DNA of 64,000 nucleotides from Isoptericola sp. AK164 (GTDB lineage: Bacteria > Actinomycetota > Actinomycetes > Actinomycetales > Cellulomonadaceae), in assembly GCF_029643425.1 (NCBI RefSeq), contig NZ_CP119106.1, positions 2,542,001 through 2,606,000 of the forward strand. The letters run 5' to 3'. The translations under genes and the position numbers were made by a program. Below the pieces are notes generated by a model. It had not been told where the DNA came from. It worked only from the letters and a program-made list of their open reading frames with translations, and ran no database searches. Below, in pieces: positions 1 to 64,000 of the stretch (the first letter of the stretch is position 1; the number at the start of each line of letters is the position of its first letter).

Positions 1-1
1 G

Positions 2-3769
<3,768 letters not shown>

Positions 3770-3785
3770 CCGTCGCCGTCAGGCA

Positions 3786-3827
3786 GCACGAAGGGCCCGG
3801 GAGCCGTCGCTCCCGGGCCCTTCGTGC
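3786..3827 (+). terminator. Hairpin terminator after kgd
   Basis: A perfect 19-bp stem (3786-3804 with 3809-3827) closes on the 4-base loop CGTC, 17 bases after the kgd stop codon. There is no clear T-tract, which is common in high-GC actinobacteria. The next gene is convergent, so the hairpin could stop transcription from both sides. Confidence 0.8.
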
Positions 3828-3883
3828 GTCCCCGGCGATCGGGTCCGGTGCGGGCGGTCCGGACCCGCGCGGTCAGCCCCGGC

Positions 3884-4876
3884 TCACCACCTGTCGTGCA
3901 CGTGCTCGCGGATCGAGGAGTCGTAGAGGTCGCGCACGCGGGAGGCGAACAGCGGTCCCAGGCTGCCGGCCTCGCCGGCCGCGGCGTTGAGCCGGGCCTG
4001 CTCCGGGGTGCGCGCACCGGGGATCACGGTCGAGACGCCCGGGCTCTGCCAGATCCACGCGATCGCGGCCTGGGCGGGCGTGAGGTCCTGCTCGAGCCCC
4101 TCGGCGAGCTCGGTGAAGGACGCGGCCGCCTCGACGCCGACGTCGAACGGGACGCCGGAGAACGTCTCGCCCACGTCGAAGGCCTCGCCGCCGCGGTTGA
4201 ACGTGCGGTGGTCGTTCTCGGCGAAGGTGGTGTCCTTCGTGTATCGGCCCGACAGCAGGCCGGAGGCCAGCGGGACCCGGGCGATGATGCCGACCCCGGC
4301 CTCGGACGCCGCCGGCAGGACCTTCTCCAGCGGCTTGTGCCGGAAGGCGTTGAGGATGATCTGCACCGTCGCGACCCCGGGACGGGCGATGGCCGTCAGG
4401 GCCTCGTCGACGGTCTCCACGGAGACGCCGTAGGAGGCCATGGCGCCCTCGTCCACGAGCGTGTCCAGGGCGTCGTAGACCTCGTCGCGGGAGTACACCG
4501 GCGTCGGCGGGCAGTGCAGCTGGACCAGGTCGAGGGTGTCCACGCCGAGGTTGGCGCGCGACCGGTCGGTCCAGGACCGGAAGTTCTCCAGGACGTAGTT
4601 CTCCGGGACCTGGTCCGCGCGGCGCCCCATCTTGGTCGCCACGGTGAGGCCCTCGTCGCGGTGGTCGGCGAGGAACGCGCCGACCGTCTGCTCGCTGCGG
4701 CCGTCGCCGTAGACGTCCGCGGTGTCGTAGAAGGTCACCCCGGCCTCGAGCGACGCCTCGAGCACGGCGCGCGCGTCAGCGTCGCTCACCTCGCCCCAGT
4801 CCGCGCCGAGCTGCCAGGTGCCCAGGCCGACGACCGAGACCATCCGACCGGTCCGGCCGAGTACCCGCTTCTGCAT
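3884..4876 (-). CDS. Aldo/keto reductase
   Basis: A predicted cytosolic NADPH-dependent oxidoreductase of the aldo/keto reductase superfamily, 330 residues as expected for a (beta/alpha)8 barrel. The catalytic tetrad is visible: Asp and Tyr in DTADVYGDGRSE, Lys in VATKMGRRAD, His in LVQLHCPP. The C-terminal cofactor region has STVIPGARTPEQ. The ATG at 4876 has GGAGG six bases upstream. It is transcribed divergently from the aldose epimerase gene. The substrate cannot be told from sequence. Confidence 0.93.
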   Translation of the reverse strand: MQKRVLGRTGRMVSVVGLGTWQLGADWGEVSDADARAVLEASLEAGVTFYDTADVYGDGRSEQTVGAFLADHRDEGLTVATKMGRRADQVPENYVLENFRSWTDRSRANLGVDTLDLVQLHCPPTPVYSRDEVYDALDTLVDEGAMASYGVSVETVDEALTAIARPGVATVQIILNAFRHKPLEKVLPAASEAGVGIIARVPLASGLLSGRYTKDTTFAENDHRTFNRGGEAFDVGETFSGVPFDVGVEAAASFTELAEGLEQDLTPAQAAIAWIWQSPGVSTVIPGARTPEQARLNAAAGEAGSLGPLFASRVRDLYDSSIREHVHDRW

Positions 4877-4946
4877 CAGTGTCCTCCAAGTCCGAGGGGG
4901 TCGACCTTCACACGGTACGCGGGACGCACCGATCAGGCTTGCCGAC

Positions 4947-4952
4947 TACGGT
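4947..4952 (+). promoter_or_regulatory. -10 element for a leaderless aldose epimerase mRNA
   Basis: TACGGT lies exactly six bases before GTG 4959, so the transcript would begin at or next to the start codon. No convincing -35 was found. Confidence 0.4.
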
Positions 4953-4958
4953 GTGACC

Positions 4959-5891
4959 GTGAACACGAGCCCGAGCACCGAGACGGCACCCACGCCGTCC
5001 GGCACCCAGTACCACCTGTCCGCCGGCACCCACCGCGCCACGATCGCCGAGGTCGGGGCCATGGTGCGCGAGTACACCGTCGACGGCCTCGACGTCTTCG
5101 TGCCGTTCGCCGAGCACGAGCCCGCACCGGTCTTCAACGCCGCCGTGCTGGTCCCGTGGCCCAACCGTCTTCGCGACGGCCGGTACGCCGCCGACGGCGA
5201 GACGTACCAGCTCCCGCTGAGCGAGCCCGACCGCGGCACGGCCCTGCACGGGCTCGGCTGCTGGTACCGCTGGTCGGCCGTCGAGGTCGCCGACGACGCG
5301 GTCACGCTGGAGCTGGCGCTGCCCGCGCAGAAGGGCTGGCCGTTCCAGCTCACCACCCGCGTGCGCTACTCCCTGGACGCCGAGCGCGGCCTCGAGATCC
5401 GGGTGACCACCCGCAACGTCGGCACCGGCACGGCACCCTACGGCGTCGGGTTCCACCCCTGGCTCTCCTCCGGCGGCGCCGACCTCGACGCGTGCACCGT
5501 GCGCCTGGACGCCACCGAGCACGTCACCGTCGACGACCGGCTGCTGCCCACCGGCGTCGAACCGGTCACGGGCGACCACGACCTGCGCGCGACGCGCTCG
5601 CTGGCCGGGCTCGACCTGGACGACGCCTGGGTCTCGGCCACGCGGGACGACGACGGACTGTCGTGGTGCCGGCTGGGGCGCCCGGACGGGCGGACCGCCG
5701 CCGTCTGGATGGACGACTCGATGGACTGCTGGCAGGTCTGCTCGGCGAACCACATCGCCGGCCACGAGCGCTTCGGCCTGGCCGCCGAGCCCATGAGCTG
5801 CTACGCCGACGCCTTCAACTCCGGCGACCGGCTCGTCCGGCTGGCTCCGGGCGACTCCCACGAGGTCCGCTGGGGTGCCAGCCTGCTGTGA
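4959..5891 (+). CDS. Aldose 1-epimerase family protein
   Basis: Predicted mutarotase that interconverts alpha and beta anomers of a sugar, or a sugar-6-phosphate epimerase relative. Family features: WPNRLRDGRY near residue 67, the first histidine in ALHGLGCWYRW, the catalytic-type histidine in GVGFHPWLSS and a Glu in GLAAEPMSCYADAF near the C-terminus. It is 310 residues long. I chose GTG 4959 because a TACGGT hexamer lies six bases upstream (leaderless layout). GTG 4953, two codons earlier, is an alternative. The open frame extends to 4818, but that part lies over the divergent gene and promoter region. A strong hairpin follows. Confidence 0.9.
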   Translation: MNTSPSTETAPTPSGTQYHLSAGTHRATIAEVGAMVREYTVDGLDVFVPFAEHEPAPVFNAAVLVPWPNRLRDGRYAADGETYQLPLSEPDRGTALHGLGCWYRWSAVEVADDAVTLELALPAQKGWPFQLTTRVRYSLDAERGLEIRVTTRNVGTGTAPYGVGFHPWLSSGGADLDACTVRLDATEHVTVDDRLLPTGVEPVTGDHDLRATRSLAGLDLDDAWVSATRDDDGLSWCRLGRPDGRTAAVWMDDSMDCWQVCSANHIAGHERFGLAAEPMSCYADAFNSGDRLVRLAPGDSHEVRWGASLL

Positions 5892-5926
5892 CGAACCGTG
5901 CCAGGACGGCTCATCCGCGACGAGAT

Positions 5927-5936
5927 GTCACGAACC
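5927..5936 (+). repeat. Recurring decamer GTCACGAACC (three intergenic copies)
   Basis: Exact copies lie at 5927-5936, 14872-14881 and 20292-20301. A one-mismatch copy, GTGACGAACC, spans the epimerase stop codon at 5888-5897. All three exact copies are intergenic. The second and third each end exactly 14 bases before a start codon (14896 and 20316). No known binding site is recognised. Confidence 0.4.
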
Positions 5937-5978
5937 GGGCGCCGGCCCCTCCCTGCGGAGGGGTGCCGCCGGCGCCCG
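5936..5978 (+). terminator. GC-rich hairpin after the epimerase gene
   Basis: The outer 11-bp stem (5936-5946 with 5968-5978) and an inner stem of about 7 bp (CCCCTCC with GGAGGGG) are separated by a small one-sided bulge. It lies 45 bases after the stop codon and about 80 bases before the next start, so it probably separates the two genes. Confidence 0.65.
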
Positions 5979-6060
5979 GCGTGGGATCATGCCGTGCCGA
6001 GCCTGGGCACGGAACAATGACGGCGCAACACAGTGACTCGGCAGGGGACGGTGACAGGTC

Positions 6061-6666
6061 GTGACGGACCGCGAGGTGCGCATCTGCGTGGTGGGCGACG
6101 AGCTCAGCGTGGGCGTCGGCGACGGCCGCGCCCTGGGCTGGACCGGACGCGTGCTGGCGCGGACCCGGTTCGACCGGCCGGCGATGACCTTCACCCTGGC
6201 GGTGCCGGGCGAGACGACGTCGACCCTCGGCGCGCGCTGGGAGGCCGAGACCGAGCCGCGGTTCGGCCCGGAGCAGACCCACGACAACCGTCTCGTGGTC
6301 GCCCTGGGCCGCCACGACGTCGACTCCGGCCTGTCGGTCGCCCGGTCGCGGCTCAACCTGGCGAACATCCTCGACGTCGCCGACAACCGGCGCCTGTCGA
6401 CGTTCGTCGTCGGGCCCCCGCCGGGGCGGCCGGAGGACGGCGGCCGGATCGCCGAGCTCTCCGCGGCCTTCCAGGACGTCGCGAGCCGTCGACGCGTGCC
6501 CTACGTGGACACCTACACCCCGCTCGCCCAGCACGAGCAGTGGCTGGCCGACCTCGCCACCACGGGGTCGACCTACCCCGGGCAGGCGGGCTACGGGCTC
6601 ATGGCCTGGCTGGTGCTGCACACCGGCTGGCACGCCTGGCTCGGCCTGCCGCACGAGACGGAGTGA
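6061..6666 (+). CDS. SGNH/GDSL-like protein with catalytic residues replaced
   Basis: A 201-residue protein with the fold pattern of small actinobacterial GDSL hydrolases: block I VVGDELSVGVGDGRALGW, block II VPGETTSTL, block III LVVALGRHDV and block V STYPGQAGYGLMAW. The functional residues differ from the family: block I Ser is Glu (GDE for GDS), block III Asn is His (GRHD for GTND), and block V Asp-x-x-His before Pro reads GSTYP. It is therefore unlikely to be a classical esterase and may bind a ligand or partner instead. No signal peptide is seen. GTG 6061 is preceded by a short AGG. It is convergent with the DUF4097 gene, nine bases away. Confidence 0.75.
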   Translation: MTDREVRICVVGDELSVGVGDGRALGWTGRVLARTRFDRPAMTFTLAVPGETTSTLGARWEAETEPRFGPEQTHDNRLVVALGRHDVDSGLSVARSRLNLANILDVADNRRLSTFVVGPPPGRPEDGGRIAELSAAFQDVASRRRVPYVDTYTPLAQHEQWLADLATTGSTYPGQAGYGLMAWLVLHTGWHAWLGLPHETE

Positions 6667-6675
6667 CCGGGCGCC

Positions 6676-7476
6676 TCAGCCGCGCGAGACGATGACCCGC
6701 GCGCTGGTGACGGTGGCCGTCACGTAGGCGATGCTCCGGCCGTCCGTCGGGGTCTCGCCGTGGTCGACGGACAACGTCCGCGTGGTCGAGGGCAGCGCCT
6801 CCCCGTCGAGCACCGCCTGCCCCGCCGCGCCGCGGACCTTGAGGCTGACCGGGGTGCCGGCGTCGAGCCGGAGCGCGACGTCGCCCGAGACGGACTTGGC
6901 CGACACCATCGGCACGGTGCCGACGGCGGTGACCGCCACGGCACCGGACACGCTGCTCGTGGTGACCCGGCCCAGGGTGCCCTCCAGGGCGAGGGCGCCG
7001 GAGACGACCTGCGCCGAGACGTCGCCGGTGTGCCCCGAGGAGGCCACGTCGCCGGAGACGGACCGCAGGTACAGCGACCCGTGCGTGCCGGCCGTGCGCA
7101 CGGTGCCGGTGACCGTCTTGACCACCGTCCCGGACGTGCCGGTGACCTCGACGTCCGCCTCGGTCGTGCCGACGTCGACCCGGACCTGCGGCGGGACGGT
7201 GACGTGCACGACGGCCCGCTCGGAGCTGCCGAGCGACCGCACGCGGGCCACGAACGCCTCGACCGCGTTCCGCTCGTAGCCAATGCGCAGCCGGTCGCCG
7301 TCGCGGTCGACGTGCAGCGGCTTCTCCCCGACCTCGAGCACCTCGAGCGTGACCTGGGTGGTCTCCGGGTCGACCGTGACGTCCGCCCGGCCGTCCTGGA
7401 GCCGGATCGTCAACGCACCCACACCCGTGACCTCGACGGTCTGCGGGGCGGCGATCGCCCAGGACTCGGTGCTCAT
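6676..7476 (-). CDS. DUF4097 family beta-strand repeat protein
   Basis: A 266-residue protein made of repeated short beta strands (TTEADVEVTGTSG, YLRSVSGDVASSGHTGD, VTTSSVSGAVAVTAV and similar) that should build a right-handed beta solenoid, as in DUF4097 putative adhesin proteins. There is no signal peptide or membrane segment, so it appears cytosolic despite the adhesin label. The start at 7476 has GGAGG five to six bases upstream; the open frame runs 23 codons further without support. TATGAT at about 7524-7529 on this strand may be its -10. Function unknown. Confidence 0.8.
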   Translation of the reverse strand: MSTESWAIAAPQTVEVTGVGALTIRLQDGRADVTVDPETTQVTLEVLEVGEKPLHVDRDGDRLRIGYERNAVEAFVARVRSLGSSERAVVHVTVPPQVRVDVGTTEADVEVTGTSGTVVKTVTGTVRTAGTHGSLYLRSVSGDVASSGHTGDVSAQVVSGALALEGTLGRVTTSSVSGAVAVTAVGTVPMVSAKSVSGDVALRLDAGTPVSLKVRGAAGQAVLDGEALPSTTRTLSVDHGETPTDGRSIAYVTATVTSARVIVSRG

Positions 7477-7565
7477 GCTGCCTCCAGGGAGCCGGTGACA
7501 CGGGTCGTCGTGCGATTGTGGGATCATAGACCGACCCCCGACCACCTTCTCGTGAGGAGACGATC

Positions 7566-7640
7566 ATGAGCAAGCGCGGAAACAAGCGTCGCGCCCGCAA
7601 GGGCAAGAACGCCAACCACGGCAAGCGTCCCAACGCCTGA
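7566..7640 (+). CDS. 50S ribosomal protein bL37 (24 residues)
   Basis: An ORF of 24 codons, ATG 7566 to TGA 7638, preceded by GAGGAG at the right distance. The product starts MSKRGNKRRARKGKN and ends NHGKRPNA. This very basic pattern matches bL37, the tiny actinobacterial protein of the mycobacterial large subunit. It is followed directly by a 20-bp hairpin, so it forms a complete single-gene unit. It is easily missed by gene callers because of its size. Confidence 0.88.
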   Translation: MSKRGNKRRARKGKNANHGKRPNA

Positions 7641-7651
7641 GGACGCCCTGC

Positions 7652-7695
7652 ACGACGACGGGCCGGCACCCTGCGGGGTGCCGGCCCGTCGTCGT
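7652..7695 (+). terminator. Hairpin terminator after bL37
   Basis: A perfect 20-bp inverted repeat (7652-7671 with 7676-7695) with the loop TGCG, starting 12 bases after the stop codon. It also lies downstream of the convergent rsrA gene and could serve both. Confidence 0.8.
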
Positions 7696-7735
7696 CCCCG
7701 GACCGTCGTGACGGACGGCCGGTGCGGGTGCGCTC

Positions 7736-8017
7736 TCAGCCCGAGACGCGCATCACCGTGATCTGCTCACGGATGCGCAGGCGCAGCGTCGCGGGCGCCT
7801 GCTCCGCGCAGGACCGCTTGACGAGCTTCTTGACGAGCTCCTCGACGCTCAGCTCGGCCAGGCAGGGCGAGCAGTGCGCGACGTGCGCACGCATGCGGTG
7901 CTCGTCGTCCTCGGTCATCTCCGAGTCGAGGTACTCGTACAGGTGCCCCAGCGCGTGCTCGCAGTCGCTCTCGCCCTCGGCGGGCTCGTGCGGGATGGGG
8001 GTCACGTCCGCGCTCAT
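7736..8017 (-). CDS. rsrA: Zinc-binding anti-sigma factor, RsrA/RshA family (mycothiol system)
   Basis: Cytosolic redox-sensing anti-sigma factor predicted to hold SigR inactive until disulfide stress oxidises its zinc cysteines. It has 93 residues and the ZAS signature H-x3-C-x2-C (HVAHCSPC, about residues 47-54), plus an upstream Cys in [13 protein letters not shown]. It overlaps the sigR stop codon by four bases (ATGA, 8014-8017), so the two are translationally coupled, and has a GGAGGAG ribosome site. Pairing with SigR is the standard actinobacterial arrangement. Confidence 0.93.
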
Positions 8018-8682
8018 GATTCTCCTCCGCGCGCTCCGGCGAGTCCTCGGTCCGCGGCGTAGTCCGCCAACAGCTCGCGCAGCTGCCGTCGTCCACGGTG
8101 CAGCCGGGACATCACGGTCCCGATCGGTGTACCCATGATCTCCGCGATCTCCTTGTAGGGGAACCCCTCGACGTCGGCGTAGTACACGACCATCCGGCGG
8201 TCCTCGGGCAGCTCCTGCAGCGCCCGCTTCACGTCGGAGTCCGGGAGCCGGTCGAGCGCCTCGGCCTCGGCCGAGCGGAGCCCCTGCGAGGTGTGGGTCG
8301 CCGCCCGGGCGATCTGCCAGTCCTCGATGTCGTCGGTCTGCGCCTGCTGCGGCTGCCGCTGCTTCTTGCGGTAGTTGTTGATGAAGGTGTTCGTCAGGAT
8401 CCGGTACAGCCAGGCCTTGAGGTTGGTGCCGGGCTTGTACTGGTGGAAGGCGGCGAACGCCTTGGCGAACGTCTCCTGCACGAGGTCCTCGGCGTCGGCC
8501 GGGTTGCGCGTCATGCGCAGCGCCGCGGAGTACAGCTGGTCGATGTACTCCATCGCGTCGCGCTCGAAGCGCGCGGCACGGTCCGCCGCCGACTCCTCGT
8601 CCGGAGCGCGCTCGGTGTCCTCGCCGACCTCGTCGTCGGTCGGCTGAGGGGTGGTGGTCGCCGCGTCGTCATCCTGGGTCAT
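8014..8682 (-). CDS. sigR: Group 4 RNA polymerase sigma factor SigR/SigH, thiol-oxidative stress
   Basis: ECF sigma factor that directs polymerase to disulfide-stress promoters. The 222-residue form starts at ATG 8682 ([10 protein letters not shown]). Region 2 contains [20 protein letters not shown] and [20 protein letters not shown]; region 4 contains [17 protein letters not shown] and [24 protein letters not shown] eight bases before ATG 8682 would give an almost leaderless mRNA. An in-frame ATG at 8820, with GGAAG upstream, would add 46 residues and lies just below a SigR-type promoter. This resembles the two isoforms, SigR and SigR', known in Streptomyces. Translational overlap with rsrA. 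Confidence 0.93.
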
Positions 8683-8690
8683 CGCTGTCG

Positions 8691-8696
8691 AGCCTA
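8691..8696 (-). promoter_or_regulatory. -10 element for the short sigR transcript
   Basis: TAGGCT on the minus strand, eight bases before ATG 8682. Transcription would begin one or two bases before the start codon. It fits a housekeeping promoter of the TANNNT class. No -35 was recognised. Confidence 0.45.
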
Positions 8697-8842
8697 GCCC
8701 CAGCGGCCAGCCGCTGCGGGGTACGTCCGGGGACGCCGCCGTCGGCCGACCGAGGTCGGAGGGAACGGAGAACAGGGTCGCGTCGCGCACCCCGCCCGCT
8801 GCGGGGGCGTCTCGAGTCATGCAGGCTTCCACACTGCGGTGC

Positions 8843-8869
8843 AACCAGGGACGACCGACCGGCATTCCC
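8843..8869 (-). promoter_or_regulatory. SigR-type promoter: GGGAAT, 18-base spacer, GTT
   Basis: Reading the minus strand, GGGAAT (8869-8864) is followed by exactly 18 bases and GTT (8845-8843). This matches the SigR/SigH consensus GGAAT-N18/19-GTT. Transcription would start near 8836, just upstream of the in-frame ATG 8820. This indicates autoregulation of sigR and suggests that the stress-induced message encodes a longer protein. Confidence 0.75.
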
Positions 8870-8930
8870 CGCAGGTCAGGGCGCTGCCTCGGCCCACACC
8901 ACGACGCGGCGGCGCCGGGGCCCGTCGGGA

Positions 8931-9896
8931 TCAGGACGCGACGTCCGCGAACCGCCGTCGGTAGGACGTCGGGCTGGTCCCGAGCAGGCGCGCGAAGTGG
9001 TGCCGCAGGACGGCGGCGCTGCCGAACCCGACGAGCCGGGCGACCTCCTCGACCGGGACGCCGGGCTGCTCCAGGAGCTCCTGCGCGCGGGCGACGCGCT
9101 GCCGCGTCAGCCAGGCACCCGGCGTCGTACCCGTCTCGGCGCGGAAGCGGCGGGCGAAGGTCCGTTCGGAGAGCATCGCGCGCCGCGCCAGCGCCGGCAC
9201 GCTGTGGTCGAGCTCGAGGTGTCCGCGCATCCAGGCGAGCAGGTCGGCCAGCGAGTCGCCCTGCTGCGGGACGGGGTCGACGACGTACTGCGCCTGCCCG
9301 CCGTCGCGCTGCGGCGGGACGACCATGCGGCGGGCGACCGCACGGGCGGCCTCTCCCCCGAGCTCGGTGCGTACCAGGTGCAGGCACGCGTCGATGCCGG
9401 CGGCCGTGCCGGCGCTGGTGAGCACCCGACCGTCGGCGACGTAGAGCACGTCGGGATCGACGTCGGCCCGGGGCGCCGCCGCGGCGAGGCGGTCGGCGAA
9501 CATCCAGTGGGTGGTGCAGCGCCGCCCGTCGAGCAGACCGGCCGCGGCGAGCACGAACGCGCCGGAGCACAGCGAGACGATCCAGGCGCCCCGCTCGTGC
9601 GCGGCCCGGATCGCGTCGAGGTAGGCGGGCGGGACGTCGATGTGCTCGGCGTCGGTGAGGACGTCGTAGGCGACCACGACGACGACGTCGGCGTCCTCGG
9701 TCGCCTCGAGCCCGGCGTCGACGTGGACTGAGAACCCGCCCTTGGTCGGCACGGGTCCGGGCTCGGGGGTGCACAGCGTGAAGTCGAACGTCGGCCCGCC
9801 GGTGTCGCGGCGGTCGATGCCGAACACCTCGTAGGCGATGCCCATCTCGAACGGCGCGACGCCGGGGACGACGACGGCGGCCACCTTCTCGATCAT
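8931..9896 (-). CDS. GlxA-type transcriptional regulator (DJ-1/PfpI domain plus AraC HTH)
   Basis: A 321-residue regulator. The N-terminal half is a DJ-1/PfpI-like domain with the nucleophile-elbow sequence [20 protein letters not shown] and the adjacent [15 protein letters not shown]. The C-terminal half (about 215-320) is an AraC double helix-turn-helix with [19 protein letters not shown] and [20 protein letters not shown]. The start at 9896 is preceded by GAGGGG; a much longer frame upstream is unsupported. It lies upstream of sigR in the same direction. The target genes and ligand are unknown. Confidence 0.9.
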
Positions 9897-9970
9897 CCCC
9901 TCAGCCTGGCACAGATGTGGCGGGATCTCGACTGACGACCAGATGCTGCCACTCTCGGCAGCACTCCGGA

Positions 9971-10852
9971 TCACGCCGACGAAGCCGCCGCGCCGACCAG
10001 CACGAAGGTGACGACCGCACCGACGGCGACCAGGGCCACCCGCCCACGCACGCCGGCCCCCCGACGGCCCGCGACCGAGGCCACCACGACGATCACCACT
10101 GTCGCCGCCCCGGCCACGGCAGCCCCGCGCCACAAGTAGGCGGCGGCAGCCTCGAGATCGCCCGGTACACCGAAGAGCGGCGCTGCGGTGATCATCGCCG
10201 CGAAGGCCAGGTAGGCGGGGATCATCACGATGCCGGCGGCGCCCACGAGCCAGGCCAGCGGCCCGGCCCACGCCGCCTCACCGGTCGCGCGACGGGGCGC
10301 CCGGGCACCGGGCGCCCCGGAGCCCTCCTCGAGCGCTCCCGTCGCACCGCGAACCTGCTCGCCCCCGCTGGTCGAGCCGGCTCCGGCGTTCCGCGCCACG
10401 CGCCACCAGACGACGGCACACCCGGTGACGGCGCAGGCTGCGGCGGCGGTGACCGCGATCCCGAGGTCGAGCCAGCCGACGAGCCGGTACGACCGACTGT
10501 CGAACAACGCGTACACGCTCAGCCCTCGCCCCCGGACGAGCAGCCCGAACGCGACACCCGCCACGGCGAACGCCGTCAGACGAGCCCATCGCGGACGGTG
10601 CCACACGAGCGCGACGATCAGCGCGGCTCCGGGGACGCCGGCCAGCAGCAGCGGCAGCCCGACCCAGATCAGCACCGTGAGGACCTGTCCACCGACCGAA
10701 GGCGCCGCGGCGCCGGCGATCCCCCGGACCACCGCGGCCACAGCAGTGGAGAGCAGAACGTAGCTCGCCATCCCCCACGCGCAGATCTCGACACCCCGCC
10801 TCCACGGACGGACCGGCGCACTCGCCACGAGGCCTGTTTCCACGCAGGTCAT
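9971..10852 (-). CDS. Polytopic membrane protein of unknown function
   Basis: About 293 residues with roughly seven or eight hydrophobic segments (for example VLIWVGLPLLLAGVPGAALI, LDLGIAVTAAAACAVTGCAV, VALVAVGAVVTFVLVGAAA). A polar, Gly/Arg/Glu-rich cytosolic loop lies in the middle. No family was recognised. The start is uncertain: ATG 10852 has only a weak ribosome site, and a later ATG begins MASYVLLSTAV. It lies upstream of the GlxA-type regulator, with a gap of about 75 bases. Confidence 0.55.
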   Translation of the reverse strand: MTCVETGLVASAPVRPWRRGVEICAWGMASYVLLSTAVAAVVRGIAGAAAPSVGGQVLTVLIWVGLPLLLAGVPGAALIVALVWHRPRWARLTAFAVAGVAFGLLVRGRGLSVYALFDSRSYRLVGWLDLGIAVTAAAACAVTGCAVVWWRVARNAGAGSTSGGEQVRGATGALEEGSGAPGARAPRRATGEAAWAGPLAWLVGAAGIVMIPAYLAFAAMITAAPLFGVPGDLEAAAAYLWRGAAVAGAATVVIVVVASVAGRRGAGVRGRVALVAVGAVVTFVLVGAAASSA

Positions 10853-10906
10853 GGCACCGCACGGGCCATCGGCTGTCAACGCCCCGCGGCGCCGGCGGCT
10901 CGATGG

Positions 10907-10958
10907 CAGAACATCGACGGGTGATGTCGATACCGCCACTCGTGACAGAACATCGACG
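10907..10958 (+). repeat. Direct repeat CAGAACATCGACG, two copies
   Basis: The 13-mer occurs at 10907-10919 and 10946-10958, separated by 26 bases that include GATGTCGATACCGCCACTCG. Together the block resembles the terminal or internal repeats left by a transposable element, but no transposase remains nearby, so this origin is only a guess. Confidence 0.45.
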
Positions 10959-10975
10959 AGCGAAGAATTGCTGCC

Positions 10976-11122
10976 ATGACGATGATCCTGCTGCTGCTCA
11001 CCCTGCTGACCGCCGGCGTCTGGATGACGGCGCTCGCACGGACCGTCCGGCGCGACGGGCTCGGGAGCCGCCGGCCGCCCCGGTCCCACCTCGAGTGGTG
11101 GGAGGGCGCCGAGCCGCGCTGA
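10976..11122 (+). CDS. Small single-pass membrane protein (48 residues)
   Basis: ATG 10976 to TGA 11120. The product has one N-terminal hydrophobic helix (MTMILLLLTLLTAGVWMTAL) and a basic, proline-rich tail (RTVRRDGLGSRRPPRSHLEW). Short proteins of this shape, ending in an R-D-G-x-G-x-R-x-P-P-x-S-H-like tail, are common in actinobacteria and phages; the function is unknown. It lies in the gap between two minus-strand genes. No good Shine-Dalgarno was seen, which lowers confidence. Confidence 0.55.
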   Translation: MTMILLLLTLLTAGVWMTALARTVRRDGLGSRRPPRSHLEWWEGAEPR

Positions 11123-11155
11123 GGGCCGCTCCGGGAGGCGGCGGGCAGCGGGCGG

Positions 11156-11539
11156 CTACGGCTCGAGGAGCTGCACGACCTCGACGCCGCACTGCACGGG
11201 GTCCGACTCCTGGCAGACCTCGTCGACCCACACCTCGACCATCGCCCCGGCGACGAGCACGGCCACGTCCGCTGCGGAGCCGTCGACGTCCAGCACCTCC
11301 GTGCCGTCGGTGAGCAGCGCCATCCCCTCGTAGTAGGGGTCGGAGGCCCGCACGAGGACCGGCCGGCCCGCCCTGCCGCCGTCGTCGTCGACCGCGCCGC
11401 CGTCGGCCACCACGCCCCGCACGTCCGACGGCTCCTCCGGTGCCAGGCCGACGTCCCCGCAGCCCGACAGCACCACGGCTGCGGCGAGCAGGGCGGCGGG
11501 CGCAGCGGCGCGCCGGAGGGTCGAGGGCACGACAGACAT
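11156..11539 (-). CDS. Small predicted lipoprotein
   Basis: 127 residues with a lipoprotein signal peptide: basic RR, a hydrophobic core (APAALLAAAVVL) and lipobox LSGC with Cys near residue 27. The mature part is acidic (DVRGVVADGGAVDDDGGRAG), then has LVRASDPYYEGMALLTDGTEVLDVDG and two cysteines (VCQESDPVQC). It should be anchored outside the membrane. No family recognised. It is divergent from the DoxX gene. Confidence 0.65.
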   Translation of the reverse strand: MSVVPSTLRRAAAPAALLAAAVVLSGCGDVGLAPEEPSDVRGVVADGGAVDDDGGRAGRPVLVRASDPYYEGMALLTDGTEVLDVDGSAADVAVLVAGAMVEVWVDEVCQESDPVQCGVEVVQLLEP

Positions 11540-11617
11540 CCGACCGCACCCCTGCTCACGCCGTCAACCAGCGTGTATCGGTGGGCATGTCTGCAGCCGC
11601 TCTGCCACAGTGGGCCT

Positions 11618-12349
11618 ATGCTGCTCCGACGTCTCGCCCGCCCCCTGCTGGCCGTCCCGTTCGTCTACGACGGCGTCTCCACCGCCCTGCGACCGGCCGA
11701 GCACACCGAGGCCGCCCGTCGCGGCGCCGACACCGTCACGGAGGCGCTCGGCGTCGAACCTCTCGACGACACCCAGGTCTCCCTGCTCGTCCGCGCGCAC
11801 GGCGGTGCGACGGCGCTGGCCGGCCTGCTGCTCGCCGTCGGGCGCACACCGCGGTCCGCCGCCCTGACTCTCGCCGCGCTCACCGCGCCGCTGGCCGTGG
11901 TCAACCAGCCCTTCACCAGCAAGGGCGACGAGCGGCGCGAGCGGACCGACAAGTTCGTCAAGAACCTCGGCGCGATCGGCGCCGCCGTCATCGCCGGGAT
12001 CGACCTCGAGGGACGCCCCGGCGTCTCCTACCGCATCGCCCAGAAGCGGGCCGCCGCCTCGAAGTCCGCCCACCACGCGGTCGAGAGCGCGTCGACGTCC
12101 GGCAAGCACGCCGTCGAGAACCTGGAGCGGTCCGGCAAGCACGCCGTGGCGAACGCCAAGCGGTCCGCCACCTACGCCCGCCGGTCCGCCTCGGCGTCGG
12201 CCCGGCACGCGACGCAGCAGGTCGAGCGCGAGCTGCGGTCGACCGCCAAGAACGCGAAGGCGAGCGCCAAGAGCGCCAAGGCCACCGCGAAGAGCGCCCG
12301 GGCGTCCGCCGAGAAGGCCGCGGCGAAGGCTGCCGCGAAGGTGTCCTGA
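11618..12349 (+). CDS. DoxX family membrane protein with lysine/alanine-rich tail
   Basis: 243 residues. The first 140 or so match DoxX proteins (MLLRRLARPLLAVPFVYDGV, FTSKGDERRERTDKFVKNLG) with about four membrane helices. From about residue 155 the protein becomes a low-complexity helical tail built from KSAHHAVESA-, SGKHAVENLE- and AKSAKATAKSARA-like units, rich in Lys, Ala and Ser like histone H1. The start at 11618 has CACAGT six bases upstream (near-consensus -10, leaderless layout). The extended tail is the odd feature and could contact nucleic acid or acidic polymers. Confidence 0.82.
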   Translation: MLLRRLARPLLAVPFVYDGVSTALRPAEHTEAARRGADTVTEALGVEPLDDTQVSLLVRAHGGATALAGLLLAVGRTPRSAALTLAALTAPLAVVNQPFTSKGDERRERTDKFVKNLGAIGAAVIAGIDLEGRPGVSYRIAQKRAAASKSAHHAVESASTSGKHAVENLERSGKHAVANAKRSATYARRSASASARHATQQVERELRSTAKNAKASAKSAKATAKSARASAEKAAAKAAAKVS

Positions 12350-12386
12350 CGTCCGGACGGGGCCGCCGACGTCGGACGCGGTCAAC

Positions 12387-12392
12387 TAGTCT
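12387..12392 (+). promoter_or_regulatory. -10 element for a leaderless aroA mRNA
   Basis: TAGTCT, then six bases, then ATG 12399. The spacing places the transcription start on the start codon. Confidence 0.45.
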
Positions 12393-12398
12393 CGGGGC

Positions 12399-13736
12399 AT
12401 GACGTCTGCGCCTGCCTCGACCGATCTGCCCCTGTGGGACGCCCCCGTCGCCGACGGCCCCCTGGAGGCCACGGTCGAGGTCCCGGGCAGCAAGTCGCTC
12501 ACCAACCGGGCACTCGTCCTCGCCGCCCTGGCCGACGGCCCCGGCACGCTGCGCGGCGCGCTGCGCTCGCGCGACGCCGACCTCATGATCGCCGCGCTGC
12601 GCTCCCTCGGCGCCACCATCACCGAGGGCGAGGCGCCCAGCACCCTGCACGTGACGCCCGGTCCCGTCACCGGGAGCACGAGCATCGACTGCGGCCTGGC
12701 CGGCACCGTCATGCGGTTCCTGCCGCCCGTGGCCGCGCTGGCCGACGGCGACGTCCGGTTCGACGGCGACCCGGAGGCACGGGTGCGCCCGATGCAGCCG
12801 GTCCTCGCGGGGCTGCACGGCCTCGGCGTCCGCGTCACGGGTGAGGGCGACGAAGCCGGCGCCACGGTGCCGTCGCACCTGCCCTTCACCGTGCACGGCC
12901 GCGGGCACGTCGCCGGGGGGTCGGTGGACATCGACGCCTCGGGCTCCTCGCAGTTCGTCTCCGCGCTGCTGCTGGCCGCCCCCCGGTTCGACCGCCCGCT
13001 GACGCTGCGGCACATCGGCACGACCCTGCCGAGCCTGCCGCACATCGAGATGACGGTGGCCGCGCTGCGCGAGGTCGGCGTCGCCGTCGACGACTCCCGC
13101 GACGGCATCTGGCAGGTCACCCCCGGCCCGATCGCCGCCCGCGACCTGCGCGTGGAGCCGGACCTGTCCAACGCGGCGCCGTTCCTGGCCGCCGCCCTGG
13201 TCGCCGGCGGCACCGTGCGGGTGCCGGGCTGGCCGACGTCGACCACCCAGCCCGGCGCCATGGTCCCCGAGCTGCTGGAGCAGATGGGCGGCACGGCGTC
13301 GCTGGACGACGGCGTGCTCTCGGTGACCGGCACCGGCGAGATCCACGGCATCGACGTCGACCTACGGGCCGGCGGCGAGCTCGCCCCGACCTTCGCCGTG
13401 CTCGCGGCGCTGGCCGACTCCCCCACCCGCCTGCGCGGCATCGCGCACCTGCGCGGCCACGAGACGGACCGGCTGGCGGCGCTCGCCGCCGAGATCACGC
13501 GGCTCGGCGGCCGGTGCGAGGAGACCCGCGACGGGCTCGTCATCACCCCGCGCCCGCTGCACGGCGGGGTGTTCCGCACCTACGCCGACCACCGCATGGC
13601 CACCTCCGCGGCCCTGCTCGGCCTGCGGGTCCCGGACGTACAGGTCGAGAACGTGGCAACCACCGCCAAGACCCTGCCCGGCTTCGACGGCATCTGGGCA
13701 CGGATACTCGGCCGGGGCACGGAGGACCAGGACTGA
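12399..13736 (+). CDS. aroA: 3-phosphoshikimate 1-carboxyvinyltransferase (EPSP synthase)
   Basis: Transfers the enolpyruvyl group of phosphoenolpyruvate to shikimate 3-phosphate in chorismate synthesis; cytosolic. 445 residues, full length. Visible motifs: [18 protein letters not shown] near residue 30, the substrate loop [38 protein letters not shown] and [15 protein letters not shown]. The leaderless-type -10 supports the start. The stop overlaps the rsgA start (TGATG), so the pair is coupled, as in other actinobacteria. Confidence 0.97.
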
Positions 13737-14791
13737 TGGCCCGCCGGGTCCGCGACGAGCACGAACGGTTCGCGCGTCCCTCCAAGCACGGGTCGCGCCC
13801 GCGCTCCAAGCAGCGGCCCGACCACGCCGACGCCGTCCCGGCGCTGGTCACCGGCATCGACCGCGGCCGGTACACCCTCGTGGTCGACGACGGCGGTCCG
13901 GACGAGCGCGAGATCCTCGCCATGAAGGCCCGCGAGCTCGGGCGGACCCGCACGGTGGTCGGCGACCGCGTCGACGTCGTCGGTGACACGTCCGGCCACG
14001 AGGGCACGCTCGCACGGATCGTGCGGGTCACCGACCGCACCTCGACGCTGCGGCGCACCGCCGACGACACCGACCCCTACGAGCGGATCGTGGTGGCCAA
14101 CGCCGACCAGCTCGTCGTCGTCACGGCGCTCGCCCAGCCCGAGCCGCGCACCGGCATGATCGACCGCTGCGTCGTGGCCGCCTACGACGCCGGCATGGAC
14201 GTGCTGCTGTGCCTGACCAAGGCCGACCTCGCCTCCCCCGACGAGCTGCGCGACCTGTACGAGCCGATCGGCGTGGACGTCGTGGTGACACGGCGGGACG
14301 ACGCGGACTCCGTCGAGACGGTCCGCGAGCGCCTGCTGGGGCGGACGTCGGTGCTCGTCGGGCACTCCGGCGTCGGCAAGTCGACGCTCATCAACGCCCT
14401 GGTGCCCGACGCCCTGCGGGCGACCGGCGTCGTCAACGACGTCACCGGACGCGGACGGCACACCTCGACGTCGGCCGTGGCGCTGCGACTGCCGAGCGGG
14501 CCGGGCTCCTCGGTGGACGACGACGGGCACGACGGCTGGGTCATCGACACCCCCGGTGTGCGCTCCTTCGGGCTGGCCCACGTGGAGCCCGAGCACCTGC
14601 TGCGTGCCTTCGAGGACCTGGACGCCGCGGCTGAGGAGTGCCCGCGCGGGTGCACGCACCTCGCCGACGCCCCCGACTGCGCGCTGGACGAGTGGGTCGG
14701 GGCCACCGAGGACGACGACGCCCGCGCGGCACGCGCGGCGCGGCTGGCCTCGTTCCGACGGCTGCTGGCCTCGCGGACCGACGCCGGCTAG
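13736..14791 (+). CDS. rsgA: Small ribosomal subunit biogenesis GTPase RsgA
   Basis: Circularly permuted GTPase that helps late 30S maturation. 351 residues. An OB-fold comes first, then the G4 motif (LTKAD) precedes G1 (GHSGVGKSTLINALV) and G3 (DTPGVRSF), the signature order of the family. A C-terminal zinc motif follows (ECPRGCTHLADAPDCAL). A basic N-terminal tail (RFARPSKHGSRPRSKQRP) is typical for actinobacteria. The start at 13736 overlaps the aroA stop by one base. Confidence 0.96.
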   Translation: MARRVRDEHERFARPSKHGSRPRSKQRPDHADAVPALVTGIDRGRYTLVVDDGGPDEREILAMKARELGRTRTVVGDRVDVVGDTSGHEGTLARIVRVTDRTSTLRRTADDTDPYERIVVANADQLVVVTALAQPEPRTGMIDRCVVAAYDAGMDVLLCLTKADLASPDELRDLYEPIGVDVVVTRRDDADSVETVRERLLGRTSVLVGHSGVGKSTLINALVPDALRATGVVNDVTGRGRHTSTSAVALRLPSGPGSSVDDDGHDGWVIDTPGVRSFGLAHVEPEHLLRAFEDLDAAAEECPRGCTHLADAPDCALDEWVGATEDDDARAARAARLASFRRLLASRTDAG

Positions 14792-14883
14792 GGAGCACCC
14801 CGGCCGTGGGCGCACCTCCCCGGGCCGACGACACGCACGTCTCGCCTGGCGTCGTGGCGCCCCCCGTCGACGTCACGAACCGC

Positions 14884-14889
14884 TAGCGT
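14884..14889 (+). promoter_or_regulatory. -10 element for a leaderless hisN mRNA
   Basis: TAGCGT is followed by six bases and GTG 14896. A copy of GTCACGAACC ends two bases before the hexamer. Confidence 0.5.
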
Positions 14890-14895
14890 GTGAGG

Positions 14896-15714
14896 GTGGC
14901 CACCTTCCAGCAGACTCCCAGCCCACAGGGGCACGGGCGCACGTACGAGGACGACCTGCGCCTGGCCCACGTGATCGCCGACCAGGTCGACTCGATGACG
15001 ATGTCCCGGTTCCGCGCGGTCGACCTCCATGTCGAGACCAAGCCGGACCAGACGCCGGTCTCCGACGCCGACCGCGGCGCGGAGGAGTTCATCCGCGCCC
15101 AGCTCGCCCGCGCCCGCACGCGTGACGCCATCGTCGGCGAGGAGTTCGGCGAGGCCGGCAGCGGGTCGCGCCGCTGGATCATCGACCCCATCGACGGCAC
15201 GAAGAACTTCGTGCGCGGCGTGCCCGTGTGGGCGACGCTCATCGCGCTCGCCGACGGCGACGAGGTCGTCATGGGCCTCGTCTCGGCTCCTGCGCTCGGC
15301 CGCCGGTGGTGGGCCGCCAAGGGCTCCGGCGCCTGGACCGGCAAGTCCATCGCCGCCGCCACGCGGATGCACGTCTCGGGGGTCTCCTCCCTGGGCGACG
15401 CCTCGTTCGCCTACTCGTCCCTGGACGGCTGGGAGGAGCGCGACAAGCTCAACGGGTTCCTCGACCTGACCCGCGAGTGCTGGCGCACCCGCGGCTACGG
15501 GGACTTCTGGTCGTACATGCTGGTGGCCGAGGGCGCCGCCGACATCGCCGCCGAGCCCGAGCTCGAGCTGTACGACATGGCGGCTCTCGTGCCGATCGTC
15601 GTCGAGGCCGGCGGCCGCTTCACCTCGCTCGACGGCGAGGACGGTCCGTGGGGCGGCAACGCCGTGGCCACCAACGGGCTCCTGCACGACAAGGCGATGG
15701 TCTACCTCGGCTGA
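14896..15714 (+). CDS. hisN: Histidinol-phosphatase of the inositol monophosphatase family
   Basis: Predicted Mg-dependent phosphatase for the penultimate step of histidine synthesis in actinobacteria; cytosolic, 272 residues. Family motifs: TPVSDADRGAEEFI, GEEFGE, the metal site IIDPIDGTKNFVRG and the C-terminal motif ELYDMAALVPIVVEAGG. The sequence GYGDFWSYMLVAEGAADIA resembles HisN more than SuhB. GTG 14896 was preferred over GTG 14890 because of the leaderless -10. The two options differ by two residues. Another IMPase substrate cannot be excluded. Confidence 0.9.
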   Translation: MATFQQTPSPQGHGRTYEDDLRLAHVIADQVDSMTMSRFRAVDLHVETKPDQTPVSDADRGAEEFIRAQLARARTRDAIVGEEFGEAGSGSRRWIIDPIDGTKNFVRGVPVWATLIALADGDEVVMGLVSAPALGRRWWAAKGSGAWTGKSIAAATRMHVSGVSSLGDASFAYSSLDGWEERDKLNGFLDLTRECWRTRGYGDFWSYMLVAEGAADIAAEPELELYDMAALVPIVVEAGGRFTSLDGEDGPWGGNAVATNGLLHDKAMVYLG

Positions 15715-15732
15715 CTCACGCCACTCCCCCGT

Positions 15733-15796
15733 CGCTGTGGGCATGAAATCTGCAGGCCGTCGGCATCGACGGCCTGCAGATTTCATGCCCACAGCG
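15733..15796. repeat. 64-bp palindromic element, copy 1
   Basis: A perfect 30-bp inverted repeat (15733-15762 with 15767-15796) around the loop GCAT. Arms run CGCTGTGGGCATGAAATCTG onward. It is more AT-rich than its surroundings and lies between the convergent hisN and DUF6912 genes. A diverged copy of the same length is at 38627-38690, also between convergent genes. It can act as a two-way terminator, and the repetition suggests a dispersed element family. Confidence 0.85.
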
Positions 15797-15823
15797 ATGA
15801 GGAGGCGCAGCGATGAAGAGGCG
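15792..15823. repeat. Two tandem 16-bp units next to the palindrome
   Basis: CAGCGATGAGGAGGCG followed by CAGCGATGAAGAGGCG (one mismatch) and a partial third unit, CAGCG. The first unit starts within the right arm of the palindrome. Confidence 0.7.
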
Positions 15824-15846
15824 CAGCGGTGGGTGGGGCGACGAGG

Positions 15847-16353
15847 TCAGGGGCGCGGGATCTGGTGGACCTCGCTCGGGTCGTACCAGAGCAGGTCCCG
15901 GTCGGTGACCCGCTGGACGGCGTCCGCGAGCGCCTCGTCGTCGGCGGCGTCGTCGGCGTCGACGGCCGCCAGGACCGCACGGACGTCCTCGGCGGCGGCC
16001 GGTTCGTCGACGTGCACGGCGGCCAGGGGCACGTCCGGGACGTCCCGCAGCACCTGCACCGCCGACGTCGCACCGTCCGCCGCACCGTCCGCGACGACGT
16101 CGTCCTCGACGTCCGCCGACACGACCACGCGCACGGGCGCCGCACCCGGCCGGGCCGCGATCAGCGACAGCGAGTCGTCGGCTGCCGCGAGGAAGGCCGC
16201 GTACTCGCGCCCCTCGTCGTCGGCGTCGGCGAGCTCGGCCGCGAGCGCCCCGGTCACGGCGTGCGCGCTCCGCGGGCCGACGGGCCAGCGGGTCACCCGC
16301 CCGACCACGGCGGTGTCGAGCTCGTCCAGAGTGGCGGGCACGTAGATGCGCAT
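15847..16353 (-). CDS. DUF6912 family protein
   Basis: 168 residues, starting MRIYVPATLDELDTAVVGRV and containing AHAVTGALAAELADADDEG, a middle segment VRVVVSADVEDDVV and the end LLWYDPSEVHQIP. This matches the actinobacterial DUF6912 family, which has no known function. It is soluble and acidic with no signal. It follows the CpaE-like gene by 35 bases in the same direction and is probably in its operon. Confidence 0.75.
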   Translation of the reverse strand: MRIYVPATLDELDTAVVGRVTRWPVGPRSAHAVTGALAAELADADDEGREYAAFLAAADDSLSLIAARPGAAPVRVVVSADVEDDVVADGAADGATSAVQVLRDVPDVPLAAVHVDEPAAAEDVRAVLAAVDADDAADDEALADAVQRVTDRDLLWYDPSEVHQIPRP

Positions 16354-16388
16354 GGGGACAGTCTGCCCGACCAGGCCTTGCGGGGCCT

Positions 16389-17669
16389 TCAGGCCACCAG
16401 GTCGCGCACGTGGCCGGCCAGGGCGGCGAAGCCGTCCCGGGCGGACGACGACGGCGCATGCTCGGCCAGGCTCCGACCGGCGAGCACGGCGGCGTCGCAC
16501 GCGGCGGCGTCGTCGGGCACGGGGTGCACGTCCGTCACCCCGCCGTAGCGGGCCAGCGCGGCGGCGACCGCTGCGGCGGGGTCCGGCCCGACCGCCGTCG
16601 ACCGCACCCGGTTGGCGACGACGACCCGCCGGCCGGCCACCGGGACCGGCGCCTCGCCCAGGTCCTCCAGCGCCCGCACCAGCCGCTGGATGCCGATGGG
16701 GTCGGCGGCGCCCACGACCACCACGACGTCGGCGGCCTGCAGGGCGGCCAGGGTCGCGCCGTTGCGCTGCGGCGCGTGCGTGTCGTACATGAGCAGCTCG
16801 TCGGCCTCGACCAGCGGCCCGCAGTCGACCACCGTCCAGCGCGCCAGGTCGCGGGCGCGCTCCAGGACGACCTCGACGGCGCTGGCCGGCAGCTCGGGCC
16901 ACCGGGACGCCCGGGTGATCCCCGTCAGCACCCGCAGGCGACCTGCCACGACCGGGGAGTGCCGGGCGAGCGTGGCGAGGTCCAGGCTGCCCTGGGAGGC
17001 CGCGCGGGCCGCGGCCGCCAGCCCCGGGGCGTCGTCGAGCAGGCCGAGCCGGGCCGCGAGGCACGAGCCGTAGGTGTCGGCGTCGACGAGGAGCGTGGTC
17101 TCCCCCGGCGGACGCCCGGAGGTAGCCCGACGGCGACCCCGACGCCGCGGCGCGGCACCGATCCCGGCGAGCTCGGCCGCGAGCTCCACCGCGGTGGTGG
17201 ACCGTCCCGGCGCCCCGACCGGCCCCCACACCGCGACCACCTCGCCACGACGTCCCGGGGTCGCGCCGTCGCGCTCGAGGGTGGCGAGGTCGAGCTCGCC
17301 GGTGGCCAGCGGGTCGTCGATCGGGGCGGTGTCCCGCACGGCGTCGAGGAACCCGGGGTCGCCCGGCCCGGTGAGCACGGCGTCGGCGCCCAGCGCCTCC
17401 GCCCGGTCCGCGCCACCGGCGTGGGTCAGGGCGACGACACGGGTCCCGGCGGCGTGCAGCCGTCCGACCGCCTCCCGGTCGAGCCCGACGAGGTCGGCCG
17501 TCACGACGGCGACGGTGCCCGCCCCGGCGGCCGCGGCGGCGAGCAGCTCGGCCACGTCGCCGCACCGCCGGGTCACTGTGGCACCCGACCCCGGGGCGCC
17601 GAGGGCGACGACGACGTCGGGCTCCTCCGGGCCGTCGACGGCGCACAGGACGGTGACGGGTGCGGCCAT
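16389..17669 (-). CDS. CpaE/ParA-like P-loop protein with altered Walker A
   Basis: 426 residues. The N-terminal 120 or so look like a receiver-like domain (VTVLCAVDGPEEPDVVV, VAVVTADLVGLDREAVGRLH). A MinD/ParA-type domain follows: VVAVWGPVGAPGRSTTAVEL in the P-loop position, TTLLVDADTYGSCLAARLGL and WTVVDCGPLVEADELLMYD. The P-loop has Arg where the catalytic Lys is expected (GAPGRST), and an Arg-rich insert (PRRRGRRRATSGR) follows. It probably associates with the membrane or a secretion complex, like CpaE in Flp-pilus systems, but no pilus genes are nearby. It is coupled to the upstream SAF gene (TGATG). Confidence 0.75.
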   Translation of the reverse strand: MAAPVTVLCAVDGPEEPDVVVALGAPGSGATVTRRCGDVAELLAAAAAGAGTVAVVTADLVGLDREAVGRLHAAGTRVVALTHAGGADRAEALGADAVLTGPGDPGFLDAVRDTAPIDDPLATGELDLATLERDGATPGRRGEVVAVWGPVGAPGRSTTAVELAAELAGIGAAPRRRGRRRATSGRPPGETTLLVDADTYGSCLAARLGLLDDAPGLAAAARAASQGSLDLATLARHSPVVAGRLRVLTGITRASRWPELPASAVEVVLERARDLARWTVVDCGPLVEADELLMYDTHAPQRNGATLAALQAADVVVVVGAADPIGIQRLVRALEDLGEAPVPVAGRRVVVANRVRSTAVGPDPAAAVAAALARYGGVTDVHPVPDDAAACDAAVLAGRSLAEHAPSSSARDGFAALAGHVRDLVA

Positions 17670-18319
17670 CAGGCACCCGCCACGGGGACGACGGCGATCG
17701 ACCCGTCGGCGCCCAGCGCGGCCAGGACCGACGGCAGCTCCTGCGTGCCGACCAGGACGTGCACGGTGCCACCGTCGGCCACGACCAGGCCGCTGTCCGA
17801 GACGTCGACCTGCTCGACGACGACGTCGGCGACGAGCGGTGCGGGCTCGGGCGCGTCGCCCTTCGCTCCGGGTCGCGCCTCGGGCACGAACCAGAGGTCG
17901 ACGACGGCGCCCGCGCGGATGCGCTCGGACAGCCCGGCGGAGATCGGGACGGCCACCGCCCGGACGTCGACGCCGTCGGCCGGGCCCAGGGCCGCGGCGG
18001 CCACGAGCTCGCCGTCCTCCACCACGCGCAGGGCGACCTGGTCGGTGGGCGGACCGGCGTCCGCACGCAGGTACCGGGCGGTCTCGGTGCCGAGGTTGAC
18101 GTCGACGACCCGCAGGCTGTCCGCCGCCACGGGTTCGCCGGGTGTCAGGGTGCCGGCCGCGGCGTAGACGGGCACGGTGCGGTCCGCGTCCGCGACGACC
18201 CAGGACCCGAGAGCGACCGCACCGGCCACGAGGACGAGCCCGACGACGAGCCGGGGATCTCGCCAGGTGGGCCGGCGCAGGCGGGGTGCGACAGGGGTCG
18301 GCAGGGCGTCGTCGTTCAC
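17669..18319 (-). CDS. SAF-domain membrane protein (CpaB/FlgA-like)
   Basis: 216 residues with one N-terminal membrane helix (LVVGLVLVAGAVALGSWVVA) and a periplasmic-side SAF domain. The domain carries YAAAGTLTPGEPVAADSLRV, then VPISAGLSERIRAGAVVDLW, as in CpaB. GTG 18319 has AAGGA eight bases upstream and is preferred to ATG 18349, which lacks one. It forms an operon with the CpaE-like gene. CpaB proteins shape the secretin of Flp pili, so the absence of pilin and secretin genes leaves the role open. Confidence 0.75.
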   Translation of the reverse strand: MNDDALPTPVAPRLRRPTWRDPRLVVGLVLVAGAVALGSWVVADADRTVPVYAAAGTLTPGEPVAADSLRVVDVNLGTETARYLRADAGPPTDQVALRVVEDGELVAAAALGPADGVDVRAVAVPISAGLSERIRAGAVVDLWFVPEARPGAKGDAPEPAPLVADVVVEQVDVSDSGLVVADGGTVHVLVGTQELPSVLAALGADGSIAVVPVAGA

Positions 18320-18517
18320 GGAGCGGTCCTTCGGTTCGGCCGGGCGCATCGTCGCGTCCGGCGGGCGGGGGCCGTCGGTTCGCCGCCACCCTAGCGCCGG
18401 GACCAGCGACGATGCAGTCGTCTCCCATCATCCGGGACGAGGGGGTGCCCCCGCCACCATCCGCGACCCCCTGTGGACAACCGCGATGAAGCAGCACGAC
18501 TGTGTCAGGATGGGGCC

Positions 18518-18727
18518 ATGCCCGGTCGTTTCCTCTCCCTCGCCGAGGTCCAGGAGATGCTCAGCATCTCCGCCACCCAGGCCTACTCGCTGGTCCGCAC
18601 CGGGGAGCTCCCCGCGATCCAGGTGGGCCCCAAGAAGGTCTGGCGCGTCGAGGCCGCCCAGCTCGAGGAGTACATCGAGCGGCAGTACGCGCGCACCCGC
18701 GAGCGCATCGCCTCCGGCGAGATGTGA
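18518..18727 (+). CDS. Excisionase-type helix-turn-helix protein
   Basis: 69 residues matching the short HTH_17/MerR-like DNA-binding family: FLSLAEVQEMLSISATQAYSL, then RTGELPAIQVGPKKVWRVEA and a helical tail LEEYIERQYARTRERIAS. It is a conserved solitary actinobacterial protein rather than a phage excisionase, since no integrase is near. I chose ATG 18518 because CAGGAT lies six bases upstream; the frame is open 15 codons further. Its stop abuts the convergent gene's stop with no gap (TGATCA at 18725-18730). Confidence 0.8.
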   Translation: MPGRFLSLAEVQEMLSISATQAYSLVRTGELPAIQVGPKKVWRVEAAQLEEYIERQYARTRERIASGEM

Positions 18728-19273
18728 TCACGCCTCGCTGACCCGCAGCAGCGCGGCGAACGGCACGACCCGGGACACGGGCCGGGCCCGGTCGACCTCC
18801 GCGACGTCCAGGTGGTCGGCACCCACCCGCGCGATGCGACCCACGACCTGACCGGACGCGGTCCGCACCTGCACGCGAGCACGGTCCCGCTGCAGCCCCC
18901 GCAACGCCGTCCCCAGTCCCAGCCGGTCGGTGCGCGCCGCCGAGGGCCGCGCGTGCGGCCCGAGCCCGACCAGGCCCGCCACCCCGGCCAGGGGGACGAC
19001 GTGCTGCACCCGGCCCCGGGCACCGTGCGCGTCGAGCTGGAGCCAGGTGTCGGCGACGTGCGCCACACGACCCTCGAGCACCTCCCCGTCCCGCAGCTCG
19101 ACCCGGAGCGGACCGTCCGCGGCGCGCAGCCGGTCGGTCAGCCCCACCGAGGCCTGCTCGGCGCGCGTGAGCTCGGCGACAGCACCCTCGCGCTCAGCAG
19201 CCTCCTCGGCCGCGAGCTGGGCCTCGAGGTCGGCGAACAGCAGCGCCCAGCGCGAGGCGTCCGACGGCGTCAT
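18728..19273 (-). CDS. Hypothetical protein with repeated beta-barrel-like segments
   Basis: 181 residues. A helical N-terminal third (ASRWALLFADLEAQLAAEEA) is followed by two similar beta-rich stretches: LRVELRDGEVLEGRVAHVAD and VQVRTASGQVVGRIARVGAD. Each looks like a small Sm- or PRC-like barrel. No family name can be assigned. ATG 19273 has AAGGAG six bases upstream; ATG 19279 is too close to it. It is divergent from the LysM gene. Confidence 0.65.
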   Translation of the reverse strand: MTPSDASRWALLFADLEAQLAAEEAAEREGAVAELTRAEQASVGLTDRLRAADGPLRVELRDGEVLEGRVAHVADTWLQLDAHGARGRVQHVVPLAGVAGLVGLGPHARPSAARTDRLGLGTALRGLQRDRARVQVRTASGQVVGRIARVGADHLDVAEVDRARPVSRVVPFAALLRVSEA

Positions 19274-19405
19274 CGACATCTCCTTACCGCTTGCGGGTGG
19301 ACCGGACCAGCATGCCCGCTCTGGACAGGACGGCCGAACTCTGCTGGGATTTCCGACATCACGACGCATCAACTGCTATCAAACGACACGATCAGAGTGG
19401 ATCAG

Positions 19406-20239
19406 ATGACAACCTTGAGAAGAGTCGACGTCGAGGGATCGACGGGCGCCGGGCGGTCGCTGGCCGGGCTCGTGGCGTGCGCCGTCGGCGGCGCCGTCGT
19501 CCTGGCGCTCCTGGGACTGCGCCTCGGAGCGATCGTCCCGCGCGACGGCGGGACCGCCGCCCGCACCGGGATCGACCGGTGGGTGGAGATCACCGTGCTG
19601 ACCGTCGGCGCGGCCGCGACCGCGTGGCTGACGCTCGGCGCCCTCGTCGCGCTGGCGTGCGTCGCCGTCGTACCCCGGTACCGCGCCCGGGCGGTGGACA
19701 CCGCCCTCGGGCGGTGGACTCCTCGCGTGGTCCGCCGGCTGGCCCGCGGTGCCGTCGGGCTTGGCGTCGGAGCGGGCCTGGCGCTCGCCCCGTCCGCCGC
19801 GCTGGCCGACGAGCCCGTCGACTCCCCCGCGACCGTCCTCGACGTGGGCTGGCGGTCGACGGCGGACGTCGCACCCGACCGGACCGACGTGCCGGAGGAC
19901 GTCTCGGCCCACCCGATCGCCCTGGAGCCCCGCGCGACGTCTGCGCCGGACCGGCAGGTCGGCGGCACGTCCGGCGCCACGTCCGAGGAGGCCACCGTGG
20001 CTGCGACCACGTCCTCCGACGCCGCTCCCGCGTCACGGGCGACGACCGGCCCGGACGCGGCCGAGGTGGTGGTCCACCGCGGGGACAGCCTGTGGGAGAT
20101 CGCGGCCCGCGGGCTGCCGGCGTCCGCCACGGACGCGGAGGTCCTCGCCGCGACGACCCGGTGGCACGAGGCCAACCGCGACGTCATCGGCGCCGACCCC
20201 GACGTGATCCTGCCGGGCCAGGTCCTGCAGGCCCCCTGA
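19406..20239 (+). CDS. LysM-domain membrane protein
   Basis: 277 residues: two N-terminal membrane helices (about 18-43 and 65-95), a third hydrophobic stretch near 125, a Thr/Ala/Pro-rich spacer and a C-terminal LysM domain. The LysM part has VVVHRGDSLWEIAARGLP and VIGADPDVILPGQVL, so it probably binds peptidoglycan. The start has only weak ribosome pairing and is chosen because the family begins just before the first helix. It is followed by the Rv3235-family gene in the same direction, 76 bases away. Confidence 0.8.
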   Translation: MTTLRRVDVEGSTGAGRSLAGLVACAVGGAVVLALLGLRLGAIVPRDGGTAARTGIDRWVEITVLTVGAAATAWLTLGALVALACVAVVPRYRARAVDTALGRWTPRVVRRLARGAVGLGVGAGLALAPSAALADEPVDSPATVLDVGWRSTADVAPDRTDVPEDVSAHPIALEPRATSAPDRQVGGTSGATSEEATVAATTSSDAAPASRATTGPDAAEVVVHRGDSLWEIAARGLPASATDAEVLAATTRWHEANRDVIGADPDVILPGQVLQAP

Positions 20240-20315
20240 GCCCCGCATCCGCTGAGCCCCGCACCCGCCGACCACCGACCGCCGTCCTGTCGTCACGAAC
20301 CCCGAGGGAGCCGTC

Positions 20316-20873
20316 ATGACCGTCACGCCCACCGCACCGCCCCGTCAGGACCCGCCGCAGGGCCCCCGGCCGCGCCGGCTCCGCGTCTCGGCGCCTCCCG
20401 GCGGCCGGCCGCCCGCGCGCCCGCCCCAGGCGCCGACGCACCGTCCGCCGTCGCGCCGGGTGCGGGTCGGCGCGGACTCCGCCCCGCCGGCTCCGGTCCC
20501 CGGGCGCCCGCTCGCCCCGACGGAGCAGCCGGCCGCCCCGCACCCCGCGGACCCGACCGCCCTGTGCTGCTCGGTGGTGCGCGCAGCCGTGGAGGTGCTG
20601 CGGGGCGAACGGCCCGTGGCTCAGGTGGCGCGCTGGGTCACGCCGCAGGTGTACGACCAGCTGACGCAGCGTGCCCGCCTGCTGCGGTCACGCCCGGCGG
20701 CGGCCGCGACGACGCGGCCCGTCGCCGTGCGGCGGGTGCGCATGGTGCGGCTCGGCGCCGCGACGGCGGAGGCCACGGTCGTGCTCGAGGACCGCGGACG
20801 CGTGCGCGCCGCGGCGGCCCGGCTCGAGGTGCACCGGGGCACCTGGCGGGTCGCCGTGCTCGAGCTCGGGTGA
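20316..20873 (+). CDS. Rv3235 family protein (DUF6459)
   Basis: 185 residues: a long Pro/Arg-rich N-terminal region (about 1-75) followed by a compact domain with ALCCSVVRAAVEVLRGERPV, VARWVTPQVYDQLTQRARLL and the beta strand pattern VLEDRGRVRAAAARLEVHRG. Family members sit beside secA in mycobacteria (Rv3235), as here. The function is unknown. The start at 20316 has GGGAG upstream. A hairpin lies between this gene and the convergent secA. Confidence 0.82.
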   Translation: MTVTPTAPPRQDPPQGPRPRRLRVSAPPGGRPPARPPQAPTHRPPSRRVRVGADSAPPAPVPGRPLAPTEQPAAPHPADPTALCCSVVRAAVEVLRGERPVAQVARWVTPQVYDQLTQRARLLRSRPAAAATTRPVAVRRVRMVRLGAATAEATVVLEDRGRVRAAAARLEVHRGTWRVAVLELG

Positions 20874-20899
20874 GGACGCCCCGGTCCCCCGGGGCGTCC
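20874..20899. terminator. Bidirectional hairpin between Rv3235-family gene and secA
   Basis: A perfect 11-bp stem (20874-20884 with 20889-20899) with a 4-base loop, starting directly after the TGA of the plus-strand gene and ending two bases before the secA stop. It can end both transcripts. Confidence 0.75.
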
Positions 20900-20901
20900 G
20901 T

Positions 20902-23871
<2,970 letters not shown>

Positions 23872-23973
23872 GCAGTACTCCCGTGTCGGTGGTGCCCGGG
23901 TGACCCCGAGCCCGTTCGCTGGTGCCGACGGGACCCGCTGGCGTCGCCCTCGTCGCCCGTCGCACCGTCTGCC

Positions 23974-23979
23974 ATCCTA
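23974..23979 (-). promoter_or_regulatory. Candidate -10 element for secA
   Basis: TAGGAT on the minus strand, about 100 bases upstream of the secA start, in the only AT-rich patch of this gap. No -35 recognised. Confidence 0.35.
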
Positions 23980-24047
23980 TTCGCTCTCGCGGCCCCGGTG
24001 GGCCGGGTTCGCGACCGACGAACGACGAGAGGGTGTCCGGACCGGTC

Positions 24048-25631
24048 TCAGCGGTCCGTCGAGAGCACCTCGGCGGCCCGGTCGGCGAGCTCGGCGCCGG
24101 CCGCCCCGTAGATGTGGAACACCGCGTCCGCGCCGTGGCGACGCAGCTCCGCGGCGTCGTCGTCGTACCGGGCGATCGCCGCGACCTGACCCTCGAACCC
24201 GGCGTCCTGCAGGCGGGACAGGGCGATGAGGTTCGCGTTGTGGAACGGCATCGCCAGCACCGCCAGGCGGACGTGCCCGGCCCGTTTGACCCGCGCCCAG
24301 AACTCGACGTCGGTGGCGTCCGCGCGCACCACCTCGAAGCCGTCGCCCTGCAGGGACGACACGCGGTTGACGTCGTGCTCGACGCCCACGACCCGCAGCC
24401 CGTACTCGTCGCGCAACCGGGCGCACGTCGTCGACCCCACGCGCCCCAGCCCCATGACCAGGGCGTCCACGTCGCCGATGTCCACGACCCGGTCGTCCGG
24501 GTGCAGGCGGGAGGGGTCCTTGGGCGGCAGGAACCGGGTGAGCCAGGCGGCGATCTCCACGCCCCGGCGGTTGACCGCCGCCGAGAGCGCGAAGCTCGCC
24601 GCGACGGCCAGGGAGATGACGATCAGCCAGTCGTCGTCGATCATGCCGACCTCGACCCCGACGGCGACCACGATGATGCCGAACTCGGAGTAGTTGCCCA
24701 GGGCGAGCCCGGTGAGGAAGGCCGTGCGCCGGCGCAGCCGGGCCGTCCACAGCAGGACCGCGTAGGCGGCGGCCTGCAGCGGCAGCATCAGCAGCAGCAC
24801 GAGAGCCAGCGCGACGTGCTGCGGCTCGGGCGTCCCGTGCAGGCCGATCTCGAGGAAGAACGCGACGAGCATGACGTCCTTGAACGTCATCAGCGACCGG
24901 GACATCTCGCCGGCGCTCGGGTGGGCGGCCAGCAGCGCCCCCATGACCAGGGCACCGACGTCCCCGGACAGGCCGAGGTGCTCGAACAGGTAGAAGCCGG
25001 GACCGAGGGCCACCGCGACGCCGAAGATCGCCTGCAGCTCGCCGTGGCCCACCCGGGACCAGATCGCGTACAGCACGCGCCGCCCGGGGATGAACAGCAG
25101 CAGGGCGACGGCCCACAGGCTCGGCGGACGCCCCTCGGCGATCGCGAGGAACGTGACGGCGACGATGTCCTGGATGATGAGGATGCCGACGGCGATGCGC
25201 CCGTACAGGCTCGTGGCGTCCGACCGGTCCTCGAGCACCTTGATCACGAACACCGTCGAGCTGAAGGACAGCGCGAGCGCGATGAGCGCGAGGGTGCCGA
25301 GCCCGTCGCCGGCGACCAGCGCCATGCCCATCACGGCGAGCAGGCCGAGGAACCCGATGCCGACCGCGACGGCCAGCACCATGTGGCTCACCGTCGTCAG
25401 CCAGATCTCGGGCCGGACCAGGGAGCGCACGTCCAGCTTCAGCCCGATCGTGAACAGCAGCAGCGCCACGCCGACCTCGGCGATGGTGCCGAGCCCCGGC
25501 AGGTCCGGGGCACCCGCGGCGCCGAGCGCGAACCCGGCCGCGAGGAACCCCACCAGCGGGGGCAGGCGCACCAGCGTGGCCAGCACACCGCCGACGAACG
25601 CCACGCCGAGATAGAGCGCGAGGGTCTCCAT
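24048..25631 (-). CDS. CPA2 cation:proton antiporter with TrkA-N domain (KefB-like)
   Basis: 527 residues. The N-terminal 370 or so form a polytopic exchanger domain with about 12 helices, including GVALLLFTIGLKLDVRSLV and IALALSFSSTVFVIKVLEDR, the usual CPA2 features. A C-terminal Rossmann domain begins at VDALVMGLGRVGSTTCARL and continues with a nucleotide-binding acidic residue in VVGVEHD. It probably exports K+ or Na+ in exchange for protons under NAD(H) control. ATG 25631 has AGGAGG upstream. Confidence 0.9.
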   Translation of the reverse strand: METLALYLGVAFVGGVLATLVRLPPLVGFLAAGFALGAAGAPDLPGLGTIAEVGVALLLFTIGLKLDVRSLVRPEIWLTTVSHMVLAVAVGIGFLGLLAVMGMALVAGDGLGTLALIALALSFSSTVFVIKVLEDRSDATSLYGRIAVGILIIQDIVAVTFLAIAEGRPPSLWAVALLLFIPGRRVLYAIWSRVGHGELQAIFGVAVALGPGFYLFEHLGLSGDVGALVMGALLAAHPSAGEMSRSLMTFKDVMLVAFFLEIGLHGTPEPQHVALALVLLLMLPLQAAAYAVLLWTARLRRRTAFLTGLALGNYSEFGIIVVAVGVEVGMIDDDWLIVISLAVAASFALSAAVNRRGVEIAAWLTRFLPPKDPSRLHPDDRVVDIGDVDALVMGLGRVGSTTCARLRDEYGLRVVGVEHDVNRVSSLQGDGFEVVRADATDVEFWARVKRAGHVRLAVLAMPFHNANLIALSRLQDAGFEGQVAAIARYDDDAAELRRHGADAVFHIYGAAGAELADRAAEVLSTDR

Positions 25632-25687
25632 GGGCACCTCCTCCCCCGTGCGCCGATCCTACGGTTCGAGAGCCCCCCGGGGGGACC

Positions 25688-26932
25688 TCAGTCCGTCATC
25701 CGGGTCCCGGCGGTCACCGCCAGCGCCGCGGACAGGTCGCCCCGCGGGGCCACGGCGACGTCGTCGAGACCCAGCCAGGCCGCGAGCGTCCACAGCTCGG
25801 CCGCGAGGCGGCCGGGGGTGTCCGGACCCGTGTCGTCGGTGCGGTGGGCGGCCATCACGCGCAGCACGCGCCCGGCCCGGTCGGCCTTGAGGTCCACCAG
25901 GGCGCCGATCCGCTCACCCTCGAGGAACGGCAGCACGTAGTAGCCCAGGCGGCGCTGCGGGGCCGGGGTGTAGATCTCGATCCGGTAGTGCAGGTCGAAC
26001 AGGGCCAGCAGGCGCCGGCGCTCCCACACCAGGGGGTCGAAGGGGCTCAGCAGCGTGGCGGCCCCGGCCCGGCGGGGCACGACGGCGTCACGGTGGCGGT
26101 AGGTACGCTCCGGCCATCCCTGCACCTCGACGGGCACCAGCGTGCCGTCGTCGACGAGCTCGTCCAGCGCCGTGGTGACGGCGGGGCCGCGCAGCCGGAA
26201 GTAGTCCCGGAAGCACCGGACCGTCCCGACGCCGTGCGCCCGGGCGCCGAGCTCGAGCAGGCGGCGCACGGCGACGTCGTCGGGCACCGGGGGCGTCGCC
26301 CGGACCGCGGGCGGCAGCACCCGCTCGGCCAGGTCGTAGCAGCGCTCGAACGACCCGTTGCGCCGGGCCGAGAGCACCTCACCGGTGAAGAACAGGTACT
26401 CCAGGCAGCGTTTCGCCACCGACCAGTTCCAGCCCCACGCCTCGCGGGACCGGCCGCCCGACCGCCCGGCGGCCTCCAGCTCGGCGTGGATCCGGCCGGC
26501 GGTGACGGGCCCGAGGTCCGTCACCAGCGAGCGCACCAGGTCCAGCTCGACCGGGTGCGCGTCGGTGGCGCCGGCGATGACGCCCCACGCCTCCTGCTGC
26601 GCCGCCCGGCGGCGCCACTCCAGCAGCGGGTAGGTGGCGGCGGGGACGTAGGAGGCCTCGTGCGCCCACGTCTCGACCAGCTTCCGCGGCGCCCGACCGG
26701 CCGCCCGGTCCAGCAGGGCGGTGTCGTACGGCCCGAGGCGGGAGAACAGGGGCATCAGGTGGGCGCGGGCGAGCACGGTGACCGAGTCGATCTGCAGCAG
26801 GTTGATGCGCTCGACCGTGCCGGTCAGGCGGCGCATGGTCACCGGTGCGTCGCGCCGGGGCCGGTCCAGCGCCTGGGCGCGCAGCGCGACCCGCCGGGCC
26901 TGGGCCCGTGTCATCGTCTCCACGCCCGCCAT
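25688..26932 (-). CDS. Winged-helix DNA glycosylase, YcaQ family
   Basis: 414 residues matching the HTH_42/YcaQ family, whose studied members unhook interstrand DNA crosslinks. The family QxD active-site motif is visible near the N-terminus (INLLQIDSVTVLARAHLMPL). Further features are a winged-helix region (AGRIHAELEAAGRSG) and a C-terminal DPLVWERRRLLALFDLHYRI plus YYVLPFLEGERIGALVDLKA. The start at 26932 has GGAGGGG nine bases upstream. A terminator separates it from hpf upstream. The role here is inferred from the family. Confidence 0.85.
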   Translation of the reverse strand: MAGVETMTRAQARRVALRAQALDRPRRDAPVTMRRLTGTVERINLLQIDSVTVLARAHLMPLFSRLGPYDTALLDRAAGRAPRKLVETWAHEASYVPAATYPLLEWRRRAAQQEAWGVIAGATDAHPVELDLVRSLVTDLGPVTAGRIHAELEAAGRSGGRSREAWGWNWSVAKRCLEYLFFTGEVLSARRNGSFERCYDLAERVLPPAVRATPPVPDDVAVRRLLELGARAHGVGTVRCFRDYFRLRGPAVTTALDELVDDGTLVPVEVQGWPERTYRHRDAVVPRRAGAATLLSPFDPLVWERRRLLALFDLHYRIEIYTPAPQRRLGYYVLPFLEGERIGALVDLKADRAGRVLRVMAAHRTDDTGPDTPGRLAAELWTLAAWLGLDDVAVAPRGDLSAALAVTAGTRMTD

Positions 26933-26955
26933 CGTGCCGGACCCCTCCGACACGC

Positions 26956-26995
26956 GAGCGGGTCCCTGCCCACGACCGTGGGCAGGGACCCGCTC
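26956..26995 (-). terminator. Hairpin terminator after hpf
   Basis: 19-bp inverted repeat (26956-26974 with 26977-26995) with a two-base centre, 12 bases after the hpf stop on the minus strand and before the YcaQ-family start. Confidence 0.75.
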
Positions 26996-27007
26996 CTGCG
27001 CCAAACC

Positions 27008-27667
27008 TCAGGTCAGCTCGGTGACGGGGGCCGCCGCCGCGCAGGTGGTGTCCAGCTCGATGACCCCGTAGGACCACCCGCGACGCCGGTACACCGCCGC
27101 CGGTCGTGCGGACTCCTTGTCGATGAAGAGGAAGAAGTCGTGGCCCACGAGCTCCATGCGCTCGACCGCGTCGTCGACGGTCATCGGCTCGCCGTGGTGC
27201 AGCTTCTGACGGATCACCACCGGCGAGTCACCGAGCTGGTGCTCGATCGCGTCGCCCGGCGACTCCAGCACGGCGTGCTCCGGCTCGGACCGCTCCGCCA
27301 GCACCTCGTCGACCGTGCTCGGGTCGGCGAAGGGACGCGAGTCGTCCGCGGCCCGACGCCGGTGGTCCTTCTTGTGCCGGTCCCGCGACCGCCGCAGACG
27401 CTCACTGAGCTTCTCCATGGCGAGGTCCAGCGCGGCGAACCGGTCGTCCGCGGCCGCCTCGGCGCGGATGATGGGCCCCTTGGACCGCACCGTGAGCTCG
27501 ACCCGCTCGCTGACGTCCGACAGCCGCGGGTTCTTCTCGTGCGTGACCTCGACGTCCACGCGACGCGTGTTCGGCGAGAGCTGGGTGATCTTGGTGAGCT
27601 TGTCCTCGACGTGGTGACGGAACCGGTCCGTCACCTCCGTGTGCCTGCCGACGACGGCGATCTCCAT
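27008..27667 (-). CDS. hpf: Ribosome hibernation promoting factor, long form
   Basis: Cytosolic factor that inactivates ribosomes in stationary phase. 219 residues, the long two-domain form that promotes 100S dimers. The N-terminal S30AE domain has EIAVVGRHTEVTDRFRHHVE and KLSERLRRSRDRHKKDHRRR. An acidic linker leads to the C-terminal dimerisation domain (VDDAVERMELVGHDFFLFID, VYRRRGWSYGVIEL). ATG 27667 has GTGGAG seven bases upstream and is preferred to ATG 27685. The position between comF and secA matches mycobacteria. Confidence 0.94.
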   Translation of the reverse strand: MEIAVVGRHTEVTDRFRHHVEDKLTKITQLSPNTRRVDVEVTHEKNPRLSDVSERVELTVRSKGPIIRAEAAADDRFAALDLAMEKLSERLRRSRDRHKKDHRRRAADDSRPFADPSTVDEVLAERSEPEHAVLESPGDAIEHQLGDSPVVIRQKLHHGEPMTVDDAVERMELVGHDFFLFIDKESARPAAVYRRRGWSYGVIELDTTCAAAAPVTELT

Positions 27668-27843
27668 CGTGTCGCTCCACTTCATCAGGGTGGCCGCCGC
27701 ATCTCGCGGCCGGCCGGGGAGTTCGGTCTGGGCACCGTTGCCGGTGCCAGGGATGGCACCACCTCCCGGTCGCCGGGTCGTCGCCCGGTCCGCTCGTGCG
27801 ATGCGACTCCCTGCCGCGTGCGGCGGGGCGTCGTCGGATACTC

Positions 27844-27873
27844 ACAGTAACCCCAACGTGACCTCGGGGTGAA
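27844..27873 (-). promoter_or_regulatory. Candidate hpf promoter
   Basis: On the minus strand TTCACC (27873-27868), an 18-base spacer and TACTGT (27849-27844). This would give a 5' leader of about 170 bases. Each box matches only partly. Confidence 0.35.
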
Positions 27874-27886
27874 CCGCTGGCCGCGA

Positions 27887-28609
27887 TCACGTGCCCAGGC
27901 GTGTCGCGGCGCCGTCCGGCGGGGGTGTCGCGGCGAGCACGAACGCCCCCAGGACCTGGTGGCCGCCGCGGCCGAGGACCTGCTCGGCGACCGCCAGCGT
28001 CGCCCCCGTGGTCAGCACGTCGTCGACGAGCACGCAGACCGTGGGCTGCCGCAGCCGCCCGTGCCGCAGGGCGACCGACGCCGCGAGGTTCCGCCCGCGT
28101 GCCCGGGCGCCCAGGCCGACCTGGTCGCGCGACGGGCGCCGGCGCAGGGCGGGCACGACCCTCGCCCGCAGGCCTGCCGCCGCGAGCCCGTCGGCGACCG
28201 CGTCGGCGAGGGTCCGCACCGGTTCACGTGCCCGACGCCACCGCGCCCCCGGGGCCGACGGGGCCGGCACCACCGCGACCGGCCGCGACGCCGCGGCCGC
28301 CCGCAGCCGGGGCGCCGTCGTGCCGGCCGCCCGGCGCAGCGCCGGCACGAGCAGCCGGTCCAGGTCCGCGCGCCCGCGGTCCTTCCAGGCCACGACGAGG
28401 TCGCGCACGGCGCCCGCGTAGTCCGCGAGCGCCCAGGTCGGCAGGGGGCCCGCGCCGTCCAGCCGGTCCAGGCGGGGGGCACCGGCCTCGACCCGCCGGG
28501 CCGGACCGCCGACGGCGGCACGCGCGCAGCCGGGGCACCACGGCACGTCGGGGAGCCCGCACCCGGGGCAGACGACGGGGACCACGAGGCGGGCCAGGTC
28601 GGTGAGCAC
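27887..28609 (-). CDS. ComF family phosphoribosyltransferase-like protein
   Basis: 240 residues. An N-terminal zinc-ribbon-like cysteine cluster (VCPGCGLPDVPWCPGC) is followed by a type I phosphoribosyltransferase fold with the PRPP loop VCVLVDDVLTTGATLAVAEQ. The middle has VRDLVVAWKDRGRADLDRLL and RPSRDQVGLGARARGRNLA, typical of ComF/GntX. ComF is tied to DNA uptake in competent bacteria, but its role in actinobacteria is unclear. GTG 28609 is chosen because the family starts just before the cysteines; the ribosome site is weak. Confidence 0.88.
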   Translation of the reverse strand: MLTDLARLVVPVVCPGCGLPDVPWCPGCARAAVGGPARRVEAGAPRLDRLDGAGPLPTWALADYAGAVRDLVVAWKDRGRADLDRLLVPALRRAAGTTAPRLRAAAASRPVAVVPAPSAPGARWRRAREPVRTLADAVADGLAAAGLRARVVPALRRRPSRDQVGLGARARGRNLAASVALRHGRLRQPTVCVLVDDVLTTGATLAVAEQVLGRGGHQVLGAFVLAATPPPDGAATRLGT

Positions 28610-28710
28610 CCGCCGAGCGTGCCCGACCGGTCGCGGTCGACGCGGGTCCGGGCCCTCGACGAGCCCGGCCCGGTGCACGGCGGCCGGCTGTGGTCGACGC
28701 GTGCGGGGCG

Positions 28711-30447
28711 TCAGCCGGGGTAGGCGACCGCGACGACGTCCTCGGCGACCGTCGGCCAGAGCGCAGCGCTCTGGCGCGTCTGGAGCACCCCGTCCGCGTC
28801 GAGCACCAGCATCGGGCTGGCGCCCACCCCGGACGCCACGGCGACGGGGGCCCCGGGGGTGACGAGCGTCCGCGACCCGGCGTCGGCGGTGCCGGCGAGC
28901 CCGCCGACGCCGGCCACGGACAGCACGCGGGTCCCGTCCGGGTCCCGCCCGAGCAGCACCACGGTCGTCTCGTCGGACCAGTCGGCCGCGGCCACGCCCG
29001 GCACCGGCGCACCGACCCGCCACGGCGTAGACAGGCCCGTGGGGACGTCGTCGGCGTCCCGCTGGACGGCGGCGACCCACACCTCCGGGCCGTCGGACCC
29101 CTCGACCACGACGACGACGCGAGCGGCCTCCGGGGACACCCGCACCGACCGCACCGGCCGGTCGACGAGCCACTCGGCCTCCAGCGGCGCGGCCCGCCCC
29201 GCGGCCCCCACGACCCACAGCTCGCCGTCCACCGCGGTCCACACCGTGCCGAACCGGTCGACCGACGGGGGCAGCACGCCGTCGCCCTGCAGCAGCTCCA
29301 CCGGTGCCTCCTCGGCCGTGACACGCAGCAGACGGTCGGGTCCGTCGCGCACCACGACCGGGCCCTCGTCGGGCCCCGTCCCCACGGCGGTGAGGTCGAG
29401 ACCGCCGGTGCGCAGCGGTGCGGCGAGCTCGACGAGCTCCGTGCCGGCCACGCGCCGCAACGAGGTCGCCCCCTCGGCGTCCTCCACGACGGCGAGCGCG
29501 TCCCCGACGGTCACCGGCCGCGAGGGCGCGTCGGCCGGCCCGACCGCCAGCGGGTTGTTGCCGTCGGACAGCTCGACGCTGCGCCCGTCGCCCTCGCGCA
29601 GGGTCTCCTCGAGCTGGGCGACCAGCAGGGCGCGGTCCTCGGCCGGGGCGGCGGAGATGGCCGACGTCACCGACACGCCGATCACGCCGCGGTCGTCCAC
29701 GCTGACGGAGTCGATCGCGAGGGTCGTCCCCTCCGGCACCACCGAGACGACCGACTGCCGCAACGGTTCCGGAGGACCGGCCAGGATCTCCTGCGTGGCG
29801 GCGGTCCGCCAGGACTGCTCGGGGTACCACCGCACGTCCGGGACCCACCAGCGCCGGTCCGGGGTCGGGTAGTACAGGGTCGTGCGGTGGAAGGCGTCGG
29901 CGAGGAAGTTGGCCAGCACCAGCAGGCCGTCGTCCAGCTCGGTGATGCGCCACTCGCCGTCGGTCCCGCGCGACAGCTCGTAGCCGACCTCGACCGTACT
30001 CGGCGCGGGCAGCTCGGTGTACGTGCCGGTCTCGTCGATGGTGGCCGTCACGAGCGCCTCGCCCCGCACCGACGTGGTCGCCGAGGAGTCGTCGAAGTCC
30101 TCGACCGTCCAGTCGGGGTACTCGGCGAGCACCAGCACCGGGGCGCCCCGGTCCCACTCCGACCAGGCGACCGGCGTGAGGTACTCCCGGGCGACGGTGA
30201 AGGTGTTCGTCGAGGCCGGCCCGAACTGCGCCACCGAGACGAAGTCCTGCACGATCTGCTGCGGGTCGGCGCCGGGCGACGGCCCCTGGACGTTGAACCC
30301 GACCTCCACGGGGTTGTCGACGCGGACCTCGCCCTCCATCACGTCCCCCGAGGTCGGCATCGACGCGCAGCCGACCAGGACGAGCGCGGTCGCGACGAGG
30401 CCGGCGACCGTCGTCGCGACCCTCCGCAGCGGTGCGTGCGCGCTCAT
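28711..30447 (-). CDS. lpqB: Lipoprotein LpqB, partner of MtrAB
   Basis: 578 residues with a lipoprotein signal (VAGLVATALVLVGCASMPTS, Cys near 27), so anchored outside the membrane. An N-terminal GerMN-like region carries VREYLTPVAWSEWDRG-like sequence (REYLTPVAWSEWDRG) and YYPTPDRRWWVPDVRWYP. A C-terminal beta-propeller follows (VSPEAARVVVVVEGSDGPEV). In mycobacteria LpqB interacts with MtrB and modulates its signalling. The start overlaps the mtrB stop (ATGA). Confidence 0.94.
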   Translation of the reverse strand: MSAHAPLRRVATTVAGLVATALVLVGCASMPTSGDVMEGEVRVDNPVEVGFNVQGPSPGADPQQIVQDFVSVAQFGPASTNTFTVAREYLTPVAWSEWDRGAPVLVLAEYPDWTVEDFDDSSATTSVRGEALVTATIDETGTYTELPAPSTVEVGYELSRGTDGEWRITELDDGLLVLANFLADAFHRTTLYYPTPDRRWWVPDVRWYPEQSWRTAATQEILAGPPEPLRQSVVSVVPEGTTLAIDSVSVDDRGVIGVSVTSAISAAPAEDRALLVAQLEETLREGDGRSVELSDGNNPLAVGPADAPSRPVTVGDALAVVEDAEGATSLRRVAGTELVELAAPLRTGGLDLTAVGTGPDEGPVVVRDGPDRLLRVTAEEAPVELLQGDGVLPPSVDRFGTVWTAVDGELWVVGAAGRAAPLEAEWLVDRPVRSVRVSPEAARVVVVVEGSDGPEVWVAAVQRDADDVPTGLSTPWRVGAPVPGVAAADWSDETTVVLLGRDPDGTRVLSVAGVGGLAGTADAGSRTLVTPGAPVAVASGVGASPMLVLDADGVLQTRQSAALWPTVAEDVVAVAYPG

Positions 30448-32228
30448 GAGGACTCCTCCTGGCTCACCGAGAGGTCGGGGATCGCGGTCGGCGTCGGCCC
30501 GGTGGGCGGGTTGACCACCGGCACCTGGCCGGTCGGCACGTGGCGTCCGGTCGAGCGGGCGGGCCCCTCCAGCGGCAGCGGCGACCCGGTCAGCTTGATG
30601 CCGGCGCGCCGGGGCAGCGTCAGGCGGAAGCTGGCCCCCGCGCCGGGGCTGCCCCAGGCCTGCAGCCGGCCGGCGTGCAGCCGCGCGTCCTCCTGGGAGA
30701 TCGCCAGGCCCAGTCCGGTGCCGCCCGTGGTGCGGGCACGGGCCGGGTCCGCGCGCCAGAACCGGTCGAAGACCCGGTTGAGCTCGTCCGGCGTCAGGCC
30801 GATCCCGTGGTCGCGCACCACCACGGCGACGGCCTTGTCGTCGGCCCCGACCGACACCTCGACCGGGTTGCCCTCGGCGTGCTCGACGGCGTTGACTACC
30901 AGGTTGCGCAGGATGCGCTCGACCCGCCGCGGGTCGATGTCGGCGCGCACCGCCTCGCCGGGCATGTCGACGGACAGGAACACCCCCTTGCGCTCGGCCA
31001 GCGGGGCCGCTGTCTCCACGACGGCGGTCACCACGTCACGCAGGTCGCGGTGCTCGACGTCCAGCACCGCGGCCCCGGCGTCGAACCGGCTGATCTCGAG
31101 CAGGTCGGTCAGCAGCTCCTCGAACCGGTCGAGCTGGGTCTGCAGCAGCTCGGCCGACCGGCGGGCCGCCGGGCCCAGGTCCTCGCGCGCGGCGTAGATG
31201 ACCTCGCCCGCCATCCGCACGGTCGTCAGCGGGGTGCGCAGCTCGTGCGAGACGTCGGAGACGAACCGGCGCTGGGAGGCGGACAGCTCCTCCATGCGCG
31301 CGATCTGATCCTCCAGGCTGGAGGCCATCTCGTTGAAGGTCCGGGCCAGGGTGGCCATCTCGTCCTGGCCGCGCGAGCCGGGCATGCGGACGTCCAGGTG
31401 GCCCTCGCCGAGGCGGGACGCCGCCGTCGCGGCACGACGCACCGGAGCCACCGTCTGGCGGGTCACCGTCCAGGTGAGCAGGCCGATCATCGCCAGGATC
31501 ACCGCGCCGCCGACGGCCAGCGTGCGTTGGACGAAGCGCAGCGTCTCCTGCTGGGAGGCGAGCGAGTACAGCGCGTACAGCTCGTACGTCCCGGCCGAGG
31601 CGAGCTCGACCGTGGTGCCGAAGACGACGCCGGGCTCGTCCTGGCCGGACTCGCTGTACGCGGCCGGGATGAGCACCGACTGCAGCACGGGGCCGTCGGT
31701 GGTCAGCGTGGCCTCGCGCATGGCCGGGCTGACGACGTCGCGCACCGACAGGTCCTGCCGCGAGGACGGGTCCACCAGGGGCAGGCTCTGGTCGGGCGCC
31801 TGGCGCAGGAAGTAGTCCTGCGCGCTGGAACCGATCGCGCTGAGTCCGAGGATGACGTCGCGCAGGAGCGACTGCTGCTCGCCGATCGTCGTGGCCGTCG
31901 AGGCGGAGAACCGTGACTGGGTCTCCTGGACGAGCGCGGCGTTCTCCGCCTCGATCTGGTCGATGCGCTGCTCGAACAGCCCGTCCCGCACGGAGTAGGA
32001 CAGGAACAGGCCCAGGACCACCACCACCAGCACGCCCAGGGCGAGGGCCGAGGTGACCACGCGCACCTGCATCGAGGAGCGCCAGCGCAGCCCCAGCGAG
32101 CGCGCCCCCGCGGCCACGGGGTTCTGCGGTCCGGTGGCGGGTCCCTCCGCCGCGGGGACGCCGTCGTCGTCCGCGGTGGGTCGACCCGCCCGCTCGTCAG
32201 CGGGCGGCACCGGCCTTGTAGCCCACAC
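30444..32228 (-). CDS. mtrB: Sensor histidine kinase MtrB
   Basis: Membrane kinase of the MtrAB system controlling cell wall and division genes. 594 residues: TM1 near 65-85 (LALGVLVVVVLGLFLSYSV), an extracytosolic sensor domain, TM2 near 255 (VGGAVILAMIGLLTWTVTRQ), a HAMP domain, H-box FVSDVSHELRTPLTTVRMAG, N-box RILRNLVVNAVEHAEG, then VVRDHGIGLTPDELNRVFDR and GTGLGLAISQEDARLHAGRL. GTG 32228 overlaps mtrA by 32 bases; GTG 32210 is an alternative start. Coupled to lpqB downstream. Confidence 0.95.
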   Translation of the reverse strand: MWATRPVPPADERAGRPTADDDGVPAAEGPATGPQNPVAAGARSLGLRWRSSMQVRVVTSALALGVLVVVVLGLFLSYSVRDGLFEQRIDQIEAENAALVQETQSRFSASTATTIGEQQSLLRDVILGLSAIGSSAQDYFLRQAPDQSLPLVDPSSRQDLSVRDVVSPAMREATLTTDGPVLQSVLIPAAYSESGQDEPGVVFGTTVELASAGTYELYALYSLASQQETLRFVQRTLAVGGAVILAMIGLLTWTVTRQTVAPVRRAATAASRLGEGHLDVRMPGSRGQDEMATLARTFNEMASSLEDQIARMEELSASQRRFVSDVSHELRTPLTTVRMAGEVIYAAREDLGPAARRSAELLQTQLDRFEELLTDLLEISRFDAGAAVLDVEHRDLRDVVTAVVETAAPLAERKGVFLSVDMPGEAVRADIDPRRVERILRNLVVNAVEHAEGNPVEVSVGADDKAVAVVVRDHGIGLTPDELNRVFDRFWRADPARARTTGGTGLGLAISQEDARLHAGRLQAWGSPGAGASFRLTLPRRAGIKLTGSPLPLEGPARSTGRHVPTGQVPVVNPPTGPTPTAIPDLSVSQEESS

Positions 32229-32877
32229 CCCGCACCGTCTGGACGACCTCGGGGCTCTCGGGGTCCTTCTCGATCTTGGAGCGCAGCCGCTGGACGTGGA
32301 CGTTCACCAGGCGGGTGTCCGCGCTGTGGCGGTAGCCCCACACCTTCTCCAGCAGCACCTCGCGGGTGAACACCTGCCAGGGCTTGCGCGCGAGCTCGAC
32401 GAGCAGGTCGAACTCGAGCGGCGTCAGGCTGATGCGCTCGCCGTCGCGGGTGACCGCGTGGCCGGTGACGTCGATCTCCACGTCACCGATCTTGAGGCGC
32501 TCGGGGCCGGGCTCGTCGGAGCGGCGCAGCCGCGCACGGACGCGGGCGACCAGCTCCTTGGGCTTGAACGGCTTGGTCACGTAGTCGTCGGCACCGGACT
32601 CCAGGCCGAGGACGACGTCGACCGTGTCCGTCTTGGCGGTGAGCATGATGATGGGCACGCCCGACTCGCCGCGGATCTCCCGGGCGATCTCGATGCCGTC
32701 CTTGCCGGGCAGCATCAGGTCGAGCAGCACCAGGTCGGGCTGCAGGGAGCGAAACATGCCGATCGCCTCGTCGCCGTCGGCGCAGAAGCTCGTCTCGAAC
32801 CCCTCCGACTCCAGGACGATGCCGATCATCTCGGACAGCGCAGTGTCGTCGTCGACCACCAGGACACGGGACCTCAT
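32197..32877 (-). CDS. mtrA: Response regulator MtrA
   Basis: OmpR/PhoB-type transcription factor, 226 residues. The receiver domain has acidic VLVVDDDTALSEM, phosphoacceptor Asp in PDLVLLDLMLPGKDG and the conserved Lys in YVTKPFKPKELVARVRARL. A winged-helix DNA-binding domain contains LTPLEFDLLVELARKPWQVF and TRLVNVHVQRLRSKIEKDPE. ATG 32877 gives the standard family N-terminus; the open frame extends 11 codons further without support. Heads the mtrA-mtrB-lpqB operon. Confidence 0.97.
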   Translation of the reverse strand: MRSRVLVVDDDTALSEMIGIVLESEGFETSFCADGDEAIGMFRSLQPDLVLLDLMLPGKDGIEIAREIRGESGVPIIMLTAKTDTVDVVLGLESGADDYVTKPFKPKELVARVRARLRRSDEPGPERLKIGDVEIDVTGHAVTRDGERISLTPLEFDLLVELARKPWQVFTREVLLEKVWGYRHSADTRLVNVHVQRLRSKIEKDPESPEVVQTVRGVGYKAGAAR

Positions 32878-32939
32878 GGGCACAGTCTGCCAGGTGGGGC
32901 GGACATGCACGTCCGGGCGCGCCCGGGGGACCCGGGGAG

Positions 32940-32949
32940 GTTATAGGGT
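32940..32949. promoter_or_regulatory. Overlapping divergent -10 elements (mtrA / membrane protein)
   Basis: GTTATAGGGT holds TAGGGT on the plus strand (32944-32949) and TATAAC on the minus strand (32945-32940); they share two bases. Predicted leaders are about 40 bases (plus) and about 55 bases (mtrA). Confidence 0.5.
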
Positions 32950-32993
32950 CGGTGGCGGTCCCGCACCGCCCGTGTCTCGCCCGAGGAGTCCGC

Positions 32994-34175
32994 ATGAGCT
33001 CGCCCGACCAGCCGACCCCGCCCTCCGGCTGGGGGGAGGCTCCGCGCCCGCCCGCCTACGGGCAGTACGGCCCGGGGCAGTACGGCGGCGGGTCCGGCGG
33101 CGGCCCCGCCGGCGGAGGACCGGCCACGCCGCCCTCGCCCTACGGCCCCGCGGCGAGCAAGCCGGGCGTGGTGCCCCTGCGCCCGCTCTCCCTCGGCGAG
33201 GTGTTCGACGGCTCGTTCTCCTCGGTCCGGCACAACCCGGGCGTGATGCTCGGCCTGGTCACGCTCGTCGTCGTCGTCGCCACGCTGGTGGCCGTCGTGC
33301 TGGCCCAGGTCGCCGTGCCGTGGCTCACCGGCCTGTTCTCGTCGGCGCCGCTCGACGACCCCGAGGTCGGGATGCTGTTCCCCGACGCCGGCGCCATGGC
33401 GCAGGTCGTCTCGATCTCGCTGGCGATGTCGCTGACCCTCGTGATCGCCCAGCCGATCGCCGAGGGGATCGTCACCGTCTCGGTCAGCCAGTCGGTCATC
33501 GGCCGCAAGCTCTCGGTCGGCGAGGTCTCGGCCCGGGTCCGTCCGCGCCTCGGCGTCCTGATCGGCTGGATGCTGCTGCGCACCGTGGGCCTCTTCGTGG
33601 GCTACACGGCGGCCGTCGTGCTGGTCGTCCTGGTCGTGGCCGGCACCAACGCCGCCACCGGCTCCACGGCCGCCACCGTGCTCGTGGCGATCCTGGGCGT
33701 CGTCGCCGTCGTGGCCGCCGCGCTGTGGCTGTGGGTCCGGCTGCTGCTCGTCGCCCCCGCGCTCGTCCTCGAGGGCCGCGGGCTGGGCAGCACCCTCGCC
33801 CGGGCCTGGCGGCTCACCCGCGGCAACTACTGGCGCATCCTCGGCACGATCCTGCTGGCGAGCATCATCGCCGGGCTGGCCGGCCAGGTCGTCGGCGTCC
33901 CCCTCGCCTTCGCCGGGCAGGCCGTCGACGGCACGGCGGTGTTCGGCTGGGGCTACCTCGTGGCGTCGATCGTCGCGTCGGTCCTGACCACGCTCATCTA
34001 CCTGATCTTCGTCTCCGGCGTGGTGGCGCTGGTCTACACCGACGTCCGCATGCGCCGCGAGGGCCTGGACGTGCGCCTGGCGCAGGCCGCCGAGCGGGCG
34101 GCCGCGGAGCAGGCCGGCCCCGCCGGGCCCACGGCGCCGGGACCGCCGCCGACCGGATCCGCCCCGCAGTGGTGA
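32994..34175 (+). CDS. Membrane protein, glycerophosphodiesterase membrane-domain-like
   Basis: 393 residues. The cytosolic N-terminus is Pro/Gly/Tyr-rich (AYGQYGPGQYGGGSGG), followed by RPLSLGEVFDGSFSSVRHNP and about six membrane helices, with the typical LVAPALVLEGRGLGSTLARA and WRLTRGNYWRILGTILL. This resembles the GPDPase membrane domain/DUF7544-type family without the phosphodiesterase. ATG 32994 has GAGGAG upstream. It is first in a tightly coupled operon that runs to the DUF58 gene. Confidence 0.8.
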   Translation: MSSPDQPTPPSGWGEAPRPPAYGQYGPGQYGGGSGGGPAGGGPATPPSPYGPAASKPGVVPLRPLSLGEVFDGSFSSVRHNPGVMLGLVTLVVVVATLVAVVLAQVAVPWLTGLFSSAPLDDPEVGMLFPDAGAMAQVVSISLAMSLTLVIAQPIAEGIVTVSVSQSVIGRKLSVGEVSARVRPRLGVLIGWMLLRTVGLFVGYTAAVVLVVLVVAGTNAATGSTAATVLVAILGVVAVVAAALWLWVRLLLVAPALVLEGRGLGSTLARAWRLTRGNYWRILGTILLASIIAGLAGQVVGVPLAFAGQAVDGTAVFGWGYLVASIVASVLTTLIYLIFVSGVVALVYTDVRMRREGLDVRLAQAAERAAAEQAGPAGPTAPGPPPTGSAPQW

Positions 34176-34825
34176 CCACGCGCGCGGCCGCGGTGCTCGC
34201 CGAGGTCCCCGTCGACCCCGACCGGGAGACGGCGCGCCGCTGGCTCGTCGAGGAGCTCGCCCGGCCCGAGTACGCGCAGGACGAGTCGTGGCTGATGCGC
34301 CTGCTGGACTGGTTCCTGGGGCTCTTCGACGGACTCGGCACCGTCGACGGCGACCCCCTCGTGCTGGCCGCCCTCGTCGTCGGCGTCCTCGCCGTCGTGG
34401 CGGCGCTGGCGTGGTGGATCTCCGGTCCCGTCCGGCTGCGGCGTCGTGCGCAGGCCCGGTCCGTCGTCGTGCACGACGACGACCCGCGCACCGCCGCCGA
34501 GATGCGCGCCGCGGCCGACGCGGCCGCCGCACGCCAGGACTGGGCCACGGCGGTGCTGGAGCGATTCCGCGCCGTGGTCCGCGACCTCGAGGAACGAGCC
34601 GTGCTCGACGAGCGGCCCGGCCGCACCGCCCAGGAGGCCGCCCGCGACGCCGGCGCGCGCGTGCCGCAGATCGCCGACCCGCTGCGGGCGGCCGCCCGGC
34701 TGTTCGACGGCGTCTGCTACGGGCACCGCCCGGCCGGCCCCGGGGACGACGACCGGCTGCGCGCCCTGGAGGAGCAGGCGGCCGCCGCGCGACCCGCGAC
34801 CCCGGCGACGGCGGACGCCCCGTGA
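34172..34825 (+). CDS. DUF4129 domain protein
   Basis: 217 residues. N-terminal ETARRWLVEELARPEYAQDE, then one or two membrane helices (VLAALVVGVLAVVAALAWWI) and a cytosolic C-terminal DUF4129 domain (WATAVLERFRAVVRDLEERA, TAQEAARDAGARVPQIADPL, ARLFDGVCYGHRPAGPGDDD). DUF4129 is often the C-terminal part of transglutaminase-like membrane proteins; here it stands alone. GTG 34172 overlaps the previous stop (GTGA), indicating coupling. Confidence 0.87.
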   Translation: MTTRAAAVLAEVPVDPDRETARRWLVEELARPEYAQDESWLMRLLDWFLGLFDGLGTVDGDPLVLAALVVGVLAVVAALAWWISGPVRLRRRAQARSVVVHDDDPRTAAEMRAAADAAAARQDWATAVLERFRAVVRDLEERAVLDERPGRTAQEAARDAGARVPQIADPLRAAARLFDGVCYGHRPAGPGDDDRLRALEEQAAAARPATPATADAP

Positions 34826-36059
34826 GCGCCCCCACCACCGAGGCCACCGGCACCTGGACGGCGAGCGCCACCGGGGACGGCACCACGTTCGCCTCGCGCA
34901 GCCGCCGACGCTGGCGCACCGTGCGCTGGGCGCTGCTCGTCCTGGTCAGCCTGGCCGCGCTCGTCGCGCTGCTGGCCGTCCTGCGGCCCCCGACCTCCAC
35001 CACGCCGTACGACACCGGCAACACCCGGGACGACGGTTCGCGCGCGCTGGCCCAGGTGCTCGCGCGCCAGGGCGTCACCGTCCAGCAGGTCGACCGGGTC
35101 GCCGACGCCGTCGCCGCCGCCGGACCCGGCACGACGCTGCTCGTGCCGCCGTCTCCCTACCTGCTGGCCCAGCAGGCCGAGGCGCTCGCCGGGACCGAGG
35201 CCGACGTCGTCGTCGCCGACGCCGGGCACGACCTGCTGGACGCCGTCTCCGCGGGCCGGATCGGACGTGCCGAGCGCGGGACCACGCCGCCGACCCCCGT
35301 CCCGCCGGACTGCGAGCTGCCCGCCGCCGTCGCCGCCGGCGCCTCGCTCCTCGAACCCGGTCTGGAGGCGCTGTCCGACGGGGTGACCACGTGCTGGCCC
35401 GGTCGGATGTCGAACACGGCGGCGCTCGCGACGACCGAGCAGGACGGGCGCACCGTCACGGCGGTGCACGACGCGGCGTTCCTGCGCAACGGCGACGTGC
35501 TCACCGAGGGCAACGCCGCGCTCGCGCTGCACCTGCTCGGTCAGCACCGCCGGCTCGTCTGGCTCGTCCAGGACCCCGGCGACCTCAGCGCGACCGACCT
35601 GGACGCGCCGTCCGGCCCCGGCTCCCCCGGCGAGTCCGCCGGACTGGCCGACCTGCTGCCGCCGTGGTTCGGCGCCGTGGCCTGGTGGGCCCTGCTCGTG
35701 GCGGTCGTCGCCGCGCTGTGGCGAGTGCGTCGCCTGGGCCCGCTCGTGGCCGAGGACCTGCCCGTCGTCGTGCCCGCCGCCGAGTCCACGCGCGGTCGTG
35801 GCCGGCTGTACCGGCGCGCGCGCTCGCGCGGCCATGCCGCCGCCGGCCTGCGCGCCGCGGCTGCCGCCCGCGTCGCCCACCGGCTCGGGTTGCCCCGCTC
35901 GGCCGACCGCGCCACCGTGGTCGACGCCGTGGTCCGCGCCACGGGCGGCGACCCGCACACCGTCACCGACCTGCTGTACGGACCACCCCCGGCCGACGAC
36001 GTGGCGCTCACCGAGCTCGCCCGCCGGCTCGACACCCTGGAGAGCGAGGTTCACCGACC

Positions 36060-36063
<4 letters not shown>
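34822..36063 (+). CDS. DUF4350 domain membrane protein
   Basis: 413 residues. One membrane helix near 34-53 (ALLVLVSLAALVALLAVLRP), then the DUF4350 region TPYDTGNTRDDGSRALAQVL and an extracytosolic domain resembling a GATase-like fold. A second helix follows near 290 (WALLVAVVAALWRVRRLGPL) and then a cytosolic helical tail (DRATVVDAVVRATGGD). It overlaps both neighbours by GTGA four-base junctions. Function unknown; part of the MoxR-DUF58 module. Confidence 0.87.
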
Positions 36064-37241
<1,178 letters not shown>

Positions 37242-37242
37242 C

Positions 37243-38613
37243 ATGGTGCTGACCTGGCGGGCCGTCGTCCTGGCGGCCCTCGGCGCGGTGCCGGTGGCGC
37301 TCTGGCCGGTGCCCGGCGTCGTGCTGGTCTGGGCGCTGGTCGTCGTGGGGGTGTGCTGCCTCGACGTCGCGCTCGCCGCCTCCCCGCGACAGGTCGCCCT
37401 GCAGCGCTCCGTACCCACCGCCGTGCGGCTGGGCACCCCGGTCGACTCCCGGCTCGTGGTCACCAACGCCGCCCGTCGCCGGCTGCGCGCCGTCGTCCGG
37501 GACGCCTGGCCGCCGTCGCTGGCCGCGGAGGCCCACGACGCCGGTCGCCGTGCGCACGACGACCCGGCGGCCCCGGTCCGCGCGGCCCGGCACACCGTCG
37601 ACCTGGCCCCCGGGGACGCGGTGCGCCTGCGCACGCCGCTGCTGCCCACCCGCCGCGGTGACCGGTCGGCGGGACCGGTCACGGTGCGCACGCTCGGCCC
37701 GCTGCGCGTGGCCGGCCGCCAGGCGTCGATCCCCGTCGGCGGTCGCCTGCGCGTGCTGCCGGAGTTCACCGCGCGACGCCACCTGCCCAGCCGCCTGGCG
37801 CGGCTGCGCGAGATGGACGGCCGCGCCGCCGTCCAGGTACGCGGCGAGGGCACGGAGTTCGACTCGCTGCGCGAGTACGTCGTCGGCGACGACGTCCGCT
37901 CCATCGACTGGCGCGCCACGGCCCGGCGCGGCGACGTCGTCGTGCGCACCTGGCGTCCGGAGCGCGACCGGCGCGTCGTCGTCGTGCTGGACACCGGACG
38001 CACCTCCGCGGCGCGGATCGGCACGGTGGACGACGGCGCGGTCAACGTCGGCGGCACCCGGCTCGAGGCGAGCGTGGAGGCGGCGCTCCTGCTCGGCACG
38101 CTGGCCGACCGCGCCGGCGACCGCGTCCAGGTGCTGGCCTACGACCGGGCGGTGCGCGCCCGGGTCGCCGGCGCCTCCGGCCCGCGGCTCCTGCCCGCGA
38201 TGGCCGACGCCCTCGCCGCCGTCGAGCCGGTGCTGCTGGAGACCGACTGGACGGGCCTGGTCGGGCAGGTCCGCGCCCGGGTCTCGCAGCGCTCGCTGGT
38301 CGTCCTGCTCACCTCGCTGGACCCCGCAGCCGTCGAGACGGGTCTGCTGCCCGTGATCGACGGGCTCGCCGAGACCCACCAGGTCGTGGTGGCCGCCGTC
38401 AGCGACGCCGAGGTGGCGGCGCTCGGGGCGGGCCGGGAGTCGGTCGAGGATGTCTACGACGCGGCGGCCGCCGCGCGGGGCGATCTGGACCGGTCCGCGG
38501 TGGCGGCGGTGCTGCGCCGCCACGGCGCCGAGGTGGTCGAGGCGCTGCCGGACGAGCTGGCGCCACGGCTGGCGGACACCTACCTCGCGCTCAAGGCCGC
38601 CGGTCGGCTCTGA
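37243..38613 (+). CDS. DUF58 domain membrane-anchored protein
   Basis: 456 residues. Two N-terminal helices (about 5-45), a beta-rich region, and the DUF58 signature EFDSLREYVVGDDVRSIDWR followed by VVVVLDTGRTSAARIG in a von Willebrand-like domain. It is the usual partner of MoxR and lies one base after that gene. A 64-bp palindromic element follows the stop and separates it from the convergent SpoIIM gene. Confidence 0.92.
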   Translation: MVLTWRAVVLAALGAVPVALWPVPGVVLVWALVVVGVCCLDVALAASPRQVALQRSVPTAVRLGTPVDSRLVVTNAARRRLRAVVRDAWPPSLAAEAHDAGRRAHDDPAAPVRAARHTVDLAPGDAVRLRTPLLPTRRGDRSAGPVTVRTLGPLRVAGRQASIPVGGRLRVLPEFTARRHLPSRLARLREMDGRAAVQVRGEGTEFDSLREYVVGDDVRSIDWRATARRGDVVVRTWRPERDRRVVVVLDTGRTSAARIGTVDDGAVNVGGTRLEASVEAALLLGTLADRAGDRVQVLAYDRAVRARVAGASGPRLLPAMADALAAVEPVLLETDWTGLVGQVRARVSQRSLVVLLTSLDPAAVETGLLPVIDGLAETHQVVVAAVSDAEVAALGAGRESVEDVYDAAAAARGDLDRSAVAAVLRRHGAEVVEALPDELAPRLADTYLALKAAGRL

Positions 38614-38626
38614 CTCCCTGCCACCC

Positions 38627-38690
38627 CGCTGTGGGCATGGAATCTGCAAGTGTTCTTCGACGGCCACCTGCAGATTTCATACCCACAGCG
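38627..38690. repeat. 64-bp palindromic element, copy 2 (diverged)
   Basis: Same length and outer sequence as 15733-15796: CGCTGTGGGCATGGAATCTG on the left and CAGATTTCATACCCACAGCG on the right. The arms carry about three mismatches over the outer 24 bp and the centre has changed. It lies 13 bases after the DUF58 stop, between convergent genes, and is followed by degenerate GCTGGGTG-type units (38689-38730). Confidence 0.8.
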
Positions 38691-38731
38691 CTGGGTGAAC
38701 GCTGGGTGCACGCTGATGAGCGCTGGCTGGG

Positions 38732-39721
38732 TCAGCCGGCGGTGGGCAGCACGGCACCGGCGCGGTCGGCGTCCAGGTCGCCGGTCTCCCCCGCGGCCGC
38801 GGCACGCCGGCCCAGCACGAGGGCGTAGGCGAGGAACGCGGCGAGGGCGAACGCGCCGATCACGATCTTGAGCCACCACGGCAGCGCCGAGCCGGTCACG
38901 AAGCCCTCGACCAGGCCGGACAGCGCCAGCGCACCCACCAGGCCGACGGCCACGGTCACCAGCGAGCGCCCCTCGGCGGCCAGCGCGGTGCCGCGCCGGC
39001 GCGGACCCGGGTCGACCCACGTCCAGAACAGCTTCAGACCGGCGGCCCCGGCGACGAAGATGCTGGTCAGCTCCAGCAGCCCGTGCGGGGCGATGAGCTG
39101 GCCGAAGAGCGCGAGCTCGCCGTGGGCGGCCATCATGCCGCCGGTGGCGCCGATCTGGACGGCGTTGTTGAGCAGGACGTACACGGGGAAGACCCCCGTG
39201 ATGCCGGTGGCGATCATCTGGGCGGCGATCCAGGCGTTGTTGGTCCACACCATCGCCGCGAAGGACGCCTGCGGGTCGTAGTAGGAGGCGAACGCCTCGT
39301 CGACGTACTGCTGGCGCTCCGAGGGCGTGCCCATCGCGGCGAGCGCGTCGGGGTCGACGGCGACCCAGACCCCCGCCGTGACGGCCACGGCGAGGAAGGC
39401 GACCGTCACCCCGAGGATCCACCACCGGATGCGGTACAGGGCCGCGGGGACGGTGACGACGGTGAACCGGACCACGTCGGACCAGGCGGGCTCGTGCGCG
39501 CCGGTGATCTTGGTCCGCGCCCGGGCGAGCAGCTCGGAGAGCCGGGTGACGGTCGCCGGGTCCGGGGCCGTCGATCGCACCGTCGACAGGTGGGTGGCCA
39601 CGGCCTGGTACAGGCGGACGATCTCGTCGGCCTCGGCACCGTCGAGCCGGCGCCGCTTCGTCAGCTCCGTCAGGCGGTCCCACTCCGGGCGGTGCACGGC
39701 GGTGAAGGCGTCCAGGTCCAC
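38732..39721 (-). CDS. Stage II sporulation protein M (SpoIIM) family membrane protein
   Basis: 329 residues: a cytosolic helical N-terminus (FTAVHRPEWDRLTELTKRRR) followed by about six helices (including RIRWWILGVTVAFLAVAVTA and LVTVAVGLVGALALSGLVEG), with the family region AFASYYDPQASFAAMVWTNN. In non-sporulating actinobacteria SpoIIM homologues sit beside RDD and MoxR-DUF58 genes, as here; the role is unknown. GTG 39721 gives the family N-terminus and follows a CAGGGT hexamer by seven bases. Confidence 0.88.
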   Translation of the reverse strand: MDLDAFTAVHRPEWDRLTELTKRRRLDGAEADEIVRLYQAVATHLSTVRSTAPDPATVTRLSELLARARTKITGAHEPAWSDVVRFTVVTVPAALYRIRWWILGVTVAFLAVAVTAGVWVAVDPDALAAMGTPSERQQYVDEAFASYYDPQASFAAMVWTNNAWIAAQMIATGITGVFPVYVLLNNAVQIGATGGMMAAHGELALFGQLIAPHGLLELTSIFVAGAAGLKLFWTWVDPGPRRRGTALAAEGRSLVTVAVGLVGALALSGLVEGFVTGSALPWWLKIVIGAFALAAFLAYALVLGRRAAAAGETGDLDADRAGAVLPTAG

Positions 39722-39727
39722 GGCGGC

Positions 39728-39734
39728 TACCCTG
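39728..39734. promoter_or_regulatory. Shared -10 element of the divergent SpoIIM and RDD genes
   Basis: TACCCTG reads TACCCT on the plus strand (39728-39733) and CAGGGT on the minus strand (39734-39729). The plus-strand hexamer lies seven bases before GTG 39741, and the minus-strand one seven bases before GTG 39721. Confidence 0.45.
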
Positions 39735-39770
39735 CCACATGTGACGACGCACCGAACGGACGGAGGCACC

Positions 39771-40604
39771 GTGACCGACGGCATCCTCATCGGCGAAGGC
39801 GTGGTGCTGGACGCCCGTCCGGCCTCCTTCGCCTCGCGGTCGGCGGGCGCGCTGATCGACGTCGCCGTGACCGTCGCCGGGTTCGTCCTGGCGTTCTGGC
39901 TGTTCGCGGGCGTCCTGGTCTGGCAGACGGACGTCGTGGCCGGGACGCAGTGGGGGCGCGCCGCCCTGATCGCCGTCCTCGTCCTGCTGCTCGTCGTGCT
40001 GCCGACGACCGTCGAGACGCTCACGCGGGGGCGCTCGCTCGGCAAGCTCGCCGCGGGCCTGCGCGTGGTGCGCGACGACGGCGGCCCGGTCCGGGTGCGC
40101 CACGCCCTGGTGCGGGCGTTGGTGGGGGTCTTCGAGATCTGGCTGACGGCGGGGGCCGGCGCGGTCGTCACGTCGCTGGCGAACCCGCGCGGCAAGCGGC
40201 TGGGCGACGTCCTGGCGGGCACCTACGCGGTGCGGGTCCGCGGTGCGCGCGGCTGGGAGCAGCCGCTGATGATGTCCCCGGCCCTGGCGACCTGGGCGCG
40301 GACGGCCGACATCCGCCGGCTGCCGGACGGCCTGGCGCTGCGCACGCGGCAGGTACTCGACCGCGCACCACGGCTGGCTCCGGCGTCGCGGGCGCGTCTG
40401 ACGGACGAGCTGGCCGCCCAGGTGGAGGCCTACGTGGCCCCCGGGCCGCCGTCGGGCACGCCCGCCGAGACGTTCCTGCACGCGGTGCTGCACGAGCGTC
40501 GCGACCGGGAGCTGGCCCGGGGCCGCAGCGAGCGCGAGCGCGCGCTGCGCCAGGCCGAGTCGCTGCACCGCCTGCCCTACGGGATCGCCGACCCGCGCGA
40601 CTGA
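39771..40604 (+). CDS. RDD family membrane protein
   Basis: 277 residues. The RDD motif is visible: FASRSAGALIDVAVTVAGF (Arg and Asp in helix 1) and later NPRGKRLGDVLAGTYAVRVR (second Asp). There are two or three helices and a long, basic helical cytosolic tail ending ERERALRQAESLHRLPYGIA. GTG 39771 has GGAGG at good spacing. GTG 39741, ten codons earlier, fits a leaderless start from the shared -10. The last 28 bases overlap the convergent tetR-family gene. Confidence 0.87.
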   Translation: MTDGILIGEGVVLDARPASFASRSAGALIDVAVTVAGFVLAFWLFAGVLVWQTDVVAGTQWGRAALIAVLVLLLVVLPTTVETLTRGRSLGKLAAGLRVVRDDGGPVRVRHALVRALVGVFEIWLTAGAGAVVTSLANPRGKRLGDVLAGTYAVRVRGARGWEQPLMMSPALATWARTADIRRLPDGLALRTRQVLDRAPRLAPASRARLTDELAAQVEAYVAPGPPSGTPAETFLHAVLHERRDRELARGRSERERALRQAESLHRLPYGIADPRD

Positions 40605-41194
40605 GTCCCGGCGCCCGGCCGGGCGGGGGTGCGCAGCGCCTCGACGCCGGCCCGCACGAACGCCGCGAGGTCGTCGTCGCCGTCGCTCGCGTCCCAGGCC
40701 TCCGCCGCCGCCGCGAGCATCGCGGCCACCGCGCGTCCGCGGACCCGCGCGGCGAAGGCGTCGGCCCCGCAGCCCCCTCGCTCGGCGGCCCCCAGGGCGT
40801 CGCCGAGCTCGGAGACGGCCTGCTCGAACACGGTGCGCAGCGCCGGGGTGGCCCGCAGCAGCCGCATCTTGCGCAGCCAGGCCTGCGCCGTCGGGCCCCC
40901 GCGGCGCCAGCCGTGCGCCGCCGGTCCCGCGAGCGCCGCCTCGACGGCGTCCACCGCCCCCACGACGGCAGCGTGGCGGAGCAGGTCCGCGAGGAAGGCG
41001 TCGTCCGCCTCGTCGTGGACGACGAGCATCTCCTTGGTGCCGAAGTGCCGGTAGACCGTGCGTTCGGCGACCTGGGCCGCGGCGGCCACCTGGGCCACGG
41101 ACACGGCGTCGAAACCGTGCTGCTCGAAGAGGTCGAGAGCGACCTGCTGGACGTGCCGCATCGTCGACCGACGGCGCCGCTCGCGCAGATCCAT
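40577..41194 (-). CDS. TetR family transcriptional regulator of the adjacent ABC exporter
   Basis: 205 residues. The N-terminal HTH is typical: MRHVQQVALDLFEQHGFDAV, VAQVAAAAQVAERTVYRHFG, TKEMLVVHDEADDAF. The C-terminal ligand domain is helical and unassigned. ATG 41194 has GGAGGAG upstream. It is divergent from an ABC exporter with a 79-base gap that contains a 26-bp palindrome, so local repression of both is likely. Its 3' end overlaps the RDD gene by 28 bases. Confidence 0.9.
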   Translation of the reverse strand: MDLRERRRRSTMRHVQQVALDLFEQHGFDAVSVAQVAAAAQVAERTVYRHFGTKEMLVVHDEADDAFLADLLRHAAVVGAVDAVEAALAGPAAHGWRRGGPTAQAWLRKMRLLRATPALRTVFEQAVSELGDALGAAERGGCGADAFAARVRGRAVAAMLAAAAEAWDASDGDDDLAAFVRAGVEALRTPARPGAGTQSRGSAIP

Positions 41195-41231
41195 GCTCCT
41201 CCCGTCTCGCAGACCGTAGACGACAAGAGTA

Positions 41232-41257
41232 CAGTCACTGCCAACTGGCAGCGACTG
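41232..41257. promoter_or_regulatory. Predicted TetR-type operator palindrome
   Basis: CAGTCACTGCCA, centre AC, TGGCAGCGACTG: 12-bp arms with one mismatch. It overlaps a plus-strand -10-like TACAGT (41230-41235) of the ABC exporter and a minus-strand TTGGCA that could be the regulator's -35. Repressor binding would block both genes. Confidence 0.65.
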
Positions 41258-41273
41258 ACACTGGAGTACCGGC

Positions 41274-42181
<908 letters not shown>

Positions 42182-42185
<4 letters not shown>

Positions 42186-43789
42186 CGGCCCCGGGCACCG
42201 GCACGACGCGGCGCACCGGCGACGGGCTGACCGCGGTGCTGCGGCTGCAGCTGCGCACCGGGTGGAAGGCCCTGCTGGCCTGGGTGGCCGGACTGGTCGG
42301 GGTCTACGCCGCCACGGTCGCGGCCATCGACACGACCTACGGCACGCCGGAGCAGCTCGCGACGTACCAGGCGACCGTGGGCTCGGACCCGACGATGGCG
42401 GCGATCAACGGCACCCCCTACGGCGCCGACACGCTCGGCGGGGTGGTGGCCAACGAGTTCGGCTTCATCGCGGCGATCGCCGTGCCGCTCATGGGCCTGC
42501 TGCTCGTGACGCGCTCGACGCGGGCCGCCGAGGAGAACGGGCTGCTCGAGCTCCTGCGCTCGCGGGCGATCGGCTCCCGCGCACCGTGGAGCGCCGCGCT
42601 GGGCGTCACGGCCGGGGCCCTCGTGCTCGTCGGCCTGGGCATGGCCGGTTCCCTGCTGGCCTACGGCGTCGAGGCCGCCGACGCCGCGCTCTACGGAGCC
42701 TCGGTGACCGCGCTGGGCCTGGTGTTCGCGGGCGTCGCGACCCTGGCCGGCCAGCTCCTGCGCCGGGCCGCGGGGGTGGTGGCCGTCGGCATCGTGGTGC
42801 TGGGTGCCGCCTACGTCTTCCGCGCGATCGGGGACGTCGAGGACAACGGCTGGAAGTGGCTGTCCCCCCTGGCCTGGCAGCAGGAGACCCGCCCCTTCGC
42901 CGAGGACCCGCGCGTGTGGCCGCTGCTGCTGGCCCTCGGCGTGGCCGCGACGCTGAGCGGGCTCGGCCTGGCGCTCGTCGGCCGTCGCGACCTGGGCAGC
43001 GCCGTCGTGCCGAGCCGTCCCGGGCCCGCCCGGGCGGGCCGGTTCCTGGCGAGCGGCCCAGGGCAGGCCCTGCGCCAGCACGGTGCGACCCTGCTGGCCT
43101 GGGCCGTCGGCGCCGCGCTGGTCGGGGCCGTGTTCGGCGCGTTCACCGACGACATCGCCGACGTCGTGGCCGCCAACCCCGACCTGCAGGCCGCCTTCTC
43201 GGCGGGCGCCGCCGGCGACCCGACGAGCTGGTACCTGTCCTTCACGCTCGTGCTGGTGATGCTCATGGCCTTCGGCGCGGCCGCGCAGGTCGTGGCCCGG
43301 GTGCGCCGCGAGGAGACCGGCGGTCGCCTGGAGGCGGTGCTGGCACGGTCCGTGCGGCGCACGACCTGGCTCGGCACGCACGCCGCGGTCGCGGTGCTCG
43401 GCGGCGCGCTGGTCGCGCTGGCCGGCGGCGCCGGGCTGGCGGTGACCGCCTCGCGCGCCACCGGCGACACCGCCGGGGCGTTCACCGCCGCGGCGCAGTA
43501 CCTGCCCGCGGTGGTCGCCGTCGTCGGCCTCGGGGTGGCGCTGCTCGGCCTGCTCCCCCGGGCCCTGGGGCTGCTCTGGGTGGCGATCGCCTACGTCGCG
43601 GTCGTCGAGATGCTCGGCGAGACGCTGAGCATGCCCGACGCCGCGCTCCAGGTCTCCCCGCTGCACGCGATCGGGCGGCTGCCGGCCGAGGACCCGTCCG
43701 GCACCGGGGTCCTGGTGGTCGGGGCCGTCGCGGTGGCGCTGCTCGGCGCCGGGCTGGCCGGCTTCCGCCACCGCGACGTGCCCCGCTGA
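42182..43789 (+). CDS. ABC exporter permease, polyketide/antibiotic-type
   Basis: 535 residues with about 12 helices in two related halves; each half has a VLRRQ/LRQH-like entry helix (LTAVLRLQLRTGWKALLAWV and GQALRQHGATLLAWAVGAAL). The sequence LLVTRSTRAAEENGLLELLR and its counterpart RVRREETGGRLEAVLARSVR mark the duplicated unit seen in actinobacterial antibiotic exporters. The substrate is unknown. It overlaps the ATPase gene by four bases. Confidence 0.9.
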
Positions 43790-43794
43790 GCCGT

Positions 43795-43819
43795 GCCCGC
43801 CCGGCAGGGCCGGGCGGGC
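43795..43819. terminator. Hairpin between ABC permease and ahcY
   Basis: A 10-bp GC stem (43795-43804 with 43810-43819) with a five-base loop in the 41-base gap between two convergent genes. Confidence 0.6.
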
Positions 43820-43830
43820 AGGGCGCGGGC

Positions 43831-45369
<1,539 letters not shown>

Positions 45370-45495
45370 GGGTGCCCTCCTGGGACGTCGTGGGACTCGT
45401 GTCGCGCGCTGGGGGCTCCCGTCGGCGCTGGTCCCAGCGTAACGGCGGGACGGCGCCCGCCGGTGGTGGTCGACCGCGGCAGGCTTCGCGCAGCG

Positions 45496-45501
45496 TAGGA
45501 T
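45496..45501 (+). promoter_or_regulatory. Candidate -10 element for the cytidylyltransferase gene
   Basis: TAGGAT about 53 bases upstream of ATG 45555. It would give a leader of about 47 bases containing the GAGG ribosome site. Confidence 0.4.
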
Positions 45502-45554
45502 GAACGATCGGCGACCGGTGAGTGTCGCCGCGGCATCGACGCGAGGAACGGGGC

Positions 45555-45947
45555 ATGAAGCGAGTCATCACCTACGGCACCTACGACCTGCTGCACTACG
45601 GGCACATCGAGCTGCTGCGTCGCGCCCGCGCCCTCGGCGACTACCTGATCGTGGCGCTGTCCACGGACGAGTTCAACGCGGGCAAGGGCAAGGCGTCCTA
45701 CTTCTCCTTCGAGGAGCGCCGCCGCATGCTCGAGGCGATCCGGCACGTCGACCTCGTCATCCCCGAGCGCACCTGGGAGCAGAAGGCGGACGACATCCGG
45801 ATGTACCACGTCGACACCTTCGTCATCGGCGACGACTGGACCGGCAAGTTCGACGACCTCAAGCCGCTGTGCGAGGTCGTCTACCTGGAGCGGACCCCGG
45901 AGATCTCCACGACGCAGATCAAGGCGGGCCTCGCCTCCAAGAGCTGA
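45555..45947 (+). CDS. tagD: Glycerol-3-phosphate cytidylyltransferase (TagD-like)
   Basis: 130 residues, exactly the TagD size. Signature [20 protein letters not shown] (HxGH), the [11 protein letters not shown] segment, [10 protein letters not shown] and the C-terminal [12 protein letters not shown] in place of RTEGISTT. It should make CDP-glycerol from CTP and glycerol 3-phosphate, the donor for glycerol-phosphate polymers. The CDP-glycerol transferase fusion at 56851-59430 is the likely consumer. ATG 45555 is chosen over an in-frame GTG 11 codons earlier. Confidence 0.9.
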
Positions 45948-46000
45948 CCGACCGCCGCGCAGGTCAAGCGCGAGATGTGGATCGTTACTCAACCGTGATC

Positions 46001-46006
46001 TAGAGT
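46001..46006 (+). promoter_or_regulatory. -10 element for a leaderless acyltransferase mRNA
   Basis: TAGAGT, six bases, ATG 46013. Confidence 0.45.
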
Positions 46007-46012
46007 CCGAGG

Positions 46013-47260
46013 ATGGGCTCGACGACGCACACGGCATCGCGCATGCACCTCCTCGACCTCCTGCGCTTCGGCGCGGCGATGGCCGTCGTGGTGTACCACT
46101 TCACCGCGACGCCGACGGCGAACCGCTACTGGGGCGCGGACGTCACGAGCCTGTTCGAGGGGATCAACCAGGTCACCCGCTACGGCTGGCTCGCCGTCGA
46201 GGCCTTCTTCGTGATCAGCGGCTTCGCGATCCTGTGGAGCGTCCAGGGCCGGACGCTCGCCCAGTTCACCGGCTCGCGCGTCGGCCGCCTCTACCCCGCC
46301 TTCTGGGCGTGCGTCGTCCTCACCGCGGTGCTGCAGGCCCTGTGGGACGACGGGCGGCACCTGACCGCCGTCGAGACCGTCGCGAACCTGACGATGGCGC
46401 CCGACCTGCTGGGTGCCGAACCCTCCCAGGTCGTCTACTGGACCCTGCTGGTCGAGCTCAAGTTCTACCTGCTCGTCGGCCTCGCGCTCGCCGTCGGCCC
46501 GCTGACCCGGGGACGGGCCGTCGCCCTGGCGCTGGGCTGGCCCGCCGCCGGCCTGGTCGCCCAGGGCCTCGGAGCGCCCGGACTGGCCGAGGCTCTCGCC
46601 GTCCGCCACGCCGTGTACTTCGGCATCGGCATGCTGCTCTTCGTGCTCTGGCAGGACCTGACCGGCCGCGGCGCCGCACCGGTCGCCGGACCCCGGTCGC
46701 CCTCCACCCGCGCGGTCGCGGCGGCGCTCGCCGTGCTCGTCGTGGCGGGCGCCGCCCGCGTGGTCCGGTCCGCCCAGCTGGCCCAGGAGCTGCAGGGCGT
46801 CCGGGTGGACCCGGCGGTCGCCGTCGGGGTGCTGCTGACCAGCATCGCCCTCGTCGCCCTCGCCACCCACCCGGGCGTCACGGTGCGGCAGCGCTGGGCC
46901 GCCGGTGCGTGCGTCACCGCGGGCGCCCTCACCTACCCCGTGTACCTGGTGCACACCCAGTTCGGCTGGGCCGTGACCCAGTGGCTCACCGGGGCCGGAG
47001 CGGGCCCCGGCGCGACGCTGGCGGCGGCGACGGCCGTCTCCCTGCTGCTGGCCGCCGCGATCCACCACGGCGTCGAACGGCCGTTCTCGCGCCCGATGCG
47101 GCGGGCCGTCACCGAGCGGCTGCAGCGCACGGCACCGGGCCCCGGCACGACCGGACCGGTCCGTCGACCCGCCCGGTCCGAGCTGCTCGGGCTCGGGGAG
47201 CACCACCGCGGGGCCGCCCTGCCGGCCGGGGCCCCGATGCCCGACCCCGTCCTGCGCTGA
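46013..47260 (+). CDS. Acyltransferase 3 family (OafA/YrhL-like) membrane protein
   Basis: 415 residues with about ten helices. Family motifs: HLLDLLRFGAAMAVVVYHFT near the N-terminus, AVEAFFVISGFAILWSV and GRLYPAFWACVVLTAV, then KFYLLVGLALAVGPL. Members move acyl, usually acetyl, groups to extracellular sugars. The leaderless -10 supports ATG 46013. Its proximity to tagD and the glycopolymer locus suggests wall-polymer modification (inference). The C-terminal tail is Pro/Arg-rich. Confidence 0.88.
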   Translation: MGSTTHTASRMHLLDLLRFGAAMAVVVYHFTATPTANRYWGADVTSLFEGINQVTRYGWLAVEAFFVISGFAILWSVQGRTLAQFTGSRVGRLYPAFWACVVLTAVLQALWDDGRHLTAVETVANLTMAPDLLGAEPSQVVYWTLLVELKFYLLVGLALAVGPLTRGRAVALALGWPAAGLVAQGLGAPGLAEALAVRHAVYFGIGMLLFVLWQDLTGRGAAPVAGPRSPSTRAVAAALAVLVVAGAARVVRSAQLAQELQGVRVDPAVAVGVLLTSIALVALATHPGVTVRQRWAAGACVTAGALTYPVYLVHTQFGWAVTQWLTGAGAGPGATLAAATAVSLLLAAAIHHGVERPFSRPMRRAVTERLQRTAPGPGTTGPVRRPARSELLGLGEHHRGAALPAGAPMPDPVLR

Positions 47261-47272
47261 CCCGCGGCACGA

Positions 47273-47311
47273 CGAAGCGCCCGCCCCGGACGGACCGGGA
47301 CGGGCGCTTCG
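47273..47311. terminator. Hairpin between acyltransferase gene and proX
   Basis: A 17-bp stem (47273-47289 with 47295-47311, one mismatch) in the gap between two convergent genes. Confidence 0.7.
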
Positions 47312-47344
47312 GGTCGGCCGTGGGGCCGGACGTCAGAGGGAGGC

Positions 47345-48301
47345 TCAGCTCTCCGGCATCGGGATCACGTCGGGGTTCTCCTCGAGCCAGGCCTCGACAC
47401 CGGCAGCCGGGTCGTCCGGGTTCTCGTTCACGACGAGGTCCTCGAGCGTGCCGAACTGCGTGTCGTCGAGCTGGATGCCACCGATGATCTCGGCGGCCTC
47501 CGGGTACTCGTCGGCGAAGCCGCTGGTGCCCAGGAAGTGCAGGCCCTCGGCCTCACCGAGCGCACCCTCCGGGTCCTCGAGCGTCTTGACCGGGTAGGCG
47601 GCGTTCGCCCAGAACGGCTGCCACAGCGTGACGAGGATGTCCTCCTCGTCCTCGGTGGCCTGCTCCAGCTCGGTGAGCATCGCCGTGGTGGAGGAGGTCT
47701 GCAGCTCGTAGCCCGCCTCGTCCAGGCCGTAGGTCGGGATGACCGAGTCCTGCACGGCCGCCGTCAGACCGGCGCCCGGCTCGATGCCCACGATGGTGCT
47801 GCCGAACAGGTCGGCGTTGTCGGCCAGCTCGGCGATCGAGTCGACCTCGGTGTACTCCGGCACCGCCATGGTGAGCTTGGCGTTGTCGTAGTACGTGCCG
47901 ATGTCGTCGATCGAGTCGCCGTACTCCTCCATGTACTGCGCGTGCGTGACCTCGGGCCACGCGGACGGGTACATGTCGACGTCGCCCTCGGCGAGAGCGG
48001 TGTAGAGCAGGCCGGCCTCCTGGACGTCCTGGTGCTCGACCGTGTAGCCGGCCTCGGTGAGCAGGTTGTCCGCGAGGTAGGCCATGCTCAGACCGTCGGT
48101 CCAGGCCGGGAGGTAGCCGAGCGTGATGGTGCCCATGTCGCCGTCGGCCATCTCCTCGGTCGACTCGTCGGTGCCCTCGGCACCGGCGTCGTCCGAACCG
48201 CCGTCGTCCGTGCTGCAGGCGGCCAGGGTGAGGCCGAGCGCCGCGGCGGAGACGAGGGCCAGGCCCTGGCGGCGGCGAAGGTGCTTGCGATGAGTGCTCA
48301 T
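47345..48301 (-). CDS. proX: Glycine betaine/proline ABC transporter substrate-binding lipoprotein
   Basis: 318 residues with a lipoprotein signal (VSAAALGLTLAACSTDDGGS, Cys near 29) and an acidic Asp/Glu-rich linker. The OpuAC-type binding domain has ITLGYLPAWTDGLSMAYLAD, VDMYPSAWPEVTHAQYMEE and VTLWQPFWANAAYPVKTLED. It should capture compatible solutes outside the membrane. It is last in the proV-proW-proX order, 119 bases after proW, with its own AAGGAA ribosome site. Confidence 0.92.
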   Translation of the reverse strand: MSTHRKHLRRRQGLALVSAAALGLTLAACSTDDGGSDDAGAEGTDESTEEMADGDMGTITLGYLPAWTDGLSMAYLADNLLTEAGYTVEHQDVQEAGLLYTALAEGDVDMYPSAWPEVTHAQYMEEYGDSIDDIGTYYDNAKLTMAVPEYTEVDSIAELADNADLFGSTIVGIEPGAGLTAAVQDSVIPTYGLDEAGYELQTSSTTAMLTELEQATEDEEDILVTLWQPFWANAAYPVKTLEDPEGALGEAEGLHFLGTSGFADEYPEAAEIIGGIQLDDTQFGTLEDLVVNENPDDPAAGVEAWLEENPDVIPMPES

Positions 48302-48420
48302 GTGATGAGTTCCTTCCGTGTCGGGGGACGGTGCCCCGTGGTGGGACGGGTCCCGGGACAGTTGGTTCCGGACAGGTCGTGCCCTGCCCGGCAGGACGGT
48401 GGGTAGGTGCCGGCGGCGCC

Positions 48421-49334
48421 TCAGGCCGCGGCGGTCTCGGCCGCGAGCTTGCGGCTCTTGATGACCGCGAGGAGCGAGCGGCCCGTCGGCTGGCCGATGG
48501 CACCGGTGGTGCGGTCGAGGAAGATGGCCAGGATGACTACGGCGAGGCCGCCCTCGACACCCTGCGGGACGTCGAGCGTGGAGATCGACTGCACGACCTC
48601 ACCACCGAGGCCGCCCGCGCCGACGATGCCGGCGACGACCGCCATCGACAGGGCCAGCATGATGACCTGGTTGACGCCGGCCATGATGGTCGGCAGGCCC
48701 AGCGGCAGCTGGATGCCTCGCAGGATCTGCCACGGCGTGCCGCCGAAGGCCTCGCCCGCCTCGACGGTCTCGCCGTCGACCTGACGGATGCCCAGCTCGG
48801 TGAGGCGGACGCCGGGCGGCAGCGCGAACACGATGGTCGCGCAGACACCGGGGACGACGCCGATACCGAAGAAGATGACCACCGGGACCAGGTAGACGAA
48901 GGCGGGCATCGTCTGCATGAAGTCCAGGATGGGGCGGACGAAGGCGCTGACCGCGTCGTTCCGGGCGGCGAGGATGCCGACAGGTACCGCGACGATCACC
49001 GCGACGACGGTGGCGACCAGCACCAGGCTGAGGGTCTCCATCGCGGGTTCCCACATCTCCATGCTGATGATCAGCAGCGTGCCGATCAGCGTGAAGACGG
49101 CGAAGCCCCACGACCGCACCAGGAGCGCGAGCAGCGTGAACAGCGCGGCCAGGACGAGCGGCGGCGGCAGCAGCAGCAGGTCCGTGATGCCGTCGATGAG
49201 GAACGACATCACGGCGGTGATGCCGTCCAGCAGCCACTCGAGGTTGTCGTTGATCCAGTCGATCCCGCTGTCGACGGCCTCACCGACCGGCACCTTGGGG
49301 ATCAGAGTGTCGTCAGAGGTGGACATCGGGACCA

Positions 49335-49335
<1 letters not shown>
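48421..49335 (-). CDS. proW: Glycine betaine/proline ABC transporter permease
   Basis: 304 residues with about six helices and the permease EAA-type loop (GEAFGGTPWQILRGIQLPLG). MQTMPAFVYLVPVVIFFGIG is characteristic of ProW/OpuAB. The N-terminal VGEAVDSGIDWINDNLEWLL is also typical. ATG 49335 overlaps the proV stop (TGATG) and has AGGAG upstream; GTG 49338 is possible. Confidence 0.93.
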
Positions 49336-50594
<1,259 letters not shown>

Positions 50595-50932
50595 AATTCT
50601 CCCTGGTCAGGGGGCAGAAACTGGTCGTCGGACTCGGCTCAGGCCTGGCCCGTGCGGGCTGCGACCACCCGCCTCGACAGCCTGTCGGCCGCGAGTCGAC
50701 ACTCACGCACTACTTCTCACCATAGGCGATAGGCACATGTGGTCCACCGACCATCCCTGGGGCGACCGATGATCTTTATCACGATGTGTACCTTTTTGTT
50801 ATCGACATGTGATCTGGCGGGGCGCAGCGAAGACAATTCGGAAACATGAGCGGTCTTCGACCCGTGAGGATGATCACGAGAACGAAACATGACGCGTCTC
50901 CGCAGGTAGCCGGCCGGGCCTAGGGTGGCGCC
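50595..50932. other. 338-base intergenic region upstream of proV and the YoaK-like gene
   Basis: No coding sequence is supported. It holds an unusually AT-rich island (50769-50816) with a near direct repeat, TATCACGATGTG (50777-50788) and TATCGACATGTG (50800-50811), 23 bases apart, and a CACATGTG palindrome at 50734-50741. A possible proV promoter on the minus strand is TATGGT (50725-50720) with a weak TGGACC 16 bases upstream. This is likely the osmotic control region of proVWX (inference). Confidence 0.5.
50921..50926 (+). promoter_or_regulatory. -10 element for a leaderless YoaK-family mRNA
   Basis: TAGGGT, six bases, GTG 50933. Confidence 0.5.
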
Positions 50933-51598
50933 GTGCCCCGCGACCGTCTCCACCTCGGCCTCATGCTCGCCCTGACCTTCTCCACCGGGGTCGCCGACGC
51001 CGTCGGCTTCCTCGGCCTCGACCGGGTCTTCACCGGCAACATGACCGGCAACGTCGTCATCCTCGGTATGGGACTCGCCGGCGCCGACGACCTGCCGGTG
51101 GTCGGCCCGCTCCTGGCGTTCGTCACCTTCCTCGCCGGTGCCGCCGCCGGCGGGCTCGTGCTCCGCGCCGACGACGTCGGGTGGACCGGACGGACCACGG
51201 CGTGCTTCGGCGCGGTCGGTCTCGTCCTCGTCGCCCTCACCGTGCTGCTGGGGACCTCCGGCGGCGACCTGTCCCACGGCGTCCAGCTCGTCGTCACCGG
51301 CCTGCTGGCCGGCGCGATGGGCCTCCAGGCGGCCGCCGCCCGTCACCTGGCGGTCAAGGAGATCACCACGGTGGTGGTCACCAGCGCGATCACCGGACTG
51401 GCCATGGACTCGCGGCTGGTCGGCGGTCACGGCCGGCACGTCGGCCGCCGCGTCGCGGCGATCCTCCTGCTCGGGGCCGGGGCCGGCGTCGGCGCGGCAC
51501 TGCTGCAGATCCACCTGGCCTGGGGCGTCGCCCTCAGCGCGGCCGTCGCGCTGACCGTGACCGCCGTCGGCCACCTCCGCGGACGGGAGACCGCATGA
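50933..51598 (+). CDS. YoaK family (DUF1275) membrane protein
   Basis: 221 residues with about six helices. The family signature is near the N-terminus: FSTGVADAVGFLGLDRVFTG, NMTGNVVILGMGLAG, and later MGLQAAAARHLAVKEITTVV. Function unknown. The leaderless -10 fixes GTG 50933. The stop overlaps the start of the gamma-glutamyltransferase-like gene (ATGA), so the two are co-translated. Confidence 0.9.
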   Translation: MPRDRLHLGLMLALTFSTGVADAVGFLGLDRVFTGNMTGNVVILGMGLAGADDLPVVGPLLAFVTFLAGAAAGGLVLRADDVGWTGRTTACFGAVGLVLVALTVLLGTSGGDLSHGVQLVVTGLLAGAMGLQAAAARHLAVKEITTVVVTSAITGLAMDSRLVGGHGRHVGRRVAAILLLGAGAGVGAALLQIHLAWGVALSAAVALTVTAVGHLRGRETA

Positions 51599-53382
51599 CC
51601 TTCACCCCAGCGCCCGCACCGACCACCCGCCCCGACCTGCAGGGCTCGTTCGGCATGGCCGCCTCCACCCACTGGTCGGCCACCGGCAGCGCGCAGTCGG
51701 TGCTGGAGCGCGGCGGCAACGCGTTCGACGCCGCCTGCGCCGCGGCGTTCGTGCTGCACGTCGTCGAGCCGCACCTCAACGGCCCGGGCGGCGACCTGGT
51801 CGGCCTGTTCGCGACCGCCGACGCACCGGGCCAGCCCCAGGTGCTCAGGGGCCAGGGACCGGCGCCGGCCGCGGCCACGATCGCGCACTACCGCGACACC
51901 GAGGGCCTCGACCTGGTGCCCGGTTCCGGTGCCCTGGCCGCCGCCGTGCCGGCCGCCGTCGACGCCTGGCTCGTCCTGCTGCGCGACCACGGGACCTGGA
52001 CCGTGCGCGACGTGCTGACCTACGCCGTCGGGTACGCCCGCGACGGGCACCCGGTGCTGCCGGCCGTCGCCGCGACGATCGGACGCGTGGCCGACCTCTT
52101 CGCCGAGCACTGGCCGACGTCCGCCGCGCGGTGGATGCCGCACGGCCGGCCGCCACGGCCCGGCGAGACGGTGACCAACCCGGCCTACGCCGCCGTCCTG
52201 GACCGGCTCGGCGACGCCGCCGACGCCGCACCCTCGCGCACCGCCGGGGTGGAGGCCGCGCGCACCGCCTGGCGAGAGATCGTCGGGCCCGCCGCGGAGG
52301 AGTTCGTCGCCACGCCGCACCGGCACTCGGACGGCCGCGACCACGCGGGCGTGCTGACCGCCGCCGACCTGGCCGGCACGGGCGCGGGCTACGAGGAGCC
52401 GGCGACGATCTCGTTCCGGGACCGCACGGTCGTCAAGCCCGGTGCGTGGACCCAGGGCCCCGTGCTGCTGCAGTCCCTGCGCCTCCTCGACGGGTTCGAG
52501 GACGACCGGCTGGACGTGGCCACCGAGCTCGGCGCCCACACAGTGCTCGAGACGCTCAAGCTCGCGCTCGCCGACCGGGACGTCTGGTACGGCGACACCG
52601 ACGTGCCGCTCGACCACCTCCTGTCCGCGGAGTACGCCGCGCAGCGCCGGGACCTGATCGGGGACAGGGCCTCGCACGAGCTGCGGCCCGGCAGCGTGCC
52701 CGGCCGGACCGCTCCCCCGCTGCCCCCGCTGCGCACGACCGGGGCCGCGTCGTCGGGCACCGGGGAGCCCACCGTCCAGGTGAGCGGCACGACGCGGGGC
52801 GACACGTGCCACGTGGACGTCGTCGACCGGTGGGGCAACATGGTCAGCGTGACGCCGTCCGGCGGGTGGCTGCAGTCCTCGCCGGAGATCCCCGCACTGG
52901 GGTTCTGCCTCGGCACGCGGCTGCAGATGACCTGGTTGGACGAGTCCTCCCCGTCCCGGCTGGCGCCCGGGGTCCGTCCCCGGACCACGCTGTCGCCCAC
53001 GCTCGTGCTCGCCGACGGCTTCCCCGTGATGGCCTGCGGCACGCCCGGCGGCGACCAGCAGGACCAGTGGCAGCTGCCCTTCCTGCTGCGCACGCTGGTC
53101 GGCGGGTACACGCCGCAGCAGGCGATCGACGCGCCGACCCTGCACACGACGTCGATGGCCGACTCGTTCTGGCCCCGCACCTGGACGCCTGGCGGCGCCG
53201 TCGCGGAGTCCCGGCTCGGTACGGACGTGCTCGACGGGCTGGTACGGCGCGGCCACGCGCTGACCGAGGCCGGGCCGTGGTCGCTCGGCCGGCTGTCGGC
53301 GGTGACCCGGGACCCGGCGACCGGTCTGCTCGGGGCCGCGGCCAACCCGCGCGGGGCCCAGGGGTACGCGGCCGGGCGGTGA
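51595..53382 (+). CDS. Gamma-glutamyltransferase family protein
   Basis: 595 residues, no signal peptide, so cytosolic. Ntn-hydrolase features: STHWSATGSAQSVLERGGNA, FDAACAAAFVLHVVEPHLNG, GPGGDLVGLF, then the self-cleavage region with the nucleophile Thr in GDTCHVDVVDRWGNMVSVTP, and a C-terminal TLSPTLVLADGFPVMACGTP. The family includes glutathione hydrolases and acylases; actinobacteria of this type use mycothiol, so the substrate is uncertain. Coupled to the YoaK gene. Confidence 0.88.
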   Translation: MTFTPAPAPTTRPDLQGSFGMAASTHWSATGSAQSVLERGGNAFDAACAAAFVLHVVEPHLNGPGGDLVGLFATADAPGQPQVLRGQGPAPAAATIAHYRDTEGLDLVPGSGALAAAVPAAVDAWLVLLRDHGTWTVRDVLTYAVGYARDGHPVLPAVAATIGRVADLFAEHWPTSAARWMPHGRPPRPGETVTNPAYAAVLDRLGDAADAAPSRTAGVEAARTAWREIVGPAAEEFVATPHRHSDGRDHAGVLTAADLAGTGAGYEEPATISFRDRTVVKPGAWTQGPVLLQSLRLLDGFEDDRLDVATELGAHTVLETLKLALADRDVWYGDTDVPLDHLLSAEYAAQRRDLIGDRASHELRPGSVPGRTAPPLPPLRTTGAASSGTGEPTVQVSGTTRGDTCHVDVVDRWGNMVSVTPSGGWLQSSPEIPALGFCLGTRLQMTWLDESSPSRLAPGVRPRTTLSPTLVLADGFPVMACGTPGGDQQDQWQLPFLLRTLVGGYTPQQAIDAPTLHTTSMADSFWPRTWTPGGAVAESRLGTDVLDGLVRRGHALTEAGPWSLGRLSAVTRDPATGLLGAAANPRGAQGYAAGR

Positions 53383-53419
53383 CGGCGGGGCGAGTTCTCC
53401 GCCGCCGGGCAGGGCCGGA

Positions 53420-53425
53420 TACCAT
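53420..53425 (+). promoter_or_regulatory. Candidate -10 element for the acyltransferase-SGNH gene
   Basis: TACCAT about 60 bases upstream of GTG 53485. It would give a leader of about 53 bases with an AGGAG site. Confidence 0.35.
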
Positions 53426-53484
53426 CCGGGACGACCGCTGCCCCGACCGCGAGGGCCACCTCCGCCCCGTCCAGGAGCTCCGCC

Positions 53485-55545
53485 GTGCCCGACGTCACCT
53501 CCGCCCGACCGCGGCACGCCCGCCACCACTCCCCCGACGCCTCGGGCCACATCGTCGAGCTCCACGGGCTGCGCGGTCTTGCCCTCGGCCTGGTGGTCCT
53601 GTTCCACCTGTTCGGCAACGGTCGCGTCTCCGGCGGCGTCGACGTGTTCCTGGTCATCTCCGGGTTCCTCGTCACCCGCTCGCTCGTGCGTCGCGCCGAC
53701 GGGCCCGGCATCCGGCTGGGGCAGCACCTCGGCCGCACCGCCGCGCGACTCGTCCCCCCGGCCCTGGCGACCTTCGCGGGCGTCGCCCTGCTCGCCGCGG
53801 TGCTCCTGCCGCCCGCGCAGATGATCGACGTCGGCCGCGAGATCGTCGCCTCGGCGCTGTACGTCGAGAACTGGGCGCTGATCGCCTTCCAGCTCGACTA
53901 CGGGGCGGCCGGACCGACCGCCAGCCCGCTCCAGCACTTCTGGTCGCTGTCGGTCCAGGGGCAGTTCTTCCTGCTGTGGCCGCTCGCCGTGATGGCGCTC
54001 GCCGTGGTCGCCCGCCGCGCGGGCTCGACGACCGGCCAGGTCACGGCCTGGTTCGTGGCGGCGACGACGACCGCGTCCTTCGCCTACGCCGTCCACCTGA
54101 CCGCGGTCGACCAGCAGGTGGCGTACTTCGACTCCGTCGCACGGTACTGGGAGCTCGGTGCCGGGGCGCTGCTGGCGCTGGCGGCACCGCACCTCCGTCT
54201 GCCGCACGTCCTGCGCGCGGGGATGTCGTGGCTGGGTCTCCTGCTCATCGGCAGCGCCGGCCTGCTCGTCGACGGGGCGCGGCTCTACCCCGGCCCCTGG
54301 ACCCTGTGGCCGGTGCTGGGTGCTCTGCTGGTCCTGGCCGGCGCGGGTTCCACCGCGTCGTGGAGCCCGCGCCGCGCGCTGCAGGTCCGCCCGCTGCGCT
54401 TCGCCGCCGACATCTCGTACCCGCTGTACCTGTGGCACTGGCCGCTCCTGGTCTTCTACCTCCGAGCCCGGGGGTACGAGCAGGTCGGGTGGCGGGGCGC
54501 CGCGGCACTGCTGGCCCTCTCGGTCCTCCTGGCCTGGCTCACGCACCGCCTCGTCGCGACGCCCACGCGTGACCGGTCGTACCGGGTGGGCCCTCGACGG
54601 ACACTGCTGGCCGCTGCGGTGTCGACCGCCCTGGTGGTCGCCACGGGGACCGGCGTCGTCGCCGCCATGGAGCACCGGCAGCAGGCCGCCCTGGCGCAGC
54701 TGACCTCGGTGTCGCCGGAGCACCCCGGTGCCGCCGCGCTCGCCGCGGACGCGGACGACTCCCGGCCGTGGCGTGCCGGGTACCGCCCCTCGGCGGAGCA
54801 CGGGAGCGCCGACAAGCCCGCGATCATCGACGCCGACGACTGCATCCAGAAGGCCGGGGACGGCCGCGGCCGCGACGAGCTGCACGTCTGCTCGGTGCAC
54901 CGACCGCCGACCCCCGCGCGGCACGTCGTGATCGCCGGGGGGTCGCACTCGTACCAGTGGGAGCCGGCGCTGACGAGCATCGCCGAGCAGCAGGGGTGGG
55001 AGCTGACCGTCCTCGGGAAGGGCGGGTGCCGGCTCGCCGTGCGGGACGCCGGCGACGACTGCGCCCGCTGGGCGGCGGACGCGCTGGACGAGATCGTCCG
55101 CCTCGCCCCGGACGCCGTGGTCGTCACCGGGACGCAGACCCGGGCCGGGGCACCGCATCCGGGCGAGACCGTCGAGGACGAGCAGGTGCACGCGTGGCAG
55201 GAGCTGCAGGCGCACGACATCCCGGTGGTCGCGGTCCGCGACAACCCGCGCTTCGACGTCGACCCGCCCGACTGCGTCGGGCGGCACGGGCCCGCTTCCG
55301 AGCGGTGCACCGTCGCCCGGCCCCACGTCCTCGCGCCGAGCAACCCGCTGACGACGGCGACCGTTCCGGACAACGTGCACCCGGTCGACATGAGCCCGTG
55401 GCTGTGCCTCGATGACGAGTGCCCGGCCGTGGTCGGCAACGTGCTCGTCTACCGCGACGACGACCACCTCACGGCGACCTACGTCCGCACGCTCGCGCCG
55501 TACCTGCGGACGGCCGTGCAGGACGCGGTGCCGTCACTGTTCTGA
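53485..55545 (+). CDS. Acyltransferase 3 with C-terminal SGNH domain (OafA-type)
   Basis: 686 residues. The N-terminal 380 or so form a ten-helix acyltransferase-3 domain (VELHGLRGLALGLVVLFHLF, VSGGVDVFLVISGFLVTRSL, SPLQHFWSLSVQGQFFLLWP). After a short linker, an extracytosolic SGNH domain has the nucleophile in VIAGGSHSYQWEPAL and the Asp-x-x-His pair in YRDDDHLTATYVRTL, so it looks catalytically intact. Such two-domain enzymes O-acetylate surface polysaccharides. GTG 53485 has AGGAG upstream. It borders the sulfotransferase locus and could decorate the same polymer. Confidence 0.9.
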   Translation: MPDVTSARPRHARHHSPDASGHIVELHGLRGLALGLVVLFHLFGNGRVSGGVDVFLVISGFLVTRSLVRRADGPGIRLGQHLGRTAARLVPPALATFAGVALLAAVLLPPAQMIDVGREIVASALYVENWALIAFQLDYGAAGPTASPLQHFWSLSVQGQFFLLWPLAVMALAVVARRAGSTTGQVTAWFVAATTTASFAYAVHLTAVDQQVAYFDSVARYWELGAGALLALAAPHLRLPHVLRAGMSWLGLLLIGSAGLLVDGARLYPGPWTLWPVLGALLVLAGAGSTASWSPRRALQVRPLRFAADISYPLYLWHWPLLVFYLRARGYEQVGWRGAAALLALSVLLAWLTHRLVATPTRDRSYRVGPRRTLLAAAVSTALVVATGTGVVAAMEHRQQAALAQLTSVSPEHPGAAALAADADDSRPWRAGYRPSAEHGSADKPAIIDADDCIQKAGDGRGRDELHVCSVHRPPTPARHVVIAGGSHSYQWEPALTSIAEQQGWELTVLGKGGCRLAVRDAGDDCARWAADALDEIVRLAPDAVVVTGTQTRAGAPHPGETVEDEQVHAWQELQAHDIPVVAVRDNPRFDVDPPDCVGRHGPASERCTVARPHVLAPSNPLTTATVPDNVHPVDMSPWLCLDDECPAVVGNVLVYRDDDHLTATYVRTLAPYLRTAVQDAVPSLF

Positions 55546-55573
55546 CCTGGCCGGCCGCTGCGTCCGGGTCGCG

Positions 55574-56632
55574 TCAGCGACGCCCCCACACGCTCCGCAG
55601 CCGGTCGGCTGCGGCACGGGAGGCCCCCCGCACCGTCCGCCGCTCGAGCGCTGCCTCGAGCTCGGCGACCCGGCCCCGGAGCTGCCGGATCTCCTCGTCG
55701 GTGGCGGCACGCTCCCGGCGGACCTGCCGACCCGCGAGCGCGATGTCGGCCAGCCGCTGCCCGGTCGCCACCCGGGCGGCGATGTCCTTGAACGCGTCTG
55801 CGGACCACTCGGGGTCCTTGGCCAGCACCGTGTCGAAGTCCCACAGGTGCCCGAACCGCGCGAGATCGTCCGCGTAGAGCCGGTCGAGCGTCTCCCGGAC
55901 CTCGGTGGGGAAGAGCCGGCCCGCCACGGGCAGCGGCGTCTCGTTCTCGCGCGCGAGCGGACCGATCTCGCCCCGGTGGCCCTGCTCTCCCACGTGCGCA
56001 CCGAGGTCCGTGAGCAGCTTGGGGATCTCGGAGGTCTGGTACAGGTGGCTGTACGGCACCGTGTCCTCGTTGAGGAGCGACACCTGGGGGCGGAAGTGGA
56101 CGTCGCCGAACACGCGGGAGCCCTGCGGCGAGTCGAGCAGCCGGACGAAGGCGGCGAAGTCCTCGACGACGTCCTGGGTGCTCCCGGGAACACGAGGGAG
56201 CCACGGTGCGTCCCGGAACTTGTCGAACGAGTGGCGCGGGTTGCCGATGAGGAACTTCGACTGCCACGCCGACCAGACCCGCAGCCGGGGGTCGCGCACC
56301 ACGGCGAAGACGAACCAGCCGTTCTCCGGGGAGATCTGCGCACGCAGCTCGGGGTCCACCGAGACCAGCGAGTCCACCCCGCTCCACGCCGACTTGCGGT
56401 GGATCGTCTGCTGGCGCGTCGGTGCGAGGTTCATGACCTGGTGGAAGCGCTGCGGGTCCTTGCCCGTGAGCTCGGCCATCAGCCACTTGAGGCTGGTGCT
56501 GGCGTTCTTCGCGACGTTGACGAAGACGACCCGGTGGTCGGGCAGGACCCACGAGTTCCACACGTCGCCGGCGTCACCGGCGTCGCGGGGCGCGTCGTCC
56601 CGGGTCTCGATACGCCGGCGCTGCTCACTCAT
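55574..56632 (-). CDS. Sulfotransferase, type A (with C-terminal coiled coil)
   Basis: 352 residues, no signal peptide. The 5'-phosphosulfate loop is VFVNVAKNASTSLKWLM (about 36-52). The 3'-phosphate site is FVFAVVRDPRLRVWSAWQSK near residues 108-127. This is the layout of PAPS-dependent carbohydrate sulfotransferases of the sulfotransfer_2 type. A C-terminal coiled coil (EEIRQLRGRVAELEAALERR) and basic end may tether it to a complex. It is a paralogue of the 59457-60500 product. ATG 56632 is chosen to match that paralogue's N-terminus. It is divergent from the CDP-glycerol transferase fusion. The acceptor is unknown. Confidence 0.85.
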   Translation of the reverse strand: MSEQRRRIETRDDAPRDAGDAGDVWNSWVLPDHRVVFVNVAKNASTSLKWLMAELTGKDPQRFHQVMNLAPTRQQTIHRKSAWSGVDSLVSVDPELRAQISPENGWFVFAVVRDPRLRVWSAWQSKFLIGNPRHSFDKFRDAPWLPRVPGSTQDVVEDFAAFVRLLDSPQGSRVFGDVHFRPQVSLLNEDTVPYSHLYQTSEIPKLLTDLGAHVGEQGHRGEIGPLARENETPLPVAGRLFPTEVRETLDRLYADDLARFGHLWDFDTVLAKDPEWSADAFKDIAARVATGQRLADIALAGRQVRRERAATDEEIRQLRGRVAELEAALERRTVRGASRAAADRLRSVWGRR

Positions 56633-56711
56633 CTCGCTGGTGCCTCTCTCGTCGGTCCGCAGGGCCCGGGGAGGGACGCGTGCGCGTCCACCGTCCGGGT
56701 GGAGGAACCCG

Positions 56712-56717
56712 AGTCTA
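56712..56717 (-). promoter_or_regulatory. Candidate -10 element for the type A sulfotransferase gene
   Basis: TAGACT on the minus strand, about 80 bases upstream of its start. The same hexamer appears for the divergent gene at 56771-56776. No -35 boxes recognised. Confidence 0.4.
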
Positions 56718-56770
56718 GGGGTTTCCGGCGGCCACCCCGGAGAACCTGCCACCACTCCGGGCCAGCACGC

Positions 56771-56776
56771 TAGACT
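56771..56776 (+). promoter_or_regulatory. Candidate -10 element for the CDP-glycerol transferase fusion gene
   Basis: TAGACT about 75 bases upstream of ATG 56851, with GGAGG in the leader. Confidence 0.4.
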
Positions 56777-56850
56777 CCCTGGGTTGCTCCGGGCGGCCGT
56801 CGCGCTCCCGCCCGCTGCACGGAACCCGAGACCCGGCTGGGAGGCCTTGC

Positions 56851-59430
56851 ATGTCGTTCAAGCAGGCGATCGACAAGTCGCGCGAACGGTACTCGCGCGC
56901 GGTCGACTTCGAGTCGCATGCTTTCTGGCGGTCCCGTCCGATCGTGCCGGGAACCGTCCTGTACGAGTCCTTCTCCGGCAACGGCATGCTCTGCAACCCC
57001 CGGGCCGTCTTCGAGATGCTGCTCGAGGACCCCGCCTACCGCTCGTTGACCCACGTCTGGGCGCTCGACTCGACCGAGGCGATCGACGCGGCACGCTCCC
57101 GGTGGCCCGACCGGGTCCGCTTCGTCCTCAAGGAGTCGAGGGCCTACTACCGCGCCCTGGCCACCTCCCAGTACCTCGTCAACAACGCGACCTTCCCCCC
57201 GCAGTTCAGCAAGCGGGAGGGCCAGACGTACCTCAACACCTGGCACGGCACCCCGTTGAAGAAGATGGGGTACGACATGGCCGAGGGTGGGAGCAGCTCG
57301 CGCAACATCGTGCGCAACTTCGTCATGGCGGACTACCTGGTCTCCTCGAGCCCGTTCATGACGGAGCAGATGTACGCCGCCGGCTACAAGCTGCGCGGGA
57401 TCTTCCGCGGCGAGATCCTCGAGAGCGGTCAGCCCCGCACCGACGTGCAGCTCACCGAGGGCGCCGGGGTCCGGGCGCGCCGGCAGCTGGCCGAGGCGGG
57501 CCTCGACGTCGAGGGTCGCCGGGTCGTGCTCTACGCGCCCACCTGGCGAGGATCGTTCTACGCGCCGGCCGACGAGACGAAGCAGCTCCTCGAGGTCGTC
57601 GAGTCGTTGCAGACCCGTCTCGGCGATGCGTACCGGGTGCTGCTCAAGACGCACCAGGTCGCCTACGGGTTCGCCCGCTCCTCGGGATCCGGCCGCGACG
57701 TCGTCGTGCCGAACGACATCCCCACGAACGTCGTGCTCTCCGCCACGGACCTGCTGGTCACCGACTACTCCAGCATCTTCTTCGACGTGCTGCCGACGCG
57801 GACGCCGATCGTCCACTTCGCGCCGGACGCCGCGCACTACGGCGGCGCGCGTGGGCTGTACGAGGACCTCGACGCCCTTCCCGGTCCTGTGGCGACGACG
57901 CGGACCGAGCTCGGCGAGGCCGTGCTGCGGCTGGCCGAGGAGGGGCTCGACGGGCTCGAGCCCGATCGACGGGCGAACTACGACCGCTTCGTGGCCACCT
58001 ATGCCCCGCACGACGACGGCGGAGCGACGAGGCGCGTCGTCGACACCGTGTTCGGCGGCCGACCGGCCGGGGTCGTGCACCGTGACCTGGACGACGACGG
58101 CCGGACGTCGCTCCTCGTCTACCTCGGCGGGCTCCGGTCGAACGGCATCACGACCTCCGTCCTGAACCTCCTGTCGGCGATCGACCCCGACAGGTACGAC
58201 GTCTCGGCCTTCTACGGACCGCCGCAGACGCAGGACGAGATGCAGAACGAGGCACGCATCCCGTCCACGGTCCGGCTGTTCCCCCGCGTCGGCGGGTTCA
58301 ACGGTTCCAAGCGGCTGCGCAACGCCCGGCGCGCGCTGTTCAACGGACTCGACCAGACGCACTCCCGCGTCAGCCGGCAGCGGATGCAGCCCTACTTCGA
58401 GGACGAGTGGCACCGCTGCTTCGGCGACTCGCGCTTCGACCACGTCGTCGACTTCTCCGGTTACGGCCCGATGTGGCCGAACATCCTGCTCGCCGCGCCG
58501 ACCGGCCACAAGTCCATCTGGCTGCACAACGACGTCCTGGCCGACGCGCAGCGCGAGGTCGACGGCAAGCGCAACCTCGAGCAGCTGCTGCACGCCGTGT
58601 TCTCCACCTACGACCGCTTCGACTCGCTCGTCTCGGTGTCCGAGGAGCTGGCCCGGATCAACGCGTCGAAGCTCTCGGACCGTGCCCCCGCGGAGAAGTT
58701 CACCTACGCGCGCAACCTCATGGACGCGGAGCGGGTACGCCGCATGGCCGGCACGGACGTCGACGGCTCGCCGCGCCGTCCAGTCGGACCGGACGAACGT
58801 CTGGGCAAGGACCTCGTGACAGACCTGCACACGTTGTCCGACCTGTACGGGGCGCACCGGGTCGACGAGGCGTGGACGCGTCAGCAGGTCGTCCGCGCCG
58901 CCTTCGGCCACCGCAAGGGCACCAGGTTCATCACCATGGGCCGGCTGTCGCCGGAGAAGAACCACGCACGGCTCGTCCAGGCGTTCGCCACGGTCGTCGC
59001 CGCGGAGCCGGACAGCCAGCTGGCGATCCTGGGCGGCGGCCCCCTCCTGCCCGCGCTCGAGAAGCAGGTCGCGAGCCTCGGCCTCCAGGACAACGTCCGG
59101 CTGACCGGCTTCCAACCCAACCCGTACGCGGCGCTGGGCGAGGCGGACTGCTTCGTCCTGTCCAGCGACTACGAGGGCCAGCCGATGGTCATCCTCGAGG
59201 CTCGGACCCTCGGCGTCCCCGTCATCACGACGGAGTTCGGGTCCGCGAAGGGAGCGCTGGCCGACGACGAGGGTCTCCGCGTGCCCCGGGACGCCGACGC
59301 CCTCGCCCAGGGGATGCTGACGTTCATCCGGTCGGGCGTCCCCCAGCGTCCGTTCGACACCGCGGCCTACAACCGCGAGGCTCTCCGAGAGTTCTTCGCC
59401 GCGGTCGGTGCGACCGGCCGCGGCCACTGA
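56851..59430 (+). CDS. CDP-glycerol glycerophosphotransferase fused to GT4 glycosyltransferase
   Basis: 859 residues, two enzymes in one chain. The N-terminal part (about 35-400) is a TagB/TagF-type glycerophosphotransferase: YLNTWHGTPLKKMGYDMAEG at 127-146, SGQPRTDVQ, VLYAPTWRGSFY near 225 and LLVTDYSSIFFDVLPTRTPI near 300. From about 418 a GT4 domain begins (TSLLVYLGGLRSNGITTSVL) and ends with FITMGRLSPEKNHARLVQAF, AILGGGPLLPALEKQVAS and the sugar-nucleotide site SSDYEGQPMVILEARTLGV. It should add glycerol phosphate and a sugar to a growing wall polymer at the inner membrane face. No membrane helix is seen. ATG 56851 has GGAGG upstream. Confidence 0.93.
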   Translation: MSFKQAIDKSRERYSRAVDFESHAFWRSRPIVPGTVLYESFSGNGMLCNPRAVFEMLLEDPAYRSLTHVWALDSTEAIDAARSRWPDRVRFVLKESRAYYRALATSQYLVNNATFPPQFSKREGQTYLNTWHGTPLKKMGYDMAEGGSSSRNIVRNFVMADYLVSSSPFMTEQMYAAGYKLRGIFRGEILESGQPRTDVQLTEGAGVRARRQLAEAGLDVEGRRVVLYAPTWRGSFYAPADETKQLLEVVESLQTRLGDAYRVLLKTHQVAYGFARSSGSGRDVVVPNDIPTNVVLSATDLLVTDYSSIFFDVLPTRTPIVHFAPDAAHYGGARGLYEDLDALPGPVATTRTELGEAVLRLAEEGLDGLEPDRRANYDRFVATYAPHDDGGATRRVVDTVFGGRPAGVVHRDLDDDGRTSLLVYLGGLRSNGITTSVLNLLSAIDPDRYDVSAFYGPPQTQDEMQNEARIPSTVRLFPRVGGFNGSKRLRNARRALFNGLDQTHSRVSRQRMQPYFEDEWHRCFGDSRFDHVVDFSGYGPMWPNILLAAPTGHKSIWLHNDVLADAQREVDGKRNLEQLLHAVFSTYDRFDSLVSVSEELARINASKLSDRAPAEKFTYARNLMDAERVRRMAGTDVDGSPRRPVGPDERLGKDLVTDLHTLSDLYGAHRVDEAWTRQQVVRAAFGHRKGTRFITMGRLSPEKNHARLVQAFATVVAAEPDSQLAILGGGPLLPALEKQVASLGLQDNVRLTGFQPNPYAALGEADCFVLSSDYEGQPMVILEARTLGVPVITTEFGSAKGALADDEGLRVPRDADALAQGMLTFIRSGVPQRPFDTAAYNREALREFFAAVGATGRGH

Positions 59431-59456
59431 CCTTCCCGACCGACGGAGCAGAGTCC

Positions 59457-60500
59457 ATGTCCGAGCCCCACGTCGAGCTGACGACGGCCAACGCGCCGAC
59501 CAACTCGTTCGTCATCCCCGACAAGCGGATCGTCTACATGTCGGTCACGAAGGCCGCCTGCACGAGCATGCGGTGGATGGTCGCCGACCTGGCCGGGGAG
59601 GACCCCGAGTCCTTCCTGCACGGCACCGGCGCGACCCAGACCCAGCTCATGACGATCCACGGTGGTCGGGGGCGCTGGCAGCACACCCCCACGCTCGCCC
59701 AGCTCGACCCCGCCGTGCTCCGCGAGATCCGTCCCGACAACGGGTGGTTCGTGTTCGCCGTCGTCCGCAACCCGTGGAGCAGGCTCTGGTCGGCCTGGCA
59801 GTCGAAGTTCCTCGTCCAGCACGCGTTCTACCGGCGGACGTACGCCGACGAGCCGTTCTTCCCCCGTCAGCCGGAGAGTCCGCAGGACGTCGTCGAGGAC
59901 TTCCAGTCGTTCGTCGCGGCCCGCCCGTGGCTCCAGCACCCGGTGCTGACCAAGGACGCCCACTTCCGGACGCAGTCGCGCTCGGTGGCCAAGGACCGCG
60001 TGCCCTACTCCCGCGTCTACGACGTGCGCGAGATCGGGACCCTGCTCTCCGACCTGCACACCCACCTCGAGGGCCTCGGCCAGGACCAGGAGCTGTACGT
60101 CCCGCGGGCGAACGAGACACCGCTGGCCCCCGTGCCGGGACTGTTCGACGGCGCGGCGACCGGCGTCGTCGAGGAGGCCTACGCGGCCGACCTGGAGACG
60201 TTCCCGGGCTGGTGGAGCGTGGACGACCTGAAGTGCGTCGACACCTGGTCGGACGACGCCCTGGCCAACATCCGGGCCCAGGTCGCGGCCAACGAGAGGA
60301 TCTCGGCGCTCAGCGTGCGCGCCCGGGAGATCCAGGGCTCGCTCAAGGAGACCCGCAAGGAGCTGTCACGGGCGCAGGCACGGATCGCGGCGCTGGAGGC
60401 CCCGAGGTCACCCGTCCGCGCCGCCGTCCACCGCGGCCGGTCGCTCGCCGGCCGGGTCGCGGGACGACTGCGGCCGTCCCGCCGCACGACCTCTCAGTAG
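59457..60500 (+). CDS. Sulfotransferase, type A (second copy)
   Basis: 347 residues, clearly related to the 55574-56632 product. PAPS loop IVYMSVTKAACTSMRWMV (about 25-42), 3'-phosphate site FVFAVVRNPWSRLWSAWQSK, shared HFRTQ/HFRPQ and VPYS segments, and again a C-terminal coiled coil (LKETRKELSRAQARIAALEA) with a basic end. It follows the fusion gene by 26 bases in the same direction with a GGAG site, so it is probably in its operon. Its stop overlaps the convergent gene by seven bases. Confidence 0.85.
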   Translation: MSEPHVELTTANAPTNSFVIPDKRIVYMSVTKAACTSMRWMVADLAGEDPESFLHGTGATQTQLMTIHGGRGRWQHTPTLAQLDPAVLREIRPDNGWFVFAVVRNPWSRLWSAWQSKFLVQHAFYRRTYADEPFFPRQPESPQDVVEDFQSFVAARPWLQHPVLTKDAHFRTQSRSVAKDRVPYSRVYDVREIGTLLSDLHTHLEGLGQDQELYVPRANETPLAPVPGLFDGAATGVVEEAYAADLETFPGWWSVDDLKCVDTWSDDALANIRAQVAANERISALSVRAREIQGSLKETRKELSRAQARIAALEAPRSPVRAAVHRGRSLAGRVAGRLRPSRRTTSQ

Positions 60501-61120
60501 CCGAACTGCTCGTAGTCGCTGCGGTAGAACTCCCGCAGCCCGCGGCGCAGGCGGTCGGAGACCTCGACGTCGGCCGTGGAGACGCCGGCGGCCTCCTCGG
60601 GCCGCTGCGCGCGGGGTACGGTCGATCCGACACCGAGGTCGTAGACGCTGTCGAGGCGCTCGATCGCGCGGTCGAGACCGTCCTCGTACCGGAAGACCTC
60701 GCTGCCGGGCACGTAGAACTCGCTCTGCGGCCGCAGGTGGTTGTCGTGCAGGTAGGGGTTCTCGAGGTAACCCTCCAACGCCCCGGCCGCCCACCGGTCG
60801 ACCGAGGCGGCGTCGGTGCGCAGGTCACGGTAGTTGCGCATCACGTACTCCGAGCGGAACCGGGCGACGGGATCCCGCACGACCATGAAGATCGCTGTGA
60901 ACCGGTCCAGACGCAGCTCGGCCTCCAGCGCCTCCCGGTGCATGTGCTGCGGGGACGCCCGGCGGTAGCCGTTGAACCAGGGGCCCTTGGTCCCGGACCG
61001 CCGGTCGCAGTAGCTCATCCGGTAGCCGCTGGACCGGAAGAGGTTCTCGATCGAGGTGCCCCCGGTCTTGGGGACGTGGACGAAGAGGACGCTCTTGTCG
61101 TCCCGGACGAAGACAGGCAC
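60494..61120 (-). CDS. Sulfotransferase, type B
   Basis: 208 residues. PAPS loop VLFVHVPKTGGTSIENLF (about 11-28), HMHREALEA, 3'-phosphate site FMVVRDPVARFRSEYVMR, and C-terminal LREFYRSDYEQFGY. It matches short sulfotransfer_2 proteins. GTG 61120 has AAAGGG seven bases upstream. It is a close paralogue of the 62981-63601 product. It lies downstream of the GT2 gene in one direction with it and the second type B gene. Confidence 0.85.
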   Translation of the reverse strand: MPVFVRDDKSVLFVHVPKTGGTSIENLFRSSGYRMSYCDRRSGTKGPWFNGYRRASPQHMHREALEAELRLDRFTAIFMVVRDPVARFRSEYVMRNYRDLRTDAASVDRWAAGALEGYLENPYLHDNHLRPQSEFYVPGSEVFRYEDGLDRAIERLDSVYDLGVGSTVPRAQRPEEAAGVSTADVEVSDRLRRGLREFYRSDYEQFGY

Positions 61121-61176
61121 CGTCGGCCCTTTCTGTGCTGCGGATGACGCTGACGAGAGCGCGTCGCCGGACGCGC

Positions 61177-62949
61177 TCAGCGGAAGAGGATCGCGCTGCG
61201 ACGCCCTTCGAGGACGACGCGCACCTGCTGGTCGGGCTCCCACCGCGCCCGGGTCGTCACGCGGACGCCCTTGCGGTCGACCCGTAGCCGGGCCGGCGAG
61301 AGCGAGCCGTCGATCTCCACCTCGGCGTCGATCGCCGTCCGGCCCCGCCCCACGACCTTCGGCAACGAGATCGTCGTCACGCCGAAGGACCGTGACACGT
61401 CGGCAGGGGTCGGCTGTCCCGTCCCGACGACGGTGCGGACCCGGGACCCCAGGTCGACGGCCAGGAACCCCGCCCTCGTACGGTAGACGACACCGGTCGT
61501 GCCGTCGAGGACGGCGCCGGAGGCGCGGTGGTGGAGCGCAGGGACGCGGTGCGTCGCGCCGAGGCCCAGGCCCGTCATGCGGAAGTACAGGTCCTGGACC
61601 TCCCGGTCCAGCGGGCCCCCGAGGGCCGCCGCGAGCGGGTCGACGACGGCCTCGGCCGTCAGGACGAGCGTCAGCTCCCCGTCGCTCTCCTGCGAGAACG
61701 TCGCCGACCCGGTGGTCGGCTGGATCCAGTCCACGCTCGAGTCCCGTCCGCGGACGACGACCTCGGGGACGAAGGTCGACGGGTCGGGGACGACCGCGCT
61801 GTCGCCGACAGCGGCCAGCAGCTCCTCCGGGAGCGCACGGACCACGCTGCCGCTCGCCTGCCGCCGGAACCGGACGGGCTCTCCCCGGCCGTCGACCAGC
61901 CGGGCCTCGACGGCCACGTGGAGCCCGTCCTCGGCCCACCGGGCCGAGGACGCCGTCGCCGCGAGCCGGGTCCCGTGGTCGATGCGCGAGAGCCGGACGA
62001 GCGCGTCGACCGCGCCCTGGCGCAGCAGGGTCGACCGGATCCGGTCGGCGGGGGTCAGCAGGCGGTCGATCTCGACGGGGAAGTACCGCAGCAGCCCGGT
62101 CACGCGGTCGATCAACCGGTCGCGGAAGTCGTCCGAGTACCGGTGGAAGCCACCGGCCAGTCGTTCGAGGATCCGGCTGCGATACCACCTGATCAGCAGC
62201 TGGTCCTTCTTCTCGGACGGAGGCATGGCGACCACCGGCTGCAGCGACGACTCGAAAGAGCTCCAGTAGACGTCGAAGTCGTAGCCCCCCTTGTGGCTGT
62301 TGTCGTCGTAGATCATCCAGCGGTAGCACGGGTAGTCCGCCAGGATCCCGATCCGGTCCGTCCGGGACCAGACCTCGGCGTTGTAGCTGAAGTCCTCGAG
62401 GCGGACCGGGCCCTCGGGGAACGCGATGCCGTGCTCCAGGAGGAAAGACCGCCGGTACAGCTTGTGGGGCGTGATGCACTGCAGCCGCTGCTGGTCGAGC
62501 CGGGTCCGCCCCTCCTGCGCCGGCCAGGACCGCCAGCCCGGGGTCAGCCACCCGGACACGACCTCCTTCGGGTGCACGACGTCCAGGTCGTGCCCCGCGG
62601 CGAACTCGTACATCCTGCGCAGCGCCTCGGGGAACAGGTAGTCGTCGTGGTCGGAGAAGAACACGAACTCCGCCTCCGTCGCGGCGACCGCGACGTTGCG
62701 CGGCCGCCCGGGCCACCCGGAGTTCGGGATCCGCTCGACGAAGACGTTCGGGTGCTCGGCCGCCACGGCCGCGAGCCGCTCGTAGGTGTCGTCGGTGGAG
62801 CCGTCGTCGACGAACCGCAGCTCCCAGTTCTCCGCGTCCCAGCGCTGGGCCAGGACCGACGCGATCAGGTCGTCCAGCTCAGGGGGCGAGTTGTAGGCCG
62901 CGACGACGACGCACACCTTGGGTCGCTGCTTCGTGGCGGGTGCGCTCAC
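61177..62949 (-). CDS. Family 2 glycosyltransferase with C-terminal extension
   Basis: 590 residues. The GT-A domain fills the first 280 or so: VCVVVAAYNSPPELDDLIAS, ELRFVDDGSTDDTYERLAAV and the metal-binding FFSDHDDYLFPEALRRMYEF. The rest is a beta-rich region of unknown type (VRFRRQASGSVVRALPEELL, VRVTTRARWEPDQQVRVVLE), as found in wall-polymer glycosyltransferases. No membrane helix. It sits between two type B sulfotransferase genes, all on the minus strand, and may build the sugar chain that they sulfate. Confidence 0.88.
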   Translation of the reverse strand: MSAPATKQRPKVCVVVAAYNSPPELDDLIASVLAQRWDAENWELRFVDDGSTDDTYERLAAVAAEHPNVFVERIPNSGWPGRPRNVAVAATEAEFVFFSDHDDYLFPEALRRMYEFAAGHDLDVVHPKEVVSGWLTPGWRSWPAQEGRTRLDQQRLQCITPHKLYRRSFLLEHGIAFPEGPVRLEDFSYNAEVWSRTDRIGILADYPCYRWMIYDDNSHKGGYDFDVYWSSFESSLQPVVAMPPSEKKDQLLIRWYRSRILERLAGGFHRYSDDFRDRLIDRVTGLLRYFPVEIDRLLTPADRIRSTLLRQGAVDALVRLSRIDHGTRLAATASSARWAEDGLHVAVEARLVDGRGEPVRFRRQASGSVVRALPEELLAAVGDSAVVPDPSTFVPEVVVRGRDSSVDWIQPTTGSATFSQESDGELTLVLTAEAVVDPLAAALGGPLDREVQDLYFRMTGLGLGATHRVPALHHRASGAVLDGTTGVVYRTRAGFLAVDLGSRVRTVVGTGQPTPADVSRSFGVTTISLPKVVGRGRTAIDAEVEIDGSLSPARLRVDRKGVRVTTRARWEPDQQVRVVLEGRRSAILFR

Positions 62950-62980
62950 GCCGTCCTCCTCGTGCGGTCGGGCGTCATCC

Positions 62981-63601
62981 TCAGTACCCGAACATCAGGT
63001 GGTCGAGGGCGTAGAAGTCCCGGAGCCGGTCCTCCAGCTCGGGGCTGATCCGCACCTCGCGACTGGACACGCCGCTGGTCTTCTCGCTCGTCCGGTCACG
63101 TCCCACGTGGGGCGGCAGGTCGAACCCGTGCTCGGCGTTGAGGCGCTCGACGACGGCGTCCAGCCCGTCCTCGAACGCGAAGACCTCGGCACCGGGCACG
63201 AGGTACTCCGCCTGCGGGCGGATGTGGTTGCCCAGCACGAACGGGTTCTCCTCGTACCGGGCCAGGATCTTCCGGGCCCAGCGGTCCACCGCGCGCTCGG
63301 AGGTGTCCACGTCGGTGCCGCGCCGCCAGACGTACTCCGAGCGGAAGCGCGCCAGCGGTTCGCGGACCACCATGAACACGGCCTCGAAGGACTCCAGCAC
63401 GAAGTTCTCCTGGAGCATCTCCCCGTGCATGTGCTGCGGCGTGCACCAGCGGAAGTTGTTGAGCGTGCCGGGCCCGATGCGCCCGTCGTGGTACGCGATC
63501 TGCCAGCCGGCGGCCTTGAAGTGGTTCTCGATCGACGACCCCCCGGTCTTGGGGACGTGGATGAAGAGCACGCCACGGCCGTCCTTGGTCAAGATCGGCA
63601 T
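62981..63601 (-). CDS. Sulfotransferase, type B (second copy)
   Basis: 206 residues. PAPS loop VLFIHVPKTGGSSIENHF, TPQHMHGEMLQ, FMVVREPLARFRSEYVWRRG, NPFVLGNHIRPQAEYLVPGA and the C-terminus LRDFYALDHLMFGY. Its motifs and length match the 60494-61120 product almost throughout, which indicates a local duplication. ATG 63601 has GGAAAGG upstream. It lies downstream of cysN, with a hairpin between them. Confidence 0.85.
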   Translation of the reverse strand: MPILTKDGRGVLFIHVPKTGGSSIENHFKAAGWQIAYHDGRIGPGTLNNFRWCTPQHMHGEMLQENFVLESFEAVFMVVREPLARFRSEYVWRRGTDVDTSERAVDRWARKILARYEENPFVLGNHIRPQAEYLVPGAEVFAFEDGLDAVVERLNAEHGFDLPPHVGRDRTSEKTSGVSSREVRISPELEDRLRDFYALDHLMFGY

Positions 63602-63663
63602 GGGCTGGGACCTTTCCTCAGTGCCGCGAGCCACGACGGACACCTCGGCCGGACGTCATGACA

Positions 63664-63695
63664 GGTTCCTCGGCACCGACCGGTGCCGAGGAACC
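63664..63695 (-). terminator. Hairpin after cysN
   Basis: A perfect 15-bp inverted repeat (63664-63678 with 63681-63695) about 20 bases after the cysN stop on the minus strand. It may limit read-through into the sulfotransferase genes. Confidence 0.65.
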
Positions 63696-63713
63696 GTCTG
63701 TTCAGGGGATCGT

Positions 63714-64000
63714 TCAGGACGCGTGCGGCAGGCCGCCGATCATCCCGGCGGCGACGGTCTTGTTCGTCGACTCGTCGACCAGGATGAACGAGCCCGTCTG
63801 CGGGTTCTGCTGGTACGGGTCGACGAACAGCGGCTGCGTGACCCGGAGCTGGATGCGGCCGATCTCGTTGAGCTTGATCTCGGTCGCCTCCTCGTCGCGG
63901 TGCAGCGTGTTGACGTCGACGCGGTAGTTGATGTCCTTGACCATCGCGCGCGCCCACCGGGTCGTGTGCTTGATCGCGTACTTCTTGCCCGGGACGAGCG
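63714..64000 (-). CDS. cysN: Sulfate adenylyltransferase subunit 1 (3' end only)
   Basis: The last 95 codons of a gene that continues beyond the window. The visible protein runs LVPGKKYAIKHTTRWARAMV, DINYRVDVNTLHRDEEATEI, NEIGRIQLRVTQPLFVDPY and ends GGLPHAS. This is the C-terminal beta-barrel region of CysN, the GTPase subunit that with CysD makes adenosine 5'-phosphosulfate. The product is the precursor of PAPS, the donor for the four sulfotransferases beside it. Whether cysD and an APS kinase lie upstream cannot be seen. Confidence 0.88.
   Translation of the reverse strand, partial: LVPGKKYAIKHTTRWARAMVKDINYRVDVNTLHRDEEATEIKLNEIGRIQLRVTQPLFVDPYQQNPQTGSFILVDESTNKTVAAGMIGGLPHAS

Follow-up and report, generated by a model that had tools for sequence, protein, structure and literature searches.

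The locus at positions 55,574 to 64,000 of the window (the 64,000-nucleotide stretch of Isoptericola sp. AK164 DNA that was analyzed; family Promicromonosporaceae) is read here, with a probability of about 0.47, as belonging to a wall-glycopolymer island whose predicted product is an O-sulfated poly(glycosylglycerol phosphate) resembling teichoic acid. In the pathway envisaged, TagD would supply CDP-glycerol; the fused enzyme encoded at 56851–59430 would add glycerol-3-phosphate (TagF-like domain) and hexose (GT4 domain) in alternation, as does Cps3D; a TarS-like GT2 enzyme would attach a further sugar; CysD/CysN and CysC would make PAPS; four sulfotransferases would place sulfate on sugar hydroxyls before export, with CysQ removing PAP; and a TagGH-type ABC transporter would export the chain. 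The same sulfotransferases may act also, or instead, on an adjacent Kdn polymer. Observation extends to the genes and domains present, the conserved active sites, the linkage and its recurrence; every enzymatic step, the order of the steps, the identity of the sugars and the sulfated position are predicted.

Gene content of the locus

Gene calls by codon usage and a Pfam domain search confirmed every item of the preliminary description, with correct coordinates: a fused glycerophosphotransferase-GT4 gene, a GT2 gene, four sulfotransferase genes, the 3' end of cysN and an acyltransferase-SGNH neighbor were all found. The tagD gene claimed to lie 11 kb away is present at 10.9 kb (45555..45947, + strand; PF01467, 1.9e-25) and encodes a glycerol-3-phosphate cytidylyltransferase, the source of CDP-glycerol, that scores 184.6 bits with the NCBI equivalog model TIGR01518 (cut-off 165.4). 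The bordering AT3-SGNH O-acyltransferase (53485..55545, +; PF01757, 2.6e-20, and PF19040, 7.3e-25) could possibly O-acylate a surface polymer. The locus itself opens with a type-B sulfotransferase gene (55574..56632, –; 352 aa; PF03567, Sulfotransfer_2, 6.6e-12), followed by the polymerase gene (56851..59430, +; 859 aa) and, 26 bp downstream of it, a second type-B sulfotransferase gene (59457..60500, +; PF03567, 9.7e-12). A type-A sulfotransferase gene with a GTG start (60494..61120, –; 208 aa; PF03567, 9.8e-16, and alignment) is next, and then the gene for a teichoic-acid-type glycosyltransferase, a GT2 enzyme with a TarS linker (61177..62916, –; PF00535, 2.9e-23; PF22181, 1.3e-17), for which the solved glycosyltransferase structures 8bz4 (E 4.1e-70) and 5tze (E 1.2e-22) are matches. 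The second type-A gene (62981..63601, –; PF03567, 2.8e-10), whose position is kept in relatives, follows cysN on the same strand after a gap of 112 bp; only the 3' end of cysN (63714..64000, –) is in the window, and the gene, encoding a 436-aa CysN above the cut-off of equivalog NF003478, reaches 65024 in window numbering.

The end of the window thus truncates the locus, and related genes extend ~27 kb beyond it: cysD and cysQ (–), TauE, cysC (+), a TagH/TagG exporter and Kdn-type genes, among them a fusion for CMP-Kdn-type synthesis and genes for sialyltransferase-like enzymes. The remaining intergenic gaps are short (cysQ-cysD, –4 bp; cysD-cysN, 3 bp; sulfotransferase-GT2, 64 bp; GT2-sulfotransferase, 56 bp). 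A promoter scan gave 0 promoters, and a terminator scan gave 5 candidate sites, where shuffled sequences averaged 2.1; neither result was useful. TagD, the TagF-like domain, the TarS-linker GT2 and the TagGH-type exporter are shared with the wall teichoic acid pathway of Firmicutes, from which the present set differs in that the polymerase is fused to a GT4 domain and sulfotransferases are added.

The fused polymerase

The protein carries a TagF-like domain (Glyphos_transf, PF04464, residues 28–401, 1.6e-76) followed in the same chain by a GT-B domain of the GT4 type (Glycos_transf_1, PF00534, residues 689–839, 2.1e-29), which is the architecture of Cps3D (PDB ID: 8qoy), the poly(galactosylglycerol phosphate) polymerase of the Actinobacillus pleuropneumoniae capsule. 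Homology to Cps3D spans both domains (E 4.3e-103). The CgoT and CgaT active-site set (two histidines, SS..D, R/K, EX7E) is present, and 15 of the 16 active-site residues named in PMC11666461 are identical, as read by eye from the alignment to Cps3D, the exception being Arg607, which is Lys. Domain order, both active sites and homology across both catalytic parts are therefore held in common with the Cps3D/TagF-like capsule polymerases, and support the assignment of the predicted product as a glycerol-phosphate/glycosyl polymerase homologous to Cps3D. The TPR domain, however, which according to PMC11666461 is in the chain of all CpsD homologues analyzed there, and according to PMC5974469 is found in 'many' TagF-like polymerases, is absent; homology to Cps3D begins at query residue 32 and leaves no space for it, so that the protein is classed as a TagF-like polymerase and not as CpsD proper. 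The setting differs as well: the gene lies in an actinobacterial wall locus that also encodes sulfotransferases and enzymes of sulfate activation, neither of which is mentioned for Cps3D in the accessible text.

At E ≤ 1e-60, 6 of 220 other genomes of the family (G139, G161, G171, G172, G193, G216) match the fused protein, counting three (G171, G172, G193) in which the match falls into two parts within a single longer frame. Of the 7 family genomes with this strong match, 6 have TagD (E ≤ 1e-20), compared with 13 of the 214 others (Fisher p 1.2e-6). Among 396 genomes of the phylum only the strain's own gave a match at E ≤ 1e-60; that search therefore informs the base rate only.

Sulfotransferases and sulfate activation

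Across the 3.58 Mb of the genome PF03567 matches four genes, all above the Pfam cut-off, and these are exactly the four of the locus, so their grouping there is not due to chance. Two alignments and a pattern scan find the 5'-PSB lysine and the 3'-PB R..S motif, which we take to mark PAPS-dependent sulfotransferases, in all four proteins. The type-B protein encoded at 55574..56632 has the conserved PSB lysine and an RDP..S form of the 3'-PB motif; its predicted structure has a pLDDT of 84.9, and in a fold search with this one model the best 50 hits listed are sulfotransferases or their kin, at weak scores (best E 2.8e-3, TM ~0.3).

Within the family PF03567 is found in 12 of 221 genomes, all of them among the 18 members of the genus, and in 10 of these 12 a sulfotransferase gene is the immediate same-strand downstream neighbor of cysN. 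A tie between the sulfotransferases and the glycerol-phosphate polymer within the genus is not supported, presence of sulfotransferase and of TagD being unassociated (Fisher p 0.32). Five genomes with sulfotransferases (G135, G140, G143, G145, G146) give no fused-protein (P0001-type) match, and 6 of the 12 give no TagD. The reciprocal comparison speaks against the proposed polymer: of the six other genomes named above that share the fused protein, G139 alone has PF03567. Contig NZ_JABEZU010000002 of Isoptericola halotolerans KCTC 19046 carries both a 69% homologue of the fused protein and two PF03567 genes. A division into two sulfotransferase lineages, one for each polymer, was also considered, and the type-A tree, a poorly resolved fan, gave no decision.

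Nearness of cys genes proves little by itself, because three members of the genus (G148–G150) that have neither PF03567 nor the Kdn fusion keep cysNDQ and cysC in place; proximity to cysN alone was accordingly rejected as a sign of a sulfated polymer. Beside these cys genes neither an exporter nor a TagF-like match is seen in G149 (assembly 74% complete) or G150, and in G148 (86% complete) cysC is next to a diverged pair of exporter genes and a GT2 gene. The genome's only CysH-type gene encodes the CC..CxxC cysteines, which mark APS reductases; if the enzyme is one, PAPS is not needed for assimilation, a point in favor of the sulfated-polymer reading. The protein scores higher with TIGR02055 (205 bits) than with TIGR02057 (155 bits), both under their cut-offs, and the argument is weak because it exceeds the cut-off of the broader phosphoadenylyl-sulfate reductase model PRK02090.

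Recurrence outside the genus

Either of two peptide patterns located 52 sulfotransferase loci in all: 7 in Isoptericola/Krasilnikoviella (L116–L120, L126, L135), 16 in other Actinobacteria (L121–L125, L127–L134, L138, L144, L146), which alone enter the co-location count, and 29 in other organisms, nearly all Proteobacteria (L136, L137, L139–L143, L145, L147–L167). In 6 of the 16 a full-length homologue of the fused protein lies within 10 kb, and this linkage covers five genus-level lineages in three families. Given the per-genome base rate of 6/220 family genomes, the binomial p is 2.6e-6 by locus (6/16) and 6.1e-6 by lineage (5/11), values that are indicative only, since related loci are counted and several contigs are truncated. 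Two further loci, from Arthrobacter, hold cysNDQC, a sulfotransferase gene, tagD and TagGH together; in Arthrobacter castelli cysN-D-Q, TauE, cysC, the sulfotransferase gene, tagD and TagGH fit within ~11 kb. The 29 loci outside Actinobacteria match neither the fused protein nor tagD; one of them (L143) has NeuB-type matches, and another (L165) a weak cysN match.

The preliminary description held that regular occurrence of the sulfotransferases away from polymer genes would speak against its proposal, and such occurrence is seen in part. Seven of the 16 outside loci (4 from Serinicoccus, 1 from Microbacterium sp. STN6, 2 from Nocardioides) have no glycerophosphotransferase, tagD, Kdn-fusion or clear cys match in the DNA available. 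A laxer tblastn search of these seven adds only ABC-ATPase matches and weak stretches that are CysD-like (L131; 25%, 6e-5) or cysQ-like (L144; 1e-6).

Alternative explanations

A considerable, if minority, possibility is that the substrate of the sulfotransferases is a Kdn-teichulosonic acid, the product of the neighboring genes (the CMP-Kdn-type fusion, polysialyltransferase-like enzymes, GT2s and TagGH), the glycerol-phosphate chain being separate and unsulfated. Such a polymer is known chemically in the same family: the wall of Promicromonospora citrea 665T contains an anionic, sulfated Kdn-teichulosonic acid with Glcp3SO3 and 7,9-pyruvylated Kdn, described in the available part of PMC6801904 as a structure, lacking phosphate and without genes. 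The Kdn-type genes of the island comport with this. The HAD part of the CTP_transf-HAD-NeuB fusion gives matches to the models for KdsC and KDN-9-P phosphatase that stay under their cut-offs, and the nonulosonate is predicted to be Kdn rather than another; the best three solved folds for the g64 model (pLDDT 91.6) are bacterial poly- and sialyltransferases; and the order cysNDQ-cysC-TagHG-g64-DUF6716-GT2-Kdn enzymes is kept in all four mapped genomes of family group g19, and the 13 genomes listed for that group all give a Kdn match. Inside the genus the Kdn fusion occurs in 11 of 12 genomes with PF03567 and in 3 of 6 without (Fisher p 0.083). However, those three (G138, G141, G142) are Kdn-positive without the sulfotransferases, the g19 genomes lack PF03567 too (should g19 be Promicromonospora, the sulfotransferase there is of another family), no pyruvyltransferase turned up in the scanned genes of the strain's own locus, and the five outside lineages join sulfotransferase and polymerase with no Kdn-fusion match, on contigs several of which are short. 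The earlier proposal that all of the genes serve one polymer thus gains from the Cps3D homology, TagD and the outside linkage, and is nevertheless unproven because of the Kdn genes in the island, which lie beyond the window, and the sulfated Kdn polymer in the family.

It is improbable that the sulfotransferases modify a lipid, a secreted glycan or a protein and were placed here by chance or for nearness to cysDN; the seven outside loci without glycerophosphotransferase, tagD or Kdn fusion would fit such a target, but all four PF03567 genes of the genome lie within the polymer locus, one of them 26 bp from the polymerase gene, and the link to polymer genes recurs in other genera. The O-sulfated glycosylglycerol phosphate reading also has a variant, not exclusive of it and itself unlikely, in which the TagF-like domain transfers another unit, such as hexose phosphate or ribitol phosphate. 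Hexose phosphate transfer is possible for group-2 TagF-like enzymes according to the accessible text of PMC5974469, three genomes of the genus (G137, G144, G147) have TagF-like proteins and no TagD match, and G161 has a fused homologue and no TagD match. Against this, the strain has the TagD equivalog, TagD is statistically tied to the fused protein, and the latter has the WHG motif of glycerol-3-phosphate polymerases, where hexose-phosphate enzymes have a QHG variant (PMC11666461).

Biological significance

A sulfated teichoic-type product had been called non-standard and perhaps new. No sulfated teichoic acid was found in the titles and abstracts of the largely open-access literature searched; a sulfated wall polymer as such is already on record in the family. 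In the accessible text of PMC13390465, the wps-1 cluster of Actinoplanes missouriensis is likewise a polysaccharide cluster from an actinomycete and includes two predicted sulfotransferases, each from a different family; sulfation is a prediction there as well, but the route is Wzx/Wzy, the role is in sporangium formation, and a glycerophosphotransferase is not mentioned.

It is conceivable, at somewhat less than even odds, that several actinobacterial lineages share a dedicated sulfated-teichoic-acid module (a Cps3D-type polymerase, a TarS-like GT2, one to four sulfotransferases and PAPS supply) that would combine phosphodiester and sulfate-ester charge in one polymer. In Gram-positive walls, charge, metal binding and recognition are determined by teichoic-type polymers. 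Through this locus the sulfation of wall polymers in actinobacteria becomes accessible at the level of genes; the one structure reported in the literature consulted, that of P. citrea, comes without genes in the text available. If the reading is true, a sulfated teichoic polymer would give the wall a charge that is independent of phosphate.

Gene content of the wall-glycopolymer locus

Genes in the window (contig positions 2542001-2606000) and in 58 kb on its right were called by codon usage, and their domains were assigned by Pfam. Every item of gene content in the preliminary description of the window end was borne out, and the island extends beyond that end, as shown by gene calls and Pfam on the right flank of this genome (one contig, 3.58 Mb). 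Past the window end lie cysN, cysD and cysQ (-); TauE, then cysC with a 240-residue N-terminal part (+); a TagH-like ATPase with an ABC-2-type permease slightly below the Pfam cut-off (-); more TagF-like proteins, a DUF6716 protein, GT2 enzymes and a POLYST-like protein; a mannose-6-phosphate isomerase, a UDP-galactopyranose mutase and a GlfT2-like enzyme; and a 699-residue CTP_transferase-HAD-NeuB protein of probable Kdn type (the Kdn fusion; L004:16314-18413, -). The order on one strand is cysQ-cysD-cysN-ST-GT2-ST (ST, PF03567 sulfotransferase), with gaps of -4, 3, 112, 64 and 56 bp, and on the opposite strand the TagF-like-GT4 fused polymerase (56851..59430) precedes an ST by 26 bp.

The genome has two PF01507 genes, the locus cysD and a CysH-type gene adjoining sulfite reductase; inspection by eye of 20 kb surrounding the latter revealed neither an ATP sulfurylase nor an APS kinase. 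The CysH-type protein carries cysteines characteristic of APS reductases, and the APS-reductase model scores above the PAPS-reductase model, although neither reaches its cut-off. The cut-off of the more general model PRK02090, 'phosphoadenylyl-sulfate reductase', is exceeded. These cysteines and scores are suggestive only, but cysC and cysQ may therefore serve sulfation, and cysDN both uses.

The fused polymerase

Both catalytic parts of the fused protein align with Cps3D (PDB 8qoy), at an E-value of 4.3e-103, TagF following behind at 1.5e-37; unlike Cps3D, the fused protein has no TPR part. The Cps3D product is reported to be a galactose-glycerol-phosphate polymer (PMC5974469, PMC11666461), and the Cps3D residues named in the literature are F391, H479, G480, T481, P482, R542, A573, R607, H609, S647, S648 and D652, with R982, K987, E1059 and E1067 (PMC11666461). 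In an alignment read by eye, where chain positions are those of the paper plus 3, the fused protein shares 15 of these 16, R607 being replaced by Lys.

At E <= 1e-60 the fused protein occurs in 7 of 221 family genomes (AK164 itself, G139, G161, G171, G172, G193 and G216) and, among 396 phylum genomes, in AK164 alone. TagD is found in six of the seven, versus 13 of the 214 others; five of the six matches are above the equivalog cut-off and that of G216 below, G161 has no TagD match, and in G193, G171 and G172 no more than about 2 kb separates TagD from the fused-protein match.

Distribution of the sulfotransferases

A whole-genome profile search gave four PF03567 matches in AK164, all in the present locus. 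The domain occurs in 12 of 221 family genomes, all from this genus (12 of 18), and in 27 of 396 genomes of the phylum sample, the other 26 being of the same phylum with none from the same class. Ten of these 12 PF03567-bearing genomes (AK164, G136, G137, G139, G140 and G143-G147) have an ST as the next gene 3' of cysN, on its strand; two genes intervene in G135, and in G134 (I. chiayiensis) the PF03567 gene is 266 kb away from cysC. The G134 and G141 loci have no PF03567 near cysN. Near cysN these two encode proteins with a KTGTT loop (L072:15342-16589, +, in G141; L073:17061-18203, +, in G134), presumably a sulfotransferase-like motif; a Pfam scan gave no match, and a guess at motif level would make them sulfotransferase-like.

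A scan that used eight type-A STs as queries found 52 loci in the genome collection, 16 of them actinobacterial and outside the genus. Six of the 16 contain a homologue of the whole fused protein (45-50% over 844 residues or more); they come from Janibacter corallicola, two Nocardioidaceae MAGs, Segeticoccus, Marihabitans and Humibacter. Both MAGs and Segeticoccus also have homologues of the locus GT2, and both MAGs a type-B ST. In Segeticoccus (L125:956-10505) two divergent fused-polymerase copies each adjoin a GT2 homologue, with one sulfotransferase alongside. Two Arthrobacter loci combine cysNDQ-cysC, ST, tagD and TagGH, and a Nocardioides locus (L132) has a TagF-like protein (33%). Seven loci (Microbacterium, four Serinicoccus, two Nocardioides) have none of these genes; Pfam identified three of their neighbours, of which the peptidase and the transporter belong to Microbacterium and the dehydrogenase to Serinicoccus. 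PF04464 is present at some place in the genome for 17 of 24 ST-locus records searched (L136 left out). The proposal of one sulfated glycerol-phosphate polymer, against which ST homologues regularly lacking polymer genes would count, is thus weakened in part, because ST loci outside the genus occur both with and without such genes. Co-occurrence is weaker in the reverse direction, PF03567 being present in one (G139) of the six other fused-protein family genomes.

Kdn-type genes and the possible sulfated polymer

The Kdn fusion or its parts (E <= 1e-40) occur in 65 of 221 family genomes, in 18 as a one-piece match (one with an internal stop) and in 47 as two pieces or partial. The matches listed include 13 genomes of genus g19, probably Promicromonospora; the four mapped share the order cysNDQ, cysC, TagHG, g64, DUF6716, GT2, Kdn enzymes. 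The conserved Kdn-core protein g64 (L004:10611-11624, +; 337 aa) had no match in a Pfam scan and has a predicted GT-B fold (pLDDT 91.6), the nearest folds being a bacterial polysialyltransferase (5wcn, 2.2e-7), a sialyltransferase and then other GT-B enzymes, with TM-scores of 0.4-0.5.

A third ST-like protein, 458-473 aa long, is encoded in two g19 genomes and in Isoptericola sp. BMS4 (L197:11037-12431, +; L199:11113-12489, +; L094:8049-9470, -); in both g19 genomes its gene lies between cysC and TagH. Its PSB loop, HLPFSGGTS, has Phe in place of lysine, an RDPVSQIRS motif is present, and the one copy scanned had no Pfam or NCBIfam match; it is a candidate for the enzyme that sulfates the Promicromonospora polymer.

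Pyruvyltransferase genes are found in the G139, G144 and G147 loci, and none was found among the AK164 locus genes scanned (those up to g80, except g71 and g79). Pyruvyltransferase and LicD matches are joined in one protein in two Isoptericola wall loci (L088:16495-18879, +; L094:13807-16233, -). Promicromonospora belongs, like Isoptericola, to the Promicromonosporaceae, and a review reports that the teichulosonic acid of P. citrea 665T is composed of Glc, Glc 3-sulfate and 7,9-pyruvylated Kdn (PMC6801904); genes of a kind matching that description are present in the AK164 island. Overall, this is a genuine and coherent locus for a wall glycopolymer, to which sulfation genes are linked. Of the possible targets of its sulfotransferases, the glycerol-phosphate chain has the best support, and the Kdn polymer is a serious second candidate.
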